64,000 nucleotides of DNA from Oscillospiraceae bacterium (GTDB lineage Bacteria; Bacillota; Clostridia; Oscillospirales; Oscillospiraceae). Each line of letters opens with the position of its first letter. The stretch's first letter is position 1. Below are positions 1 through 64,000 of this stretch, one piece after another. The notes below the pieces were generated by a model. That model was not told the origin of the DNA. It made no database searches and worked only from the letters and a program-made list of their open reading frames with translations. The stretch spans positions 1-64,000 of the forward strand of contig WQSX01000001.1 in assembly GCA_009787625.1 (NCBI GenBank), read 5' to 3'. The position numbers and the translations under genes are program-made.

Positions 1-155
1 CTTATAAGCAAAATAAAAATAATATCAAACGTAGAAAGCTGAGAAAACTCCCTCTTCCCAAACAGCCGAATAGCCACAATCAAAAAAACATAAACAGCCG
101 CAGAAGCACCCGCAATCTGAAGATAAGGCAAAACAAGCTCAAAGAATTGTCCCAT
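1..155 (-). CDS. DUF421/YetF-family membrane protein (5' part only)
   Basis: Only the first 51 codons are inside the window; the gene runs off the left edge. The start ATG at 153-155 follows a purine-rich AAAGGGTGG ribosome site. The visible protein has one hydrophobic helix (about residues 12-30) followed by RLFGKREFSQLSTFD. This matches the RxxGKRxxxQLxxFD signature that follows the first helix in DUF421 (YetF/YrbG-like) proteins, which are small membrane proteins of poorly defined role, some linked to spore or envelope functions in Bacillus. It is the last visible gene on the minus strand after the efflux operon, separated from it by about 300 bp of repeats, so it probably has its own transcript. 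Confidence 0.75.
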   Translation of the reverse strand, partial: MGQFFELVLPYLQIAGASAAVYVFLIVAIRLFGKREFSQLSTFDIIFILLI

Positions 156-245
156 AAAACCGTCCACCCTTTTCGAAAATTATAATTGTATAATACCATA
201 TTTGTAGTATAATGGCGATATGAAAATCGCTAAAAGCAAAGTAGG

Positions 246-380
246 CAAAAGGTATAAAAAATATTAGCATCCCGACCGACATGAGAAAGACCAGCATAAG
301 AAATATGGCGTACCAGCAAAACCATATGCACTGGTGGCAAAGAGGCGGCTGAGTGGTGCTAATATTTTTTATACCTTTTG
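246..380. repeat. MITE-like element with 24-bp perfect terminal inverted repeats
   Basis: The arms at 246-269 and 357-380 are perfect 24-bp inverted repeats of an AT-rich sequence beginning CAAAAGGTATAAAAAATATT. They enclose 87 bp with no convincing gene. The 135-bp unit fills much of the gap between the DUF421 gene and the permease at 464. No target-site duplication is obvious. It could be a miniature transposable element or a large bidirectional hairpin. Confidence 0.6.
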
Positions 381-411
381 TCTGCGACAACCAACCGCAA
401 AAGAAACCAAA

Positions 412-462
412 AAGACAGGGGGACGGTCCTCCGTCCAGACAGAGGAACCGTCCCCCTGTCTT
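412..462 (-). terminator. Palindromic repeat acting as terminator of the efflux operon
   Basis: A 16-bp inverted repeat (412-427 and 447-462, core GACAGGGGGACGGT) ends 2 bp past the permease stop. On the minus strand it is followed by TTTTT, so it has the form of an intrinsic terminator. The inner GACAGAGGAACCGTCCCC string recurs at about 33.93 kb, so this is also a member of a dispersed palindromic repeat family. Confidence 0.6.
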
Positions 463-463
463 G

Positions 464-1981
464 TCAGCCAATCTCAAGCAAAAACGCCCCGGAAAGCGCA
501 TAACGCCGATAAACCCGGCTCCCATCAGTAAGCAAATAAGTCAAATACAGATGCCGGCCACCGTTTGCCGTGAACTGCTCGCCGCCGCCCGTGATAGACT
601 CCCAGAACGCATCACGCATATCGTTTCGAACATCACGCCTGTCTCGGTTGTGGTCTCTGATATCGGAGCTACGCATATCGTCGCGCTGGCTGCGGGTGAG
701 GTCGGTTCTGAAGTCGATGGTATCTGCAATCTGCCTGTGAAGAGCGACAGCGTTATTTATAGTATCACTATCTCGTGAAAAATCCATGTCATCTTCCATG
801 AAACCATCAAAGCTGATATGAACTCCTGAAACTCTGTCAACACGAGGCACATCTACAACAAACCCGCGCACACCAAACATGGTGACAAGTAATAAAATAC
901 CATAGAGCACTGCAACAACACCTGCGAGCGGCATTATCCACTTTATCTTTGAAGTGACATTAAATTTTCCCTCAAAAACCATTTGAGAAACTATAAAAGC
1001 GAGAGCAAAACCAAGCACGAAACCGTAGTACAAAAACCACCGCCCTGTCACAAGAGTCATCATAAACCCACCCATAGCAACCATGCCCCAAATTGAAAGA
1101 ATAAAAACGATCAGATTCTTAACACCCGAAAAGACAATAGGCTTTTCAGATTTTTCTATTTTTCGGCTTGCAAAAAAGGTAGCGGCAAGCCCCATCAGAA
1201 CTATTGAAATGCCAATATAAATGAGGAAAAAGACTCCCTGATTAGCCTCGCCCCAGTTTAAAGACCAGACGAAAGGACTGGAGTAAGCGGCGATAACCTC
1301 GGCACCCACAACATTTGCAGGATAAAAACCAAAAACATAAGTCGAAGCAATAGCAACTCCAAGCTGAAAAACTAAAATCGGCAAAATCAGAACCAACACG
1401 AAAACAAGCGCAGAAATAACCCACCGACTACTCACCGAAAAAGCAAACAACCAAAGCGCATACGCAAAAAAGCTGGTCACCACGGCACGCAGGAAAAACG
1501 AAAAAACCGTACCAAAGGTGTTGATGATACCGTTTGAAACAACCTCACGGGAAAACAAATCCGCAGGGAAGCAGAGAGCATACTCGCCCAAAGGGAGCGG
1601 CACGGGAAAACGCACACGGATTAAGAGCAGTAGACTAAAAAACAAAAGCGGTAAAATAATGTAAATCAGTCCCGTTATAGAGCTCGTCCAAAAAAGTTGG
1701 CTCTTGTTGTCGGACAGCTCGTAGTAAGCCGCTGATTTTTTTGAGTCAAACAGATATGAAAAATTCAACATTGCCGCGGCAAACGGTAAAATAATTGTAG
1801 CCGCAAGCATCACAGGGTTGCGCATTGCAAGCAAGTCGAGCATACCCTGCGCTCGTTCGGGTGTGTTATCTGTAGGGAAAATAGTCGGCATTAAAACAAA
1901 CAGCGTAAGCCCTATAAGCGCTAGTACCATTATGATTGAAGTTCGCTTAAACTGTTCCTTCATTAAAGCTCTGCTAATCAT
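464..1981 (-). CDS. ABC transporter permease, partner of GntR-ABC fusion
   Basis: 505-residue polytopic membrane protein with roughly ten or more hydrophobic helices and a soluble C-terminal tail. It starts four bases inside the preceding GntR-ABC ATPase gene (ATGA overlap), so the two are translationally coupled and most likely form one transporter, like the YtrB/YtrC-type ABC-2 exporters of Firmicutes. Near the C-terminus (about residues 423-457) lies an Asp/Arg-rich stretch of repeated RD and DxR pairs, not expected in a membrane permease. The substrate is unknown; related systems are induced by cell-wall antibiotics, so envelope stress or peptide export is possible but inferred. Confidence 0.8.
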   Translation of the reverse strand: MISRALMKEQFKRTSIIMVLALIGLTLFVLMPTIFPTDNTPERAQGMLDLLAMRNPVMLAATIILPFAAAMLNFSYLFDSKKSAAYYELSDNKSQLFWTSSITGLIYIILPLLFFSLLLLIRVRFPVPLPLGEYALCFPADLFSREVVSNGIINTFGTVFSFFLRAVVTSFFAYALWLFAFSVSSRWVISALVFVLVLILPILVFQLGVAIASTYVFGFYPANVVGAEVIAAYSSPFVWSLNWGEANQGVFFLIYIGISIVLMGLAATFFASRKIEKSEKPIVFSGVKNLIVFILSIWGMVAMGGFMMTLVTGRWFLYYGFVLGFALAFIVSQMVFEGKFNVTSKIKWIMPLAGVVAVLYGILLLVTMFGVRGFVVDVPRVDRVSGVHISFDGFMEDDMDFSRDSDTINNAVALHRQIADTIDFRTDLTRSQRDDMRSSDIRDHNRDRRDVRNDMRDAFWESITGGGEQFTANGGRHLYLTYLLTDGSRVYRRYALSGAFLLEIG

Positions 1982-3246
1982 TCTCTTTCACCCTCCGTTT
2001 CATAGATAAAGATTTCTTCCAAAGTCATTGGCAGATGGTCGTATACAAGTGGCTCATAACCTCTGATGTGGGCGGCAATTTCCTCTTTATCACCACGCAC
2101 GACCAAAATATCCATACTCCCCATCTCTTCCATATGTAAAACCTCAAGCCCGTCATATGGGAAGTTTTTGAGCAAAAATTCAGGCGGAAACGCAACTTGC
2201 AGTTTGTGCACATTACGCCGCAAATCATCGAGGTCACGCTCCAAAATCATATGACCGTTTTTAAGTATACCAATCGTGTCGCAAAAACCATCAAGCTCCC
2301 GCATATTGTGAGAAGTGATAATGACGGTCATGTCTCTGCTCGAAATATCCTCAATAATAAATTTAAAGACCTGCTTGCGTACAATCGGGTCAAACCCATC
2401 AATGGTCTCATCTAAAAGAAGTACATCAGGTGTTGAAGAAATTGCAAGAGCAAACCCCGCCTGCTTTTGCATCCCTCTTGAAAACGTGGTCAAAGGACGG
2501 TTTGCGTTCAAATCAGTCAAACCAAAAAGTTCCGCAAGCTCATTAAAACGCCCCTCATTCCAAGTGCTTTTATACTTATCGGCAATAAATGATTTAAGCA
2601 TTTTAAGAGTGTAGTCAGGCAGAAAATACATATCTTCCTGCATATATCCGACAATTTTTCCATGCTCGTTTGGCGCACAAGGCATACTGTCGATTCGAGC
2701 CAGCCCTTCATCAGGACTGATAGCCCCCGCGAGGAGCTTTAGTGTGGTAGTTTTACCCGACCCATTCACACCGACAAGCCCATAGATAGAACCCTTTTTC
2801 ACATTGAGATTCAGCCCGTCAAGAGCGGTTATGCTCTCAAACTTCTTAGTGACACCCTCGACTTGAATATATGCATCTTTACCCATGCCAAGCAATTTGC
2901 CGATATCTTCTCTCACTTCACCACGGGCAATCAGCTCCTGAATATCAGCATGAATACGTCCATATAAAGCAGAAACAGCCTCATGCTCGTTCGTTGTCTC
3001 TTCGGAATCAGCATCCGAAAAAACGCTCCAATCCTTCCCGTCTTCCGTCCTGAGAAAATTTTGGTGCTCCAGCTCAAAGTAGGCCTTCTGAATGGTGTTG
3101 GGATTCACAGTCAGAGTTTTAGCCATCTCCTTAACACCAGGCAAATATTCACCGGGACTGAGCACCCCCGATGAAATGAGCCTCTTAAAATTATCCACAA
3201 TCTGATCAAATACAGCCTTACGGCTTTTTAAATCTATTTGAAACAT
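1978..3246 (-). CDS. GntR-type regulator fused to ABC transporter ATPase
   Basis: A single 422-residue reading frame joins two usually separate proteins. Residues 1-72 are a GntR winged helix (recognition region about 39-66, VKEMAKTLTVNPNTIQKAY), followed by a helical linker to about residue 122 like the tail of YtrA. Residues 126-345 are a full ABC ATPase: Walker A GVNGSGKTT (159-167), signature FSRGMQK (255-261), Walker B VLLLDE (275-280), switch His313. In the Bacillus ytr operon the GntR repressor YtrA and the ATPase YtrB are separate genes. The start follows GGAGGTAAACT and the gene sits 28 bp after the ABC exporter gene, overlapping the downstream permease. The fusion could let transporter state feed directly into DNA binding (inference). 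Confidence 0.88.
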   Translation of the reverse strand: MFQIDLKSRKAVFDQIVDNFKRLISSGVLSPGEYLPGVKEMAKTLTVNPNTIQKAYFELEHQNFLRTEDGKDWSVFSDADSEETTNEHEAVSALYGRIHADIQELIARGEVREDIGKLLGMGKDAYIQVEGVTKKFESITALDGLNLNVKKGSIYGLVGVNGSGKTTTLKLLAGAISPDEGLARIDSMPCAPNEHGKIVGYMQEDMYFLPDYTLKMLKSFIADKYKSTWNEGRFNELAELFGLTDLNANRPLTTFSRGMQKQAGFALAISSTPDVLLLDETIDGFDPIVRKQVFKFIIEDISSRDMTVIITSHNMRELDGFCDTIGILKNGHMILERDLDDLRRNVHKLQVAFPPEFLLKNFPYDGLEVLHMEEMGSMDILVVRGDKEEIAAHIRGYEPLVYDHLPMTLEEIFIYETEGERE

Positions 3247-3274
3247 AGTTTACCTCCGATACTTACTACTATTA

Positions 3275-5125
3275 TTATCCCGCAAACTGGCTGTTATAAA
3301 TTTCGCTATAAAAACCACCTTGCTTAAGGAGTGATTCGTGACTGCCTGTTTCCACGATATTGCCGCTGTCCATGACGAGTATTAAATCAGCGTTTTTAAT
3401 TGTGGACAGGCGGTGGGCTATTATAAAGCTCGTGCGCCCTCGCATCAGGTGGTCCATCGCCTCTTGGATATGAAGCTCCGTTCTCGTGTCAACGCTGGAA
3501 GTCGCTTCATCGAGCAATAAAAATGTGGGAGAGGCGGCGATGCATCGAGCGATACAGAGAAGTTGTTTTTCGCCTTGCGAGAGATTTGCATTTTCATCGC
3601 TAAATACCGTATCATACCCCTCGGGCAGAGTCCGTATGAAATAATCCGCCCTAGCCATGCGTGCTGCCTTTACAATCTCAGAACTCGACGCTTTATACTT
3701 GCCATAAGCGATGTTTTCACTTATTGTGCCGTCAAAAATCCATGAATCTTGAAGAACCATGCCAAACAGCGAGCGCAAGTAACGTCTTTTCATATGTGTA
3801 ATATCCACACCGTCAACCCTGATCACGCCACCGCTAATCTCATAAAAGCGCATCAGCAAATTGACAAGAGTAGTCTTTCCGGCACCCGTCGGGCCGACGA
3901 TTGCCACCTTCTGCCCCGGCTTAACCTCAAAATTGACACCATCCATCAAAAGGTCTTTCCCATATCCAAACTGCACATTTTCAAAAGCAATATGACCTTT
4001 GGGCTTTTTGATGCTCTTTGGCATAGCCACGTCAGGCACATCCTCTTCCTCATCTATAAGCTCAAACACACGCTCCGCCGAAGCTATTGCAGATTGCAGG
4101 GAGTTTAAAACAAAACTCGCTTCCGAAAGTGGCTCCTGCGACATTTGAACATACTGGAAAAATGAAAGAATCTGACCGATAGAAATTCGCCCGTTTATTA
4201 CAAAGTATCCACCGAGTGCGGCTATAATTACATAACCAACATGGTTAAAAAGGCGCATGATAGGCATAATTACCATCATTATAAACTGAGCTTTTTTGTC
4301 ATCTTTGTAGAGCTGGTCAATGGCGTCATGTGTGTTAGCTTTTGCACTTTTTTCAAGCGTAAATGCCTTGATTTCAACCTGACCGGAAAAATATTCCTCG
4401 ATACGTGAGTTAAAAACACCGAGCGAACGCTGACGGTTAGAAAACAGCGGACCGCTAATCATACTCACGATTACAGTTATTATTAGCCCAACGAAGATTG
4501 AGCCGACAGCAACCAAAGTTAAAATCCAATTGATTCGAAACATCATAATTACTGCGCCGACAATGGTGATAAACGATGTAAACAGGCGCATTATTGCGCT
4601 TTGCATAATTTCATTTACCCTCTCAAGGTCGTTTGTAACACGGCTCAGAATTTCACCTTTTTTATGGGTGTCGTAGAATTTGAGCGGAACCTTTGCAAGC
4701 TTTGCACTGACTTGTTCACGCAGTGAAAGCACCAACTTTTGAGCTATAGAAGCCATTATCCGCTCTTGATAATAGGTGAACACCGAACTTATCAAGTAGA
4801 TGCCAATAAGGAGCAGGACATATTCGCCGAGCCTCACAAAACTGATGTCGATAGGCCCAAAACTAAAGATTGCAGGTGCAATACCATCAAAAATCACATT
4901 TATTGAGTCTGCGAAAATTTGTGGAGCCCAAAGCGTGAGAAGCACTCCCGCAACTGCGAATATAAACGCCGCAATAAGCTGCCAACGCTGAGGTTTCAGC
5001 GCAAGAACCAAACGCCCCAAAGTTTTGCTGCGATTCTTAGCCTTCTCAGTAGACATCCCTTCGCCAACATCACCCAGCACATCAACTGTTTTGTTGTCGT
5101 CATTTAAACTATAGTTGTCGCTCAT
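3275..5125 (-). CDS. ABC exporter half-transporter, catalytic NBD (heterodimer subunit B)
   Basis: 616 residues: an N-terminal hydrophilic extension of about 35 residues, six-helix exporter TMD, then NBD. Walker A is GPTGAGKTT (411-419), Walker B ends in LLLDE with catalytic Glu540, and the switch His571 is in IAHRLST. The signature is degenerate: LSQGE (515-519) instead of LSGGQ. This is the expected complement to the upstream subunit, which has a good signature but a bad Walker B, so together they give one consensus and one degenerate ATP site, as in LmrCD, BmrCD and TM287/288. The start at 5125 is preferred over 5146 because it follows GAAAGG by 13 nt. Likely drug or lipid efflux. Confidence 0.9.
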   Translation of the reverse strand: MSDNYSLNDDNKTVDVLGDVGEGMSTEKAKNRSKTLGRLVLALKPQRWQLIAAFIFAVAGVLLTLWAPQIFADSINVIFDGIAPAIFSFGPIDISFVRLGEYVLLLIGIYLISSVFTYYQERIMASIAQKLVLSLREQVSAKLAKVPLKFYDTHKKGEILSRVTNDLERVNEIMQSAIMRLFTSFITIVGAVIMMFRINWILTLVAVGSIFVGLIITVIVSMISGPLFSNRQRSLGVFNSRIEEYFSGQVEIKAFTLEKSAKANTHDAIDQLYKDDKKAQFIMMVIMPIMRLFNHVGYVIIAALGGYFVINGRISIGQILSFFQYVQMSQEPLSEASFVLNSLQSAIASAERVFELIDEEEDVPDVAMPKSIKKPKGHIAFENVQFGYGKDLLMDGVNFEVKPGQKVAIVGPTGAGKTTLVNLLMRFYEISGGVIRVDGVDITHMKRRYLRSLFGMVLQDSWIFDGTISENIAYGKYKASSSEIVKAARMARADYFIRTLPEGYDTVFSDENANLSQGEKQLLCIARCIAASPTFLLLDEATSSVDTRTELHIQEAMDHLMRGRTSFIIAHRLSTIKNADLILVMDSGNIVETGSHESLLKQGGFYSEIYNSQFAG

Positions 5126-5144
5126 GATTATGACCATACCTTTC
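5123..5144 (-). promoter_or_regulatory. Stereotyped start region (GAAAGG-13-ATG) of exporter B
   Basis: Reads GAAAGG, then TATGGTCATAATC, then ATG. Bases 5130-5143 are a perfect 14-bp inverted match to 5176-5189 in the upstream three-stem element. The two could pair in the mRNA across a 32-nt loop and hide the ribosome site. Confidence 0.6.
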
Positions 5145-5270
5145 ATAGTATTTTGAGTTACACAACGACCATCTAAAAGGTATGGTCATATTGTGCATCA
5201 TTTGCGGTTGCCCGAAGGGCGAGCAAATCGCACATTCTCCCGTTAAAAGGTTGAATTTATTCAACCTTTT
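5145..5270 (-). repeat. Three-stem intergenic element, copy 1
   Basis: Read on the minus strand. Stem 1 (5245-5270) is AAAAGGTTGAA/TTCAACCTTTT and contains the stop codon of the preceding exporter gene. Stem 2 follows (about 5190-5235): outer GTGCGATTTGC/GCAAATGATGCAC and inner GCCC/GGGC. Stem 3 (5165-5189) is GACCAT/ATGGTC and includes the anti-Shine-Dalgarno strand. Copies 2, 3 and 4 are at 7010, 46281 and 62506. Confidence 0.7.
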
Positions 5271-6988
5271 AGTTCCTCCTCGCTAAGTTGTGAGAAGGCG
5301 ATTTCTCTGTAGACATCGCAATCTTGCATAAGCTGCTCATGCTTGCCTTTACCCACGATTTTGCCTTCGTCAAGCACAATAATTTGGTCGCAGTCTCTGA
5401 TTGTGCTTATGCGCTGAGCAATATTTATCACTATGGCATTTTGCGTAACGCCCTTGAGAGCCATGCGAAGTGCGGCATCCGTTTTGAAATCAAGCGCAGA
5501 AAAACTATCATCAAAGACGTAAACATCAGGCTCTTTAACAAGCATCCGCGCAATACTGACACGCTGGCGTTGTCCGCCCGAGAGGTTGCGTCCCCCTTGA
5601 GCGACAATATGCTCATACTTATCGGGCATTTCGTTAATAAAATCATCTGCCTGAGCCACGATAGCGGCACGCTTCATATCTCGCAGAGTTGCATTTTCGT
5701 TGCCATGCCGCAGATTATCCGCAATAGTTCCGCTGAACAAAAACGCTTTTTGCGGCACAAAACCTATATGCCTGCGCTCCTCTTCCTGCGATAGTTCCTT
5801 TATATTCACACCATTTAGCAGAATTTGCCCCGATGTTGCATCGAGCAGGCGGGGAATCATCCTGGCAATGGTGGACTTACCGGAGCCCGTACCACCGATA
5901 ATAGCCGTGGTCGTACCCTCCTCGCAGGTGAAGTTTATGTTGTGGAGCACAGGGTTTTCCGCATCGTGATATCGAAATCCGACATTTTTAAATTCAAGGC
6001 ATAACTTACTGCCATTTCGGACACTCGCTTTCCCGTCCTTTATCTCAGGTCTATGTTCCAGCACTTCCTTAACACGCTGTGCACACACAATTGCCCTGGG
6101 GAGCATAACGACTGCAAAAACACCCATCACGAGGTACATCAGAATATTCATGGAGTATTCTATAATCGCCGTGATATCTCCAATTTGCATATCACCTGTT
6201 TGAATTCTATGTCCGCCAAACCAGACGATAGCAACACTGCAAATTGAGAAAAACAGTGTAATCAAAGGCATTATAACAGCAAACACGCGATTAATTTTTA
6301 TGTTCAGCTTCGCATAACTCGAAAAAGATTCGTCCATGCGCTCAGTTTCAAGCTTAGTGCGGTTAAACGCTCTGACAACTCTGATTCCTGTGATGTATTG
6401 CTTAACAGTATCATTTACTTTGTCCAAGCCGAGCTGAACCTTAGAGAAGATAGGTAAAACTCTTTTTGCCACAATTGCAAATACCGCAACCATAAGAAAT
6501 GACGACACAAAAACAATCAGTGCCATATAGCCATCTCTGCTAAACGCAAGCATCATACCGATAATAACCACAAAAGGCACAGGTACAAGCATGTCGAAAC
6601 ACATTGCGAGCGTATTTTGAAGTTGCTCAATATCGTTGGTTGCTCTGGTTATGAGAGAGCTTGTGGAGAATTTTTTGTAGTCCTGATAACTGAGTTTTTG
6701 AGTATGGTCAAACAGACGCTTGCGGGTGTTTTTTGCAAATCGTGTAGCGACCTCCGTTCCATACCATGTAGACAATATGGAAAAAAGCCCCGTCAGCACA
6801 GCAACACCAATCATAAGCGCACCGGTAGAAAACACATAGTCCATATCTTCCATCACGACACCATAGTTAATGATGTTTGCAGTGAGTGTCGGAAGAAGTA
6901 ATGTGCCGCCCATCTGAAATATAATGAATACAAGTAGCAAAAACACGTTAAGTTTCCCAAGCCGCGCCTGCCTGAATAATCCGAGCAT
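5261..6988 (-). CDS. ABC exporter half-transporter, degenerate NBD (heterodimer subunit A)
   Basis: 575 residues with six transmembrane helices and a C-terminal NBD. Walker A is GGTGSGKST (365-373) and the signature LSGGQ (469-473) is intact, but Walker B reads VFDDS: Asp494 replaces the catalytic Glu, and Gln525 replaces the switch His (IAQRIST). These are the hallmarks of the non-catalytic half of heterodimeric exporters, and they pair with the degenerate signature of the next gene. It is the first gene of the operon, about 165 bp downstream of a MerR-type promoter, with a copy of the three-stem element in its leader. Substrate unknown; multidrug efflux is the best guess given the MerR control. 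Confidence 0.9.
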   Translation of the reverse strand: MLGLFRQARLGKLNVFLLLVFIIFQMGGTLLLPTLTANIINYGVVMEDMDYVFSTGALMIGVAVLTGLFSILSTWYGTEVATRFAKNTRKRLFDHTQKLSYQDYKKFSTSSLITRATNDIEQLQNTLAMCFDMLVPVPFVVIIGMMLAFSRDGYMALIVFVSSFLMVAVFAIVAKRVLPIFSKVQLGLDKVNDTVKQYITGIRVVRAFNRTKLETERMDESFSSYAKLNIKINRVFAVIMPLITLFFSICSVAIVWFGGHRIQTGDMQIGDITAIIEYSMNILMYLVMGVFAVVMLPRAIVCAQRVKEVLEHRPEIKDGKASVRNGSKLCLEFKNVGFRYHDAENPVLHNINFTCEEGTTTAIIGGTGSGKSTIARMIPRLLDATSGQILLNGVNIKELSQEEERRHIGFVPQKAFLFSGTIADNLRHGNENATLRDMKRAAIVAQADDFINEMPDKYEHIVAQGGRNLSGGQRQRVSIARMLVKEPDVYVFDDSFSALDFKTDAALRMALKGVTQNAIVINIAQRISTIRDCDQIIVLDEGKIVGKGKHEQLMQDCDVYREIAFSQLSEEELKG

Positions 6989-7009
6989 TATTATGACCTA
7001 TCCTTTCAA

Positions 7010-7142
7010 GTGCATTTTAACTTACAAACGACCATAAGAAGGTATGGTCATATTGTGCATCATTTGCGGTTGCCCGCAGGGCGAGCAAATCGCACATTCT
7101 CCCGTAAGTTTGAATTTATTCAAACTTATGACCTATCCTCTC
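7010..7142 (-). repeat. Three-stem intergenic element, copy 2
   Basis: Same modular layout as copy 1, here in the 5' untranslated leader of the exporter operon. Stem 1 is at 7105-7128 (TAAGTTTGAA/TTCAAACTTA), with stems 2 and 3 between it and the start. A second GAGAGGATAGGTCAT string (7128-7142) lies outside stem 1, so start-like sequence flanks the element on both sides. The exporter start (6986-7007) is GAAAGG, 13 nt, ATG. Confidence 0.65.
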
Positions 7143-7164
7143 ATTATTTATCTCACAAGTTGCT

Positions 7165-7195
7165 ACCATACACTATCCCCTAGGGGCAGAGTCAA
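7165..7195 (-). promoter_or_regulatory. MerR-type promoter of the efflux operon
   Basis: On the minus strand, -35 TTGACT (7190-7195) and -10 TATGGT (7165-7170) are separated by 19 bp instead of 17. The spacer holds a dyad centred on CCCCTAGGGG (7177-7186). The over-long spacer with a central dyad is the classic arrangement that MerR proteins activate by DNA distortion. The MerR gene starts 93 bp away in the opposite direction. Confidence 0.8.
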
Positions 7196-7231
7196 GGCTT
7201 TTTTGAAAATATTTTAACTTTTCCAGTTCTT

Positions 7232-7260
7232 TTGATGTTTTAAGGCTTTTATGGTATGAT
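7232..7260 (+). promoter_or_regulatory. Promoter of the merR gene
   Basis: TTGATG (7232-7237), 17-bp spacer, TATGAT (7255-7260). It is a normal sigma-A promoter 28 bp before the GTG start. Confidence 0.65.
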
Positions 7261-7287
7261 AAAGCTGATGAAAAAGGCGGTGGAAGC

Positions 7288-8094
7288 GTGAGCAAAAAGT
7301 CCGGACTATTATCAATAGGGGATATATCAAAATTTACAGGCGTAAGCATAAAGGCTTTGCGCTATTATGAGCGTATAGGCATACTAAAGCCTGCCTACGT
7401 TGACCCTGATTCGCTTTACCGCTATTACAATTTCAACCAGACAAATATGGTGTTTTTGATTTCTCTTGCAGTAGAACTCGACATTCCGCTAAAAAAACTA
7501 TCCACCTTCATAGGTGAGGACGGCATAATAGACTCAAAACCTCTTTTCGCTTACGGAAAAGAAGTTACAGTAAAAAAGATAAATGCACTCGAAAAAGGAC
7601 TGAAATTCATAGAACTTTTAGAAGAAAAAATCGGCATACAGGAGCAATATCCCATGCACGAGATATACAAAAGGGAGCTACCGCAAGAATACTGCTATGT
7701 CTTACCATATGATAAAAGCTTTGACACCGCCGACCCACTCCAAATAGCAAAGTTATTCAACGATATGCCCGAAATAGAAAGCGACTCCGAATACGAGCAT
7801 AGCAATGAACTCTTGGAATACGGATTTTTGTGCAATTATAACGGAAATAAGCTAGAACGCTATGCGTTTGTGGAAATACCGGACGAATTTGAGTTTGAAG
7901 AGCGCTTAACCATTCCCGCAGGCGTTTTTCTATGCCGCCAAAGTGACGAAAGCCAAATTGAGAAAGTGCTTGATATCTTCAAAGATCACCTTGACGAAAA
8001 ATGCTCATTTATAGCAATTGAAACCGAAGTTTTCCCCGGAATGTTTGACATAAGCAAATCATTTCTAAACGAGCTACGAGTCTTGGTTCTGTGA
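7288..8094 (+). CDS. MerR-family regulator with C-terminal effector domain
   Basis: 268 residues. Residues 7-75 are the MerR winged helix (LLSIGDISKFTGVSIKALRYY), followed by a dimerisation helix and a C-terminal domain of about 145 residues that resembles the GyrI-like drug-binding fold of BmrR/Mta-type regulators in size and position. An ATG at 7268 stops after seven codons, so the GTG at 7288, preceded by GGCGGTGG, is used. Transcribed divergently from the efflux operon, whose promoter carries a MerR-type 19-bp spacer dyad, so it is the likely ligand-responsive activator. Its 3' end overlaps the 3' end of trmL by 21 bp, tail to tail. Confidence 0.85.
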   Translation: MSKKSGLLSIGDISKFTGVSIKALRYYERIGILKPAYVDPDSLYRYYNFNQTNMVFLISLAVELDIPLKKLSTFIGEDGIIDSKPLFAYGKEVTVKKINALEKGLKFIELLEEKIGIQEQYPMHEIYKRELPQEYCYVLPYDKSFDTADPLQIAKLFNDMPEIESDSEYEHSNELLEYGFLCNYNGNKLERYAFVEIPDEFEFEERLTIPAGVFLCRQSDESQIEKVLDIFKDHLDEKCSFIAIETEVFPGMFDISKSFLNELRVLVL

Positions 8095-8613
8095 TAACAA
8101 ATCAGGAAAGTTCCATTGGCGCAACACTTCAAAAACGCCGATGGCAACAGTGCTTGACAGGTTCATGCTTCGGGAATTCTCCATCATAGGAATGTGGACA
8201 CACTGGTCAGGGTTCTTGTCAAGCAAATTTTTATCTATTCCCACAGTCTCACTGCCAAAAAAGAGGTACACACTATCCTCATACTTTGGCTTTGTATAGA
8301 CACGCCCAAGCCTAGTTTCAAAAAAATAAAAATTGAACGCCGACGTATCGGGTGACGTATCGGGAGCCCCATCATCATCGCCCGCCAAAACCCCATCAGT
8401 AACAGCCCGGAAAAATTCCGAGATACCATCATAATGTGTGATATCAAGCAAATGCCAATAATCAAGCCCCGCTCGCTTGAGTTTCTTATCATCAATAGTA
8501 AAACCCATAGGCTCAACCAAATGAAGCCTAACCCCTGTAACAGCACAAGTTCTGGCAATATTCCCCACATTCTGTGGAATCTGAGGTTCTAAAAGCACAA
8601 TGTTGAGTGTCAT
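8074..8613 (-). CDS. trmL: tRNA (cytidine/uridine-34-2'-O)-methyltransferase
   Basis: 179-residue SPOUT methyltransferase that would methylate the wobble ribose of tRNA-Leu. It begins MTLNIVLLEPQIPQNVGNIAR, the characteristic N-terminal TrmL motif. The C-terminal knot motifs are present (FFGSETVGID; HIPMMENSRSMNLSSTVAIGVFE). The start at 8613 is chosen because family homology begins there; AAGGAAGG lies about 13 nt upstream. An in-frame start 23 codons earlier would add a non-homologous tail. An acidic insert (DDDGAPDTSPDTS, about residues 80-92) interrupts the central region, making it slightly longer than usual. It ends inside the 3' end of the merR gene on the other strand. Confidence 0.88.
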   Translation of the reverse strand: MTLNIVLLEPQIPQNVGNIARTCAVTGVRLHLVEPMGFTIDDKKLKRAGLDYWHLLDITHYDGISEFFRAVTDGVLAGDDDGAPDTSPDTSAFNFYFFETRLGRVYTKPKYEDSVYLFFGSETVGIDKNLLDKNPDQCVHIPMMENSRSMNLSSTVAIGVFEVLRQWNFPDLLSQNQDS

Positions 8614-8697
8614 GAGAATGGTTTTTCCTTCCTTCTTGACTTTCAAGACCACTTTAAGACTATAAGTCAACAATTCAAACATGTCAATAAAAATAAA

Positions 8698-8732
8698 GAA
8701 AAAGTCTTAGAACCGTTGTGGCTCTAAGACTT
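8698..8732 (-). terminator. Terminator of tRNA-Arg
   Basis: 10-bp stem AAGTCTTAGA/TCTAAGACTT (8702-8711 and 8723-8732), abutting the tRNA 3' end and followed on the minus strand by a T run. Confidence 0.75.
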
Positions 8733-8808
8733 GGCACGCCCGAGAGAATTCGAATCCCTGACCTTCTGGTCCGTAGCCAGACGCTCTATCCAGCTGAGCT
8801 ACGGGCGC
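8732..8808 (-). tRNA. tRNA-Arg (anticodon ACG)
   Basis: A complete 77-nt cloverleaf with encoded CCA. Acceptor GCGCCCG pairs with CGGGCGT, the D arm is GCTC/GAGC, the anticodon loop CTACGGA carries ACG, and the T arm contains TTCGAAT. The ACG anticodon (A34 edited to inosine) reads CGN arginine codons. Confidence 0.95.
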
Positions 8809-8825
8809 ACATTTCACGCCCTGAC

Positions 8826-8854
8826 ATGTTAGCACAAACAAAACAAAAACGCAA
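8826..8854 (-). promoter_or_regulatory. Promoter of tRNA-Arg
   Basis: On the minus strand TTGCGT (8849-8854), 17 bp, TAACAT (8826-8831), about 18 bp before the tRNA 5' end. Confidence 0.55.
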
Positions 8855-8948
8855 GAAAATTTTTCAACACTAACACTAGCATTTTTCGTAATTATATGAT
8901 ATACTATGTTACTATTTGTAACCAATCAAGTTGGGTAAGGTGAAATTT

Positions 8949-11093
8949 GTGCTCGAACTACTATCCCCTGCGGGCTCTCCCGAGGGTGTTATTGCAGCCG
9001 TTCAGAACGGTACAGATGCTATATATCTTGGACTTAAACAGTGGAATAGCTGTCTAAATGCTGAGAATTTTACGACTAACGAATTTGGTCGTGCGCTTGA
9101 ATATTGCCGAATACGCGGCGTTAAAGCATATCTTGCTCTCGACAACCACGTCCCGGACATAGAACTGCCGATTATAGCCCACCAAGTTAAAGAGGCATCA
9201 CGTTTTGGTGTTGACGCAATCATAGTCTCCGACTTAGGTGTTATGCGGGCGGTGCGGCAGGCGGTGCCGGAAGTACCGGTATTTGCAAGTTCACGTTTGG
9301 GGATCCATAACCTTGAAGGCGTCAAAATGGCGGCGGCTATGGGCTTTTCGCGGGTCACGCTCTCCATTGAGTTGACTCGCAAAAAGATATACCACATATG
9401 CAAACACTCGCCGATTGAAATCGAAATTTACGTACATGGTGAAACATGTATGAGCTATACAGGTCAGTGTTATATGAGTGCAATGCAGGGGGACAGCTCT
9501 GACGCCATGGGGCGTTGCGGTGAGCCATGCAGAGAAAATTACAGCTGGGCAGGGCACGAGATAACCCACCCACTTAGCCTGAAAGACACATGTCTGGTTC
9601 GCTATCTCGCGGACATTGAATCCATAGGAGTCAAAGCGGTAAGAATCGAAGGTCGTAGCGAACGCCCCGAATTCACTGCATTGGTCACGGGGGTATTTTC
9701 CAGAGCGGCACACAGTGGGAGGTCGCCGTCACAAGAGAGCATGAATATGTTAAAAACTGCATTTTCAAGGCAGGGATTCTCCGATAGATACTACACGGGG
9801 AGAAAAGGTCCTGAAGCGTTGGGGCTGCGTGAAATGGAAGAAAAAGCGGACACAAAACTATTTTCCCTAACTCGCAAGAGTTACCTAAATGGCGAATTTC
9901 AGCGGATACCTGTTCGATTCGTCGGGTCAATCAGTCGCGGAGAGCAAGCTAAAATTGCCGCCGCAGACGATAGAGGCAACACGGCAGTGGCATATGGGCT
10001 TGTACCTGAGCAGAGTTTCCACAAGGAAAAAGAACTCACAATAACTGATTTAAGCACGCAACTCCACAAAACACACGGCACACCATTCATATGCAAGGGT
10101 GTAAAGGGAACGGTTGAATCGGGTTTAACGCTCCCGCCCGAAGAATTTACAGACATGCGCCTCGAACTGTTTGCAGAAATATTGGAGCAACGAAAGCCCG
10201 TATCGATGCGTGTTGAGGGTGAATTTGTACCAAACGGAGGAATTTATGTGGGTTCAGTAGATGAGAATGAATCTATAGTTCCACTTCTCGACCCATACCC
10301 TCCGGAACTCACGATTTCTGTGACAAAATCCGACCAACTATCAGCAGAGCTTGAAAGTTTAGCACCTAAACTGATATACATTCCGATAGCAGAACTGGAT
10401 TATGAGTCGCCAGTCTTGCGAAATATAGTAGATAATGGTATAATAGAGGTTGCGGTAACTTTGCCGCGTATAATCCACGACGATGAAAAGAAAAATGTTG
10501 CCAAGCTGCTCGATAAAGCAAACTCACTCGGAGTTAAGCAAGCACTTGTCTCAAATATAGGGCATATTCAGTTTGCAAAAGGGCATGGAATGTCCGTTCG
10601 AGGTGACTTTGGACTCAATGTATACAACTCGGAAACACTCTATGCGCTGAACCTTTTAGGGTTGAAATCCGCAACCATCTCGTTTGAAATGCCACTCACT
10701 GAAATCCGCACACTCGTCAAGTCGCTCGACTTGGAGCTTATAACATACGGACGCCTCCCCTTAATGTACACAGAAAACTGCATTGTAAGAAACTGCACAG
10801 AAGCGTGTACATGCGATAGTTTTACGGGAATTGTGGGTAAGCAGGGAGCGCAATATCCGGTCATCGCAGAGTTTGGGTGCAGAAATGTTCTGCTGAGTCC
10901 AAAAAAACTTTTCATGGCAGACAAATACAAGAGCTTCTCAAGTCTCGGACTCTGGGCGCAAAGGCTGAGTTTTACAACAGAAAATGCGATAGAATGCGTT
11001 GCCGTTACAAAAAGGTATAAAGGCGAGGGAAACTATGCACCACTCAGCTACACCCGAGGAGTATATTTCAAAGAGATTGACGGAGTCATGTAA
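8949..11093 (+). CDS. U32 family peptidase / RlhA-like rRNA hydroxylation protein
   Basis: 714 residues. The N-terminal half is a U32 domain (ELLSPAGSPEGVIAAVQNGTDAIYLG; signature around YVHGETCMSYTGQCYMSA and the CGEPCR cysteines, with further Cys in ENCIVRNCTEACTC). The C-terminal half matches the longer U32 plus DUF3656 architecture of E. coli RlhA, which hydroxylates 23S rRNA C2501 and probably uses an iron-sulfur cluster; many relatives are annotated as collagenases without proof. The GTG at 8949 is preferred to the TTG at 8931: it follows AAGGTG and starts at the family's conserved N-terminus. It leads the mreC-mreD-mrdA cluster, in the place where mreB is commonly found. Confidence 0.85.
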   Translation: MLELLSPAGSPEGVIAAVQNGTDAIYLGLKQWNSCLNAENFTTNEFGRALEYCRIRGVKAYLALDNHVPDIELPIIAHQVKEASRFGVDAIIVSDLGVMRAVRQAVPEVPVFASSRLGIHNLEGVKMAAAMGFSRVTLSIELTRKKIYHICKHSPIEIEIYVHGETCMSYTGQCYMSAMQGDSSDAMGRCGEPCRENYSWAGHEITHPLSLKDTCLVRYLADIESIGVKAVRIEGRSERPEFTALVTGVFSRAAHSGRSPSQESMNMLKTAFSRQGFSDRYYTGRKGPEALGLREMEEKADTKLFSLTRKSYLNGEFQRIPVRFVGSISRGEQAKIAAADDRGNTAVAYGLVPEQSFHKEKELTITDLSTQLHKTHGTPFICKGVKGTVESGLTLPPEEFTDMRLELFAEILEQRKPVSMRVEGEFVPNGGIYVGSVDENESIVPLLDPYPPELTISVTKSDQLSAELESLAPKLIYIPIAELDYESPVLRNIVDNGIIEVAVTLPRIIHDDEKKNVAKLLDKANSLGVKQALVSNIGHIQFAKGHGMSVRGDFGLNVYNSETLYALNLLGLKSATISFEMPLTEIRTLVKSLDLELITYGRLPLMYTENCIVRNCTEACTCDSFTGIVGKQGAQYPVIAEFGCRNVLLSPKKLFMADKYKSFSSLGLWAQRLSFTTENAIECVAVTKRYKGEGNYAPLSYTRGVYFKEIDGVM

Positions 11094-11140
11094 TAGAGAA
11101 TTTTGTGCTCCGGAAATTGCTGAAAGGTATGGTCATTATA

Positions 11141-11995
11141 ATGAAAACAATTTTGAATAAGCAAACAATAACAATAGCAGGGGCAGCTTTTCTGATTGCA
11201 ATTATTACAATTATATCTGTAAATGCACTCAACACGCAAGACCCTGTCACAGGTGCGGCAAACGTCGTAACCCGTCCCGTGCGAGAACTTGCTTCAACGA
11301 TAGCGAGGACATTCGGCAACATTTTTTCAGCAATGTATGACTACGAGCAACTGACTCTTCAAAACGAACAATTACTGCAACAGATTGCACGCCTCGAGAT
11401 GGACTACCGAGATGCAGCCGCTCTTGCAGAGGAAAACAGGCAGATGCGAAATTTGCTCAACTTCCGTGAGCGTCATGGTGAATTTGAGTCTGAAAGGGCG
11501 ACACTCCAGAGTTGGGGCAGTGATAACTTTTCGAGCTCATTTATCATAAACCGAGGTTATGCAAACTCAGACATACGTCCCGGAATGGGAGTGACTACGG
11601 AGCACGGAATGTTGCTTGGGCAAGTTTTTGATGTTGGTCCGACAACTTCCACAATTATCACAATAATTGACACCAAGTTCTCACTGGCTGCGTTTGTAGG
11701 CAGAGGAGAAGCGGACGTCCCCGTCTCCGTCACGGCAAGGGGAGACTTTTCCCTCATGCGAAACGGTTTGTTAATACTAGACAACATTGACGACGACCTT
11801 ACACTGCTTGTGGGAGACTTTGTTGTCACATCAGGCACAGGTGGGGTATTTCCGGCGGGATTAATCTTGGGAGAAATAGACGGAATCTACAGGCATGACA
11901 GTGGCATAGGGAGATTCGCGACAGTTCGCCCCATGCTGGACATAAGCACAATAAACGCTGTATTCGTAATCACAGAATTTGAAAATCCGGATTAG
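11141..11995 (+). CDS. mreC: Rod shape-determining protein MreC
   Basis: 284 residues: a short cytoplasmic tail, one membrane anchor (about residues 8-28), a coiled coil (about 65-100, EQLTLQNEQLLQQIARLEMDY), then the extracytoplasmic beta-barrel domain with typical G/V repeats (INRGYANSDIRPGMGV, VVTSGTGGVFPAGLILG). MreC links the MreB elongation machinery to PBP2 at the lateral wall. The start at 11141 is chosen because the GAAAGG ribosome site lies exactly 13 nt upstream and the intervening sequence contains GGTCAT, the same start layout as seven other genes here. It is followed by mreD after 9 bp. No mreB is in the window. Confidence 0.93.
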   Translation: MKTILNKQTITIAGAAFLIAIITIISVNALNTQDPVTGAANVVTRPVRELASTIARTFGNIFSAMYDYEQLTLQNEQLLQQIARLEMDYRDAAALAEENRQMRNLLNFRERHGEFESERATLQSWGSDNFSSSFIINRGYANSDIRPGMGVTTEHGMLLGQVFDVGPTTSTIITIIDTKFSLAAFVGRGEADVPVSVTARGDFSLMRNGLLILDNIDDDLTLLVGDFVVTSGTGGVFPAGLILGEIDGIYRHDSGIGRFATVRPMLDISTINAVFVITEFENPD

Positions 11996-12004
11996 GTACA
12001 CAAC

Positions 12005-12577
12005 ATGAAACGCTGGGAACTTATATTCTCTATAATACTACATGCGATATTTTTGATAGTTGTCTACATATTTCAAGCGGCGATATTTCCGCATCTGAGA
12101 CTGGACGGCTTGGTGCCACTCATGTTACCCGTTGCGGTGGCGGGCGTTGCACTGTACGAGGGTAGGTATGTCGGCGGTATAACGGGGCTGTTTGCAGGAA
12201 TACTGTGTGACATTTCATTTAATCAGCCGGCGGCATCATTCACAGTATTATTAACCCTAATAGGATTGGCGGTTGGCTTACTCTCTGAAACTGTATTTCT
12301 ACCGGGATTTGTGACATTTCTTCTAACAAGCATAGGTGTGCTTATTGTATGTGCATTCGTTCAAATGGTACCACTTTTAATGACACCGCTTGTGACTTTG
12401 GGAGTTCAGCCGATACCATTGGCGATGCTGATGAATACGGCAATAGCTCAAACAACATACTCCCTGATAGTTGCTATCCCAATTTGGTTTTTTGTTCGCG
12501 CATTGGGGAAACGGGCGGATCGAGGACCGCAAGCCAGACCCAAAAAGGAAAAACCCCAAAAAGCAAAGGAATCATAG
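12005..12577 (+). CDS. mreD: Rod shape-determining protein MreD
   Basis: 190-residue integral membrane protein with about five helices (first at 8-26, IILHAIFLIVVYIFQAAIF) and a basic C-terminal tail (GKRADRGPQARPKKEKPQK). Size, topology and its place between mreC and a class B PBP identify MreD, a component of the elongasome that partners MreC. Sequence conservation in this family is low, so the call rests mainly on context. Only 81 bp separate it from the next gene. Confidence 0.88.
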   Translation: MKRWELIFSIILHAIFLIVVYIFQAAIFPHLRLDGLVPLMLPVAVAGVALYEGRYVGGITGLFAGILCDISFNQPAASFTVLLTLIGLAVGLLSETVFLPGFVTFLLTSIGVLIVCAFVQMVPLLMTPLVTLGVQPIPLAMLMNTAIAQTTYSLIVAIPIWFFVRALGKRADRGPQARPKKEKPQKAKES

Positions 12578-12587
12578 CAACAATTGG

Positions 12588-12625
12588 CGCACAATGTAAT
12601 CATAAGCTCTGATGGTTATTTTGTG
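12588..12625 (+). repeat. Partial three-stem element (third stem only)
   Basis: GCGCACAATGTAATCATAAG...GATGGTTATTTTGTG resembles the stem-3 segment of the full copies (GCACAAAATGACCATTA...). It lies just upstream of the GAAAGG-13-ATG start of mrdA, in the same relative position as in the full copies. Confidence 0.4.
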
Positions 12626-12658
12626 ATTTGAAACGTAATGAAAGGAATAGTCATAATT

Positions 12659-14785
12659 ATGCAAAAGATGTACACTCCATCGAGATTTGCAATGATATTT
12701 GCCGGTGTAGCCCTCTTTTTATCTCTCTATCTCTACGCCCTGTACAGCCTACAGGTGGATCAACCATGGAGGGGTGACGGTGAGGAGCAGGTGCATACCC
12801 GTGTCATCAGGAGAACTGAAACAATTGCATCAGCAAGGGGCAACATCTACGACCGCAACGGTGTTTTGCTTGCTTCCGGCAGACCGTCTCACAACATAAT
12901 GATTGAGTGGAACATGGTCAGAGCTAATTCAGTCAGAGCTAATGAGGATATACTAAACCTTATTTATGCCGCAATGGATGCGGATATTCAATACACAGAC
13001 ACATTCCCCGTAACCCGTGGCGCACCGTTTGATTTTGTTACCAATATGACTGCAACACAGCGAAACAGACTAGATACATATTTTGAATTTCACGGAATCG
13101 ACCCCGACATATCAGCACCTGACTTTCTATCTTGGCTACGCAACCACTACAATATAGACTACACGGTGGGAATACTCGACGCAAGGCTTATTATTGGAGT
13201 TCGTTATGAACTTGAAATACGTGGAATTATCTGGACAATAACCCCGTACATTTTCGCAAGTGATGTCAGCGCAGAATTTGTCGCGTACATCGAAGAACGC
13301 GGTTTCCAGTCTGTCTTTTCCGAAAACACATTTGTCCGCGAATACCACACAACCGCGGCACCTCACATAATCGGTTATGTCGGTCCAATGACAGCAGATG
13401 AGTTTGAAATTTTCAGGGAATATCCGTGGGAACTTCCCATGAATGCAATAGTTGGGAAAATGGGTGCAGAACGAGCTTTTGAGAACTATCTGCACGGTAG
13501 AGAGGGAGAAAGAGTAGTTCAAACCAGTGCAGACGGAACAATTCTTTCAGTTGAAACTACAAGGGAACCCGAGCCCGGCGCTCACGTACACCTAACTATA
13601 GACCTCGGCTTGCAAATTGCATCGGAAAACGCACTCAGATCACAGATAGAGACAATCAATGCATTCCGTATTGCAAATCCGCAACTTGATGACTACGGTG
13701 AGCTTATGGACCCCGAAATAATACCCGGTGGTGCGGTAGTTGCTTTAGATTTAAACACAGGAGAAATTCTTTCTGCGGCGACATATCCTACATTTAACAT
13801 CACAACTCTTTCACAGGATTGGGCTATGCTCCACACCGATTTGAGAAACCCCATGCTCAACAGAGCTATTCACGGGCAGTTTATCCCCGGCTCATCTTTT
13901 AAGATGGTGACAGCACTTGCGGCACTGAGAAATTTAGACATTGGCAGATGGACTCCGGTAAACTGTACAGGCCGCTATGCAAGATGGGAAGAACTAGACC
14001 TTGTTCTGCACTGTGCTGTTTTTCTGACCCGTGGTGTCGGACATGGAACCCTTGATATTGTTCAAGCACTCGAAGTTTCGTGCAACTATTTCTTTTTTAC
14101 CGTTGCCGATCGGCTTCCGGGCGGAAGTGCTGAGGCTAGGGGTGATTTACTCGCAGAGACAGCAATGGAGTTCGGACTTGGCATAGAGACAGGACTTCAG
14201 CTTCCGGAAAACCCCGGAAGGCTTGCTACCCCGGATACGGTTAGAGAAATCAGAGGTGGATACTTTGCAGGCGATGTTTTGACAACAGCATTCGGACAAA
14301 ATGAAAATCGCTTTACACCGGCTCAACTTGCAAATTACGCCGCAACAATCGGAAACGGCGGAACACTTTATGCACTGTCGATTTTACGCAGGGTTGTTCC
14401 ATCAGATTTTGAAGGCGGACCACTATTCGTACACGAGCCTCAAATACTTAACGTCATCAGTGAAACTGAATACATTGAAATCATTCAAGAGGGAATGGTT
14501 AGGGCATCTATAGGTGGCTTGGGTACAGCGAGAGATAGCTTCAGAGATTTCCACACAGTGGTCGGTTCAAAAACAGGCACAGCACAACTTGAAGGTCGCG
14601 CCGTAAATGATGGAATCTTTGTGGCATACGCTCCGGCAGACAATCCTCAAATCGCAGTCGCAGTAGTCGTAGAAAAAGGCGGTTCAGGCGCACAAGTCAT
14701 GGACATCGCCAGAATGATTTTTGATCACTTCTTCGCCACAGGCGGTACATTCCAAGTCACGCCATACGGCCAAATGATACCATAA
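12659..14785 (+). CDS. mrdA: Penicillin-binding protein 2 type transpeptidase
   Basis: 709-residue class B PBP: one N-terminal membrane helix (about residues 8-28), a dimerisation/pedestal region beginning ARGNIYDRNG, and a C-terminal transpeptidase. The three active-site motifs are S412-S-F-K, S474-C-N and K638-T-G. It would cross-link peptidoglycan during cell elongation together with MreC and MreD, encoded directly upstream. The start at 12659 follows GAAAGG-13-ATG with GTCAT in the spacer. The lipoprotein-like VVQTSADGT stretch and EXGAHVHLTIDLGLQ block are typical of the family. Nothing looks damaged. Confidence 0.95.
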   Translation: MQKMYTPSRFAMIFAGVALFLSLYLYALYSLQVDQPWRGDGEEQVHTRVIRRTETIASARGNIYDRNGVLLASGRPSHNIMIEWNMVRANSVRANEDILNLIYAAMDADIQYTDTFPVTRGAPFDFVTNMTATQRNRLDTYFEFHGIDPDISAPDFLSWLRNHYNIDYTVGILDARLIIGVRYELEIRGIIWTITPYIFASDVSAEFVAYIEERGFQSVFSENTFVREYHTTAAPHIIGYVGPMTADEFEIFREYPWELPMNAIVGKMGAERAFENYLHGREGERVVQTSADGTILSVETTREPEPGAHVHLTIDLGLQIASENALRSQIETINAFRIANPQLDDYGELMDPEIIPGGAVVALDLNTGEILSAATYPTFNITTLSQDWAMLHTDLRNPMLNRAIHGQFIPGSSFKMVTALAALRNLDIGRWTPVNCTGRYARWEELDLVLHCAVFLTRGVGHGTLDIVQALEVSCNYFFFTVADRLPGGSAEARGDLLAETAMEFGLGIETGLQLPENPGRLATPDTVREIRGGYFAGDVLTTAFGQNENRFTPAQLANYAATIGNGGTLYALSILRRVVPSDFEGGPLFVHEPQILNVISETEYIEIIQEGMVRASIGGLGTARDSFRDFHTVVGSKTGTAQLEGRAVNDGIFVAYAPADNPQIAVAVVVEKGGSGAQVMDIARMIFDHFFATGGTFQVTPYGQMIP

Positions 14786-14803
14786 AGGATACATTGAATT
14801 AAT

Positions 14804-17626
14804 ATGCGAAACAATATTTACATAAAAGGTGCACGGGAAAACAACCTTCAAAACATTGACCTAGAAATCCCACGCGACAAATTGGTTGTTATGACCGGCA
14901 TATCAGGGAGCGGAAAATCATCGCTTGCATTTGACACTATTTACGCCGAGGGTCAGCGACGGTATGTTGAATCACTCTCCGCATATGCGCGTCAATTTTT
15001 AGGGCAGATGGAAAAACCCGATATCGACTACATCGAAGGGCTGTCTCCCGCAATCTCAATCGATCAAAAGACAACGAGCCGCAACCCACGCTCAACAGTT
15101 GGAACAGTCACGGAGATATACGACTATCTGCGCCTCCTCTGGGCGAGAATCGGCATACCTCACTGTCACATCTGCGGAAAGGAGATTGAGCAACAATCAA
15201 TCGACCAAATAGTTGACAGTGTGCTGAAACTCCCCGAAGCAACAAGAATACAAATCATGGCACCCGTCATTCGTGCGCGCAAGGGTGAGTACCAAAAAGT
15301 CTTTGAAGATGCCCGTAAGAGCGGGTATGTCCGTGTACGCGCCGATGGAAGTATCTACGACCTGTCTGAAGAGATAAAGCTTGACAAGAATAAAAAACAC
15401 AACATCGAAGTAATCATCGACCGCCTTGTCATAAAAGAAGATATGGCACGAAGGCTCACGGACTCAATCGAAACAGCTCTTGCGCTCTCAGGCGGACTGC
15501 TGATTGTTGATATAGTGGGCGAGGAGCGGGAACTACTATTTTCGCAAAATTACGCCTGCGAGGATTGCGGAGTGTCTATGGAAGAGCTGACTCCAAGATT
15601 TTTCTCATTTAACAACCCGTTCGGAGCATGTGCCACCTGCACAGGTCTTGGCACACAACTGAGGGTTGACCCCGCACTCATAATCTCAAATCCATTACTC
15701 TCAATCGAAGACGGAGCAATTTCAGCATCAGGTTGGGGCAATGTAAAACAAGATGGAGTTGTCAAGATGTACTTTGACGCATTGGCAAAAAAGTACAGAT
15801 TCAAGCTATCAACCCCTGTAAAAGAACTGCCCGAAAACATAGTTAATATAATACTCTATGGCACAAAAGGCGAAGCGTTAGAACTGAGATTTGACAAAGA
15901 ACGCGGCAGCGGAACGCTTGTCAGACCGTTTGAAGGCGTCGTAAACAATATCGAACGCCGCTACAAAGAGACACAAAGCATGTCAATGCGCTGGGAACTC
16001 GAAAACTACATGGCAGAGCATCCCTGTCCCGACTGTGATGGGCGCAGGCTGAAAAAGGAAGTGCTCGCAGTTACCGTTGGCGGCATAAGCATCTCAGAAC
16101 TCACAAACATGTCGATAACACGAACAATAGAATTTGTTGAAAAGCTGGAGCTTTCTGAAAAAGACGAGATGATCGCAACACGCATACTTAAAGAAATTTT
16201 GGAGCGACTGGGGTTTCTAAAAAGTGTCGGGCTTGAATATCTGACACTCAGCCGTCAGGCAGGCTCACTCTCAGGCGGGGAAAATCAACGAATACGCCTT
16301 GCCACACAGATAGGCTCATCACTGATGGGCGTGCTGTACATCCTTGACGAACCATCTATAGGATTGCACCAGCGCGACAACATAAAGCTCCTAAACATGC
16401 TAAAGCGGCTTCGAGATCTCGGAAATACACTCCTTATAGTTGAGCACGATGAAGAGACAATGCTCGCATCCGACTATATAGTTGATATCGGACCCGGCGC
16501 AGGAATACACGGTGGTCAAGTCGTATGTGCAGGAACTGCTGATGAAGTCATGGCGTGTGACGAATCTATTACAGGCAGATATCTGAGCCGCAAAAAAGTA
16601 ATCCCCGTACCAGAGAAACGGAGAAAAGGGAACGGAAAGACCCTGTTGATAAAAGGCGCGGAAGAAAACAACCTCAAAGGCTTAAATGTAGCCTTTCCAC
16701 TTGGCGTGATGACCGCAGTTACAGGTGTTTCAGGCAGTGGCAAGTCGTCACTCGTCAACGAAATACTATTCAAATCCCTCTCATCAGGACTAAATGGCTC
16801 AAAAGTCCGCCCCGGCAAGCACGAGGGAATAGAGGGTATGGAATTTTTAGACAAGGTCATAGACATAAACCAATCGCCCATAGGCCGCACCCCACGCTCA
16901 AACCCCGCGACCTACACAGGCGTTTTCGGAGATATCCGTGAGCTGTTTGCCCAGACGCAAGACGCAAAAGCCAGAGGGTATAAAGTAGGGCGTTTCTCCT
17001 TTAATGTCCGTGGCGGACGCTGTGAATCATGCTCCGGCGACGGACTTATAAAAATTGAAATGCACTTTTTGCCTGACATATACGTACCGTGTGATGTGTG
17101 CAAAGGAAAGCGATACAACAGAGAGACACTTGAAGTTCGCTACAAAGGCAAGAATATCCACGAAGTTCTTGACATGACAGTTGACGAAGCACTTGTGTTT
17201 TTTGAAAACCTACCAAAAATACGCCAAAAACTGGTGACATTGGTAGATGTAGGCTTAGGCTACATAAGGCTGGGACAACCCTCAACAACACTCTCAGGCG
17301 GTGAGGCGCAAAGAGTGAAACTCTCTACAGAACTAAGCAAACGCTCCACAGGTAATACCTTCTACGTGCTTGACGAACCTACAACAGGTCTACACACAGC
17401 AGATGTCCACAGGCTGGTAGATGTCCTAAACCGCCTGACAGATTCAGGAAACACAGTAGTAGTAATAGAACACAATCTAGACGTAATAAAAACTGCCGAC
17501 CATCTGATAGACCTAGGCCCAGAAGGCGGCGAAGCAGGCGGAGAAATCCTATACGAAGGCACCCCCGAAGGCGCAACAAAATGCAAAAAAAGCTACACAG
17601 GTGAGTATCTGCAAAAGGTGCTGTAG
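14804..17626 (+). CDS. uvrA: Excinuclease ABC subunit A
   Basis: 940 residues, full length. UvrA recognises DNA lesions in nucleotide excision repair and loads UvrB. It has two ABC modules: Walker [10 protein letters not shown] near residue 31 and GVSGSGKSS near 640; signatures [11 protein letters not shown] and [11 protein letters not shown]; both followed by ILDEPS/VLDEPT Walker B motifs. Zinc-binding CxxC pairs are visible (CEDCG...CATCTG; CPDCDG; CESCSG...CDVCKG). It begins 18 bp after mrdA with a modest AAAGGA ribosome site and is followed by mnmG after 22 bp. No uvrB or uvrC is in the window. Confidence 0.97.
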
Positions 17627-17648
17627 GGGACGATTATAGGAGGACATC

Positions 17649-19523
17649 TTGAAATTCAACGCAGGGCATTATGACATAGCGGTTATTGGCGCAGGACATG
17701 CCGGGATTGAAGCTGCGCTTGCTTCTGCGCGCCTTGGAATGAAAACAATCTGCTTTTCGATAAACCTAGATGCAGTCGGCAACATGCCCTGCAACCCCGC
17801 AATTGGCGGTACAGGCAAGGGACATCTCGTGCGTGAGCTGGACGCACTGGGCGGTGAAATGGCAAAATGCGCCGACCGTGCAGGAATTCAATTTCGTATG
17901 CTAAACAGAGCAAAAGGCCCCGCAGTCCACTCCTTAAGAGCGCAAGCCGACAGAAGAAAATACCAAGAGTTAATGAAAGAAACGTTAGAAAATCAAGAAA
18001 ATTTGACGTTGCGACAAGCCGAAATTGTTGACATCGGTGTTGACGTAGAGGGCGGCGTAAACTCCATAACCACCCAAACAGGAGCAACATTCAACGTGCG
18101 TGCCGTCATAATCTGCACAGGCACATACCTTGCAAGTAAATGCATAGTCGGCGAGGCAATCACCGAAGGCGGTCCCGACGGTATGTTTGCCGCTAATGCA
18201 TTAGGAGACCGCCTGTGCGAACTTGGGCTAAATATGCAACGGTTCAAAACAGGAACCCCACCGAGACTGAGTGTACAAAGCGTGGACTTTACAAAAATGG
18301 AACCCCAACACGGTGATGATCCGCCTGAGCCATTTTCGTTTGAAACCTCAGAACCACTATACAACGAAGCGATCTGTTATCTCACATACTCAAACGAAGC
18401 GACCCACGAAATTGTACGGCAAAATCTGCACAGAAGCCCTATGCATTCAGGAAATATAGATGGAGTTGGCGCAAGATATTGCCCATCGTTTGAGGATAAA
18501 GTAGTGCGATTTGCGGACAAAAGCCGCCACCAACTATTTGTAGAACCGATGGGATTAAATACCGGAGAATTATATTTGCAAGGGTTTTCATCGTCCATGC
18601 CGGAGGAAGTTCAAATACAGATGCTCCATACTATCCCCGGTCTTGAAAAAGCTGAAATCATGCGCCCGGCATATGCCATAGAATACGACTGCATTGACCC
18701 AACGGAGCTTTTGCCGACCCTCGAATCAAAGAAAATCGGAGGACTGTACGGCGCAGGGCAGTTCAACGGCTCAAGCGGCTATGAAGAGGCGGCGGTGCAA
18801 GGCTTTGTCGCCGCAGTGAATGCAGTGCTCAAGCTAAAAGGCGAGCCGGAGCTGATAATCACACGAAACGACGGCTACATCGGCACTTTGATTGATGACC
18901 TCGTAACCAAAGGCACAAACGAGCCATATCGCATGATGACATCGCGCACCGAGCATAGACTACTACACCGTCAGGACAATGCAGATATAAGAATGTCGCA
19001 ATTCGGCAGGCGCATCGGACTTATCTCCAAGGAGCGGCACCAAAAAGTGCTTGATAAATATGAGCAAGTTCAAAAAGAGATAAAAAGACTCGAAACAACT
19101 TTCGCTCCACCGTCAGAAAACCTAAGCGAGCTGTTGGCACACCACAACATGCCGCAGGCAACAACAGGGCAAAACCTAGCGGCACTGCTCCGCCGCCCTG
19201 AGATTTCATACGGTGAAATAATAAAACTTGACAACAGCGCCCCCGACCTTACGCCTGAAGTGCAAAATCAAGTAGAAATTGCCATAAAATACGAAGGCTA
19301 CATCAAACGCCAACAACGCCAATTAGCAGAACTCTCCCGCATGGAAAACAAAACAATTCCCGAAAACATCAATTATAACGACATAGCAGCACTGCGCCTG
19401 GAAGCAAGGCAAAAACTCTCCGAAATCCGGCCAAGAAACCTGGCACAAGCATCAAGAATTTCAGGAGTATCCCCCGCAGACGTAGCCGCGCTGATGGTGT
19501 ATATGAAAAAAATACGTCCCTAG
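17649..19523 (+). CDS. mnmG: tRNA uridine-34 carboxymethylaminomethyl modification enzyme
   Basis: 624-residue FAD protein (MnmG/GidA) that, with MnmE, installs carboxymethylaminomethyl or aminomethyl groups on wobble uridine 34. The N-terminal dinucleotide motif is [17 protein letters not shown], followed by the family block [20 protein letters not shown]. The conserved [21 protein letters not shown] and the C-terminal helical tail are present. The start is TTG at 17649, preceded by AGGAGG at 17638-17643, which makes the rare codon credible. It is the last gene of the plus-strand run that begins with the U32 gene; a fresh promoter for dusB lies just after it. Confidence 0.96.
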
Positions 19524-19540
19524 GTCACACCATTTCCCAC

Positions 19541-19568
19541 TTTACACAATAATTATTTATGATATAAT
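19541..19568 (+). promoter_or_regulatory. Promoter of dusB, predicted leaderless transcript
   Basis: TTTACA (19541-19546), 16-bp spacer, TATAAT (19563-19568). A start site about seven bases downstream would fall at or next to the dusB ATG (19576). No Shine-Dalgarno sequence is visible before that ATG. Confidence 0.6.
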
Positions 19569-19575
19569 ACAAATC

Positions 19576-20547
19576 ATGATAAAATTTGGAAATTTAGAAA
19601 TAAACACAAAAATAGCACTGGCGCCTTTGGCGGGTGTTTCGGACATTGCGTTTCGCACAATCTGCCGTGAGATGGGGGCAGGACTCACCTATACGGAGAT
19701 GGTGAGCGCGAAAGCCCTCGTCTACAAAGACAAAAAAACACATAGCCTGCTAAAACTCGCAGAGGGTGAAAGCCCTGTGGCAGTGCAGATATTTGGAAGT
19801 GACATATCGTGCATGGCAGAGGCAGCGCCCATTGCCTATGAGATGTCAGGTGCGGACTTCATAGACATAAACATGGGTTGCCCTGTAGGAAAAATCGTAA
19901 AAAGCGGTGACGGCAGTGCGCTCATGAAAGACCCCGAAAAAGCCGGGAAAATCATTGAAGCAGTGGTAAAAAGTGTACCATGCCCCGTGACAGTCAAATT
20001 TCGCAAAGGTTGGGACAAGGGCAACGTAAACGCAGTTGAGTTTGGGAAAATGGCAGAGCAAGCGGGCGTCTCAGCAATTGGAGTACACGGGCGAACCCGC
20101 ACGCAGATGTACTCAGGCAAGGCAGATTGGGACATAATCCGTGAAGTCAAAAAGGCGGTAAACGTGCCTGTCTCTGCAAACGGAGATATTTGGAGCGGTG
20201 AAGATGCCGTTAAAATACTAAAATACACAGGTGCAGATATTGCACTGGTTGCAAGGGGTTCAATGGGGAACCCATGGATATTCAGAGAAGGTGCGGCTCT
20301 GCTCGCAGGCAAAGAAGCACCATCCCGCCCATCAATAGCCGAAATAGCAGACACAGCAATGCGGCAGTTTGAACTTGCGGCACAGCACAAAGGTGAACAC
20401 ATAGCCTGCCTGGAAGCACGCAAGCACTACTCATGGTACTTGCGCGGCATATCACATTCAGGCTATTTCAAAGAGCGCATAGCAAAAGCCACAACCTTAG
20501 ACGAACTGCGCGACATAACTGCCGGTATTAAACGTGAGTTGCGCTGA
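19576..20547 (+). CDS. dusB: tRNA-dihydrouridine synthase
   Basis: 323-residue FMN TIM-barrel enzyme of the DusB group. It begins with the flavin-binding ALAPLAGVSDIAFR and has the active-site cysteine block INMGCPVGKIVKSGDGSALM, then GVHGRTRTQMYSGKADW and the C-terminal helical domain that grips tRNA. It reduces uridine to dihydrouridine in the tRNA D-loop. The ATG lies eight bases after a good -10 box, so the message may start at the codon itself. A sigma factor gene follows after 17 bp; dus genes beside ECF sigma genes are not a fixed pairing, so co-regulation is inferred only from spacing. Confidence 0.95.
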   Translation: MIKFGNLEINTKIALAPLAGVSDIAFRTICREMGAGLTYTEMVSAKALVYKDKKTHSLLKLAEGESPVAVQIFGSDISCMAEAAPIAYEMSGADFIDINMGCPVGKIVKSGDGSALMKDPEKAGKIIEAVVKSVPCPVTVKFRKGWDKGNVNAVEFGKMAEQAGVSAIGVHGRTRTQMYSGKADWDIIREVKKAVNVPVSANGDIWSGEDAVKILKYTGADIALVARGSMGNPWIFREGAALLAGKEAPSRPSIAEIADTAMRQFELAAQHKGEHIACLEARKHYSWYLRGISHSGYFKERIAKATTLDELRDITAGIKRELR

Positions 20548-20564
20548 GCGCAAAGGAGAAAAGT

Positions 20565-21158
20565 TTGCAAGACGAACGAATTATCATAGAGCAAGTATTA
20601 AACGGAAACAAAAATGCGTTTGAAGAGTTGGTTGTTGCCAATCAGAAAAACGTATATAATCTTGCACTTAAAATGACTAAAAACGCAGAGGACGCACTTG
20701 ACATATCGCAAGAGGCGTTCATCAAGGCGTACAGAAATCTGCAAAATTTCCGAGGTGACAGCAAATTTTCCGTCTGGCTCTACAGACTCACATACAACAT
20801 CTGTATTGACTTTCTGCGAAAAAAATCAAAGGAAAATGTAATTTCACTGGACTACGAGGACGATTCAGGCACTATTGCCCCAATCGAAATACCCGACGTG
20901 AAAGATCTTCCCGAAGATAGTCTTGTCCGAAAAGAAGTGCGAAGAACGATTGCACAAAGCATAGCGGAACTCCCGCAAAAGCACAGCGAAGTCCTGATAA
21001 TGCGAGAGGTAAACTCCATGAGTTACGAGGAAATTGCCGAAACACTTTTGATTAGCGTAGGAACTGTGAAATCACGAATTGCCCGCGCAAGGGTGAGTTT
21101 AGCGGAGATTTTAGTGAAAAAAGGAACTTTCCCCGCTAATTATCGTCATACAGAATGA
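20565..21158 (+). CDS. ECF-type RNA polymerase sigma factor
   Basis: 197 residues with the two ECF domains. Region 2 is at about 25-90 (DALDISQEAFIKAYRNLQNFRGDSKFSVWLYRLTYNICIDFLR), region 4 at about 135-190 (LIMREVNSMSYEEIAETLLISVGTVKSRIARAR). The composition resembles SigW/RpoE-like factors. The start is a TTG preceded by AAGGAG. The next gene encodes a membrane-bound zinc anti-sigma factor, the standard partner, so this pair probably senses an envelope signal. Its own target promoters cannot be identified from the window. Confidence 0.93.
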   Translation: MQDERIIIEQVLNGNKNAFEELVVANQKNVYNLALKMTKNAEDALDISQEAFIKAYRNLQNFRGDSKFSVWLYRLTYNICIDFLRKKSKENVISLDYEDDSGTIAPIEIPDVKDLPEDSLVRKEVRRTIAQSIAELPQKHSEVLIMREVNSMSYEEIAETLLISVGTVKSRIARARVSLAEILVKKGTFPANYRHTE

Positions 21159-21220
21159 TGGCAGAGCCTGCAACTTAAACACTAGGCGCATACCACAGAG
21201 CGAGAGGAACGGTAATTTCA

Positions 21221-22306
21221 ATGAAACATTGCACCGAATATTTAGAATCAATAAGCGCATACGCAGACGGGGAACTAACCTCGCCCGAAGAAATTCGAGA
21301 GGTAGAAACCCATCTTTTGACATGCAAAAATTGCGCCGCCTTCTACTCGTTTTCTCGTGAGATTTCAATAGTCACAGAAGAATCATCAGCCAGACCACCA
21401 TACGAACTGACATCACTGGTAATGGCTCAAATAAACGCTGAGTCTGCACACGGGAATACAAACCAAGCGTATAATCAAGGATATCCTAAAGCACACAACC
21501 AAGCGCAAAACCACGCAGTAAACTCAAGACGTAATGCAAACGGATATGTCACCCCAAGCAGGCAAAACAGAGAGAAGAAAAGTAACATGAAGGTGGTGCT
21601 GACAAGAGTTGTGCCACTTGCTGCATGTCTTGCGATAGTGGTGCTAGTGTGGCAATTTTGGGGCAATATTGGCGGAGAGCAGCAGCTTGACTTTGCCGCC
21701 GGATTACCCGCCGCCGCCGATATGGCGCCTGCCGCTCCCGCCGCACTTGATGCCCCGGCTGAAGATGCAGACGAAACATGGCGTGTATCGGCAGAAGTAG
21801 CAGAAGAAGCGGAAATGGAATCCTTTGTCGATGAATTTGATGATGCGGACGACGCACTAATTTTACGCTCAGAGTCAGTGCCGGAAGAGACGGAACCATC
21901 AGCAGAAGCAAGCCCCGGCGGCGGCGCAAACGGAGTGGAAACATACATATACCGCGGCGAGCCATACCCCTACACCTTTGAAGATAGTGGAGTATACCCA
22001 TACCCACACGTGTTTTTCGGATACATCGATGATCTCACAGAAGAAGAATTGGAGTTCATTGAAACTCGCATAGCATACGCCTCATACATAATAGGCATAT
22101 TCCCCCCCGCAGACCTCCCGTACATAATGCAGAGGTTCGACCAGCTTGAAGGCGTTACAATCGCAGAGTGGAACATGGTCTTTGAAATCACAACAGACCA
22201 AGCACTACTCTTACTATCAGAACTGGGCTACGGAGCAATAACTCACGTAAGATTAGACCAAAACATGCGCAACCCATACGCAATTGTACTATTCTCGAGA
22301 CAATAA
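21221..22306 (+). CDS. Zinc-finger membrane anti-sigma factor
   Basis: 361 residues. The N-terminal ZAS domain has the His31-x3-Cys35-x2-Cys38 motif (HLLTCKNC) that binds the sigma factor. One membrane helix lies at about 124-146 (VPLAACLAIVVLVWQFWG). Outside is a low-complexity Ala/Pro/Glu/Asp segment (about 150-235) and then a folded C-terminal domain rich in Tyr and Pro that I do not recognise. This is a single-pass anti-sigma factor holding the preceding ECF sigma inactive until a signal triggers release or proteolysis. The ribosome site GAGAGG lies 13 nt before the ATG, a spacing common in this window. Confidence 0.9.
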   Translation: MKHCTEYLESISAYADGELTSPEEIREVETHLLTCKNCAAFYSFSREISIVTEESSARPPYELTSLVMAQINAESAHGNTNQAYNQGYPKAHNQAQNHAVNSRRNANGYVTPSRQNREKKSNMKVVLTRVVPLAACLAIVVLVWQFWGNIGGEQQLDFAAGLPAAADMAPAAPAALDAPAEDADETWRVSAEVAEEAEMESFVDEFDDADDALILRSESVPEETEPSAEASPGGGANGVETYIYRGEPYPYTFEDSGVYPYPHVFFGYIDDLTEEELEFIETRIAYASYIIGIFPPADLPYIMQRFDQLEGVTIAEWNMVFEITTDQALLLLSELGYGAITHVRLDQNMRNPYAIVLFSRQ

Positions 22307-22331
22307 ACAAACTGAAAGGAACAGCCATATC

Positions 22332-23024
22332 ATGAAGTACACAATCGACTACAACCAATCGAACCCGGTGGCAGAAATTACACTTAACCGCGATGAGGAA
22401 ATCCTGATTGAAAGAGGAAGCATGGTATACCAGTGCGGAAACGTGACACTTGAGGGTATTCTGAACGCCAGAGGAAAAACAGGACTGGGTGGCGTACTCT
22501 CAGCAATCGGACGTTCAATGACAAGCGGCGAAAGTATGTTTATAACCAAAGCAAAAGGCGAGATGGATGGCGCAAAAATTGCAATAGCCCCGTGCATTCC
22601 CGGCGTTATCCATGAAATATATGCAAAACCCGGCAACCAATGGCGCATAAACGACGGAGCATTCCTAGCATGTGGTGAAGAAGTAAACTACAAAATGGAA
22701 AGGCAATCAGTAGGACGTGCATTTCTGGGCACAGGCGGACTATTCGTAATGACAACAGAGGGAGACGGTCCCGTCTTGATTCACTCCTGCGGAGATGTCT
22801 TGCCAATTGAGCTTGACGGCACTAAAAGCATAATAGTAGACAATGACAGAGCCTTGGCATGGAGCGAAACACTGGACTACGACATTAGAGTAGCATCAGG
22901 AATATTCGGCTTCAAAACAGGCGAAGGTTTCGTAAACGAATTCAGCGGAGTAGGCACAGTGCTGGTACAAACCCGCAACCTAAAATCAGTAATAGCACAA
23001 ATAGCCGCCACCCACTCATCGTAG
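22332..23024 (+). CDS. AIM24 / TIGR00266 family protein
   Basis: 230 residues. Recognisable family features are the N-terminal AEITLNRDEEILIERGSMVYQ, the central ITKAKGEMDGAKIAIAPCIPGVIHEI and LIHSCGDVLPIELDGTKSIIVDN. These are beta-rich proteins related to mitochondrial AIM24 and the bacterial TIGR00266 group; their function is not established. The start at 22332 follows GAAAGG by 12 nt, 25 bp after the anti-sigma gene, so the protein is likely co-expressed with the sigma/anti-sigma pair and may belong to the same envelope response (inference from position only). Confidence 0.85.
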   Translation: MKYTIDYNQSNPVAEITLNRDEEILIERGSMVYQCGNVTLEGILNARGKTGLGGVLSAIGRSMTSGESMFITKAKGEMDGAKIAIAPCIPGVIHEIYAKPGNQWRINDGAFLACGEEVNYKMERQSVGRAFLGTGGLFVMTTEGDGPVLIHSCGDVLPIELDGTKSIIVDNDRALAWSETLDYDIRVASGIFGFKTGEGFVNEFSGVGTVLVQTRNLKSVIAQIAATHSS

Positions 23025-23026
23025 TC

Positions 23027-23091
23027 GTTTCCACAAAACCTATTGTAGGGGCGACCGTCTCGGTCGCCCGATGTTGCTGTTTCCACAAGAC
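23027..23091. repeat. GC-rich hairpin flanked by 13-bp direct repeats
   Basis: GTTTCCACAAAAC (23027-23039) and GTTTCCACAAGAC (23079-23091) bracket a perfect 9-bp hairpin GGGCGACCG-TCT-CGGTCGCCC (23049-23069). The arrangement looks like a small palindromic element inserted with a duplicated flank, immediately downstream of the AIM24 gene. Confidence 0.5.
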
Positions 23092-23094
23092 AAA

Positions 23095-23188
23095 GCAGAG
23101 GGATGGCAGTTTGCGGAGCCTTTTTTCGAGAACAGCGGTGTAGATCCCGATGGCTCGAAAAAAGCGGAGCAAATTGCCATCCCTCTGC
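23095..23188. repeat. 94-bp hairpin repeat, copy A
   Basis: The 20-bp outer arms (GCAGAGGGATGGCAgTTTGC and its complement) have a single mismatch. Inner arms are TTTTTTCGAG/CTCGAAAAAA, and the loop aacagcggtgtagatcccga(tgg) is the same in all four copies. It sits between the convergent ends of AIM24 and the ABC exporter gene and may act as a terminator for both. Confidence 0.75.
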
Positions 23189-23213
23189 GACAATCAACGG
23201 AAAAACAACCGTC

Positions 23214-25028
23214 CTACACCGAAGCCTCATCAAGCCGCATAGCCCGATACAACTCGGCATAGTGTCCGTCTTGCTTTAGGAGCTCTGCATGAGTCCCGCG
23301 CTCGACAATCTTACCGTCCTCGACAACAAGAATTATATCTGCCTTGGAAATAGTAGAGAGCCTGTGGGCAATTATAAACGAAGTGCGCCCCTCAAGCATG
23401 TGGGAAATTGCATTTTGGATAAGTTGCTCAGTCTCGGTGTCGATACTGGAAGTCGCCTCGTCCAAGACAAAAATCGGAGGATTGGCTAAAACAGCACGAG
23501 CAAATGAAACAAGTTGCTTTTCACCGGTAGAGAGCTTGTCGCCGCCCTCGCCAACATCTGTGTCGTAACCGTCGGGCATACGCTCGGCAACAGTATCGGC
23601 AGAGACAATTTTTGCTGCCGCAATGACCTCTTCATCGGTAGCATCAAGCCTGCCGTAACGGATGTTTTCCATTATAGAACCTGAAAATAGATGAGGATTT
23701 TGCAGGACATAACCCAGTGAAGAGTGGAGCCAAAGCTGAGAACGCTCACGAACATCACGACCATCAACAAGCACACGCCCACCCGTTGGCTCATAGAAAC
23801 GACATGCGAGATTTACCATTGTAGACTTACCAGCACCCGTTTCACCGACGATTGCAACGGTTGTGCCTTTGGGAACATCCAAGGTGAAGTTTTCCAAGAC
23901 ATTTTCATCGCCATCAGGGTACATGAAAGTCACATCATCAAAAGTTATATGTCCCAAAAGAGGCTCCCAGTTCTCGCGTTTGGGGTTAAAAGTATCGCCG
24001 TACTTCTCTACAACTTCAGGGGAGTCGGTGATTGTAATTTCCTCATTTAACAGCCCCGTTACACGCTCGGCACCAACTTGAGCCGAAACCATCTCCGTTA
24101 TAACACCGGAAACCCATATGACAGGCTCAATCATGATGATAGCGTAAGAGATAAACGCGGCAAGCACCCCGAAGTCCAGTAGATCCATATCAACGAGAAT
24201 TCCGCCGCGGAACAGCACGATCGCAAGAGCAATTGAACCAACAGTTGCAACCATTGGGAGCATTATCGCATTGAGACGTGAAGCACGCACAGACTCACGC
24301 TGCATGTTGTTTGATAGCTCCGCAAAATCTGCGCTGTTGACATCCTCAATGACAAGAGTTTTAGACGTTTTTGAACCTGTGATACCCTCGTTGTACGCAC
24401 CTGTAATGCGCGAGTTAATCTCACGTGTTCTTCTGCTGATGACAATGATTTTGCGTTGAAAAAACCAAGCAATCAGCCAAGCAACAGGCACTATGACAAG
24501 CAAAAGCAGAGCAAGGCTCGGTCGCAGAATAAACATGAAGATAATGCCGAAAATCATGCCAAAAGCCGCCTCGGTCACCGCCATGAACGCCCATGAAACA
24601 GTACTGCTGATACGGTCGGTGTCAGAGATAACCCTTGCAATCAGATAACCAACCGAATTAGTGTTGTGGTAGGCGACCTGAATTTTTTGCAGATGCACAA
24701 AGCAGTCGCGCCGTATGTTTTCCGCAACCCTCACCTCAATGTTGTTGAGCAATTTTACCCAAAAATATGTGCAAATGCCCAAGATTACAATGATTGCTCC
24801 GTACAAAATCGCATACGGCATAATCCCCTCCATCGTACCGGGAATGATGAAGTTGTTGATTGCATAACTTGTGAACAGCGGGAACGACGAAGTAAGTGCA
24901 GTGAACAAAATCATGCTGATTGAAACTAAAAAGTACGCCTTTTTTTGCTGTTTTATATACGGAAAGAGCCGCTTCCATACACCAAGGCTCAAGCCCTTTA
25001 CCTTTTCGTCTTTATATTCGTATTTCAT
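23214..25028 (-). CDS. ABC exporter half-transporter, catalytic NBD (second heterodimer)
   Basis: 604 residues with six membrane helices and a C-terminal NBD. Walker A is GETGAGKST (395-403), Walker B ends FVLDE with Glu524, and the switch His555 is in IAHRLST. The signature is LSTGE (499-503) rather than LSGGQ. It pairs with the upstream gene, which has a proper signature but Asp in place of the catalytic Glu, so the complex has one working and one degenerate ATP site, as in BmrCD/LmrCD. The stop and start codons of the two genes overlap (TAATG), giving coupled, equimolar translation. Probably multidrug efflux. Confidence 0.92.
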   Translation of the reverse strand: MKYEYKDEKVKGLSLGVWKRLFPYIKQQKKAYFLVSISMILFTALTSSFPLFTSYAINNFIIPGTMEGIMPYAILYGAIIVILGICTYFWVKLLNNIEVRVAENIRRDCFVHLQKIQVAYHNTNSVGYLIARVISDTDRISSTVSWAFMAVTEAAFGMIFGIIFMFILRPSLALLLLVIVPVAWLIAWFFQRKIIVISRRTREINSRITGAYNEGITGSKTSKTLVIEDVNSADFAELSNNMQRESVRASRLNAIMLPMVATVGSIALAIVLFRGGILVDMDLLDFGVLAAFISYAIIMIEPVIWVSGVITEMVSAQVGAERVTGLLNEEITITDSPEVVEKYGDTFNPKRENWEPLLGHITFDDVTFMYPDGDENVLENFTLDVPKGTTVAIVGETGAGKSTMVNLACRFYEPTGGRVLVDGRDVRERSQLWLHSSLGYVLQNPHLFSGSIMENIRYGRLDATDEEVIAAAKIVSADTVAERMPDGYDTDVGEGGDKLSTGEKQLVSFARAVLANPPIFVLDEATSSIDTETEQLIQNAISHMLEGRTSFIIAHRLSTISKADIILVVEDGKIVERGTHAELLKQDGHYAELYRAMRLDEASV

Positions 25029-26839
25029 TATTTGGAAACTCCTTCCTGTTGAGTATACCCGGACTGCAAATCATAGATTCGGCGGTAAATGCCGTCTTTT
25101 TCTACCAACTCGGTGTGCGAGCCGATCTCGGCGACTTCGCCATCTTCAAGCACCATGATAACATCTGCCTTCATCAGCGTTGTGATGCGGTGTGAAATCA
25201 AGATGACAGTCGCACCTTGCGTGTCCTTGCGTAGCGACTCACGGATTTTGGCATCTGTCTCCATGTCGAGGTTTGACATAGAATCGTCAAACACCATGAC
25301 AGGAGCATTCATCATTAGAGTGCGAGCTATTGCAACACGTTGCTTTTGCCCACCCGAGAGGGTTACACCGCGCTCGCCGACAATTGTGTCGTAACCCTTA
25401 GAAAACTCTACAATATTATCGTCAACAGCCGCAATTTTTGCCTTTTCACGCACTTTTGATTTATCACGCTTGCGTGAAGCTATGTCTATATTCTCGATGA
25501 TTGTTTTGGAGAACAAAAACGGTTCCTGCAAAACAAGCCCGATATTGCGGCGGAGATACGACTTTTTGATTTTTGAAACATCAACGTCGCCAATGGAGAT
25601 GCTGCCGCCATCTTCGGGCAGGTCGTAAAGAGCGTTGAGTAAGTATGTGAGCGTAGATTTACCCGAACCTGTTGCACCGAGAATGCCAAAAGTCGTGCCG
25701 CTTTTGATTGTGAAGTTGACATTTTTCAGCACAGGTTGCTCATCATAGGTAAAGCTCACATTTTTAAACTCAATATCACGATCCATAGGTGGTTCGATTG
25801 CATCAGGAGCATCTTTTTCCTCTTCGGCATCGAAAATCTCTTTGATGCGTTTGAGTGAGACACCCGCACGACTCATCTCATTTATTATTCTGCCGAGCGT
25901 GCGAACAGGCCACATGAGCATGTTTGAGTAACCGAGGAAAACAAGTAGTTCGCCAACGGTGAAATCACTCGTGTATGAAAGATAGGCACCGACCAAAATC
26001 ACAACAAACGCCTGCGCAAACGCCACGATGTCGCCGATACCCCAGTACACGCCAAGCGTGCCGCCAAGTTTAATCCACTTATCTACAAGGCTTTTGTTCT
26101 TCTCGTCAAACTTTTCAGTCTCATGGAGCTCACGCCCGAACGCCCGCACAACACGGACACCCGTAAGGTTTTCCTGCACCTTAATCATGAGCTGACCCTC
26201 AGCCTCATCAGCGGCATGAAACTTATGCCCTATACGCCTGAAAAATATGATGGTGTAGACCACAACAATCGGCATAAATGCCGTTACAATCGTCGCCATG
26301 ATTGGGTTTAGTGAAAACATAATAATGATTGCAATTACAACCAAAATGACAGTTCGCAGAACCTCAATGAGCTGATTGAAAACAAAGCGCCTGACCGTCT
26401 CGGAGTCGGACGTACACCGCTGAATGATGTCGCCGGTTTGATTGCTCGTATGCCAAGCAAACGGCAAATTTTGCGTGTGCGTAAACAGGCTGATTCGCAT
26501 ATTGTTTATCATACGTTCCGCACCCTTTGCCATGTTGAGACGCGAGATATAATTGGCAAATCCTGATATAAGCTCAGTAACTGCAATCAACATAGCGCAG
26601 ATGATAAGGCTCGTGACCAAAGTCGACTGACCGCCCAATGTCTCATAAATCCACATTATCGGAGCAGGCAGCATGGACGACTCATCGCCGATAACCGAGT
26701 CAACAGTGAACCCGACTATGAGCGGAGCCAGAAAACTCAGTAATGACGCCACGATTGCCGCCAGTATCGAAATAATGAAAAAGTGCCTAAGTTTCTCGGT
26801 GAAACTAAATAGCATAGAAAATCTGTTTTTGTACTTCAT
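25028..26839 (-). CDS. ABC exporter half-transporter, degenerate NBD (second heterodimer)
   Basis: 603 residues from the start at 26839, which follows AGAGGATTCA; an in-frame start at 26896 would run back to the attenuator. Six membrane helices are followed by Walker A GATGSGKST (388-396), signature LSGGQ (494-498) and Walker B VMVFDD, where Asp519 replaces the catalytic Glu; the switch His550 is kept. This is the non-catalytic half of a heterodimeric exporter with the downstream gene. Its leader (26840-27128) contains a leader peptide, competing stems and an intrinsic terminator, which resembles the translation-dependent attenuation that controls bmrCD in Bacillus subtilis. Confidence 0.92.
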   Translation of the reverse strand: MKYKNRFSMLFSFTEKLRHFFIISILAAIVASLLSFLAPLIVGFTVDSVIGDESSMLPAPIMWIYETLGGQSTLVTSLIICAMLIAVTELISGFANYISRLNMAKGAERMINNMRISLFTHTQNLPFAWHTSNQTGDIIQRCTSDSETVRRFVFNQLIEVLRTVILVVIAIIIMFSLNPIMATIVTAFMPIVVVYTIIFFRRIGHKFHAADEAEGQLMIKVQENLTGVRVVRAFGRELHETEKFDEKNKSLVDKWIKLGGTLGVYWGIGDIVAFAQAFVVILVGAYLSYTSDFTVGELLVFLGYSNMLMWPVRTLGRIINEMSRAGVSLKRIKEIFDAEEEKDAPDAIEPPMDRDIEFKNVSFTYDEQPVLKNVNFTIKSGTTFGILGATGSGKSTLTYLLNALYDLPEDGGSISIGDVDVSKIKKSYLRRNIGLVLQEPFLFSKTIIENIDIASRKRDKSKVREKAKIAAVDDNIVEFSKGYDTIVGERGVTLSGGQKQRVAIARTLMMNAPVMVFDDSMSNLDMETDAKIRESLRKDTQGATVILISHRITTLMKADVIMVLEDGEVAEIGSHTELVEKDGIYRRIYDLQSGYTQQEGVSK

Positions 26840-26885
26840 TGAATCCTCTTTCTCTTCTTGGGTACCTATTACGCCACTTACAGCG

Positions 26886-26917
26886 AAAAAGGACACGACT
26901 TACATCGTGTCCTTTTT
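26886..26917 (-). terminator. Leader terminator (attenuator) before the exporter operon
   Basis: 13-bp stem AAAAAGGACACGA/TCGTGTCCTTTTT with a 6-nt loop, ending in a T run on the minus strand, 47 bp upstream of the exporter start. It lies between promoter and gene, so it must be bypassed for expression. An ACACGA/TCGTGT pairing with 26953-26958 could disrupt it. Confidence 0.7.
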
Positions 26918-26944
26918 TAAAGACTTGATAAAAGTTGCTTTTTT

Positions 26945-27040
26945 GTAAATGCACACGAAAACTGAAATGCTTGGGAGAATAGGGTGACTTACCCCTATTT
27001 TGTGCATTTACCCGATATTCGGTTTAGGAGTAAATCACCC
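26945..27040 (-). promoter_or_regulatory. Attenuator with four competing RNA segments
   Basis: In transcript order: segment 1 GGGTGATTTAC (27040-27030, inside the leader peptide), segment 2 GTAAATGCACA (27011-27001), segment 3 GTAAGTCACCC (26992-26982), segment 4 TGTGCATTTAC (26955-26945). Pair 2:4 is perfect and 1:3 has one mismatch. Shorter 1:2 and 3:4 pairings (ATTTAC with GTAAAT/GTAAGT) are also possible. Segment 3 can instead fold locally as AATAGGG/CCCTATT (26978-26999). Confidence 0.6.
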
Positions 27041-27056
27041 TTATTCTTATATTCAC
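27024..27056 (-). CDS. Leader peptide MNIRIRVIYS upstream of ABC exporter
   Basis: A 10-codon reading frame with a GTG start (27054-27056) and TAA stop (27024-27026). GAAAGG at 27070-27075 lies exactly 13 nt before the GTG, the same spacing as eight protein genes in this window. An in-frame ATG at 27075-27077 would give 17 residues but would overlap the ribosome site. The Arg-Ile-Arg motif at residues 4-6 resembles the basic-X-basic stalling motif of macrolide-responsive leader peptides such as ErmDL (RLR). Codons 6-9 overlap segment 1 of the attenuator, so a stalled ribosome would change which stems form. Function as a drug sensor is inferred. Confidence 0.6.
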   Translation of the reverse strand: MNIRIRVIYS

Positions 27057-27106
27057 TGTTAAATCAACTCCTTTCATATAGTATTTACCTTAAAATAAGG
27101 CATTTA

Positions 27107-27128
27107 TGTGTCTAATCGGAAAGACACA
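27107..27128 (-). promoter_or_regulatory. 5'-terminal mRNA hairpin of the exporter leader
   Basis: TGTGTCT/AGACACA with an 8-nt loop. Its first base coincides with the start site predicted from the -10 box, so the exporter mRNA would begin with a stem, which often protects 5' ends. Confidence 0.45.
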
Positions 27129-27134
27129 ATGAGG

Positions 27135-27163
27135 ATTATAGCACACTTATATTCCTTTGTCAC
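27135..27163 (-). promoter_or_regulatory. Promoter of second ABC exporter operon
   Basis: On the minus strand, GTGACA (27158-27163), 17 bp, TATAAT (27135-27140). It starts 3 bp beyond the stop of the VWA gene and drives a leader of about 290 nt before the exporter. Confidence 0.65.
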
Positions 27164-27165
27164 CA

Positions 27166-30100
27166 TTAAAAATTATTTTTTTTGCTTTTTTTACTCAATT
27201 TTACGTAAAAACCTGCTGCCACAATGGCCACTGCACCAAGAGTAATCGCAATTATCGGTAGTATCAGGTTTCTTTCCACACCCGTTTGAGGTGTTACGGG
27301 TGCCGGAGGAATTATTGTGGGCAGTCCATCCCCACCGGGATACCAGGGTGCAGGTGGTGGCGGTGGCACCAGAGGAGGTCTTGGTGGTATCGGCGGTATT
27401 GGTGGTGGTGGCGGTGGTATGGGTCTGTAGGTGTTGACAAAAATGACCAATATACCGTCATCGGGGTTACCAGGGTCTAATAATAGATTGCCGTAAGGGG
27501 TTATGGCAGGAAATTCTATATCTTCTGTTGTAAATGTGGTGGAGAGAATGCCATTTACTATGGCGCTCGCACTTGCACTTACAAATGCATGATAATCCAC
27601 CTCAACAGGTATCTCTTGGACAGAGAATCTACCGGAGGAAATATCAGGCGGGTCGGAGCCTCTGTCTTCAAGCAGATAAATCATATTCGTATAACCACCG
27701 CTAGTTATCTGTTCAGTGCGAGAATTGTCAATAGTAAATGGTGGTAGTTCAGGTGGAGTATCTGTGCGTGGCAGTCCCCATCCTGCGGTCGCCGTCCAAG
27801 TCGGAGTCCATTCTGCATCAATATAAATATTCAGAGGTGGCACAACTGCATTATCCGCAAGCCCTCTGTACCACTTTAGTACCATCAAAGCTCCTTCAGG
27901 TATTGCAATATTGAAAAGTGCTCCAGGTTTCCATGTATCTGTGCCCGGCATCCATTCGGGTTGGACAACTACGATGTGAGACGTATTTGCAGGTGGAACG
28001 ATAGGATCTCCGTTAAAATTTGTTTCAGCAATGGTGTATATGATGTGGCGCACATTTCCGCCCGAATCAGGTGTAAGCCCCCAGTTTGGGGTCCCTCCGG
28101 TTCCGCCTTGGTAAAGAGGTAAAGAGTGCCAAGTGACCCTCGATGTGTGACTGAGACCAGCTAAAGTGGGATTGACCATTAGTTCTGATGGTATAAGTTC
28201 CACCGGATTATACCACGGAACACGCACAGGCGCGCCTAAGTCATTTGTCTGCGTCACTAAAGCCGCTGTTCTGCCGGGTATGCTCAGAGGGGCAACTGTG
28301 CTTGCAATATTGCTACGAAGCTGAGCGTACACAGTGGGCCAATGTGACATATCCTCATCGCCACCCCAATACTTTGTCACTGCAACTTCGGTGGTTGGTA
28401 TTCTAAGGCGTCCATTGTTGCCGAGCCAATTAATAAGAATATTTCTACTTATATCAAACAGGTACTGCGTTGAATACGTATATGTTACACTGCGGTTCAT
28501 TGACTTAGGGACCGCAAGAATTTGCCCTCCATGATAACTGTCTTGTATCCAAGTTGCAAAATCAAATCCCAAATTTGGCGTAAAAAACGCCATAGAATCG
28601 TTGTTATACGTCCCACCAAAATCAAGCCAACGGCTGGCGACAAATGTCAAATAGTTTTGCGGGAAGTGATTGATTGGATTGTCGACAATCAAGTTTGCTC
28701 CGCCTGTAGAATTCAAATCCGCTATCACACTTGCTTGGTCCAACTCCACAGCAAATATCGCACGTATGGGTAAAGCAGGTGTTACCCCTGCTCCGTCAAA
28801 AGCGATTGAAGGAATAAGAGTCGAGGGGATTGTCCATCTTACGATTTGCTCTCCTTGTCGCAATCGCCGTGTGATGCCGCTACCAACCTCTTCATAATAT
28901 GCGAAAGTGGCTGTTGCTGTTAGAACGTCAAATGTCAACTGATCAAGGTTGATGGGAATATTTGGGTCTATCCAAGATGCGGAAAGTCCACTAATAGTGA
29001 AACGCTCTCCGGTAAACCCGGCAGGCGGCACTGTAATGGGCGTTCCGGTTAATGCAGTCATATCAGAAAAAACATATCCGTTTGCCGCCGGGATATTAGC
29101 CGGTTGATGCCACAGTCCGCGCCAACCCGCAAATCTCATATGTGGACCAAGTACATCAGAAAATGTGATTAAACCGTCAAAGTTATTTGTCGGGTCGTCA
29201 ACGACTGCATACTGAGTGCCGCTGTCGTTAATGCTCTCTGTAATAGCTCTAAAAGCCTCTCGCAGAGTAGTTAAATCAGATGCAGCAAAATAGCGGTCTG
29301 AATAGGCGAGTTCACTAAGAGTGAGAGCCGGGGCGCCCACAAGATTGTTGAGATTTATAGTACTTCTGGCATTATTCCATCTGTACTGGTTAAAAGCCTC
29401 TCTGTATTGCCCAAGAAAAGTATAACCGGATGGCATAGGCAAACCTGCGGCATAGGTACGCAAAATGGCACCTACCGAAGTATTTGGTGCAGTTGAGGGA
29501 TAACCTCCCCCTAGATTGCCTACATTCAAACTTCTGGGAAACGCATTGTCAGCAAAGTACGCAGCACTTGGGTTTGCCCTGTTGAACGGTTGCATTGCCG
29601 TATCTATTAGTTCTCTGCCCTCGGGACCAAGGCTGATTGTGTAAAAGCCTATATCGAGACTATCTCTGTTCACCGACAAGTCGGTAGCGGCAACAATACG
29701 ATAGTGGTTTTCTACAACTTGACGCCTGTGAGCAGCTGTCAGAACAGTAAGAAGTGCCAGTGCCGTCTCACCGCGACTTCCATCACCGTGGGTGGGGGCA
29801 GCAGCGTTTGACATCGGAATTCCGTTAGGTCCGCGATACGAATCAAGTACATTTGCAATGGCGGGAGGGAAATGGAAGTTATCCCAACCCATTGTCGGCT
29901 CTCCATCGGTCATAAGTATAATGTTTGGAACGCGCGTGACCATTATGGCTAAACCGGAGTCGGGGTCAAAAGCAGGTTGGGTGATATCCGCCGCACTTCG
30001 TGCCTGTATTGTAAGGTTTGCGGCTGTTTCTAAAACACGTGAACCTTCAAATATTCCCCATTGAGTAGGCGTAGAACCACCAACACCAAAAGTCGAATAA

Positions 30101-30822
30101 TTAATGCTGCCGCCTGACCCGCCAACCACTTGTGCATCAACTCTTATATTGCTGGGAAGTGCGAAAAACTGATTTGACGCTCCACCACGTGTATAGCGCC
30201 CCAGTTCCAACACTCTTTGAACTCTGGCATTACCACTTCCGGCACCACCATAGGCAACAACAGATATACGGTTGTCAGGATTTGCATCGAGTAGTATCTC
30301 AATAGCCTCGTTGAGTGCATCAATCAAAATTTCAATGCGCCTAAGTGTTTGACCGGAGTCAACCCCCGACATACTGCCGGACACGTCAATAACAAACACA
30401 GTATCTGCGGGAATGAGATAGTTTGCCTGAGTTGTAACAGCTTGACTCAGTGCAGAGAGCGTGACAAGAAATTGATTCGCCTGGGGACCCGCAGCAGTGA
30501 CGACATTTGGCCCGCCGCCCTGCACGGTCGCAGGCTGACCGAGATAGTCAAAAATGTATGCCCTATCAACACTGACACTTTTATCAGTCCACACATACCC
30601 CGATTGCAGACCTCTGTCAAACCTGCGATTTGAGGTTATCGGATCCGCCCTCATACTAAATGCGTTGGCAAAACGGGTAGTGCCGCCCGGGTCGACAGCA
30701 TATGCAACGTGTGCCGCGGGAGGCAGTCCAACGATACCCATTGAAATAAGCATCACCATAGCGAGGATAACACATATCACCCTCCTGATTCGAGAGTTAT
30801 TCGCCCTGTTTTTTGCTAGCAT
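27166..30822 (-). CDS. VWA-domain cell-wall surface protein with TPQTG sorting signal
   Basis: 1218 residues. The signal peptide is about 1-42 (basic start, hydrophobic core, VAYA before VDPGG). A von Willebrand factor A domain begins near 142, with the metal-binding DVSGS motif at D146, S148, S150, a feature of adhesins and pilus tip proteins. Large beta-rich repeats without a clear family follow. About 1110-1176 is a Pro-rich stalk, then TPQTG (1177-1181), a hydrophobic helix and a basic tail (KLSKKSKKNNF), i.e. a sortase signal. The class B sortase gene lies 33 bp upstream. GGAGG precedes the ATG. Probably an adhesin or pilus-like tip protein anchored to peptidoglycan. Confidence 0.87.
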   Translation of the reverse strand: MLAKNRANNSRIRRVICVILAMVMLISMGIVGLPPAAHVAYAVDPGGTTRFANAFSMRADPITSNRRFDRGLQSGYVWTDKSVSVDRAYIFDYLGQPATVQGGGPNVVTAAGPQANQFLVTLSALSQAVTTQANYLIPADTVFVIDVSGSMSGVDSGQTLRRIEILIDALNEAIEILLDANPDNRISVVAYGGAGSGNARVQRVLELGRYTRGGASNQFFALPSNIRVDAQVVGGSGGSINYSTFGVGGSTPTQWGIFEGSRVLETAANLTIQARSAADITQPAFDPDSGLAIMVTRVPNIILMTDGEPTMGWDNFHFPPAIANVLDSYRGPNGIPMSNAAAPTHGDGSRGETALALLTVLTAAHRRQVVENHYRIVAATDLSVNRDSLDIGFYTISLGPEGRELIDTAMQPFNRANPSAAYFADNAFPRSLNVGNLGGGYPSTAPNTSVGAILRTYAAGLPMPSGYTFLGQYREAFNQYRWNNARSTINLNNLVGAPALTLSELAYSDRYFAASDLTTLREAFRAITESINDSGTQYAVVDDPTNNFDGLITFSDVLGPHMRFAGWRGLWHQPANIPAANGYVFSDMTALTGTPITVPPAGFTGERFTISGLSASWIDPNIPINLDQLTFDVLTATATFAYYEEVGSGITRRLRQGEQIVRWTIPSTLIPSIAFDGAGVTPALPIRAIFAVELDQASVIADLNSTGGANLIVDNPINHFPQNYLTFVASRWLDFGGTYNNDSMAFFTPNLGFDFATWIQDSYHGGQILAVPKSMNRSVTYTYSTQYLFDISRNILINWLGNNGRLRIPTTEVAVTKYWGGDEDMSHWPTVYAQLRSNIASTVAPLSIPGRTAALVTQTNDLGAPVRVPWYNPVELIPSELMVNPTLAGLSHTSRVTWHSLPLYQGGTGGTPNWGLTPDSGGNVRHIIYTIAETNFNGDPIVPPANTSHIVVVQPEWMPGTDTWKPGALFNIAIPEGALMVLKWYRGLADNAVVPPLNIYIDAEWTPTWTATAGWGLPRTDTPPELPPFTIDNSRTEQITSGGYTNMIYLLEDRGSDPPDISSGRFSVQEIPVEVDYHAFVSASASAIVNGILSTTFTTEDIEFPAITPYGNLLLDPGNPDDGILVIFVNTYRPIPPPPPPIPPIPPRPPLVPPPPPAPWYPGGDGLPTIIPPAPVTPQTGVERNLILPIIAITLGAVAIVAAGFYVKLSKKSKKNNF

Positions 30823-30855
30823 AAAAACTGTCCTCCACGCTCTTTAAATTTTATA

Positions 30856-31695
30856 TTAATAATATTTTCTCGCTGCGAAAACAATTATCCGCTCATCATA
30901 CTCGCCACCGCGAGTACACGTTGACAAAATCATAAATTGAGAAGCACCATCAGGAACATTCGGAAACACATCTGCCGCCCTGTGTGGCACAATTAGCGCA
31001 ACAGCATATGCATAGTCATAAGCATTTGTCTGCCTAGCGGCAAATACTCTAAACGTAAGGGTTTCGCCCGCACGAGTTGTAATAATAACCTCAGGGTTTC
31101 GCTCCATAAAGGCAGGGTCGAGATATCCAACAAGCTGGGAGAACATCGTGCCATCAGTTGTGTTATGTCCATAAATAAGTATGACATCTTCATCAAAACC
31201 ATCTTGATTGCGATAGTCCATAAAAATTGCCCCGGCGGAATTTCGCTCACCCGAAAAAGTTGTTCTGAGATATCTGTTATTATCGCTACCCAGCACAACA
31301 GGGTACTCAATGAGGTTTCGTATAGAAATCCAACCAATGAAGTTGTTATTTATTCGTGCCAGTTCTTCCAGTGACAAATTTCGTAAATTAGTTGAAATCG
31401 GCGATGCTTCATGGGAAACCACTTCATCGCCGTAGGGTGCAACCCCGGTGTCATCAGAAAACTCATCGTTGACAGCTAGAGTGCTTCCAGAAACATCTGC
31501 AAACTCCTCCCGGAGCATTTGATACTCGTTTCGTGCGGCGGCGGCCTCAAATTCAAAATTTAGTATTGTAAGAACACCGAGAGTGATGAGAAATGTGCCA
31601 ACAGCAACAAGACATATCGTTGGGATATGTCTACGGATCAAATGCTTTGTTGCCACGTTGCTCGCATTGCTCTTTTTACCGAACAATTTACGCAC
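30856..31695 (-). CDS. srtB: Class B sortase
   Basis: 279 residues: a basic N-terminus, one membrane anchor (about 24-46), an acidic linker and a C-terminal sortase domain. Catalytic residues are His177 (IYGHNTTDG), Cys260 (ILSTC) and Arg269 (EYDER). The spacing and the block YPVVLGSDNNRYL...IFMDYRN are typical of class B. It would cleave between Thr and Gly of the TPQTG motif in the adjacent VWA protein; class B enzymes of Clostridioides difficile likewise accept PxTG-type motifs. The start is GTG, preceded by GGAGAGG. No other sortase substrate is in the window, so the two genes look like a dedicated pair. Confidence 0.9.
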   Translation of the reverse strand: MRKLFGKKSNASNVATKHLIRRHIPTICLVAVGTFLITLGVLTILNFEFEAAAARNEYQMLREEFADVSGSTLAVNDEFSDDTGVAPYGDEVVSHEASPISTNLRNLSLEELARINNNFIGWISIRNLIEYPVVLGSDNNRYLRTTFSGERNSAGAIFMDYRNQDGFDEDVILIYGHNTTDGTMFSQLVGYLDPAFMERNPEVIITTRAGETLTFRVFAARQTNAYDYAYAVALIVPHRAADVFPNVPDGASQFMILSTCTRGGEYDERIIVFAARKYY

Positions 31696-31762
31696 ATCAA
31701 TTACCTCTCCAGTAACGCTATTCGCATTTTTAATAATTTTTGAAAATTAAGCATACAGGTTT

Positions 31763-31818
31763 GGCTCAATATACCACAAAAACACCAATTTGTCCAGTAT
31801 TTTGTAGTATATTGAGCC
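31763..31818 (-). promoter_or_regulatory. Sortase-operon promoter inside a 12-bp inverted repeat
   Basis: On the minus strand TGGACA (31791-31796), 17 bp, TATATT (31768-31773). Perfect 12-bp arms (31763-31774 and 31807-31818) flank it, and one arm covers the -10 box. The arms could form a terminator-like hairpin for the upstream ABC pair or an operator; a T run is missing. Confidence 0.55.
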
Positions 31819-31837
31819 GATTGAATACAATATTTGC

Positions 31838-33007
31838 CTATTTAGAGAACATAATCTTCTCGTTATTAAACATTATGCTGAGCGCAATGCCGCCTATTCC
31901 TGCATAGACGATACTGCTTATGCTTGCAATCAGAACGTTTGTAGTCGAGTAGTTGAGTGAGAATATTCCACCCATGCTCTGCACACTGCCGTAAAACGGT
32001 ATGAGATAGAGTAGTGGGTTATCAGGCGCTCCGCCGAACATACCAGTAACACCAACGACCATAACAAGAACCATGAGTGGACTTGCAAACGTACCTGCTT
32101 GTTTTACAGATTTTGCAAACGCCGACACGATAGAGAGTATTGCGGTTATCATAAGTAGCGTACCTATGATAACAAGCAGTAATAGCGCATACTCGGTAAC
32201 ACCATAGATATTTACATCAGCCATTTCACCCCCACCCATCATGTTCGGGAGTGCCAGAATTGTGGCGATCGCCATGAGAAGACCTGAAAAGAGTGATAGC
32301 ACAGCAAGGCTGATTATTTTACCGATGGCAAGTTCCCTGCGTTTCAGCGGAGAAACAAGCAAAGTTGCGAGCGTACCGCGCTCTTTTTCCCCGGCAATTG
32401 ATTCAAGCACAAGGCTCATACAGCTTGAATAGAGGAAAATCATCAGGAGCATAGGCATCATTGAGGCTATCATAGTGGCCGCAACCTCTTCATCTGTAGC
32501 CATGTCACCGCTAACGCCTCTGTTGATGTCGAATCTGTTTGCCATGGTGGCTTCATATGCGTCCAAAATCATTGTAAACCCGTGAAAAGCCATGCTCGAA
32601 TTTGCTTCGGTTGAGTTGAAGAACATCTCAACGTTTGGCGCAGGAGCGGTTGCAGTTTGCGGGTCAAACACCTGTACATCCGCCTCAAAGTTTGGTGGGA
32701 AGATTATCAGAAGGTCAGCGTCTCCACTTTCGATGCGAAGTTTAACGCTGTCAATCTGGCTTGCGTCAATGTGCGTAACAGGCATCTCAGCCGCACTTGC
32801 CATCATTTCAACTGTGGGCGCGGGGTTTACGGCATAGATTGCCGCTACATGGTCATCGTCGGGACCAAAGAAATTTGCCATCGCCGTGCCCATGAAAGAG
32901 TAAATTACATACATCGCCACCGCAGATAAAATGGTAGACATGAGCATACTTCTGTCGGTGAAAAAGCGCGCGAACTCTTTTCGCATTATATTGATAATAT
33001 TTTTCAT
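31838..33007 (-). CDS. ABC-2 type transporter permease (NatB-like)
   Basis: 389 residues. The N-terminal helix (about 20-42) is followed by a large extracytoplasmic loop (about 43-180) and a C-terminal block of five or six helices, the layout of ABC-2 / NatB permeases. The conserved ESIAGEKERGTLATLLVSPLKRRELAIGKI is a strong family signature. It overlaps the ATPase gene by four bases (ATGA), so the pair makes one exporter. NatAB extrudes sodium in Bacillus, but many relatives export antibiotics or peptides, so the substrate is open. Confidence 0.9.
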   Translation of the reverse strand: MKNIINIMRKEFARFFTDRSMLMSTILSAVAMYVIYSFMGTAMANFFGPDDDHVAAIYAVNPAPTVEMMASAAEMPVTHIDASQIDSVKLRIESGDADLLIIFPPNFEADVQVFDPQTATAPAPNVEMFFNSTEANSSMAFHGFTMILDAYEATMANRFDINRGVSGDMATDEEVAATMIASMMPMLLMIFLYSSCMSLVLESIAGEKERGTLATLLVSPLKRRELAIGKIISLAVLSLFSGLLMAIATILALPNMMGGGEMADVNIYGVTEYALLLLVIIGTLLMITAILSIVSAFAKSVKQAGTFASPLMVLVMVVGVTGMFGGAPDNPLLYLIPFYGSVQSMGGIFSLNYSTTNVLIASISSIVYAGIGGIALSIMFNNEKIMFSK

Positions 33008-33780
33008 TGCGCTTCACCTACCGTTTCTGCATAGAGATCGAAGAATTTATCTTCAAGTGTTTTATCTGCCGTTAAGTTTGCGAGCGTGTCATTTGCGACC
33101 ATTTTGCCATCTATGATGACACCCGCTCTGTCGCAGAGTTTTTCCACAAGGCTGAAAATATGCGTTGAAATTATGATTGATTTGCCCTCCGCTTTGAGGT
33201 CAAGCAGGAAGTCCGTGACCACCTTAGCTGTGATAACATCAAGCCCGTTTGTAGGTTCGTCGAATATGATTATATTCGGGTCGTGGACAATTGAAATTAC
33301 AAGCGAAGTTTTTTGCTTCATACCCGTTGAAAGATTTGCGACTTTTACCTCTGCAAACTTATCAATTCCAAATTTTTCAAACAGCTCTTTTTTTCTTTTT
33401 TCAGCAACACTTGGCTCCAAATTGTGGATTCTCGCGAAGAAATCAAACAGATAGTTTGGCGTGAAAAAATCTTCCAGTTTGAGTTCACTCGTCAAAAAAC
33501 CAATCTTTGAGCGTACACCCTCAGGGTCTGTCTTTACGCTGGAACCCTCGACGATTGCATCGCCTTTGTCGGCTTTGATGATGGTTGCGATGATTCGGAG
33601 TGTTGTTGTTTTTCCGGCTCCGTTCGGTCCGAGCAGTCCATAAATTTCGCCCTCGTAGGCTTCAAGCGAAAGATTATCAACTGCTGTTTTGACTTTTTCT
33701 TTAGTGCGTTGCAACTTTTGTTGCTTCGCTGACAGGCGAAAAGTCTTACTCAGCCCCTCAGCTTTGAGTATTACATTCAT
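33004..33780 (-). CDS. ABC transporter ATP-binding protein (NatA-like)
   Basis: 258 residues. Walker A is GPNGAGKTT, signature LSTGMKQK, Walker B IIFDEPTNGLD, and the switch is ISTHIF. An unusual polar insert (LSAKQQKLQRTKEKVKTAV) follows the first beta strands; similar inserts occur in NatA-type ATPases. The start is preceded by AAAGGTAAATGAAGAA. It powers the permease encoded immediately downstream. Upstream is a possible -10 (TATACT) without a good -35 box. Confidence 0.9.
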   Translation of the reverse strand: MNVILKAEGLSKTFRLSAKQQKLQRTKEKVKTAVDNLSLEAYEGEIYGLLGPNGAGKTTTLRIIATIIKADKGDAIVEGSSVKTDPEGVRSKIGFLTSELKLEDFFTPNYLFDFFARIHNLEPSVAEKRKKELFEKFGIDKFAEVKVANLSTGMKQKTSLVISIVHDPNIIIFDEPTNGLDVITAKVVTDFLLDLKAEGKSIIISTHIFSLVEKLCDRAGVIIDGKMVANDTLANLTADKTLEDKFFDLYAETVGEAQ

Positions 33781-33924
33781 TTCTTCATTTACCTTTCATT
33801 TTTTCTTTCTTCCATAACGGCAAGCAGTATATCATAAGGTGCGCATAAATGCTAGTCTTTAATCTGTAAAAAAACACCCTTATGTGTACTGCGTTTTTCG
33901 TCATTTTCGTCATCGCTTGCATTA

Positions 33925-33958
33925 AGCGTGAGACAGAGGAACCGTCCCCTGCCTCACG
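33925..33958. repeat. Palindromic GAGGAACCGTCCCC repeat, second copy
   Basis: GCGTGAG/CTCACGC arms enclose GACAGAGGAACCGTCCCC, the same core as at 412-462. It lies just beyond the ogt stop codon. Confidence 0.55.
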
Positions 33959-33964
33959 CCTGTC

Positions 33965-34414
33965 TTACGACTCCAAATCAAGCAACTTCTGCTTCATATC
34001 CAAACCGCCGCCATAACCTGTTAAACCTCCGTTTGCACCGATTATTCGGTGGCAGGGGACTATTATCCATATTGGATTTCTATTGTTAGCAAGGCCCACC
34101 GCACGGCAAGCCTTTTCGCTACCCACAGCGATAGCAATATCTTTGTATGTCCGAGTCTCACCATAGGGGACATCTATCAAAGCCTTCCAAACTTTTTTCT
34201 GAAACTCTGTGCCATTTGGACTCAGCGGCACACTAAACTCCCGACGCTTGCCGTCAAAATATTCAGCAAGCTCAGCTGCCGTTTTGTCTGTCAGTGGTGT
34301 TGCTTTTTTCTCCGAGGATTTATCTACCCTATCTTCAGGTAATATGTGGGTTATTGCATCTCCGTCGGAAACTATTGCCATTTTGCCAAATGGTGTGTCG
34401 TATGTATAGTACAT
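33965..34414 (-). CDS. ogt: Methylated-DNA-protein-cysteine methyltransferase
   Basis: 149 residues, the usual length for a single-domain Ogt/AGT. The acceptor Cys121 sits in IVPCHRIIG, preceded by the helix-turn-helix VGSEKACRAVGLANNRNP, and Tyr90 region TYKDIA is conserved. The protein removes methyl groups from O6-methylguanine by irreversible transfer to itself. The start at 34414 begins MYYTYDTPFG, matching the family N-terminus, with GAGGGG upstream; the reading frame stays open further upstream but without homology. It is transcribed divergently from the large cNMP-like gene, with interlocked promoters. Confidence 0.94.
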   Translation of the reverse strand: MYYTYDTPFGKMAIVSDGDAITHILPEDRVDKSSEKKATPLTDKTAAELAEYFDGKRREFSVPLSPNGTEFQKKVWKALIDVPYGETRTYKDIAIAVGSEKACRAVGLANNRNPIWIIVPCHRIIGANGGLTGYGGGLDMKQKLLDLES

Positions 34415-34449
34415 GTCGCCCCTCACTTTTCTATATTTTTTAATACGAA

Positions 34450-34478
34450 ATATTACCACACTTGCAAAGTTATAGCAA
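34450..34478 (-). promoter_or_regulatory. Promoter of ogt
   Basis: On the minus strand TTGCTA (34473-34478), 17 bp, TAATAT (34450-34455). Its -35 box forms one half of the CTTGC...GCAAG dyad (34461-34480). Confidence 0.6.
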
Positions 34479-34491
34479 GTAGTGGTATTAT
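34462..34491 (+). promoter_or_regulatory. Promoter of the 761-residue unknown gene
   Basis: TTGCAA (34462-34467), 18 bp, TATTAT (34486-34491). The -35 box is the other half of the dyad shared with the ogt promoter, so the two polymerases would compete for overlapping DNA. Confidence 0.6.
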
Positions 34492-34535
34492 GTAGGTATT
34501 TAATTTGTAGATATTTAATTAACGAGGTACATATT

Positions 34536-36818
34536 ATGCCGGGTAAGGTAATTCCTGAAGGACAAGTTATATTTGGTAATAGCGATACTCCTGATACAAT
34601 CTCACTTATTGCAGACGGTGAGGTTGAAGGTGTGTTTGGGTCGCATAAGTTCATCTTGGGCAAATCTGATGTTATTGGCATTTGTGACCTGATGGTTGAA
34701 AGAGGCTACATCACATACACAGCTCTGTCTGATGTCAATTTTTATGAGTATCCCTGCTCGTCTACTGATGAACTCGACAAGCTAATTCACTCCAATGCCG
34801 ACATCGGTTATCTCATGGTCAATGGCGCCTGTAAACAAGTGGCGGAGCTTTTCATGTATAGAGACCGACTTTCAAAAGAAGCGGAAAGCACTGTTACCTT
34901 AATTAAGGAAACATACGAAAAATATGGTCAACTTAGCAAGGAATACTCCCTGCCCGCTAAAAAACTTCCCGGAGTTATTGACCTTGCTCCATTTTCAGGT
35001 GAAGATAATGTTGAAATTTGGGTGCATGACTTTTACGTTGAGATTGGAGCGCTCGAACCGGCATCACGCAAGGCATTTTTCCATAACAGCCCGGGAATTG
35101 CACTAGGATTCATGCGCAGGAGCAAAAATGATTTGACAAAAGTCATTGAAGCATGTGAACAGTATCACGAATATATAAAAGGCGTTTCAGCATTTTTGCT
35201 TGCTGAGAGCGGGATTGATTTATTCGGGTTGGTTTGCGAACTACACCTAAACTCACTGCACATTGAGGGTGCAGACAGCACTGTTGAAACAATGGTTTCT
35301 CAGCTGTCCGATGCACTTGCCACACTCACGGGTATCAATGCATATGCATATAATAACAGGCTCTACTCCTACTGGGATTCCCTTGAAGTGAAACGTGAAG
35401 CAGGATTTGAGCCGGGTGTTACACCTGAAATCACATCAATGCACGGCGCAGGTGACATGCTCGCAGGCTCACTTGAAACTATTTTAGAGTATTCCGAAGC
35501 TGACGACCAACTCTATCAGACATTCTCCCGCTGTGTGAAGGCGTATACAGGATTTTCTGACAGAAACGGCACAGACGACGACGTATACGATACTCGCCGC
35601 GACTTGACAAGGTCATTTTACGAAGTGTATAAACTCATATTAAAAAAGAGTTTTGACGACGACTCCATCCCCACGGTCGTCAACATGTTCCTAAATTTCG
35701 GCTATGTTGACCCCGATTTAGCAGGAAAAGAAAATGCGGAGCTTTTGTACTCAATTGCCGACTCTTATAAAGGGGTTCCGGAAAAAGGAATATTTACTGT
35801 CAGGGAATGGTTGGAGGCTATTTATCGCGGTGAAAGGGAACCGAGTTTGAGTGAGTTTGACATGGATTATCAGGCGTTTTTGAGAGACCAAAAAAACACC
35901 AAACAGATTGATGCCAAGGAAGAAACACGTCTGCTCGCCGACCAAGATGAGAAACTTCGCTATGAACTTGAAAACGCATTCCCTGTTGTCAACAGAGTCA
36001 CATTCGGAAATCCCACAAGATTTTGCCCCGTATTTTCCGACCACAATGTACTGCGTGACCTCGAAAAAACTCTCGTAACTCCCGGAGCAGTAGAAGATAT
36101 TGTCAATGAAATCCGCAGTATTGATTTTTCCGCATTTTATCGTGAAACAGGATTCTCTGACCAAAAACTTGGAATTACGGGTGAAAGCATAAATGTTGAA
36201 GTTTTACCAAATATTGTTTTAATGCCCAATGTCGGCACTCGCGGTTCTATGTGGCAGGAAATTGAAGGCAGGCTTCGTACCACGCCGGGCAGAATGTTTT
36301 TACCGATTTTCTTAGAGGGAGACTTGAATCAGATAATTATTAAGCTCGTAGCCGAATTTCGTTGGGAGATGTGTAAACGTGTGCAAGGCTCTCGTTGGAA
36401 CGATATGTCTGACCCGTCACTTACGAGTTACTTCTGTGATTATTTACAGTTTTACACGAACAACCGCTCACTGGCAATGCAGACAATGAACGAAATTCGC
36501 AACGAACTGTCGGTTGCACGCAACAACTACAAAACAGTGTTTGTATCAAACTACCTATATTGGATTCAAAACGAATCACGCGGAATGGCGCGTCTAAACA
36601 ACGTAGCACTTGGCATTCTGATGACATTTTGCCCATTTTCGGCAGAAATCCGTGATCAGGTAAAAAACAACATGCGTTACAACGACGCCCTGACAAGGTA
36701 TAACACCAAGAGGCAAAAACGAGCACAAAGGCTTGCCCTGTTAACGAAACGATTATCGCAACAAGGCAAGCAAATCCCGCAGGAAATTTTAGATGAACTA
36801 GAATTCACGAAGCGGTAA
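34536..36818 (+). CDS. Large protein with cyclic-nucleotide-binding-like N-terminus, unknown function
   Basis: 761 residues, no signal peptide and no membrane helix. The first about 100 residues (IPEGQVIFGNSDTPDTISLIADGEVEGVFGSHKFILGKSDVIGICDL) have the glycine pattern of a cNMP-binding / Crp-type beta roll, though the usual phosphate-binding cassette is not clear. The remaining 650 residues are mostly helical, acidic and unrecognised; a basic coiled stretch (NTKRQKRAQRLALLTKRLSQQG) closes the protein. The start at 34536 follows ACGAGG. It is monocistronic, bounded by its own promoter and a hairpin repeat. It could be a ligand-responsive scaffold or sensor, but no catalytic motif was found. 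Confidence 0.75.
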   Translation: MPGKVIPEGQVIFGNSDTPDTISLIADGEVEGVFGSHKFILGKSDVIGICDLMVERGYITYTALSDVNFYEYPCSSTDELDKLIHSNADIGYLMVNGACKQVAELFMYRDRLSKEAESTVTLIKETYEKYGQLSKEYSLPAKKLPGVIDLAPFSGEDNVEIWVHDFYVEIGALEPASRKAFFHNSPGIALGFMRRSKNDLTKVIEACEQYHEYIKGVSAFLLAESGIDLFGLVCELHLNSLHIEGADSTVETMVSQLSDALATLTGINAYAYNNRLYSYWDSLEVKREAGFEPGVTPEITSMHGAGDMLAGSLETILEYSEADDQLYQTFSRCVKAYTGFSDRNGTDDDVYDTRRDLTRSFYEVYKLILKKSFDDDSIPTVVNMFLNFGYVDPDLAGKENAELLYSIADSYKGVPEKGIFTVREWLEAIYRGEREPSLSEFDMDYQAFLRDQKNTKQIDAKEETRLLADQDEKLRYELENAFPVVNRVTFGNPTRFCPVFSDHNVLRDLEKTLVTPGAVEDIVNEIRSIDFSAFYRETGFSDQKLGITGESINVEVLPNIVLMPNVGTRGSMWQEIEGRLRTTPGRMFLPIFLEGDLNQIIIKLVAEFRWEMCKRVQGSRWNDMSDPSLTSYFCDYLQFYTNNRSLAMQTMNEIRNELSVARNNYKTVFVSNYLYWIQNESRGMARLNNVALGILMTFCPFSAEIRDQVKNNMRYNDALTRYNTKRQKRAQRLALLTKRLSQQGKQIPQEILDELEFTKR

Positions 36819-36848
36819 TAGAAACTTCAACGTCATAAACAAAGGTGA

Positions 36849-36942
36849 GCAGAGGTTGGGTTGTTTGCGGAGTTTTTTTCGAGAACAGCGGTGTAGATCC
36901 CGATGGCTCGAAAAAAAGCGTAGCAAATAACCCAACCTCTGC
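36849..36942. repeat. 94-bp hairpin repeat, copy B
   Basis: The outer arms are GCAGAGGTTGGGTTgTTTGC and its complement. Relative to copy A both strands changed together (ATGGC/GCCAT to TGGGTT/AACCCA), so pairing is kept. The loop is unchanged. Sits between the convergent ends of the 761-residue gene and buk. Confidence 0.75.
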
Positions 36943-36965
36943 GGGAATTTACGAAGCGGTAAACC

Positions 36966-38027
36966 CTAAAACTCGTTCGTTTCCTCTTCGCCCAGTAAAA
37001 TCCGCAAGCCACCTAAACCGAGTGCTTCCATCTCAAATTCACCCGGCAGAATAACTATTTTGCCCAACCAACCTATGTATTTTTTGACTTCTTCCATGAG
37101 ATAGTCGCTATAGGCTAGGCTGCCTGTGATTATTATTGCATCGCAATCGCCCCTGAGTGCAGGGGATAGAAGGGCGATGCCTTTTGCGATTTGGTAGGCT
37201 TGCGCTTCCATTATAAGCTCGGCGTGCTTATCACCATCTTCAATGCGCTTTAAAATTTCTCTGACATCTGATGTGCCAAGAAGGTCACGAAGACCACCTC
37301 TGCCACGGATTTTTGCCTTCATCTCTTTTTTTGAATATTCACCGCTGTAGCATAGCTCAATTAAATCAAGTAGTGGCACACCGCCTGCTCTCTCAGGGGC
37401 AAAAGGCCCATTGTCATCACCTAAAGTGTCAATTATTTGACCCTTTCTATGCGCTCCAATAGTAATGCCACCGCCCAAGTGAGCTATAAGCAAGTTTATA
37501 TCTGAGTCCTTTTTGCCGATTGATTTTGCATAGTGGATTGCCACGGCGCGGCAGTTCAGCGTGTGATACAGGCTGACTCGTTTAATCTCTTTCATGCCTG
37601 TGATTTTTGCTATAGGTATGAAATTTGCAGCTGAAACAGCATCGTAGACATATGCCTCAACCCCTGCCTGCTGTGCAATGTCGTAAGCAATGGTTGCACC
37701 GAGATTTGAAGCGTGCTGAGGGATTTTCTCCTCTTTTATGAGCTGTAGCATACGGTCATTTACTTTGTAACCACCAACTTCAACGGGCGGCAAGATTCCG
37801 CCCCTGCCCATTACGATTGACAAATCCTCAGGCTTGTATCCATGCTTTTCAAGCAAATCCATCGTTGTTTTCATTCTAAGGGGAGTCTGAGCCATGACCC
37901 CGTCCAGTTTTTCAAGCTCGGTGTGAGGGTGGGTGATGCTCTCGTTGAATATGACCTCTTCGTTTTTGTAGAGCGCAACTTTTGTCGACGTAGAGCCGGG
38001 GTTAATGGCTAAAATTAAATGTTCCAT
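36966..38027 (-). CDS. buk: Butyrate kinase
   Basis: 353 residues of the acetate/butyrate kinase family. The N-terminal phosphate loop ILAINPGSTSTKVALY, the LPPVEVGGYKVND segment, HLGGGITIGAH and the C-terminal ITGSLAYS are diagnostic of butyrate (or branched-chain acid) kinase rather than AckA. It interconverts butyryl-phosphate and butyrate with ADP/ATP. The usual partner ptb (phosphotransbutyrylase) is not adjacent; instead buk is the last gene of a sulfur amino acid operon. The start at 38027 follows GAAAGG-13-ATG with GTCAT in the spacer. A role with isobutyrate or isovalerate from amino acid breakdown would fit (inference). Confidence 0.92.
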   Translation of the reverse strand: MEHLILAINPGSTSTKVALYKNEEVIFNESITHPHTELEKLDGVMAQTPLRMKTTMDLLEKHGYKPEDLSIVMGRGGILPPVEVGGYKVNDRMLQLIKEEKIPQHASNLGATIAYDIAQQAGVEAYVYDAVSAANFIPIAKITGMKEIKRVSLYHTLNCRAVAIHYAKSIGKKDSDINLLIAHLGGGITIGAHRKGQIIDTLGDDNGPFAPERAGGVPLLDLIELCYSGEYSKKEMKAKIRGRGGLRDLLGTSDVREILKRIEDGDKHAELIMEAQAYQIAKGIALLSPALRGDCDAIIITGSLAYSDYLMEEVKKYIGWLGKIVILPGEFEMEALGLGGLRILLGEEETNEF

Positions 38028-38050
38028 AGAAATGACCATTCCTTTCAAAA

Positions 38051-39067
38051 TTATTTTATTTCAATCGCAGCTTTGTCCAGCGTGGCAATTACTTTATCGC
38101 ACCATTTGTCAAAGTCGGGATCCGTTTTTTGTAACTCAGGGTTGTCCAAAATGTTTTGAATTGTATTTTTTATGCCTTGGTCATAGCGGACTTTTGCTGT
38201 AAATCCGGGAACTAAACTCTTTAGTTTTGAGTTGTCAAAAACCACAGTGTTCGCTTTATCTCCTATCAGACCACCCTTGAAATCATACTCTGAGCATTTG
38301 TCCAGAAAACTTGACGACACATAGTAAGGTTTTAACTCTACACCGAGTGTGTTAGCTATTGCCATATAAATTTGGTTCCACGTGAGCATTTCGTCAGTTG
38401 TGATATGCACAGACTCGCCGATTGCATGAATGTTGCCCATCAGACCTATGAAACCATCGGCGAAATCGGAGTTGTGAGTCATAGCCCAGAGCGATGTGCC
38501 ATCGCCGTGAATTATTACGGGCTTGCCTTCAAGCATACGCTTGGCAACTGACCAACTGCCGTTATTCCCATGAACTCCCAGGGGTATGCTCCGCTCGTCA
38601 TATGTGTGGCTTGGGCGGACAATCGTCACAGGGAAACTTTTTTCACGGTACACTTTCATCAAGTAGTCCTCACAGGCTATCTTGTTTCGTGAGTACTCCC
38701 AGTATGGATTGGCAAGAGGTGTACTTTCCGTGATATTGTGGTTGGAGAGCGGCTTTTGGTATGCCGACGCGGAGCTTATGAAAATAAACTGCTTAGTTTT
38801 TTCGTTAAATAGCCTAAAGTCACGTTCCAGCTGGTCAGGTGTAAACGCAATAAAATCAGCGACCACATCGAAGTTTAAGTCTTTGATTTTGCCGGCAACT
38901 TCTGCTTCATTGTTTATATCACAAACTATTGACTTAAAGCCGGTAGGCAAAATGGCGTTATTGTTACCTCGGTTTATGAGATATAGTTCGTGTTTGCCGC
39001 CTTTGATTAGTTTCTTAGATATTGCCGTGCTGATTGTTCCGGTTCCTCCGATGAATAATACTCTCAT
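38051..39067 (-). CDS. NAD-dependent epimerase/dehydratase family protein
   Basis: 338-residue extended short-chain dehydrogenase fold. The N-terminal dinucleotide motif is GGTGTISTAISKKL; the catalytic YxxxK is YSRNK, preceded by ISSASAY. Such proteins act on nucleotide sugars or other hydroxyl substrates; some plant and bacterial relatives have lost catalysis and bind RNA. The substrate cannot be told from sequence. Its ATG overlaps the stop of the HD gene (AAAAATGAG), so the two are coupled, and buk follows after 23 bp. Confidence 0.82.
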   Translation of the reverse strand: MRVLFIGGTGTISTAISKKLIKGGKHELYLINRGNNNAILPTGFKSIVCDINNEAEVAGKIKDLNFDVVADFIAFTPDQLERDFRLFNEKTKQFIFISSASAYQKPLSNHNITESTPLANPYWEYSRNKIACEDYLMKVYREKSFPVTIVRPSHTYDERSIPLGVHGNNGSWSVAKRMLEGKPVIIHGDGTSLWAMTHNSDFADGFIGLMGNIHAIGESVHITTDEMLTWNQIYMAIANTLGVELKPYYVSSSFLDKCSEYDFKGGLIGDKANTVVFDNSKLKSLVPGFTAKVRYDQGIKNTIQNILDNPELQKTDPDFDKWCDKVIATLDKAAIEIK

Positions 39068-39636
39068 TTTTGTGCTTTCCCTTCTTCGATTTTTCGGACA
39101 GTATCTCTGTTAAGTTCTGCCTTTAGTTCTTTTAAATACTCAGAGTATGCAACATTTTCTTCGCCGTAGCTAATGTTTTCCGTGTATTCGAGCGGAAGCC
39201 ACGTCTCTAAGGACGACTCATTGTGTGAAACTGTAGCTTCGAGTCTGTCAAGAGCCTTGAAGAGTTTTGCCTCTTCTGTAACAAGCTCTTCCATCTCGCA
39301 AAATAATTCTGCAAACTCTGCGGATATTTTATCGGGCAACTGCTTAAGTAGTTGCTCTACAGCCAGACTCTCCTTTTCCCTGTCTTCTGATGTTTTGTAA
39401 AATGAGGGTATGTCTCCCGTTATTGCTTCGCCAAAATCGTGAATTAAGCACATTTTGACAACCTTATTTATATCCACATCAGAAAACTGCTCAGCAAGCA
39501 AAAGAGCCATGACCGCAAGCCTAAAACTATGGTCTGCAACGCTTTCCTGCCTATCGTCAGATGTCCAGACATGGCGAGTATTTATCTTCAACTGCCTTAG
39601 CAAGCCCAAAAAATCAATAAGTTGCCTTTGCTGCAT
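39064..39636 (-). CDS. HD-domain hydrolase (YfbR/HDDC2-like nucleotidase)
   Basis: 190 residues with the HD metal motif: His in SVADHSFRLAV, HD pair in CLIHDFGEAITGD, and a downstream Asp in KALDRLEA. This set matches the HDDC2/YfbR group, which removes phosphate from deoxynucleoside 5'-monophosphates. The ATG at 39636 is preferred to that at 39642 because GTGGGA then lies seven bases upstream. Encoded between a sirtuin and an SDR protein in the sulfur operon; a nucleotide clean-up function is plausible, but substrate is not shown. Confidence 0.83.
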   Translation of the reverse strand: MQQRQLIDFLGLLRQLKINTRHVWTSDDRQESVADHSFRLAVMALLLAEQFSDVDINKVVKMCLIHDFGEAITGDIPSFYKTSEDREKESLAVEQLLKQLPDKISAEFAELFCEMEELVTEEAKLFKALDRLEATVSHNESSLETWLPLEYTENISYGEENVAYSEYLKELKAELNRDTVRKIEEGKAQK

Positions 39637-39663
39637 AATCATATCCCACTTTCGTGTATTGCA

Positions 39664-40383
39664 CTAAGCCGTTGCATAAGCAAGGGTTTCTCCGATGCTT
39701 TTACGTATTATCATATTTGCCCGTGAATCATAGGGCGTTTTTGATTTGTTTATTAAAATAAGCTTATCTCCGGAGTAATTTGTTATCAGCCCCGCGGCGG
39801 GATAGACATTTAACGACGTGCCGCCGACTATCAAAACATCCGCATCATATATCATATTCATTGCCTTTATCATTACCGAACTATCGAGGCTTTCTTCATA
39901 TAATACCACATCAGGTTTTATTATACCACCACATGAGCAAAGCGGTATACCCTCTGTTTGAATAATCTTCTCCACAGGGTAACATTTTTTGCATGTCATG
40001 CAGATATTCTTAAGCGCCGAGCCGTGGAGTTCAAAGACATTTGCGCTTCCCGCCAATGTGTGTAATCCATCGACATTTTGTGTTATGACCGCTTTGAGTT
40101 TTCCCTGCTTTTCAAGCGTTGCCAACGCAATATGTGCTTTGTTTGGCTTCGCATCAGGATAGAGCATTTTATCCCGGTAAAAGCGGTAAAATTCCCCCGT
40201 GTGCTTCATGAAAAAACTATGTGATAAAATAGTTTCAGGTGGGTGTTCGTAGGCTTCATTATAAAGCCCACCGGCACTGCGAAAATCGGGAATTCCACTC
40301 TCGGTAGAAACCCCGGCACCTCCGAAAAATACTATGTTATCAGAATTTTGCAATATATTTCTAAGTTCATTACTTGCTTTCAT
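39664..40383 (-). CDS. cobB: NAD-dependent protein deacylase (sirtuin)
   Basis: 239 residues of the Sir2 family. The NAD-binding GAGVSTESGIPDFRSAGGLY, the QNVDGLHTLAGS motif with the catalytic His in FELHGS, and four zinc cysteines (CMTCKKC and CSCGG) are all present. It uses NAD to remove acetyl or other acyl groups from lysines. The start at 40383 overlaps the stop of patB (ATGA). Acyl-phosphates made by kinases such as the co-encoded Buk can acylate proteins non-enzymatically, so a deacylase in the same operon is a suggestive pairing (inference). Confidence 0.93.
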   Translation of the reverse strand: MKASNELRNILQNSDNIVFFGGAGVSTESGIPDFRSAGGLYNEAYEHPPETILSHSFFMKHTGEFYRFYRDKMLYPDAKPNKAHIALATLEKQGKLKAVITQNVDGLHTLAGSANVFELHGSALKNICMTCKKCYPVEKIIQTEGIPLCSCGGIIKPDVVLYEESLDSSVMIKAMNMIYDADVLIVGGTSLNVYPAAGLITNYSGDKLILINKSKTPYDSRANMIIRKSIGETLAYATA

Positions 40384-41552
40384 CGAGCACCTACGGCAAA
40401 GCCAACTCCTGATTCCAAGCGAATCAGCGCTTCTTTCAAAACATCTCGCTGACAAGCGGCGTTTATGCGAGTGAAGCCCTTGCCGCCCACACCGAATCTT
40501 TCTCCGTCATTAAACCACAGCTTTGCCTTGTTGAGTATCACATCATCTAAATCACTAAGCCCCAAAGCAGAGCAGTCAAGCCACGCCAAGTATGTCCCCT
40601 GTGGCTCTATCAGCTTGATTTTTTCTAATCGCTCATGCAAAAAGCTGTTGATGAGACGCATATTGTCGGCGAGATATATGAGAAGAGCATCAAGCCACTC
40701 ATCGCCATGATCATATGCCGCCTTACAAGTCACTAAGCCTGCAAGTCCCGGTTGGCTCATACCGGAAGCCCTGTATTCTTGCTTGAATTTACGGCGCAGT
40801 TCTTTATTGGGAATAAAAATGTTAGCGTGTTGTAGTCCTGCAAGATTAAAAGTTTTTGACGGAGCAGTAGCTGTAATGGTTATGTCGGAAAACTTCGGTG
40901 AAAGTGCGGAAAACACGGAGTGCCTGTGTCCGGTGTAAATGAAGTCCTGCCAAATTTCATCTGCAATAACAGTTACATTGTGTTTAAGACATATCTCACC
41001 CATACGTGTTAGCTCGTCCACCGTCCAAACTCGCCCAACAGGATTGTGTGGGCTACACAAAATAAACAGCTTTGCCTGCGATATTTTCTGCTCGAAATCG
41101 TCAAAGTCAATTATGTATTTTCCATCCTCAAAAACAAGCTGATTAACCAGTAATTTACGCCCTGTGTGCCGCACAGCGCCCTCAAATGGATAGTAGACAG
41201 GCTGCTGAATTACAACACCATCGCCCTCTTGCGTCAAAGCGCGGACAGCGATATAAAGGGCATTGACCACCCCCGGCGTGATGGTGAGCCATTCCCTCTC
41301 AACACTCCAGTTAAAACGCCGAGAAAACCAATTTTGCACGGTTTCAAAATATGCCGCATCCGGTTCGGAGTAGCCAAAAACGCCATGCCTAGCGAGCTTT
41401 GTCAGAGCGTCCACAACACACTCCGGTGCAGGAAAATCCATATCCGCGACCCACATCGGCAAAACATCATCAGGCTTCCCCCATGATGCCGGGTCATATT
41501 TAATGCTGTATGTGCCGTAGCGGTTTACCTTTTTATCAAAATCGAACACCAA
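40380..41552 (-). CDS. patB: MalY/PatB cystathionine beta-lyase, PLP enzyme
   Basis: 390-residue fold type I PLP aminotransferase-like C-S lyase. Opening block LPMWVADMDFPAPECVVDAL and ending segment FGVGGKGFTRINAAC are hallmarks of the PatB/MalY group. The PLP lysine is in TATAPSKTFNLAG, with SPHNPVGRVW and ADEIWQDF upstream. It cleaves cystathionine (or cysteine) to homocysteine or sulfide, ammonia and pyruvate. It follows the cystathionine synthase/lyase gene by one base and overlaps the sirtuin gene by four, consistent with one transcript. Confidence 0.92.
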   Translation of the reverse strand: MVFDFDKKVNRYGTYSIKYDPASWGKPDDVLPMWVADMDFPAPECVVDALTKLARHGVFGYSEPDAAYFETVQNWFSRRFNWSVEREWLTITPGVVNALYIAVRALTQEGDGVVIQQPVYYPFEGAVRHTGRKLLVNQLVFEDGKYIIDFDDFEQKISQAKLFILCSPHNPVGRVWTVDELTRMGEICLKHNVTVIADEIWQDFIYTGHRHSVFSALSPKFSDITITATAPSKTFNLAGLQHANIFIPNKELRRKFKQEYRASGMSQPGLAGLVTCKAAYDHGDEWLDALLIYLADNMRLINSFLHERLEKIKLIEPQGTYLAWLDCSALGLSDLDDVILNKAKLWFNDGERFGVGGKGFTRINAACQRDVLKEALIRLESGVGFAVGAR

Positions 41553-41553
41553 A

Positions 41554-42684
41554 TTAGCCCTCCAATGCTTGTGTTAAATCATCAATCAAGTCTTTTGTAG
41601 ATTCCAGTCCGATGGATAAGCGCACCAAGCAGGAGTCCACCCCTCTGACAAGCCGCTCCTCCTCCGGTATATCGCCATGGGTTTGGAGCATAGGATATGT
41701 TATGAGCGATTCAACACCGCCCAAACTTGGTGCAAACTTGAGGACTTTAACACCCATCAACAATTTTTTTGTAGTTTCTTCATCGTGCATGGTAAATGAC
41801 AACATAGCTCCAAAACCGCTTGACTGACGGCGGGTAATCTCATAACTGGGGTGGCTTTCAAATCCAATATAGTGTACGTTTTTTATTTCAGACCGGGTAA
41901 TGAGCCACTCTGCTATGACCCTCGTTGTCTCCTGGCTTCGCTCCATACGGATGGGTAGCGTCTTTATGCCGCGAATCACCAGATAACTATCGAAAGGTGA
42001 TAGTACCGAGCCGATTGTTTTTGAAATTATCCGCAGACGTTCATTGAGCTTTTCATCGTTTAGCACTAGCACACCCGCCAAAACGTCATGATGTCCGCTT
42101 AAATATTTAGTGGCAGAGTGCAAAATAATATCTGCACCCAAGTCCAACGGTTTTTGTAAATACGGAGTCATGAATGTATTATCCACAATCAAGAGCAATC
42201 CGCGCTTTTTTGTCTCCTGTGCGACAGCGGCAATATCCACCACTTGCATCATGGGATTGGACGGCGTTTCAAGAAAAACTGCTTTCGTCTCCGAAGTAAC
42301 TGCAGCAATAACGCTTTCGGCTGAATTTGCAAAAGTGAATTTTACGCCGTTCTTCTGCGATATTTGGGTAAAAAGCCTGTGCGTTCCGCCGTATAGGTCA
42401 TCAGATGACACAATATGGTCGCCGGGCGAAAAAAGCTCCATGAGTACGGATGTGGCGGCCAAGCCGGAGGAAAATGCCAAGCCAAACTGTCCGCCTTCAA
42501 GTGCGGCTACGGTATGTTCCAGATGCTCTCGTGTGGGATTGGTTAAACGTGAATACTCAAAATCTGCCGCCGGGTCGAAATCAAAGCGTTCGTAGGTCGC
42601 CGATGTAAAAATCGGCACAGCAACAGCACCAACCGTATCGTATTGCTTCTTACAGCCGTGAACACATAGGGTTTCAAAATCCAT
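41554..42684 (-). CDS. Trans-sulfuration PLP enzyme (cystathionine gamma-synthase/lyase)
   Basis: 376 residues of the Cys/Met metabolism PLP family. SRLTNPTREHLE, AFSSGLAATS, the PLP lysine in HSATKYLSGHHD and the C-terminal SLGGVESLITYP, RLSIGLE are all typical. Members make cystathionine from acyl-homoserine and cysteine, or cleave it; sequence alone does not separate gamma-synthase from gamma-lyase (MccB). With CysK upstream and PatB downstream the set could convert cysteine to homocysteine or the reverse. Start 42684 follows GAGGTGTATT. Confidence 0.9.
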   Translation of the reverse strand: MDFETLCVHGCKKQYDTVGAVAVPIFTSATYERFDFDPAADFEYSRLTNPTREHLEHTVAALEGGQFGLAFSSGLAATSVLMELFSPGDHIVSSDDLYGGTHRLFTQISQKNGVKFTFANSAESVIAAVTSETKAVFLETPSNPMMQVVDIAAVAQETKKRGLLLIVDNTFMTPYLQKPLDLGADIILHSATKYLSGHHDVLAGVLVLNDEKLNERLRIISKTIGSVLSPFDSYLVIRGIKTLPIRMERSQETTRVIAEWLITRSEIKNVHYIGFESHPSYEITRRQSSGFGAMLSFTMHDEETTKKLLMGVKVLKFAPSLGGVESLITYPMLQTHGDIPEEERLVRGVDSCLVRLSIGLESTKDLIDDLTQALEG

Positions 42685-42699
42685 AATACACCTCATATC

Positions 42700-43641
42700 C
42701 TAAGTTTGTATTTCCGCAAACAACGGAGTGGACAGATACCGCTCCCCGGTATCCGGCAAGATGACAACGATTGTTTTATCTGTATTTTCCGGACGAAGTG
42801 CAACCTGCGTAGCCGCCCACGTAGCCGCACCGGAAGATATACCAACAAGCAGACCTTCGGTGCTTGCAATCTCTCGGCTCGCCCAAAAGGCATCTTCGTT
42901 TTTGACAGTAATAATTTCATCGTAGATGTGCGTGTTTAGTATTTCCGGTACAAAACCCGCTCCTATGCCTTGGATTTTGTGCGGGCCCGCTCTGCCTTCC
43001 GAAAGTACGGGCGAGTCGGCCGGCTCAACAGCGATAATTTTCAAATTGGGGTTTTTTGACTTTAGAAATCCGCCGGCGCCGGTTATTGTGCCGCCTGTTC
43101 CAATCCCTGCCACAAAGATGTCAATCTTGCCGTCTGTATCTTCCCAAATTTCAGGGCCGGTGGTTGCAAAGTGTACGGCGGGGTTAGCGGGGTTTTCAAA
43201 TTGCCTCGGAATAAATGAGTTAGGTGTTTCGGCGGCAAGTTCCTCACATTTTGCAATAGCGCCTTTCATTCCCTTTGCACCTTCGGTCAATACCAACTGC
43301 GCACCAAGTGCTTTGAGCATATTGCGCCGCTCAACACTCATCGTCTCCGGCATAGTGAGGATTATCTTGTATCCTCGCGCCGTAGCCACAGACGCCAAGC
43401 CGATACCTGTGTTACCGCTTGTAGGCTCGATAATAACAGAGTCTTTATTCAGCAAGCCTTTTTCTTCCGCATCTTCAATCATTGCCTTTGCGATACGGTC
43501 TTTCACACTACCGCCGGGATTAAAATATTCAAGCTTTCCCAAAATACGGGCGTTTATGCATTTCACAGCCTCATAGCTCTTTAACCTCAAAAGCGGTGTT
43601 CTCCCAATTAGTTCCGACAAGCTGTCGTAAATTTTTTCCAT
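42700..43641 (-). CDS. cysK: Cysteine synthase
   Basis: 313-residue PLP fold type II enzyme making cysteine from O-acetylserine and sulfide. The PLP lysine is in [13 protein letters not shown], the substrate loop [12 protein letters not shown] and the glycine-rich [13 protein letters not shown] follow. Length and the end segment ([15 protein letters not shown]) fit CysK rather than CBS, which has extra domains. The start at 43641 has GAAAGG upstream. First gene of a seven-gene operon with a near-perfect promoter containing a palindromic spacer. Confidence 0.94.
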
Positions 43642-43694
43642 TTTCAAAGGTCCTTTCGATAGCTTACTTTGCATATTTACAAAGTGCGTTATCA

Positions 43695-43723
43695 ATTATA
43701 TGCGATGAATTTTCATTTGTCAA
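43695..43723 (-). promoter_or_regulatory. Consensus promoter of the cysK operon
   Basis: On the minus strand TTGACA (43718-43723), 17 bp, TATAAT (43695-43700): a perfect consensus. The spacer includes ATGAAAATTCAT, nearly palindromic (43705-43716), a candidate repressor site that would explain how such a strong promoter is controlled. No T-box or S-box fold was seen in the short leader. Confidence 0.75.
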
Positions 43724-43821
43724 AACTTCTCAAGGGCACAACGGTCTTTGACGTCTTATCTGCCATTGATACCACATAATATGCTCAAATATGAACATTT
43801 AAAGCAGAGACAGTAAGAAAA

Positions 43822-43854
43822 AACGACCCTGTGATTTAGTTTCACAGGGTCGTT
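43822..43854 (-). terminator. Intrinsic terminator after the CAT-anticodon tRNA
   Basis: 13-bp stem AACGACCCTGTGA/TCACAGGGTCGTT with a 7-nt loop, followed on the minus strand by TTTTTT. It ends the tRNA transcript about 60 bp beyond the tRNA and insulates the cysK promoter. Confidence 0.85.
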
Positions 43855-43914
43855 CTTCTGCAACAAAGTGGCGTATTTACAACGTTTTACAGTGTTTTTC
43901 GCCACTCATAATTT

Positions 43915-43991
43915 TGGTGGGCCTTCACGGACTCGAACCGCGGACCGACCGGTTATGAGCCGGTTGCTCTAACCGACTGAGCTAAAGGCCC
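43915..43991 (-). tRNA. tRNA with CAT anticodon (Ile2 or elongator Met)
   Basis: A complete 77-nt cloverleaf with encoded CCA: acceptor GGGCCTT/AAGGCCC, D arm GCTC/GAGC, anticodon stem ACCGG/CCGGT with loop CTCATAA, T loop TTCGAGT. The G1-C72 pair rules against initiator tRNA. Resemblance to the GGACCTTTAGCTCAG type suggests tRNA-Ile2, whose C34 is modified to lysidine by TilS, but elongator Met is possible. Confidence 0.93.
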
Positions 43992-44011
43992 CCATCATCA
44001 GCGTGCCGCTC

Positions 44012-44040
44012 ATAATAGCATATTTTCTGCGAAAATGCAA
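44012..44040 (-). promoter_or_regulatory. Promoter of the CAT-anticodon tRNA
   Basis: On the minus strand TTGCAT (44035-44040), 17 bp, TATTAT (44012-44017), 21 bp before the tRNA 5' end. Confidence 0.65.
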
Positions 44041-44055
44041 TAGTAAAATTCACAA

Positions 44056-45387
44056 CTACACCGTACCCTGCATTATCATTGCAAGTGCAACCTTTTTAAA
44101 TCCTGCAACATTCGCCCCTGCTATTAAATCTCCTTTTTTACCGTACTGTCCTGACGTTTCGTAGCAACTGTCAAAAATATTTTTCATTATATCTCTCAGC
44201 TTTGCATCAACATCTTCAAAGGACCAAGATAAGCGCATACTGTTTTGAGACATTTCAAGCGCAGAAACAGCTACGCCGCCTGCGTTTGTGGCTTTTCCGG
44301 GAGCGAAGAACACGCCGCCGGCTTGCAAAATATGTGCCGCTTCGATTGACGTTGGCATATTTGCGCCCTCGGCTACATATTTGCAACCATTTTCAACAAG
44401 AGCTTTCGCGCCATCTTCTAAAAGCTCGTTCTGCGTAGCGCATGGCAATGCTATATCGCAGGGGACTGACCAAACCAAGCCGCCCTCAAAATATTCTGCA
44501 TCTTTCCTAAACTCTAAATACTCCTTAATTCGGCCGCGCCGAACTTCTTTAATCTCTTTTACAGAGTCAATATCAATGCCGGCAGGGTCAGAGATGTACC
44601 CGCATGAGTCGCTGAGTGTTACAATGGTTGCGCCAAGCTCTGCAGCTTTTATTGCCGCATATATTGCCACATTGCCGCTTCCGGATATAACTACTCGCTT
44701 TCCCCTAAAATCTTCATTATTTGCTGCCAACATATTTTCCAGCATATAAACAGCACCGAACCCTGTTGCTTCAGTGCGCCCAAGAGAACCTCCGTAAGGA
44801 ACCCCTTTCCCCGTAAATGCACCCTCATGCACTCCCGTAAGACGCTTATATTGACCATACATGTAACCAACTTCGCGTGTGCCAACGCCAATATCACCTG
44901 CCGGCACATCTCTGTCTGCACCAATATGGCGATAAAGTTCATTCACAAAGCTCTGACAAAATGCCATGACCTCTCTATCGGACTTTCCCTTAGGGTCAAA
45001 GTCCGCGCCACCTTTAGCTCCACCAAGCGGAAGCCCCGTGAGAGCATTTTTAAATGTTTGCTCAAAAGCGAGAAACTTCATAATGCTTAAAGACACGCTC
45101 GGATGAAAGCGTATGCCACCTTTATAAGGCCCGAGTGCACTGTTGTATTGCACTCTAAACCCTCTATTCACCTGAACATCACCTGAATCGTCCACCCAAG
45201 GCACTCTGAAAATTATCTGCCTTTCAGGCTCTACCAATCTATCAAGAATTTTTGCTTTAATATACTCAGGATGCTCATTCAAAACAGGCTCAAGCGTGGG
45301 CAGAAGCTCAGTTAGCGCCTGATGGAACTCACTTTCGCCAATGCTTTTTTTCTTTACACTATCCAGTAATTTAGTTGAATATGACAT
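44056..45387 (-). CDS. gdhA: Glutamate dehydrogenase
   Basis: 443 residues of the hexameric 50-kDa class. The catalytic block PLGGAKGGADFDPKGKSD, the PAGDIGVGTREVGYM stretch and the Rossmann loop SGSGNVAIYAA are present. Short-type hexameric enzymes usually use NADP and assimilate ammonia, though clostridial ones may use NAD for catabolism. Start at 45387 follows AAGGAGAAAGCATT. It is 66 bp downstream of the HisF-like gene on the same strand, so the ammonia-handling HisH/HisF-like pair and GdhA may share a transcript. Confidence 0.94.
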   Translation of the reverse strand: MSYSTKLLDSVKKKSIGESEFHQALTELLPTLEPVLNEHPEYIKAKILDRLVEPERQIIFRVPWVDDSGDVQVNRGFRVQYNSALGPYKGGIRFHPSVSLSIMKFLAFEQTFKNALTGLPLGGAKGGADFDPKGKSDREVMAFCQSFVNELYRHIGADRDVPAGDIGVGTREVGYMYGQYKRLTGVHEGAFTGKGVPYGGSLGRTEATGFGAVYMLENMLAANNEDFRGKRVVISGSGNVAIYAAIKAAELGATIVTLSDSCGYISDPAGIDIDSVKEIKEVRRGRIKEYLEFRKDAEYFEGGLVWSVPCDIALPCATQNELLEDGAKALVENGCKYVAEGANMPTSIEAAHILQAGGVFFAPGKATNAGGVAVSALEMSQNSMRLSWSFEDVDAKLRDIMKNIFDSCYETSGQYGKKGDLIAGANVAGFKKVALAMIMQGTV

Positions 45388-45453
45388 AATGCTTTCTCCT
45401 TCCTTTAGTATATCGGACTTCAAACCTACTTCACTAGTTTTGCTGTGTATCAA

Positions 45454-46260
45454 CTAAATCACAGAGGTAGGGCGCATATCTATCCCACCACCGATTAAAT
45501 ATTTCTTGAGCTCTGCGACAGTATAATCCTTCTTTTGTCTGTATGGATGGAGACTACTGCCTATGATTGCCGCTCCTGCTTCGGTTTTTGTGAATAAATC
45601 TTTTATCTGCTCCGGTGAAGCGGCAGTGCATGACGCTATGAGCGGCATTGAGATGTGAGACTCTACATTTTTTATAAGCTCCGCATCAAACCCATAGAAA
45701 TTGACCATGCTTCCACCTTTTCCTACACTTTCAATGGTTCGCAGGCACACCTCCCCTGCACCAAGTTGCTCAACTTGCTTTAACCACTCTATGGCATCCA
45801 GACCTGCGGCAGTTCTCCCATCATCAATATAAACTTCGTAACCACTCGGCATCTCAACAGTTTTTTTCACGTGAGCCGTCAGCAAAATGCACTGCACACC
45901 AAATGCCTTTGCACCCTCTTCTATGAGCTTTGGGTTTTTCACAGCCTGTGTATTTACGCTTATCTTCTCTGCGCCTGCCTTCAGAGCTTTGAACATATCA
46001 TCTAAGTCTCTAATCCCACCGCCAACGGTGAGAGGCACAAAAACATGCTCGGCAACGCTTTTTATCACATCAATATCTATGTGTGTACTCGATTCGCTCG
46101 CTGTCTTATCATAGATGTACAGCTCATCAATTTGCTCCTCATACATCTCTCTCGCAAGGTCAGCGACGTTTTGCTTGCAAACCGTTATTTCGTGCCGTGT
46201 CTCGTCCTCAATGAGCTCAGCAACCACGTCAAAACACGCAACCAGTCTTTTTGTTAGCAT
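45454..46260 (-). CDS. Divergent HisF-like TIM-barrel protein
   Basis: 268 residues clearly related to imidazole glycerol phosphate synthase cyclase subunit (start MLTKRLVACFDV; VPLTVGGGIRDL). Asp11 is kept, but the second catalytic Asp (Asp130 in Thermotoga HisF) is Thr128 in ILLTAH. The SxDRDGTxSG loop is replaced by TIESVGKGGSM, and the phosphate-binding ASGG is ASCT. The KDGRVVKG loop is also missing. It therefore probably does not make the histidine precursor, but a related ammonia-using reaction, perhaps like the HisH/HisF-like pairs of surface sugar pathways. HisH-like gene upstream, three-stem element between, GAAAGG-13-ATG start. Confidence 0.85.
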   Translation of the reverse strand: MLTKRLVACFDVVAELIEDETRHEITVCKQNVADLAREMYEEQIDELYIYDKTASESSTHIDIDVIKSVAEHVFVPLTVGGGIRDLDDMFKALKAGAEKISVNTQAVKNPKLIEEGAKAFGVQCILLTAHVKKTVEMPSGYEVYIDDGRTAAGLDAIEWLKQVEQLGAGEVCLRTIESVGKGGSMVNFYGFDAELIKNVESHISMPLIASCTAASPEQIKDLFTKTEAGAAIIGSSLHPYRQKKDYTVAELKKYLIGGGIDMRPTSVI

Positions 46261-46280
46261 TTTAATGACCATTCCTTTCG

Positions 46281-46405
46281 AAAATCGTCAGGCACAAAAC
46301 GACTCATAAAAGTAATGGTCATTTTGTGCATCATTTGCGGTTCCCCGTAGGGGGAGCAAATCGCACATCTTGTGAATAGGTTTGAATTTATTCAAACTTA
46401 TTCAC
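46281..46405 (-). repeat. Three-stem intergenic element, copy 3
   Basis: Stem 1 (46372-46405) overlaps the stop of the HisH-like gene. Stem 2 has the GTGCGATTTGC/GCAAATGATGCAC arms with inner CCCC/GGGG. Stem 3 includes bases 46308-46322, which match the HisF-like start region (46264-46278) in 14 of 15 inverted positions and could mask its ribosome site. Confidence 0.65.
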
Positions 46406-47027
46406 CTGCTTTCAAACTTAAAAAACCCCTCAGTAACTTCAGTCCTGTCTCACCGCTTTTTTCAACGTGAAACTGCATTGCATGAATGTTTCCACGACAC
46501 GCCGCCGCAGTGAACGTGACCCCATATTCAGTTATACCCCATGTGTCGGTAATGTCCGCGGGTTTGACGTAATAAGAATTTACATAGTAATAGTAATCGT
46601 CTATTGCTCCGACAGGTGTTTTTTTAGTAAAAACTACCTTATTCCAACCCATCTGCGGCACGCGCTCAATCTTACTGTCGAACTTAACGACATTCCCCTT
46701 TAACCAGCCGAGACAATTTGTGTCACTCTCCTCGCTGTGTTCAAACAAAACCTGCATACCAATGCATATACCCAAGAATGGGACTTTTTTATGCAGTACA
46801 GCATTTTCAAGTTCTGCCATGAACCCCATTTCTGCAAGTGATTGCATGGTTGCCCTCGCACTTCCAACACCCGGCAGAATTATGTGTGTGGCATCTTCAA
46901 AGTCATTTGCAGTTTTTGCTAAAATTGCGTTTGCACCCACTTTGTTAGCGGCATGCAGAACGCTTGGAGCATTACCTGCCTTATAGTCGATAATGGCGAC
47001 TTTTCCGGGAATTTTTTCGCATTTCAT
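46398..47027 (-). CDS. HisH-like glutamine amidotransferase
   Basis: 209-residue class I glutaminase of the HisH type. The nucleophile Cys88 is in LGICIGMQ and the triad His187/Glu189 in QFHVEKSG, so glutaminase activity looks intact; the oxyanion loop LPGVGSAR is present. The usual HSY motif is NSY (residues 150-152). Ammonia would be channelled into the barrel of the HisF-like partner encoded next. No other his genes are in the window. GAAAGG lies 12 nt before the ATG. A -10 box (TATAAT, 47064-47069) lies upstream, back to back with the tsaC promoter. Confidence 0.88.
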   Translation of the reverse strand: MKCEKIPGKVAIIDYKAGNAPSVLHAANKVGANAILAKTANDFEDATHIILPGVGSARATMQSLAEMGFMAELENAVLHKKVPFLGICIGMQVLFEHSEESDTNCLGWLKGNVVKFDSKIERVPQMGWNKVVFTKKTPVGAIDDYYYYVNSYYVKPADITDTWGITEYGVTFTAAACRGNIHAMQFHVEKSGETGLKLLRGFLSLKAGE

Positions 47028-47080
47028 GTGGCTTTTTGTCCTTTCACATTTAGGGTTTGAGAGATTATATCACATAAAGT

Positions 47081-47109
47081 TTGAATATGCACTACACATA
47101 TGATAGAAT
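47081..47109 (+). promoter_or_regulatory. Promoter of tsaC
   Basis: TTGAAT (47081-47086), 17 bp, TAGAAT (47104-47109), 39 bp before the TTG start. Confidence 0.6.
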
Positions 47110-47148
47110 TAATGTGAAGAAATTTATTATATAAAAAGGTGATTTTTT

Positions 47149-48213
47149 TTGGAAACGAAAATTTTAGACGCAAATATTGAAAAAAGCATAGAACTATGTG
47201 CCGATGTTATAAAATCCGGTGGTCTTATCGGAGTTCCAACTGAAACAGTCTATGGACTTGGTGCAAATGCCCTGAGCAGTGATGCTGTTATGAAAATCTT
47301 TACAACCAAGGGGCGTCAGCCTGATAATCCGCTGATTGTTCATGTCGCGTCGCCATCAGATGTCGGCTTGGTTGTGCGGGAAATTCCCGCTGTCTTTGAG
47401 ATTTTAACGAAAACTTTCTGGCCGGGACCTCTGACCCTTGTTATGAAAAAAACTGATGCCGTACCCGACAGCGTAAGCGCAGGACTTGACACTGTTGCTG
47501 TTCGTATGCCGGAGCATCCTGTCATGCTCCGTCTGATTGAAAAAAGCGGCGTACCTATAGCCGCCCCCTCGGCAAACATATCCGGTAGCCCCAGCCCAAC
47601 CAAAGCGCAGCATGTTTTCAATGATTTGTTCGGCAAGATACCATATGTTTTGGATGGCGGAGATTGTCGCATTGGCGTAGAGTCAACAGTTGTAGATATC
47701 ACCGGAGACGTTGCACAAATCCTGCGTCCCGGTGGGGTAACATATGAGGAACTTGTGAAAGTTCTGGGCGCTGTTGAAGTCTTTGCTCCGTTAAACTCCT
47801 CAGACGTTACAGCACCGCGCAGTCCGGGCATGAAGTACAGGCACTACTCACCAAAAGCCCCTGTAATAGCCGTTGTTGGCCCTGCCGAAAAGTCCGCTGA
47901 GTTTATCAGAACTAACATAGTGGGCGGTTGCAAGTGCGCAAACCATTCCGAGATTGACACGAGACTTGCTGAAAACCCAAAGAAAATTGCGGCACTTATG
48001 TTTGACGATTATTCATTTGATAATCCTGCGGTTGTTTGCTTCGGAGCCTGCTCAGACCATAAAGCGCAAGCGGCAAACCTCTTCGACAGTCTAAGACGGC
48101 TCGACAGCCTAGATTATAACGTAATATTAGCGCAGGTTCCCGAGCAAAAAGGTCTGGGGTTAGCCGTAGCAAACAGAATTCTAAAAGCCGCCACAGTCGT
48201 GGAGAATGTGTGA
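47149..48213 (+). CDS. tsaC: L-threonylcarbamoyladenylate synthase (Sua5 type)
   Basis: 354 residues: an N-terminal YrdC/TsaC domain (GGLIGVPTETVYGLGANALSSDAVMKIFTTKGRQPDNPLIVH) and a C-terminal Sua5 domain after the SPGMKYRHYSPKAP linker. It makes threonylcarbamoyl-AMP from threonine, bicarbonate and ATP for the universal t6A37 tRNA modification. The two-domain length separates it from the short TsaC of E. coli. The start codon is TTG at 47149, with AAAGGTG upstream. Transcribed divergently from the HisH-like gene; a hairpin repeat separates it from the next gene. Confidence 0.93.
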   Translation: METKILDANIEKSIELCADVIKSGGLIGVPTETVYGLGANALSSDAVMKIFTTKGRQPDNPLIVHVASPSDVGLVVREIPAVFEILTKTFWPGPLTLVMKKTDAVPDSVSAGLDTVAVRMPEHPVMLRLIEKSGVPIAAPSANISGSPSPTKAQHVFNDLFGKIPYVLDGGDCRIGVESTVVDITGDVAQILRPGGVTYEELVKVLGAVEVFAPLNSSDVTAPRSPGMKYRHYSPKAPVIAVVGPAEKSAEFIRTNIVGGCKCANHSEIDTRLAENPKKIAALMFDDYSFDNPAVVCFGACSDHKAQAANLFDSLRRLDSLDYNVILAQVPEQKGLGLAVANRILKAATVVENV

Positions 48214-48226
48214 TTTATACAAGTTA

Positions 48227-48322
48227 GCAGAGGTATGGCTGTTTGCGGAGTCTTTTTTTCGAGAACAGCGGTGTAGATCCCGATGGCTCGAAAAAAAGCG
48301 TAGCAAATTGCCATGCCTCTGC
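48227..48322. repeat. 96-bp hairpin repeat, copy C
   Basis: Same architecture as copies A, B and D, with the invariant loop. Outer arm GCAGAGGTATGGC pairs with GCCATGCCTCTGC through one T-G pair. Between tsaC and the dihydropyrimidinase gene, both on the plus strand. Confidence 0.75.
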
Positions 48323-48367
48323 GGAAAACGCAGCACCTAAACTGCAAAAACGAAAGGAACACCTATT

Positions 48368-49717
48368 ATGGATTTAGTCATTAAGAACGGTACAGTTGTC
48401 ACAACGAGTGAAATGTTTTCTGCCGATGTTGGGGTGCAAAACGGCAAAATCGCTGCTATCGGGCAGAATTTATCCGGTGATGAAATAGTAGATGCGAGTG
48501 GTTTGCTTGTGCTCCCCGGAGGAATCGATGTGCACACGCATCTGCAAATGGACGTTGGCAAATTTTCCACCGCCGACAGCTATTTTGCAGGCACCAGAGC
48601 CGCCGCATGTGGTGGTGTGACTACAGTTTTCGACTTTGCACTTCAAGACTTTGGAGAGAACATGGTAGACACCATAAAAAGGCGCGAAACACTGTGTGCG
48701 CCACAGGCGGCAGTTGACTACGCCTTTCATGTTGCGATAAAAGATATAAGCGGAAACCTGCTTGACTCCATGAAACAGGCTGTGGAATATGGCGTGCCTA
48801 CATTTAAAATATACATGGTATACGACATCGGCGTGAGTGACGGCGATTTTTACAGAGCCCTAGAAGAATCAGCAAAAATCGGCGCACGCATAAGTGTCCA
48901 CGCAGAAAACCGTGAAATTATCGACCTGCTCACCAAACGCTTTGTAAAAGAAGGCAAAACCGACCCTTGGCACCACTACCTCTCACGCGCAGAATTCACC
49001 GAGGGAGAAGCTGTAAGCCGAGCCATCACATGGGCAGTTTCGGCAGGCGCTCCGCTCTACATCGTACACTTAGCGTGCAAAGAAGGTGTCGAAGCCCTTA
49101 TAAAAGCGCGTAAAGCAGGACATAAAATCTATGCCGAAACGTGTCCCCAATACTTAAACTTCACATCTGAAGTATATAAGCGCGAAGATGGACACCTGTT
49201 CATTTGCAGTCCGCCCGTTAAAGGAAAAGAAAGTAACGAGGCGCTTTGGCAGGCAATAAAAGACGGATATATCGACACGGTTGCAACAGACCACTGTCCT
49301 TTCCAGAAAACAGACAAAGACGAGGGGCTCACTGATTTTACCAAGAGTCCCAACGGTTGTGCAGGTGTTGAAACCATGTTCCCATACATACTCTCCGAAG
49401 CTAATAGAGGGCGCATCAGCTTTTCTCGTGCTGTTGAGCTGTGCTGCACATCTCCGGCGGCACTCTTTGGCTGTGCCGATAAAGGCTCGCTGACTCCCGG
49501 CAAAGATGCCGATATCGTGCTGTATGACCCATCACTTGATGTCACCATTGCAAATAAAAACATGCATTCCGACGTTGACCACACAATATGGGAAGATGTC
49601 ACTCTGAGTGGATACCCGGTACAGACATACTCAAAAGGCAAGCTCGTCTACAAAAATGGTGAATTCGTGGGTTCACCCGGTTGGGGCAGGTTTATACAGC
49701 GCAAACTTGACAATTAA
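48368..49717 (+). CDS. hydA: Dihydropyrimidinase / hydantoinase
   Basis: 449-residue cyclic amidohydrolase with a binuclear zinc site: His56 and His58 (DVHTH), carboxylated Lys147 (FKIYM), His178 (SVHAEN), His234 (IVHLA), Asp308 (ATDHCPF). It opens 5,6-dihydrouracil or 5-substituted hydantoins. A uracil/xanthine permease lies 1.5 kb downstream, which supports reductive pyrimidine breakdown, although the dihydropyrimidine dehydrogenase and beta-ureidopropionase are not in the window. The start follows GAAAGG by 10 nt. A weak hairpin (49730-49759) follows the stop. Confidence 0.92.
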   Translation: MDLVIKNGTVVTTSEMFSADVGVQNGKIAAIGQNLSGDEIVDASGLLVLPGGIDVHTHLQMDVGKFSTADSYFAGTRAAACGGVTTVFDFALQDFGENMVDTIKRRETLCAPQAAVDYAFHVAIKDISGNLLDSMKQAVEYGVPTFKIYMVYDIGVSDGDFYRALEESAKIGARISVHAENREIIDLLTKRFVKEGKTDPWHHYLSRAEFTEGEAVSRAITWAVSAGAPLYIVHLACKEGVEALIKARKAGHKIYAETCPQYLNFTSEVYKREDGHLFICSPPVKGKESNEALWQAIKDGYIDTVATDHCPFQKTDKDEGLTDFTKSPNGCAGVETMFPYILSEANRGRISFSRAVELCCTSPAALFGCADKGSLTPGKDADIVLYDPSLDVTIANKNMHSDVDHTIWEDVTLSGYPVQTYSKGKLVYKNGEFVGSPGWGRFIQRKLDN

Positions 49718-49729
49718 GTTTTTTTTATG

Positions 49730-49759
49730 ATAAAATGATTTTCATAGTAATCATTTTAT
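49730..49759 (+). terminator. AT-rich hairpin after hydA
   Basis: 11-bp arms ATAAAATGATT/AATCATTTTAT with an 8-nt loop, 12 bp past the hydA stop. No strong T tail, so a weak terminator at best. Two short dyads (GGCATGT-T-ACATGCC at 49784-49798; TGCGC/GCGCA at 49830-49844) follow in the leader of the next gene. Confidence 0.4.
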
Positions 49760-49864
49760 AAGTTACTTTAACCTTGGCGTGAGGGCATGTTACATGCCAC
49801 ATAAATTTAGCATTGTGCTATTGACTGTTTGCGCCTCGAGCGCAACGGAAGGAATGTGTTTTAT

Positions 49865-51112
49865 ATGAAAACTTTTGTAGTTGCTATTCCTTTCTTTGAT
49901 TCGGAAATGTCCGTTGGCGCATATCGACTCAGCTCCAGGAGCGGGCAGAATCTTTTGGGTATGCTCGTTGACGAAATGAGCCTGTCTGACGCAGTTTTAT
50001 CTCCCGGACTTGATTTAGTTATGTCCCTCGGAGTTGAGCCTTTTGCCGGCGACAGTCGTTTATTTATTGATATAAATGAATTTCACCTGCTCATGCGTAC
50101 CCCCATAGTGCTCGGCATAAATCCGGAGCTTTTAGTTTGCATTTTGCCAAGTCAAATTAATACCGACAGTGCCGTTATCGAAAAGATAGCAGAACTCAAA
50201 GAACTTGGATTCTGCGTTGCTGTTGACGGCGTGCTTCCGGGCAGTATACAAAACCCGCTGTTCGAGCATATCGACTACATGATTATTGATATATCCAAGT
50301 TCACAGTTGACGAAAAATTCATAGCAACAGTCAAAATGCTCTCTGCCCTAAAGCATGTTGTGCTCTCTGAAGTCAATGATATGGCGACTTTCGAAGCACT
50401 TTCAGGACTGAAAAACACACAGTATTGCGGTCGTTTCTTTAACCAACCCATCACAGAAGGTGTAAGCAAGATTTCTCCGCTCAAAATTAATGCACTTACT
50501 CTTTTAAAGCGTGTAAATCAAGAAGATTTTGATCTCGGCGACATCGCAGACACAATTGGGCAAGACCCATCGCTGTCGATTTCTCTGCTCAGATTTATCA
50601 ACTCAATTATGCCAAGAAAAATCGAGTCTTTGAGAAACGCTGTAGCCATTTTGGGTCAAAAAGAAGTCAAGCGTTGGGCAACTGCAGCAATATCTATCCG
50701 TCTTGCCGATGACCGACCGAATGAGGTAACTCGGCTCAGCTTGATTCGTGCCCGATTTGCTGAAAATCTGGCGGCATCGTTTGAAATGGGTGTTTCTTCA
50801 CAGAGCCTATTTATGATGGGACTATTTTCACTGCTTGATGTAATTTTAGAGCGTCCAATGGAGCAAGCGGTAGCTGAGGTCGCCGTAGACGAACATGTCA
50901 AGAAAGCTCTGGTCGAAAAATCCGGTGAATTTTACAAGGTAATGCAATTTATAGATGCCTATGAACATGCCGACTGGGATAAGATAGCCATTTTGATGGT
51001 CAACCACAACCTAAATTTAGATAGCGTAACAAATGCTTTTGTAGATGCACTAGTCTGGTACAAAGCTCTGCTCGACGCAATTACAGAAGAAGAAGGCGAA
51101 GAGTATATCTAA
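49865..51112 (+). CDS. Degenerate EAL plus HDOD signalling protein 1
   Basis: 416 residues laid out like YuxH: an N-terminal EAL-like barrel (to about 200) and a C-terminal HDOD domain (about 210-400; ISPLKINALTLLKRVNQEDFDLGDIADTIGQDPSLSISLLRFINS). The EAL catalytic motifs are missing: the opening VARQPIxDxxxxxxxYELL is here VVAIPFFDSEMSVGAYRL, and the Glu-Ala-Leu signature is absent. It probably cannot cleave cyclic di-GMP; binding or a pure scaffold role is possible. The start at 49865 begins MKTFVVAIPFFD. A clear paralogue lies at 61201 (HDOD cores RNAVAILGQKEVKRWATAAISI versus RNAVAILGQNEVRKWATVAISI differ in few positions). Confidence 0.87.
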   Translation: MKTFVVAIPFFDSEMSVGAYRLSSRSGQNLLGMLVDEMSLSDAVLSPGLDLVMSLGVEPFAGDSRLFIDINEFHLLMRTPIVLGINPELLVCILPSQINTDSAVIEKIAELKELGFCVAVDGVLPGSIQNPLFEHIDYMIIDISKFTVDEKFIATVKMLSALKHVVLSEVNDMATFEALSGLKNTQYCGRFFNQPITEGVSKISPLKINALTLLKRVNQEDFDLGDIADTIGQDPSLSISLLRFINSIMPRKIESLRNAVAILGQKEVKRWATAAISIRLADDRPNEVTRLSLIRARFAENLAASFEMGVSSQSLFMMGLFSLLDVILERPMEQAVAEVAVDEHVKKALVEKSGEFYKVMQFIDAYEHADWDKIAILMVNHNLNLDSVTNAFVDALVWYKALLDAITEEEGEEYI

Positions 51113-51162
51113 GACAGAACATGCTTTCGACTCAGTGCATGTCAGACATATTTAAGCATAAC

Positions 51163-51190
51163 AAAAGGCGACCAAGAGCGGTCGCCTTTT
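51163..51190. terminator. Bidirectional terminator
   Basis: 11-bp perfect stem AAAAGGCGACC/GGTCGCCTTTT with a 6-nt loop. It gives a T run on both strands and serves the convergent EAL-HDOD and permease genes. Confidence 0.9.
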
Positions 51191-51213
51191 CATTATCGTT
51201 AAGATAAATTGCA

Positions 51214-52620
51214 CTAATCTTTCTTCTCAGGCAACTTGTCTTTACCTGCATCAGATGGCAGTACCGCATTTAAGATAACACCAAGAATTATTGCAACCGG
51301 CAGGTTCATTCTGTCGAGACGCACGGTTTGATCTGCTATTTCAATCAGAATCGGCGTACCGAACCTCATGCCGATACCAACCACGAGCATCACAGACATT
51401 ATGATTAGATACTTTGAAATATCAAGGTTCACATGCTCTTTGACATTGCGCATTCCGATTGAAGCTATCATACCGTAGAGCATAAATGATGCGCCACCGA
51501 TTATAGATACGGGAATCGAGTTTATTATCTCGGCGAACAGCGGCGAAAGACCCAAAAGAATCGCAAACAATGCACCGATTGCCACGACAAAAGATGAGAA
51601 AACTTTTGTTATTATAAGGAGTCCGACATTTTCAGAGTAGGTTGTGTTCATCGGTGTGCCAAAAGCTGCGACAATCATTGATTGCAAGCCATCTGCGAAA
51701 ATCGTTCTGGACAGCCCCGGTTTATTTCTCACTAAGTCCTCACCCATTTCCGCTCCGACTATAACGTGGTCGGCAATGTTCTCAGCCACTGTGGCAAGCG
51801 AGAACGGTGCAAGCATCAAAATTGGTACAAGTGCGAATCTTGGAGTCATAAATGGAGGTAAGCCAAAGAGGTCAGCCTCGACAATAGGTGCGTAAGCTAT
51901 GATGTTGCCTCCATCTTGAGCGGTTACGCCAACGAGTTGCATGACCGTTGCAACAAAATATGCTCCGACCAGTCCAATCAAAATTGGGAAAGCCTTTAAT
52001 TTTCCTTTGCCAAAAACCATAACAACAATGATTATTATTAAAGTAAGTGGTCCTAAAATCCAGTTAGAAGCAAATTGGTTAACTGCGTGAGGAGCTAAAG
52101 TAATACCAATCAGAACAACTGTCGGCCCTGTTACAGCGTGTGGCAAGAAGTTCATAAACTTGTTTGCACCAACAGCTTTGACTATTGCCGAGAAAATTAA
52201 GTATACTACACCTGCGGCGAGAATCCCGCCAAGCGCATATTGTAATCTTTGCTCATGTGTAAACAAAACTTCATAGACTTCGCCGTCATAAAAGACATCA
52301 GGGAAAGGCCCGTACCGTGGGTCAATTATTGCCATAACACCAATCATAAAAGCAAAGCTACTGCCCATCGTCAAAGGCGACTTACCCTTAGTTAGGATTA
52401 AAAAAATGAGAGTACCAACTCCCATACCAAAAAGTGTAACTTGTGGACTCATGCCTAACGCCAAAGGAACGATGATTGTTGCCCCAAACATTACGAGCAT
52501 TGATTGTAAACCCTTAATAATCAGCGAAAACGGATTTTCGCCCCTGTGCGCCGTCTGCGCAACACTGGAAACATCCCAATACTTGCCCCAAAGCCCTTTT
52601 TCTTTCTCAGAACCACTCAT
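51214..52620 (-). CDS. Uracil/xanthine permease (NCS2 family)
   Basis: 468 residues with about 14 membrane helices. The NCS2 features include LQSMLVMFGATIIVPLALGMSPQ, the family block around ENIADHVIVGAEMGEDLV (helix 8 Glu) and GTPMNTTYSENVGLL (helix 10). A nucleobase:proton symporter; helix 10 Glu-Asn-Val and the neighbouring dihydropyrimidinase favour uracil, but xanthine cannot be excluded. The start follows GGAGGTAGTTGC. Converges with the EAL-HDOD gene across a strong terminator. Confidence 0.92.
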   Translation of the reverse strand: MSGSEKEKGLWGKYWDVSSVAQTAHRGENPFSLIIKGLQSMLVMFGATIIVPLALGMSPQVTLFGMGVGTLIFLILTKGKSPLTMGSSFAFMIGVMAIIDPRYGPFPDVFYDGEVYEVLFTHEQRLQYALGGILAAGVVYLIFSAIVKAVGANKFMNFLPHAVTGPTVVLIGITLAPHAVNQFASNWILGPLTLIIIIVVMVFGKGKLKAFPILIGLVGAYFVATVMQLVGVTAQDGGNIIAYAPIVEADLFGLPPFMTPRFALVPILMLAPFSLATVAENIADHVIVGAEMGEDLVRNKPGLSRTIFADGLQSMIVAAFGTPMNTTYSENVGLLIITKVFSSFVVAIGALFAILLGLSPLFAEIINSIPVSIIGGASFMLYGMIASIGMRNVKEHVNLDISKYLIIMSVMLVVGIGMRFGTPILIEIADQTVRLDRMNLPVAIILGVILNAVLPSDAGKDKLPEKKD

Positions 52621-52704
52621 GCAACTACCTCCAATAATTAAATTTTAGTAAAAATGGGCAAAATTTTTTCGTGCTCCGCCCCAAGCCCACTTATTCTGAG
52701 AGGT

Positions 52705-52733
52705 ATTGTACTATATAAAAATCCGTAATGCAA
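52705..52733 (-). promoter_or_regulatory. Promoter of the NCS2 permease; rest of the 52.6-52.96 kb gap
   Basis: On the minus strand TTGCAT (52728-52733), 17 bp, TACAAT (52705-52710), with a leader of about 78 nt. I found no recognised riboswitch or PyrR site. The rest of the 52621-52962 gap holds a small TTTTCAC/GTGAAAA dyad (about 52750-52770) and hairpin copy D. Confidence 0.55.
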
Positions 52734-52844
52734 TCAGACTTTTGCGATTTTCACATTTTTGTGAAAAGTACACATCTAAGCACTATATACAGGGCAAGTG
52801 AATTGTGTAAAACTATATGTAGTGTACAAACATGCAACAGGTGA

Positions 52845-52940
52845 GCCGGGGTATGGCAGTTTGCGTAGTCTTTTTTGCGAGAACAGCGGTGTAGATCCCG
52901 ATGGCTCGCAAAAAAGCGTAGCAAATTGCCATACCTCGGC
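52845..52940. repeat. 96-bp hairpin repeat, copy D
   Basis: The invariant loop is present. Inner arms are TTTTTTGCGAG/CTCGCAAAAAA, a paired extra G/C relative to the other copies. Outer arms GCCGGGGTATGGC and GCCATACCTCGGC pair almost fully. The flank CAATCAACGGAAA (52943-) is shared with copy A. Next to the helicase stop. Confidence 0.75.
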
Positions 52941-52962
52941 GGCAATCAACGGAAAGACAACC

Positions 52963-55176
52963 TCACCCTAAAAGCGCAGAACAAAGCCCGTCGAAGTCTA
53001 AATAGTCCTCAACAAACTGCTTTCTGAGCAAGTTTAGCGGGATAAACTCGTTATACTTTCCGCGTACCTGAACATTATCGGGTAACGGAAAATCATACAA
53101 ATTAGGCTTTGAGTGCAAAATATCGTAAATGGTATCTTCAAGCGATTCCTTCGAGCCACTATACACAACCTCAAGAAAAACAGCACTAATCCAAGGTAGC
53201 CTACTCTTAATCCCACGATTCAGTAGCGCATAATGCAAAGTGAAAAGTTGCCGTGTTCCAACCCATGGAAAAATAGCAAACTTCTTTTCAGAAAGCGGAG
53301 TTACAAGATTATCTAAAATGCCACTGTTGCGAGAGATGTACCGAATCTCCTCAAGCCGCGGAGCAGAGCGCTCGCTCAGGTACGGAAAAGCATCATCCGA
53401 AACCAAAATCTCACGCATTTTTCGCACCAAAACGGTATGCAAGTCAATCTCAAAATCCACATCCCAATCAACAAGTGAAATCCCCGGCACCTGCTTGACA
53501 AAAATAACCTTGCTCTGCTCGTTCACGTCAACCGTTTCCCACGCAAGTCCCGCAAGCGCAAAGCGCACGCCAACAGGATAAACCTTGTCAACCGTACCAA
53601 TGGTGCGGTTTTCGTCCTTTACGAGCAAATAGTCCGTCGAAAGAAAAACCGTGAGAAACTTGTGGCTGTTTACAATCTTCTCGCCCTCTCTGCCGATGAT
53701 AAGCCCATCTCGCTCCGTGCGTTCAAGCTGGCTAATATCAACGAGGTGGCGCAAAAGCTGCTGATAATCTTCCTGGGAAATATGAGAAAAGCAGCCCAGA
53801 GTTAAGATATCTGAAGCAAGCGCCGCAGGAGACATTTCACCCGCACTTTTGAGATGACTCATTGTCTGGTGATAGAGCAGATTATATGCGTGATTATACG
53901 GATAAATCGGCTCAAGCCACCGTGTTTTTGTGTAAAGCTCAATAATGGCAATAATTCTTATAAGCTCCCAATTTATAGGGCCTAAAATGTCGTCGGTATT
54001 GATAACAATTCCCTCGACCAAAGTAAAAAGAAGTTGCGGAATTTGACCGCGCCGCCCGCAACGCCCAAGCCTCTGAGCAAAACTTGACACATTCATAGGC
54101 GCACCAACCTGCACAGCTTGATCAAGCGAACCGATGTCAATGCCGAGCTCAAGCGTGACAGTCGCCCCGGTGACAATTTTCTCATCCTCGGACTTCATCT
54201 CGTCCTCAGTAGTCTCACGGAGCAGTGCCGAGACATTGCCGTGGTGAACTCTGTAGACATCGGGAGCCTTGTTTTTCAGTGCAATTTCACGCAAATTAGC
54301 AAGGATAAACTCAGTTTCCTCACGGCTGTTCGTGAAGATAATTGTTTTTTTGTCAAGCGTTGCCTTAAATAGATATTCAAAATGCTCACGGTCGCCGATA
54401 TTGCCGCTATCACTGACATTGGTGGTGTACATAGCTGTTGGACTTCCACTCTCCTGCTGAAAGTCGCGCTTGTCAGCATAGTTGACGAACCTCTCAACAT
54501 GAATGCGCACACGCTTTTTACCCTCATCGGTTATAGGTGAACTGCACTTTCTATTTGTACCGTTATTCAGCCAAGTCTCCGCCATGCTTATATCACCCAT
54601 GGTGGCAGATAAACCAATCCTGCGAGGGATTACACCCGTGAGCCTTTGAACGCGCTCAAGCACACACAGAAGCTGAAGCCCACGAGCATCTCGCATAAAA
54701 TGATGAACCTCATCAATTATGACATATCGCAAATCCGAAAACATCTGCATACAAGCCCCACGTTTGTTAGTAGCAAGGCTTTCAAGTGATTCAGGCGTTA
54801 TCTGCAAAAGTCCTTTCGGGTCCTTCATAAGCTCATCTTTTTTAGTCTGTGAAGCATCGCCATGCCACTTGCAAACAGGAATATTAGAATCAAGCAAAAG
54901 CTCTTCAAGCCGCTTAAACTGGTCGTTTATCAAAGCCTTCAAAGGTGAAATATATAGCACCCCAACAGACTTAGAGGGATTATTCCAAAGGTCTGTCAAA
55001 ACAGGCAAAAACGCCGCCTCGGTCTTGCCCGAAGCCGTACCCGACGAGAGAAGCAAATTGTCATCCGAGTCAAAAATAACCTTACAAGCCTCAACTTGAT
55101 TACCCCGGAGCTCTTCCCATTTATTCTGATAAATAAAATCCTGCACAAACGGCGCAAGCCGTTCAAATGTGTTCAT
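52963..55176 (-). CDS. DEAD/DEAH-box helicase (Lhr-like)
   Basis: 737-residue superfamily 2 helicase. Motif I is SGTASGKTEA (Lys51), Ia SPLKALINDQ, II DEVHHF, III SATMGD, and VI QRLGRCGRRGQ. The DEVH box, the winged-helix-like C-terminal part and the overall layout resemble Lhr-type and Ski2-like helicases acting on DNA or RNA; the family's bacterial members are linked to DNA repair. It is shorter than full Lhr (about 1500). The ribosome site is weak. Downstream hairpin copy D probably marks its 3' end. No nuclease or methylase partner sits next to it, so a defence role is not indicated. Confidence 0.87.
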   Translation of the reverse strand: MNTFERLAPFVQDFIYQNKWEELRGNQVEACKVIFDSDDNLLLSSGTASGKTEAAFLPVLTDLWNNPSKSVGVLYISPLKALINDQFKRLEELLLDSNIPVCKWHGDASQTKKDELMKDPKGLLQITPESLESLATNKRGACMQMFSDLRYVIIDEVHHFMRDARGLQLLCVLERVQRLTGVIPRRIGLSATMGDISMAETWLNNGTNRKCSSPITDEGKKRVRIHVERFVNYADKRDFQQESGSPTAMYTTNVSDSGNIGDREHFEYLFKATLDKKTIIFTNSREETEFILANLREIALKNKAPDVYRVHHGNVSALLRETTEDEMKSEDEKIVTGATVTLELGIDIGSLDQAVQVGAPMNVSSFAQRLGRCGRRGQIPQLLFTLVEGIVINTDDILGPINWELIRIIAIIELYTKTRWLEPIYPYNHAYNLLYHQTMSHLKSAGEMSPAALASDILTLGCFSHISQEDYQQLLRHLVDISQLERTERDGLIIGREGEKIVNSHKFLTVFLSTDYLLVKDENRTIGTVDKVYPVGVRFALAGLAWETVDVNEQSKVIFVKQVPGISLVDWDVDFEIDLHTVLVRKMREILVSDDAFPYLSERSAPRLEEIRYISRNSGILDNLVTPLSEKKFAIFPWVGTRQLFTLHYALLNRGIKSRLPWISAVFLEVVYSGSKESLEDTIYDILHSKPNLYDFPLPDNVQVRGKYNEFIPLNLLRKQFVEDYLDFDGLCSALLG

Positions 55177-55205
55177 GGTAGATTTAATCCCCCTCTACGC
55201 GCTTC

Positions 55206-55349
55206 AATGTCAACAGGTTAAGGGTATTCATCCTGACTCGTCATTGCGGGCTTGACCCGCAATCCCCTCAGAAATGCGCATTATTCGTGGGATTCCGCGT
55301 CAAGCGCGGAATGACGATAATATTTTGCTTTTCTTAACTTGTTGACATT
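55206..55349. repeat. Nested palindromic element (144 bp)
   Basis: Outer arms 55206-55222 and 55333-55349 match in 16 of 17 positions. Inside are two 28-bp units in inverted orientation (55239-55266 and 55289-55316), each itself a hairpin: TTGCGGG/CCCGCAA and ATTCCGCG/CGCGGAAT. The units differ at paired stem bases, keeping the fold. The core CGTCATTGCGGGCTTGACCC resembles dispersed palindromic repeats known from many bacteria. Confidence 0.7.
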
Positions 55350-55350
55350 G

Positions 55351-56955
55351 CTAAGCACTCTGCTTTAGATCCCGCCTCTCATAGGCAATTATCCCAAGCA
55401 AAAGCAACGCAACCGCAATGGCAGTCAAAACAAACGAAGCAGTAAAGTTTATCTCATCGACAGGCAGTAGCGGAACATGCCCAAACGGTGTAATCTGCCC
55501 AAGCCACTCAGGCAAATCGAGCATTCGACCCATAAACAGCGTGAAAAATGAAAACGCAAAATACGCCCAAATAGAAGAAGTGAATCGAGGGACAAGTCCT
55601 CCGAGTAAAAACACAAGCCCTATAAAGACCCAAAGAGCAGGCAAAAACACCATGTTAGCCTCAAACAAAAATCTAAAGGAAATAGGCTCATCCAAGAAAG
55701 TCGCAGACACAAGATAAAGCCCACCGGCATTGACAAACTGAAGAGCAATGCTCAAAAGAAACGCAGGGATTGCATAACTGCAAAGATACCGCTCTCGCGA
55801 CACCGGAGAAGACAAAATAGACTCAGCACGCCCTTCACGCTCCTCAGAAAAAGGTCTCAGCGCAATGATTAAAAGGGGAACAGAGGAGAAAATAGCACCA
55901 ACTATGGTGATGGTAGAGACAAACATCTCAATCACGGGAAAATCATCACTGACCCCGATAATCATTTGATAAAACTCACTCTCGGCAATAAAAGAATCAA
56001 TATCAGGCAAAATAGTTCCATAAGAAGCGGCGAGAATAAAAATGATTACAACCCAAGCAATCATAGTTCCTCGCAAAAGCCGAAAACTAAACCCAAGCGG
56101 AGAACGCATAAGCCGCCCGCCCTGTGGCTTGCCGCGTCGAGCGGCAATGAATCCCTGCCCAATATCACGTACAGCGTTCAGCTTATACGCCGCCGCAGTG
56201 ACCACAACGATCAAAATAAATAAAACAACGGAGGGTAGAATATTGTTTTCCACAAAAAACTGCGAACGCTGAATTAAACCGAGCGGGCTGATAAGAGAAA
56301 TAATCTCGCTCTCTAAATCGCCCGCGGCACGTATAAAATACAAAACAGCCATCGCTACAAAAGAATAACCCGTAGCCCCACGTGAAGAAGCTGAAAGCTG
56401 AGAGAAAAGTGCAGCAACAGCGGCGAAAAATAACCCAAACAGCCCCAATGCCACACCATAGAGCATAGATGCGCCAAAAGGCATACTTTCTTCGCCGACC
56501 GATGCGATTAAAAGTCCCGTCAAAAGAGCCAAAACAGCATTTACGATAACGGCTGTAATCATGGTAGAATTCAAAATCGCAAGCCGTCCTGTAGGCAAAG
56601 ACCGCACAACTTCAGTGCGTCCCGCCTCTTCATCCGCTCTTGTGTGGCGCACGACAAGAAAAATATTCATCGTAGCAACTGCCATAGCCACCCAAATAAA
56701 CATCAAAACGCTGTACATAGCACCTGCCGTAAAATTATCTGCGCCGTAAACAGGTCCCATCATAGCAATCATTGCAGGATTTTTTAAAGTCTCAGCCAAT
56801 GCTTGCCTCGCAGGGGCATCAAACATCTCAGGTACTCCAAGAGCAAGCACGTAGGAAAAAAGTGCGAGCGAAATAATCCAAACAGAAGAAACAACCCGCT
56901 CACGCCGAATCTTAAAACGAACAAAAGTTCCGGTATTTTCAAAAAGTCCTCGCAT
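55351..56955 (-). CDS. ABC exporter permease (two-copy ABC-2 type, TylC/antibiotic-exporter-like)
   Basis: 534 residues with about 12 membrane helices in two similar halves (first half starting near 25, second near 300). The motifs RHTRADEEAGRTEVVRSLP and RPFSEEREGRAESILSSPVSRERYL occupy equivalent places in the two halves, pointing to a fused duplicated ABC-2 permease such as those annotated as polyketide-antibiotic exporters. The ATPase is the gene immediately upstream. The start at 56955 has GAAAGG-13-ATG with GTCAT in the spacer. Substrate unknown. Confidence 0.87.
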   Translation of the reverse strand: MRGLFENTGTFVRFKIRRERVVSSVWIISLALFSYVLALGVPEMFDAPARQALAETLKNPAMIAMMGPVYGADNFTAGAMYSVLMFIWVAMAVATMNIFLVVRHTRADEEAGRTEVVRSLPTGRLAILNSTMITAVIVNAVLALLTGLLIASVGEESMPFGASMLYGVALGLFGLFFAAVAALFSQLSASSRGATGYSFVAMAVLYFIRAAGDLESEIISLISPLGLIQRSQFFVENNILPSVVLFILIVVVTAAAYKLNAVRDIGQGFIAARRGKPQGGRLMRSPLGFSFRLLRGTMIAWVVIIFILAASYGTILPDIDSFIAESEFYQMIIGVSDDFPVIEMFVSTITIVGAIFSSVPLLIIALRPFSEEREGRAESILSSPVSRERYLCSYAIPAFLLSIALQFVNAGGLYLVSATFLDEPISFRFLFEANMVFLPALWVFIGLVFLLGGLVPRFTSSIWAYFAFSFFTLFMGRMLDLPEWLGQITPFGHVPLLPVDEINFTASFVLTAIAVALLLLGIIAYERRDLKQSA

Positions 56956-57001
56956 AATAATGACTATTCCTTTCGATAAAATCTAGGCACATTACGTGCT
57001 G

Positions 57002-57886
57002 TTAGTCTTGATAATGAAGCATAAACACATCTTCAAGTGATGGTGGCATACTCTCAAACCGCTTAATGCCAAACTTGGCAATAAGTTCAGTAACCCTGCC
57101 GACCTGACCGGAGTCTACCATAAATGTAAGCCCACTCATATGCTCGGCAATGTTATGCACACCTTCAGAGCCTTCAAGCCCCTCAACAGGTCTGTCGGTC
57201 TCAATTCGCATCGTGACACGAGTGAGATGCCTTAGATCGTCAAGTGTACCTGAATCCACCAATTTACCTTTGCGTATAATACCGACCTTATCGCAGAGCT
57301 GTTCTACTTCTGACATGATATGACTTGAGAGAAAAACACCCTTGCCTAAATTTTTCTGTTCTAAGACACACTCCTTAAACACGTGCCCCATAAGTGGGTC
57401 AAGCCCACTCGTAGGCTCATCGAGTATGTAAAGCTCTGCATCAGATGCAAAAGCCGCAACCAATGCCACCTTCTGTCGATTGCCCTTAGAATAAGTCCGA
57501 CACTTCTTAGACGGGTCAAGTTCAAAACGCTCAATAAGGCTCTCGCGCCTAGTCTTATCGACTTTACCACGCAGATTAACAAACAAATCCACAACCTCAC
57601 CGCCCGTGAGATTAGGCCAGAGGTTCACATCTCCCGGTACGTAAGCTATTTTCTTGTGAATTTCCACAGCATTTTTCCACGCATCCAAACCAAAGACTTT
57701 CGCAGTCCCCTCAGTGGCTTTCAAAATGCCGAGTAAGACACGAATAGTGGTAGTTTTACCTGCACCATTCGGGCCGATATAACCAAAAACTTCCCCCTTA
57801 TCCACAGTCAAGCTAACATTATCCAGTGCAGTCAACGCCCCAAACTTTTTCGTCAAATTGGTAACTTCCAAGCTAAAATCAGACAT
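57002..57886 (-). CDS. ABC transporter ATP-binding protein
   Basis: 294 residues. Walker A is GPNGAGKTT, signature YSKGNRQK (in CRTYSKGNRQKVALVAA), Walker B LYILDEPTSGLD, switch LSSHIMSE. The C-terminal about 70 residues form the extra domain usual in exporter ATPases of this type. The start at 57886 (MSDFSLEV) follows GGAGGGG; an in-frame codon five residues earlier lies on the ribosome site. Partner of the permease downstream, 46 bp away. Confidence 0.9.
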   Translation of the reverse strand: MSDFSLEVTNLTKKFGALTALDNVSLTVDKGEVFGYIGPNGAGKTTTIRVLLGILKATEGTAKVFGLDAWKNAVEIHKKIAYVPGDVNLWPNLTGGEVVDLFVNLRGKVDKTRRESLIERFELDPSKKCRTYSKGNRQKVALVAAFASDAELYILDEPTSGLDPLMGHVFKECVLEQKNLGKGVFLSSHIMSEVEQLCDKVGIIRKGKLVDSGTLDDLRHLTRVTMRIETDRPVEGLEGSEGVHNIAEHMSGLTFMVDSGQVGRVTELIAKFGIKRFESMPPSLEDVFMLHYQD

Positions 57887-57917
57887 TACTTTCCCCTCCA
57901 ATAATATATATCAAGTA

Positions 57918-57945
57918 ATTCTATCACATTGGGCAGGATTAGCAA
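57918..57945 (-). promoter_or_regulatory. Promoter of the ABC exporter pair
   Basis: On the minus strand TTGCTA (57940-57945), 16 bp, TAGAAT (57918-57923). Confidence 0.5.
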
Positions 57946-57969
57946 GAAAAAAATTTGCTCACAAATGTA

Positions 57970-57999
57970 TTGAATAAAATTCAATCAGTATGGTATACT
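57970..57999 (+). promoter_or_regulatory. Promoter of cheB
   Basis: TTGAAT (57970-57975), 18 bp, TATACT (57994-57999). The -35 box is half of a TTGAAT-aaa-ATTCAA dyad (57970-57984), a possible operator. Confidence 0.5.
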
Positions 58000-58048
58000 A
58001 AGTTTTAAAGATGTCCATACACATTAAAATCGTAAAGAGGTTATATAA

Positions 58049-59104
58049 ATGTCAAAAATCCGCTTGATGATCATCGACGATTCACTGTTTTTCAGAACAT
58101 TTCTCGCCCAGCAACTAAGCAGAGAGGCAAGCATTGAGATAATAGGTAGTTTTGGCGACCCGGTTGCGGCATCGCAAAAAATAGCGTCTCTGCGTCCGGA
58201 CGTTATAGCTCTCGATATGGAAATGCCGCGAATGAGGGGAGATGAATTTCTTCGCAAAGTTGCACCGAGCCACAAAAACGTTAAGGTAATCGTTATAAGC
58301 GCATTGTCCGAAAACGTATTTGATGCCATGCAAGCGGGGGCTATTGACTTTGTAGGCAAACCCGGCTCAACACCGGGATTTGACGAAAAGCAATTTGTCA
58401 GAGAAATAATCGAGAAAATCAAAATCGCATCGCAAGCATACACAAAAACACGTGAAGATTTTGCTCGCTCAAAACCACAGACAGCTCGCCCGTCTCCCGC
58501 AGTGAGTTCCATGGTTCTCGGCGCAAGTTCCAAGAACGTCATAGCAATTGGAGCATCCACCGGAGGTACAGAGGCAATAATCGAAGTGGTCAAGAACTTC
58601 CCGGTATCAACTCCCGGAGTTGTGATTGTACAACACATGCCACCGGTATTTACAAAAATGTATGCAGAACGTGTCAACAAAATTTGTGCGATGACAGTAC
58701 GTGAAGCGAAAAATGCAGACAGAGTAACCAAAGGCACAATCCTCATAGCTCCGGGCGGTGATGAGCAAATGACTCTGCGCCAAGATTCACAAGGATACTA
58801 TGTCAAACTTGGAAAAGCTCCTAAAGTAAGCGGGCATTGCCCCTCTGTTGACGTCCTTTTTGAGTCAGTGGCAAAGGTGGCAGGCAAAAGCGCAGTAGGA
58901 GTAATTCTCACGGGAATGGGGTCCGACGGAGCGCGAGGAATGACAGAGATAAAGAGAATGGGTGGACACACCATTGGGCAAGACGAGGCATCCTGCGTAG
59001 TATACGGTATGCCCATGGAAGCTTTTAAGAGAGGTGGGGTCAGAGAGCAAATTTCCCTATCATCAATTGGAGATGCGGTTCTGCGCCGTTTTAGTGGTCG
59101 TTAA
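58049..59104 (+). CDS. cheB: Chemotaxis-type protein-glutamate methylesterase
   Basis: 351 residues. The receiver domain (1-125) has Asp10/Asp11, the phosphorylated Asp56 and Lys104. The C-terminal methylesterase has the triad Ser170 (GASTGG), His196 (VQHMPP) and Asp293 (GMGSDGARGM). It demethylates or deamidates chemoreceptors when phosphorylated by CheA. No cheA, cheR or receptor gene is nearby in the window, so it could be an orphan cheB or part of a dispersed set. The ribosome site AAGAGG precedes the ATG. The stop overlaps the next gene's start (TAATG). Confidence 0.93.
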   Translation: MSKIRLMIIDDSLFFRTFLAQQLSREASIEIIGSFGDPVAASQKIASLRPDVIALDMEMPRMRGDEFLRKVAPSHKNVKVIVISALSENVFDAMQAGAIDFVGKPGSTPGFDEKQFVREIIEKIKIASQAYTKTREDFARSKPQTARPSPAVSSMVLGASSKNVIAIGASTGGTEAIIEVVKNFPVSTPGVVIVQHMPPVFTKMYAERVNKICAMTVREAKNADRVTKGTILIAPGGDEQMTLRQDSQGYYVKLGKAPKVSGHCPSVDVLFESVAKVAGKSAVGVILTGMGSDGARGMTEIKRMGGHTIGQDEASCVVYGMPMEAFKRGGVREQISLSSIGDAVLRRFSGR

Positions 59105-60297
59105 TGAATTTTACAAGAGTAGAAAAAGTAAAAAACTGGTTTAAAGAGCGTGTGAAAATACCGCCGGGTGTCACAATAGCCATATGCGTATTACCCGCTG
59201 TTTTGGTAGCACTGTTCTACATACTGCGCGGAGTCAGAAGTGTGATGGATTTCGTGGTATTTTATGTTGCTGCGCCAATCCGAGGATTTTTCGCACTTCT
59301 CAGTTCAATATACCCGTTTGCCATAATGGAAGTGCTCACCGTATTTCTGGTAATTTTCTTTTTCTACCACATAATCAAATCAATAAAAGACACGGCACGC
59401 AGACGAGGAAAGTGGAAACAACTCGGCAAAAAACTATTACCCCTACTGGTCATTGCGATGTACCTGTTTGCAGGGTTTTCGTGGCTTTGGAGCAGTGGTT
59501 ATCATGCCACCGGATTTGCAGAAAGATACGGATTTCGAGGAGGCGGCGGCACAGTCGAAGAGCTAACCACAGTCACAGAATTTTTCGCAGAGCGGGCAAA
59601 CGAACTATCCACGCAAGTGCCGCGCGATGCAGACGGCAGATATCTAGAGGACAGGCGGCAGATGTTCGCAGATTCAATATATACATTTGACAACATATCT
59701 GAAAGGTTCCCAAGCCTTGATGGCAGGCTATACCCACCAAAACCTATGCTTTTTTCATGGCTAATGACCATAACAGGCTATTCAGGAATGTACTTCGCCC
59801 TCACAGGCGAAGCGATGATAAACGTAAACCCGCCGGGAATAACAATGCCTTTCACCGTAGTGCATGAGCATGCACATCAACTCGGTGTGTTCTCTGAAAA
59901 CGAAGCAAATTTTGTAGCAGTACTTGCAAGCATTAGCTCCGAAAAACCCGTATTTATGTATGCAGGTTATTTGGTAGGCTTAAACTATTTATTAAATGCA
60001 CTGGCAGGCGTAAATGCTGAGGCATGGCACGAAATAACAAACAGCCTGACTTATGAGGTCAGGCGAGATAGGGAAGAAGTTTTTTCCTTTTGGAGAGAAC
60101 GAAATGTAGCAGATACAGGCTGGACCTTCCTTGACAACATCCTAACAAATCTAATGGAAACAACAAGCGAGGTAGTAGATCGAATCTATGACGCGTACCT
60201 AAGAGGTCAAGGAGAGGAACTGGGAATTCTATCCTACGGAGCAGTAGTTGATCTGCTGATGGAATACTTTGCACCCACCCTACAAACTTCTCCTTAG
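59104..60297 (+). CDS. DUF3810-family membrane protein with HExxH metallopeptidase motif
   Basis: 397 residues. Three hydrophobic helices lie at about 21-42, 66-92 and 110-131, then a large outside domain. The zinc motif is His254-Glu255-xx-His258 (VVHEHAHQLG), with acidic residues Glu265 and Glu267 (FSENEANFVA) in the position of a gluzincin third ligand. This is the DUF3810 layout, so a membrane-anchored peptidase is likely, although activity is unproven. The gene overlaps the stop of cheB by one base (coupled translation) and its 3' end overlaps coaW, tail to tail, by 18 bp. Confidence 0.83.
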   Translation: MNFTRVEKVKNWFKERVKIPPGVTIAICVLPAVLVALFYILRGVRSVMDFVVFYVAAPIRGFFALLSSIYPFAIMEVLTVFLVIFFFYHIIKSIKDTARRRGKWKQLGKKLLPLLVIAMYLFAGFSWLWSSGYHATGFAERYGFRGGGGTVEELTTVTEFFAERANELSTQVPRDADGRYLEDRRQMFADSIYTFDNISERFPSLDGRLYPPKPMLFSWLMTITGYSGMYFALTGEAMINVNPPGITMPFTVVHEHAHQLGVFSENEANFVAVLASISSEKPVFMYAGYLVGLNYLLNALAGVNAEAWHEITNSLTYEVRRDREEVFSFWRERNVADTGWTFLDNILTNLMETTSEVVDRIYDAYLRGQGEELGILSYGAVVDLLMEYFAPTLQTSP

Positions 60298-61101
60298 CTT
60301 GACTGCCCCCAGTGCTGTGGCAAAAACAGCATCATCGGGCAAAATGAAATTGAGCTCAGAAATAGCCTTGAATTTAGCAAAAATAGGCTTTGCCTGTGGA
60401 AACATAGCGAGAGAGCCGGTAAGGACAACATCTTTTACAGAGTCATTTTTTAAGGCAAATATAGCAAGCATTCCGACAGTCTCAAAAACAAGATTTAGAA
60501 TACCGAGTGCGACATCTGAATCAGATGCCGTGCTTTTAGTTTTTCCAAAATTCGATGCAGTCAAATCAGCAGGCAAAGTATCTAAACCGCCTGAGACAAT
60601 ATCGGATACGGAGAGGTCAACATTTTTTATACATCCATTATCCGCAAGGGTTAAGATATAATCAATGTCATTTTTATCGAGCATCAAAGAGGCGAGCCCG
60701 GCAACAGTGCCACCTCCGACTCCCGTGCCGCCGAGATGGGAAATGCCGGCAGGTGAAACTCTAACAAATGCCGTTCCCGTGCCCATACTTACGACCAGAG
60801 CTTCGCTAAGTCCGGAAATCGCAAGCGCACCATACCCTATGGCCTCAAATTCGCTGACTTTTCGTGTTGAAATGCCAAAAACCTGCTCATCTATAAACGT
60901 AGCTCCAACCCCGGTCAGGAAAATCTCAGAAACATCAGTTGGAAGTGCTTTATGTTGTCTGAGAAACTTGCCGATAGCTCCATACATCGAAGTAACTTGG
61001 TCTGCCGCCTTGACCTGCATCATGCCGATACACTTTTCACCGCTAAAACCAACAATTTTAGTCGTAGAACCACCCACATCAATGCCCAAAATAATACTCA
61101 T
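60280..61101 (-). CDS. coaW: Type II pantothenate kinase
   Basis: 273 residues of the ASKHA-fold PanK-II family, phosphorylating pantothenate at the first step of CoA synthesis. The phosphate-1 loop GIDVGGSTTKIVGF, SEFEAIGYGALAISG, SMGTGTAF and GGTGVGGGTVAGLASLM are recognisable, with the C-terminal VLTGSLAMFP. This type occurs in Staphylococcus, Bacillus and some clostridia and lacks CoA feedback inhibition in S. aureus. The start follows AGGGGGCTAATTGCA and a good promoter. Confidence 0.92.
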   Translation of the reverse strand: MSIILGIDVGGSTTKIVGFSGEKCIGMMQVKAADQVTSMYGAIGKFLRQHKALPTDVSEIFLTGVGATFIDEQVFGISTRKVSEFEAIGYGALAISGLSEALVVSMGTGTAFVRVSPAGISHLGGTGVGGGTVAGLASLMLDKNDIDYILTLADNGCIKNVDLSVSDIVSGGLDTLPADLTASNFGKTKSTASDSDVALGILNLVFETVGMLAIFALKNDSVKDVVLTGSLAMFPQAKPIFAKFKAISELNFILPDDAVFATALGAVKLRRSL

Positions 61102-61129
61102 TGCAATTAGCCCCCTATAAGTGTATAAT
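61101..61129 (+). promoter_or_regulatory. Promoter of the second EAL-HDOD gene
   Basis: TTGCAA (61101-61106), 17 bp, TATAAT (61124-61129). Its -35 box abuts the coaW start codon, and its -10 lies next to the divergent coaW -10. Confidence 0.55.
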
Positions 61130-61130
61130 C

Positions 61131-61159
61131 ATAATATAGAAGTAAAGTAAGCCTGTCAA
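61131..61159 (-). promoter_or_regulatory. Promoter of coaW
   Basis: On the minus strand TTGACA (61154-61159), 17 bp, TATTAT (61131-61136). Confidence 0.7.
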
Positions 61160-61200
61160 GGCAAATCCGAAGATACGAAAAAACGAAAAAGGTAAGTGTT

Positions 61201-62499
61201 ATGAGATTTTTTATTGGCTCAGTTCCGTTTTTTAATGCGAATATGTCAGTCCACGCCTACAAAATGATGACACAGGACGGGGACAAACTCCTTGGAACAG
61301 CAGAGGATCACCGTATGTTAGGTGGTGAATTGATGGCGCTCGCCCTCGATTATGTCAAGGAGATAGGCACTGAACCATTTGCCGGAGAGACAGAGCTGTT
61401 TGTTGACATCAGCAAATATCAGCTCCTTATTGGTATGCCCTTGTCCCTTGGGATTCCACCGGAAAAAGTTGTATGTGTGGTAAAAAAAGAAGCGCTTGCA
61501 GACAATGCCACATCGGCAAAACTAGGCAGATTAAAGAGAAAAGGCTACAAGCTCGCCATAGAAGGTTACCCCCGCACGATGAGCATGGACACGGCAGTTA
61601 ATGTTTTTGACTACGTATTGCTCAGTTGTCGGCACAAAGATTTTCAAAGAGAACTAAAAGAGATACGACCCTACATATTTAAAATACGCCTTGTCATCAC
61701 AGAAGTGCCGGACATGGAGAGTTTCAACAAATATTCAGGTGCAAGGGGAGTGCTATTGTCAGGCAATTTCTACAGCCAGCCGATTACAAAAGGCAAAACA
61801 GACATTTCACCTCTAAAAATAAACGCCCTGAACCTTCTCGGTCAAATAAATGACGAATCGTTCGAATTGGGAGAGGTTGCCGACATCATAGGAAGAGACC
61901 CTGCACTCTCAATTTCACTCCTGCGTTTTTTAAACACCATGAACCCTGACAGGAGCCGTAAAATAGACTCAATCCGTAACGCAGTGGCAATTTTGGGTCA
62001 AAATGAAGTACGAAAGTGGGCCACAGTAGCAATCTCAATAGGCATGGGAGAGGACAGACCCAGTGAAATCACAAGATTATCTCTGCTGAGAGCGAAATTT
62101 GCAGAAAATTTGGCGCCCACATTTGAACTGGCACTTAAATCCGGCTCTCTATTCATATCCGGGCTATTTTCGCTATTAGATGTAATTTTGCAAATGCCAT
62201 TGGAAAGAGCTATAAACGAAGTCGCTGCATCAGGAGAAATACGCGACACACTACTTGAAAAAAAAGGTTCTCTAAGCGACGTAATGAGCTTGGTACTTGC
62301 ATACGAGCAAGCAGATTGGCACAACACATCACTTCTGATGGTGCGATACGGCGTAGATGTAGACACGTTGACAAAAGCATATGTAGATTCACTCTACTGG
62401 TACAGGCAGCTCCTCGATGCCATAGAAGACGAAGAAGTCGCAGAGGAAGAGGCATCACTGGAAATAGCCAGCGAACTGGAAAATGAAAACCAAGCGTAA
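61201..62499 (+). CDS. Degenerate EAL plus HDOD signalling protein 2
   Basis: 432 residues, a full-length paralogue of the gene at 49865 with the same order: degenerate EAL-like barrel (FFIGSVPFFNANMSVHAYKMM) then HDOD domain (ISPLKINALNLLGQINDESFELGEVADIIGRDPALSISLLRFLNT). The EAL catalytic signature is again missing, so the loss predates the duplication. The C-terminus carries an extra acidic tail (EDEEVAEEEASLEIASELENE). HDOD proteins act in regulatory complexes and some clostridial ones with EAL domains affect motility or sporulation; the role here is open. It has its own promoter, and is followed by the three-stem element and ruvX. Confidence 0.87.
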   Translation: MRFFIGSVPFFNANMSVHAYKMMTQDGDKLLGTAEDHRMLGGELMALALDYVKEIGTEPFAGETELFVDISKYQLLIGMPLSLGIPPEKVVCVVKKEALADNATSAKLGRLKRKGYKLAIEGYPRTMSMDTAVNVFDYVLLSCRHKDFQRELKEIRPYIFKIRLVITEVPDMESFNKYSGARGVLLSGNFYSQPITKGKTDISPLKINALNLLGQINDESFELGEVADIIGRDPALSISLLRFLNTMNPDRSRKIDSIRNAVAILGQNEVRKWATVAISIGMGEDRPSEITRLSLLRAKFAENLAPTFELALKSGSLFISGLFSLLDVILQMPLERAINEVAASGEIRDTLLEKKGSLSDVMSLVLAYEQADWHNTSLLMVRYGVDVDTLTKAYVDSLYWYRQLLDAIEDEEVAEEEASLEIASELENENQA

Positions 62500-62505
62500 C
62501 AAGGA

Positions 62506-62634
62506 GTTAGTTTGAAAGAGTTCAAACTAACAAAGGAATGCGCCACTCGCTCCCCCTTTGGGGAACCGCGAGGTGATGTGCAAAATGACCAGTACTTTTC
62601 ATGGTTACTTTGTGTCTGAGATTTTTCGAAAGGA
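62506..62634 (+). repeat. Three-stem intergenic element, copy 4
   Basis: Stem 1 (62506-62531) is GTTAGTTTGAA/TTCAAACTAAC. Stem 2 (62540-62581) has CACTCGC/GCGAGGTG, where copies 1-3 have GATTTGC/GCAAATG; pairing is kept despite changes on both sides. Stem 3 (62583-62614) contains AATGACCAGTACTTTTC, a partial complement to the ruvX start region (62628-62649). Confidence 0.65.
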
Positions 62635-62646
62635 ATGGTCATTACA

Positions 62647-63054
62647 ATGAGAGTGATGGCAGTAGATTTCGGCGATGCACGTACAGGAGTGGCTGTCTCC
62701 GATACAACAAAAACTCTGGTGGGCGACGCATGGATAATTCTCTCCAAAAAAATGACAGAAACGGCGCAAAAGGTAGCTGAAGAAGCCGCCACACGCGACG
62801 TTTCTTGTGTCGTGGTAGGTCTGCCCAAGAATATGGACGGGAGTATAGGTCCCAGAGCAGAAAAAAGCAAAGAATTCGCGGAACTATTAGGTACCCTAAC
62901 CAAAGTAGAAATAAAACTATGGGATGAACGCCTGACAACAGTAAGCGCAAACAGAGTGCTGAAAGAGACCGGAAACTTCGGCAAAAAGCAAAAAAACAAA
63001 CGAGACGCAATAGCCGCCGCAATTATTCTGGAGAGCTATTTGGGTAGTTTGTAA
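62647..63054 (+). CDS. ruvX: YqgF/RuvX RNase H-fold protein (putative pre-16S rRNA nuclease)
   Basis: 135 residues, the normal RuvX/YqgF length. The N-terminal AVDFGDARTGVAVSD, the VVGLPKNMDGSIGPRAE loop and the WDERLTTVSANRVL block are diagnostic. It belongs to the RNase H-like fold and is implicated in 16S rRNA 5' maturation. The start at 62647 follows GAAAGG-13-ATG with GTCAT. The three-stem element separates it from the EAL-HDOD gene. Ends 13 bp from the convergent histidine kinase gene. Confidence 0.93.
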   Translation: MRVMAVDFGDARTGVAVSDTTKTLVGDAWIILSKKMTETAQKVAEEAATRDVSCVVVGLPKNMDGSIGPRAEKSKEFAELLGTLTKVEIKLWDERLTTVSANRVLKETGNFGKKQKNKRDAIAAAIILESYLGSL

Positions 63055-63067
63055 TTCAACTTCCCAC

Positions 63068-64000
63068 CTACCGCCATAAATACTTCCTCAGCGCACCAAC
63101 AACGAGCTCAAACTCCAGAGGCTTGCTTATATGCCCGTTCATGCCTGCGGCTAGGCAAGTCTCGACGTCTTCGCGAAATGCATTTGCTGTCATAGCCACA
63201 ATCGGCACTGAGTCGGCTTGTGGGGTATTGGACTGTCTAATGCGCCTTGTAGCTTCAAGGCCGTCCATCACAGGCATTTGTAAATCCATGAAAATCAAAT
63301 CATACTTTGAGGGGTTTGCGAGGAAAAGCTCAACAGCTTCAGCACCGTCAGTGGCGCAATCTATATCAAGATTGGTAGACTCCAGCATAGCCACAACAAT
63401 CTCACGGTTAATGTCAACATCCTCTGCAAGCATAACGGCGAAGCCGCTGAAATCAGCATTGGAAACAATACCATCACCGGGAGAGACGACACTGTCCGTG
63501 GCGGTCAGTTTGTTTTCACTGTATATAGGCTTCGCATGAGGATCAAACGGAAGCCGCACAATAAACGAGACCTTTGTGCCTCTTCCGAGAGTTGACTCAA
63601 GCCAAATCTTGCCGCCCATCATTTCGACGACACTCTTACAAATCGTAAGTCCGAGCCCTGCACCGCCGTACTTTCGAGAAGTACCGGATTCAGCTTGTTC
63701 AAAAGAGCTAAACAGATGAGCTTGTTGCTCAGGGCTTATGCCGATACCATTGTCGATAACCTCAAAAAGTATAGTGCAGTTGCTACTATGTTTCTCTTTT
63801 GCCACTAGGTTGAGCGTTATGGAACCACCCTCAGAAGTAAATTTGACCGAATTGGACAATAGGTTGGTAATGACCTGCATGAGCCGTTGGTCATCACCAA
63901 TAAAAGCATCAGGCAGAGCGGGATCAACGCTAAAGACCATTCTCTGCTGCTTTTGTTCAACACGGTAATTCATAAGATCCCTGACATGCGTGAGAAGTTC
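63068..64000 (-). CDS. Hybrid sensor histidine kinase, C-terminal part (runs off window)
   Basis: The reading frame is still open at the right edge; 310 residues are visible. They contain the end of the dimerisation region, an HATPase domain (N box NLLSNSVKF, G1 DNGIGI, G2 GAGLGLTICKSVVEMMGG) and a receiver domain (AEDVDINR, phosphorylated Asp in LIFMDLQMPVMDG, MTANAF, SKPL). An ATG at 63971-63973 is in frame but lies inside the kinase core, and codons upstream (ELLTHVRDLM) continue family-like sequence, so it is not the start. Its sensor region is outside the window. Confidence 0.88.
   Translation of the reverse strand, partial: ELLTHVRDLMNYRVEQKQQRMVFSVDPALPDAFIGDDQRLMQVITNLLSNSVKFTSEGGSITLNLVAKEKHSSNCTILFEVIDNGIGISPEQQAHLFSSFEQAESGTSRKYGGAGLGLTICKSVVEMMGGKIWLESTLGRGTKVSFIVRLPFDPHAKPIYSENKLTATDSVVSPGDGIVSNADFSGFAVMLAEDVDINREIVVAMLESTNLDIDCATDGAEAVELFLANPSKYDLIFMDLQMPVMDGLEATRRIRQSNTPQADSVPIVAMTANAFREDVETCLAAGMNGHISKPLEFELVVGALRKYLWR

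Follow-up and report, generated by a model that had tools for sequence, protein, structure and literature searches.

Ribosome-mediated transcription attenuation is known for bmrCD (PMC4191407), vmlR (PMC9226507), hflXr (PMC6310831) and cplR (PMC10201436); the comparisons below draw on the available portions of these reports. The vmlR leader of Bacillus subtilis, compared by description, has like the leader studied here a short upstream open reading frame (uORF), an anti-antiterminator, an antiterminator and an intrinsic terminator; initiation-acting drugs stall ribosomes on its uORF, and differing uORF peptides work (PMC9226507). The vmlR uORF has three codons (MIN) and lies inside the anti-antiterminator hairpin, whereas ours has ten, and the vmlR Shine-Dalgarno (SD) sequence is described as single-stranded ahead of the hairpin, whereas here the SD itself is the candidate pairing arm (PMC9226507). 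Leader rli80 of Listeria hflXr (lmo0762) is a uORF attenuator ahead of a ribosome-associated drug-resistance GTPase, comparable by description to the rsgA cases reported below, but its uORF has 14 amino acids with an RLR motif and its product is of the HflX family, not RsgA (PMC6310831). B. subtilis bmrB-bmrCD likewise places translation-dependent attenuation before a heterodimeric ABC exporter, and bmrCD is induced by ribosome drugs; bmrB, however, is a 53-aa leader ORF containing the terminator, while our 10-codon uORF has no terminator inside, so that the locus is not of the bmrB type (PMC4191407). The cplR leader of Clostridioides combines a short uORF (MRI), transcription and translation attenuation, and an anti-SD element, but in the available text its second layer is tied to the SD of cplR itself and the uORF SD is not described as pairing in an anti-antiterminator (PMC10201436). 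The candidate partner here is the SD of the uORF.

The tet(M) and tet(W) leaders (L179 1249-1360, L180 1230-1340) also have an SD, a 7-codon uORF (MRQGILK, MRQVILK) right after it and a complementary stretch ~80 nt downstream; the annotated leader peptide of L179 is a different, later ORF. As members of the family described below, tet(M)-type leaders were rejected: its covariance model R3 had no match in the leader regions of five tetracycline-protection loci, with three weak matches elsewhere.

In the available text of the open-licence literature we found no description of this element, its peptide or CTTTCGTGAATA, and the main text of PMC11109978 mentions neither rsgA nor Paenibacillus. No Rfam 15 family reached its gathering cut-off over the leader (best sub-threshold score 29.9 bits against a cut-off of 54), and in 20 relatives only tRNA and 5S rRNA did so. 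With no published description found and no Rfam family, we take the element to be a new variant of ribosome-mediated transcription attenuation, wide in reach. It has the anatomy of the uORF-attenuator class, a uORF with an SD between a promoter and an intrinsic terminator ahead of a gene; the R-X-R motif of macrolide-arrest leaders is not conserved in it.

The leader was found in a window of 64,000 nt of an Oscillospiraceae genome, on the minus strand right after a large VWA-domain gene. It is ~290 nt long and precedes an exporter operon. Its parts, and the two genes, are as follows.

27135..27163, minus strand: promoter, with -35 box GTGACA (27163-27158), 17-nt spacer, TG, and -10 box TATAAT (27140-27135); the start site is inferred
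27106..27128, minus strand: predicted 5' hairpin of the transcript, GTGTCT / AGACAC
27064..27076, minus strand: SD region of the uORF, GAAAGGAG at 27075-27068; partner of the anti-SD
27024..27056, minus strand: uORF MNIRIRVIYS (27056-27024), GTG start, 10 codons and stop
27027..27040, minus strand: segment 1, the end of the uORF
27014..27026, minus strand: stop codon and conserved post-stop stretch TAAACCGAATATC
27001..27013, minus strand: segment 2
26982..26995, minus strand: segment 3, partner of segment 1 in the exporter branch
26945..26955, minus strand: segment 4, partner of segment 2
26919..26937, minus strand: anti-SD and proposed antiterminator strand CAACTTTTATCAAGTCTTT
26886..26914, minus strand: intrinsic terminator, AAGGACACGAT, loop GTAA, GTCGTGTCCTT, with a T-run (26890-26886) overlapping the end of the 3' arm
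25028..26839, minus strand: ABC exporter subunit 1, ABC_membrane and ABC_tran (PF00664 and PF00005), VMVFDD at Walker B
23214..25028, minus strand: ABC exporter subunit 2, ABC_membrane and ABC_tran (PF00664 and PF00005), IFVLDE at Walker B

An earlier, sequence-only reading had named most of these parts, and they are there: the 5' hairpin, the SD site, the 10-codon uORF, the terminator with its T5, and the four segments, whose pairings 1:3 (27040-27027 / 26995-26982) and 2:4 (27013-27001 / 26955-26945) are interleaved in order. The promoter it called consensus-like agrees with the consensus at 11 of 12 positions, has a TG ahead of the -10 box, and is the best among the 16 sites listed in a scan; the number of promoter-like sites is no higher than in shuffles (13.0 +/- 3.2). 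The letters of the 5' hairpin are not common to the other aligned leaders. The uORF ends 110 nt ahead of the terminator stem. A terminator scan listed 6 others but not this one (8.3 in shuffles), a miss probably due to the stem continuing into the A/T run. What that reading overlooked is the motif at 26937-26919, which can pair with the SD region of the uORF. Some side observations concern the flanks: the terminator region 26886-26917 is near-palindromic and the plus strand matched too (88%); the VWA-domain protein (27166-30822) has 1218 aa, with a sortase gene upstream of it at 30856-31695; and the -35 box begins 3 nt past the end of the VWA gene. A Walker B difference like that between the two subunits (VMVFDD, IFVLDE) typically marks a heterodimer in which one site is degenerate. 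BmrCD structures are among the many ABC exporters that both subunits match.

When 99 relatives were searched at the DNA level, six homologous leaders turned up in the genus, and a covariance model of exporter leaders only (R1) together with inspection gave one more, the compact leader L021, whose locus is also labelled L042. Given these homologues, the window leader is not a chance assembly. Six of the seven were seen ahead of an exporter gene, and L009 is cut by a contig end. Among 400 genomes of the family R1 matched 6, own included, and none beyond the genus. All seven leaders in alignment A1 keep pairing 1:3, with a single mismatched pair in L007 and another in L008. Homologous exporters that lack the small ORF, named by the sequence-only reading as evidence against it, do occur: in eight genus genomes an orthologue 62-72% identical has no leader, and in G009 (L081, upstream of the exporter) a decayed leader survives as a promoter and a terminator-like remnant with no uORF. 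That many orthologues manage without the leader is a point against our main reading, but a tree built from 16 orthologues and two paralogues groups the leader-bearing genes with the decayed one in a single clade (local support 0.998), which fits one gain and one decay. Mobile spread was considered and dropped: blastn found nothing for the window and L121 leaders in plasmids and phages, nor for the L130 leader in plasmids.

The element is also found ahead of other genes. Two leaders in the relatives, L012 (DNA search) and L020 (R1), belong to rsgA-like GTPases; their SD and post-stop stretch resemble those of the exporter leaders while the short uORF is a different one, and ahead of its terminator L020 carries ACCTTTCGTGAATA, of which L012 has a variant. 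A leader of this kind also precedes an rsgA gene in the window's own genome (G000:C21:40485), besides another strong rsgA copy there, and two or three strong copies are present in all eight genomes checked. A genus pattern scan with ACYTTTCGTGAA, which misses ACTTTCGTGAA, already found rsgA leaders, and a corrected pattern was then used. R2, a covariance model of 12 genus leaders, matched 20 of 394 genomes of the order at E <= 0.05, with six other families represented, and 11 at E <= 1e-5, own included; of its 21 places two were own, L115 and L116 were judged chance, and L098, L100, L102, L106 and L109 were duplicate contig matches. One DNA pattern run over GTDB-220 genome contigs matched 23 stretches, 20 of them genuine by inspection (L134, L135 and L139 were judged chance), in hosts that include Paenibacillus amylolyticus, P. 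radicis, P. arenilitoris, P. polysaccharolyticus, Saccharibacillus, Gorillibacterium, Anaeromassilibacillus and Anaerotruncus. R3, built from 38 leaders, was run on a class sample of 391 genomes, where 24 matched, 15 of them at E <= 1e-5, and on a phylum sample of 398, where 9 matched, 7 of them at E <= 1e-5; both sets of counts include the own genome. There were three matches in G842 and two each in G964 and G1066. Several chance matches are expected at limits of E <= 0.05 or 0.01 per genome over ~400 genomes, and counts at E <= 1e-5 are therefore given too; Infernal's stricter filters were used, at the cost of weak matches. The class and phylum matches were inspected at 33 places, where L144 and L145 repeat known loci.

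By these searches the window leader is one copy of a family of putative attenuators in several Bacillota classes, with copies in Clostridia and in Paenibacillaceae, from gut and soil. It scores 77.3 bits with R3 (E 1.8e-14), being among the model's own 38 sequences, and has the family's features: SD, uORF of 8-15 codons, post-stop AAAC..ATA, 2:4 helix, and an anti-SD before the terminator, this last (CAACTTTTATCAAG) off consensus as in L004 and L012. Six weak class and phylum matches (L156, L159, L160, L162, L168, L175) have the uORF and the post-stop motif; by eye they have no CTTTC(G) anti-SD at the usual place, and in most it lies ~10 nt upstream. In these six, CTTCTTTCGAGCAACC-like letters replace ACCTTTCGTGAATA, and CTTTCG could be a shifted anti-SD.

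The genes downstream, identified with Pfam for 20 proteins and by eye for the other rsgA-like calls, are most often rsgA-like. The Pfam identifications are:

L031, L160: RsgA GTPase
L104: RNHCP
L129, L140, L170, and second gene in L121: APH family
L101, L159, L171: methyltransferase
L149, L156, L172, and second gene in L123: GNAT
L105, L169, and second gene in L103: ABC ATPase domain
L113, 343 nt away: CAAX protease-like
L164: EF-G-like

The downstream protein of L142 had no Pfam match. That of L164 (436 residues in the locus) scored 433 bits to the NCBIfam tetracycline ribosomal protection model, whose cut-off is 775. By name the downstream genes are largely ribosome- or drug-linked, and together they would make up a ribosome-defence regulon. 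A separate observation is that rsgA-type leaders (L121, L125, L129, L138 and others) have a second conserved hairpin between the attenuator terminator and the gene, of the type GCCGC..AGCAGCTTC..GAGGCTGCT..GCGGCATTTTTGCG, perhaps a second terminator.

Pairings were assessed across 44 leaders: the 12 complete genus leaders (L009, being cut, was left out), the genuine R2 leaders of the order and the GTDB-220 pattern leaders. Alignment A4 holds 38 of them, without L006 and L007 (long inserts), L042 and L105 (short loop), L111 (no clear anti-SD) and L133 (near-duplicate). RNAalifold, given a MAFFT alignment of 38 leaders and no structure, returned a sole helix, between the SD region and the motif before the terminator, with 7 pairs of which two show changes on both sides. 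When the structure was named, 96% of cells were paired over the 6 pairs of SD:anti-SD, which had one invariant pair besides; for 2:4 it was 74.5% of cells, and 6 of its 7 pairs showed double changes. Cells paired, double-change cells and covariation score were reached by none of 500 shuffles; two remaining whole-structure measures were weaker (31/500 and 19/500 shuffles reach the observed value), and slid versions of the structure reached none of the five measures. In an alignment-free swap test, in which each leader's segments were paired with those of other leaders, native 2:4 pairing gave -14.2 vs -11.5 kcal/mol, and 0 of 5000 permutations were as good (n=42; likewise in a thinned set, n=29). 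We regard this covariation as decisive for the predicted 2:4 helix. The same test was marginal for SD:anti-SD (126/5000, thinned 977/5000), and showed no covariation for the anti-SD with the terminator (2271/5000, thinned 1134/5000); for the three control pairings the counts ranged from 603 to 4393 of 5000.

As the swap test is marginal, the case for SD:anti-SD is made by near-universal complementarity and by unguided folding with few compensations, such as CAAAAGG/CCTTTTG in L105 and L114 and GAAGGG/CCCTTC in L101, found by eye; L111 has no clear anti-SD by eye, and L132 matches the SD poorly. On this evidence SD:anti-SD is well supported as a candidate anti-antiterminator. For the antiterminator, where the swap test shows no covariation, it is energy models that speak. 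With the SD and uORF masked, the predicted free probability of the terminator 5' arm falls in 12/12 genus leaders (from 0.45 to 0.22 in the window). In a run of the 44 leaders, where the wrong terminator was picked in some, the predicted pairing of the anti-SD to the SD/uORF region exceeds 0.3 in 38/44, and masking raises anti-SD:arm pairing in 28/44 and pairing of the arm to upstream RNA in 30, lowering the latter in 7.

The window leader itself is predicted to fold strongly: 249 nt of it reach -79.5 kcal/mol against -45.8 +/- 4.5 in 200 shuffles, none as good (z -7.5). In the unmasked nascent RNA, predicted probabilities are 1.00 for 1:3, 0.78 for SD:anti-SD and 0.43 for the antiterminator. 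A ribosome over the uORF start takes SD:anti-SD from 0.78 to 0 and the antiterminator from 0.43 to 0.54, and a second ribosome at the stop brings the latter to 0.68, a modest predicted gain. When the ribosome sits only at codon 6 or 10, 2:4 (0.90) takes the place of 1:3, and SD:anti-SD and the antiterminator stay unchanged. Since only start occupancy shifts these two pairings, the uORF start is the likely sensed place, as in vmlR. The sequence-only reading had a different switch, in which the ribosome on the uORF would free segment 4 and TCGTGT, overlapping it, would then pair with the terminator. In the predicted fold the first step goes the opposite way, as occupancy of codon 6 or 10 forms 2:4 and hides segment 4. 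TCGTGT is indeed present at 26958-26953, but its pairing with the terminator arm is 0.000-0.136 in six folding conditions, and it occurs in one of seven complete exporter leaders; TTTCG between uORF and anti-SD, in 4 of the 7, may be a second antiterminator copy in exporter leaders. GGACACG terminators also occur elsewhere in the family (L010, L011), and the CACGA of the window terminator is thus in itself no evidence of a switch.

We consider it probable that the leader is a translation-gated transcription attenuator, with SD:anti-SD as its default pairing, replaced by the antiterminator on start occupancy, and a ribosome drug as the likely signal. By default, the SD region of the ~10-codon uORF would pair with the anti-SD just upstream of the terminator, leaving the terminator 5' arm free, and transcription would end ~240 nt from its start. 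A ribosome staying on the uORF start, whether arrested during initiation, stuck within the first codons or waiting behind another that is held at the stop, would cover the SD; the freed anti-SD would then pair with the terminator 5' arm, and RNA polymerase would read into the exporter. A ribosome-targeting drug or a similar block would be the likely signal. In the exporter branch a ribosome further along would in addition swap 1:3 for 2:4. The core of the earlier proposal, a uORF-dependent attenuator with anatomy unlike bmrB ahead of a two-subunit ABC exporter, is supported as a prediction.

An alternative, which we think unlikely, puts the sensor in the peptide: a drug-bound ribosome would stall in the uORF through its nascent chain (a basic-X-basic motif, or the V-x-x-S/T end), and read-through would be set by the change from 1:3 to 2:4 that is predicted on masking codon 6 or 10, rather than by SD masking. 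The uORF was surveyed in 73 leaders, including 29 of the 33 inspected class and phylum places (L141 and L143 are duplicates, L176 is short, L177 chance). It has 8-15 codons in all 73, exactly 10 in 40, and its C-terminal conservation favours the peptide: Val at -4 in 68/73 and S or T at -1 in 40/73. The Val, however, sits inside an RNA-level GGTG, found 13 nt ahead of the stop in 67/73, and codon -5 may specify any residue but has G as its third base (position -13) in 72/73, so that the constraint looks like one on RNA; counts for GGTG and the post-stop motifs are inflated, as the uORF was chosen by a score rewarding both. The eight exporter uORFs are MNIRIRVIYS, MKIRVRVIYS, MNNRVWVIYS, MKNKVWVIYS, MLNRIRVIYS, MNYKVWVIYS, MSNRVWVVYS and MRNKRVQVSFT. 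The sequence-only reading had likened RIR to drug-arrest motifs, and the RLR leader of Listeria hflXr, in the available text, is a precedent (PMC6310831). Basic-X-basic is indeed present in 5/8 exporter uORFs vs 0/66 others, which hints at a peptide role particular to the exporter branch; with 0/66 in the wider family, arrest by that motif cannot be the family mechanism, and R-X-R, in only 3/8, was dropped as the family's sensor. The swap on its own, moreover, keeps the predicted antiterminator at 0.43.

Improbable, in our judgement, is an opposite polarity or other signal, in which the uORF would gauge, in normal physiology, the supply of ribosomes or the rate of initiation as rsgA feedback and drugs would be incidental. 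The usual neighbour, an RsgA-type GTPase, is by family a 30S maturation factor, and the proposed sensed site is the SD, both as such feedback would have it, but APH-like, tetracycline-protection-like, methyltransferase and exporter genes are an odd set for it. That the leader is kept for something else, such as small RNA or protein binding, with the attenuator anatomy incidental, is very improbable: post-stop AAACCGAATA and TTTCGTGAATA are conserved beyond coding needs and no pairing partner was found for the post-stop motif, but the uORF is present in 73/73, in the window it lies between a promoter and a terminator, and no Rfam family matched at gathering score.

Returning to the translation-gated attenuator, its uORF length may be part of the device. 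Ten codons are about one ribosome length, and the ~10-codon uORF may fit one ribosome at the stop with a second trapped over the SD. Hypothetically, GGUG would sit in the SD position of the ribosome terminating at the uORF stop, and a ribosome held there could trap the next one over the SD. A further-reaching version, possible though in our view doubtful, is that the leader is a peptide-blind sensor of ribosome occupancy, in which the uORF SD is the switch arm and any agent that stalls ribosomes at or close to initiation would turn the gene on, that it marks a cross-species ribosome-defence regulon, and that the accessory RsgA is an undescribed inducible resistance GTPase like HflXr.

If the reading is right, a single gain of the leader would explain the control of one exporter lineage, and the attenuator would be one in which the Shine-Dalgarno sequence itself, rather than a leader-peptide motif, is the sensor arm. 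The family would then be a widespread cis-regulatory RNA tagging genes as ribosome-stress responsive, and would give testable roles to the accessory RsgA, RNHCP and APH-like genes in cultivated Paenibacillus and Oscillospiraceae.
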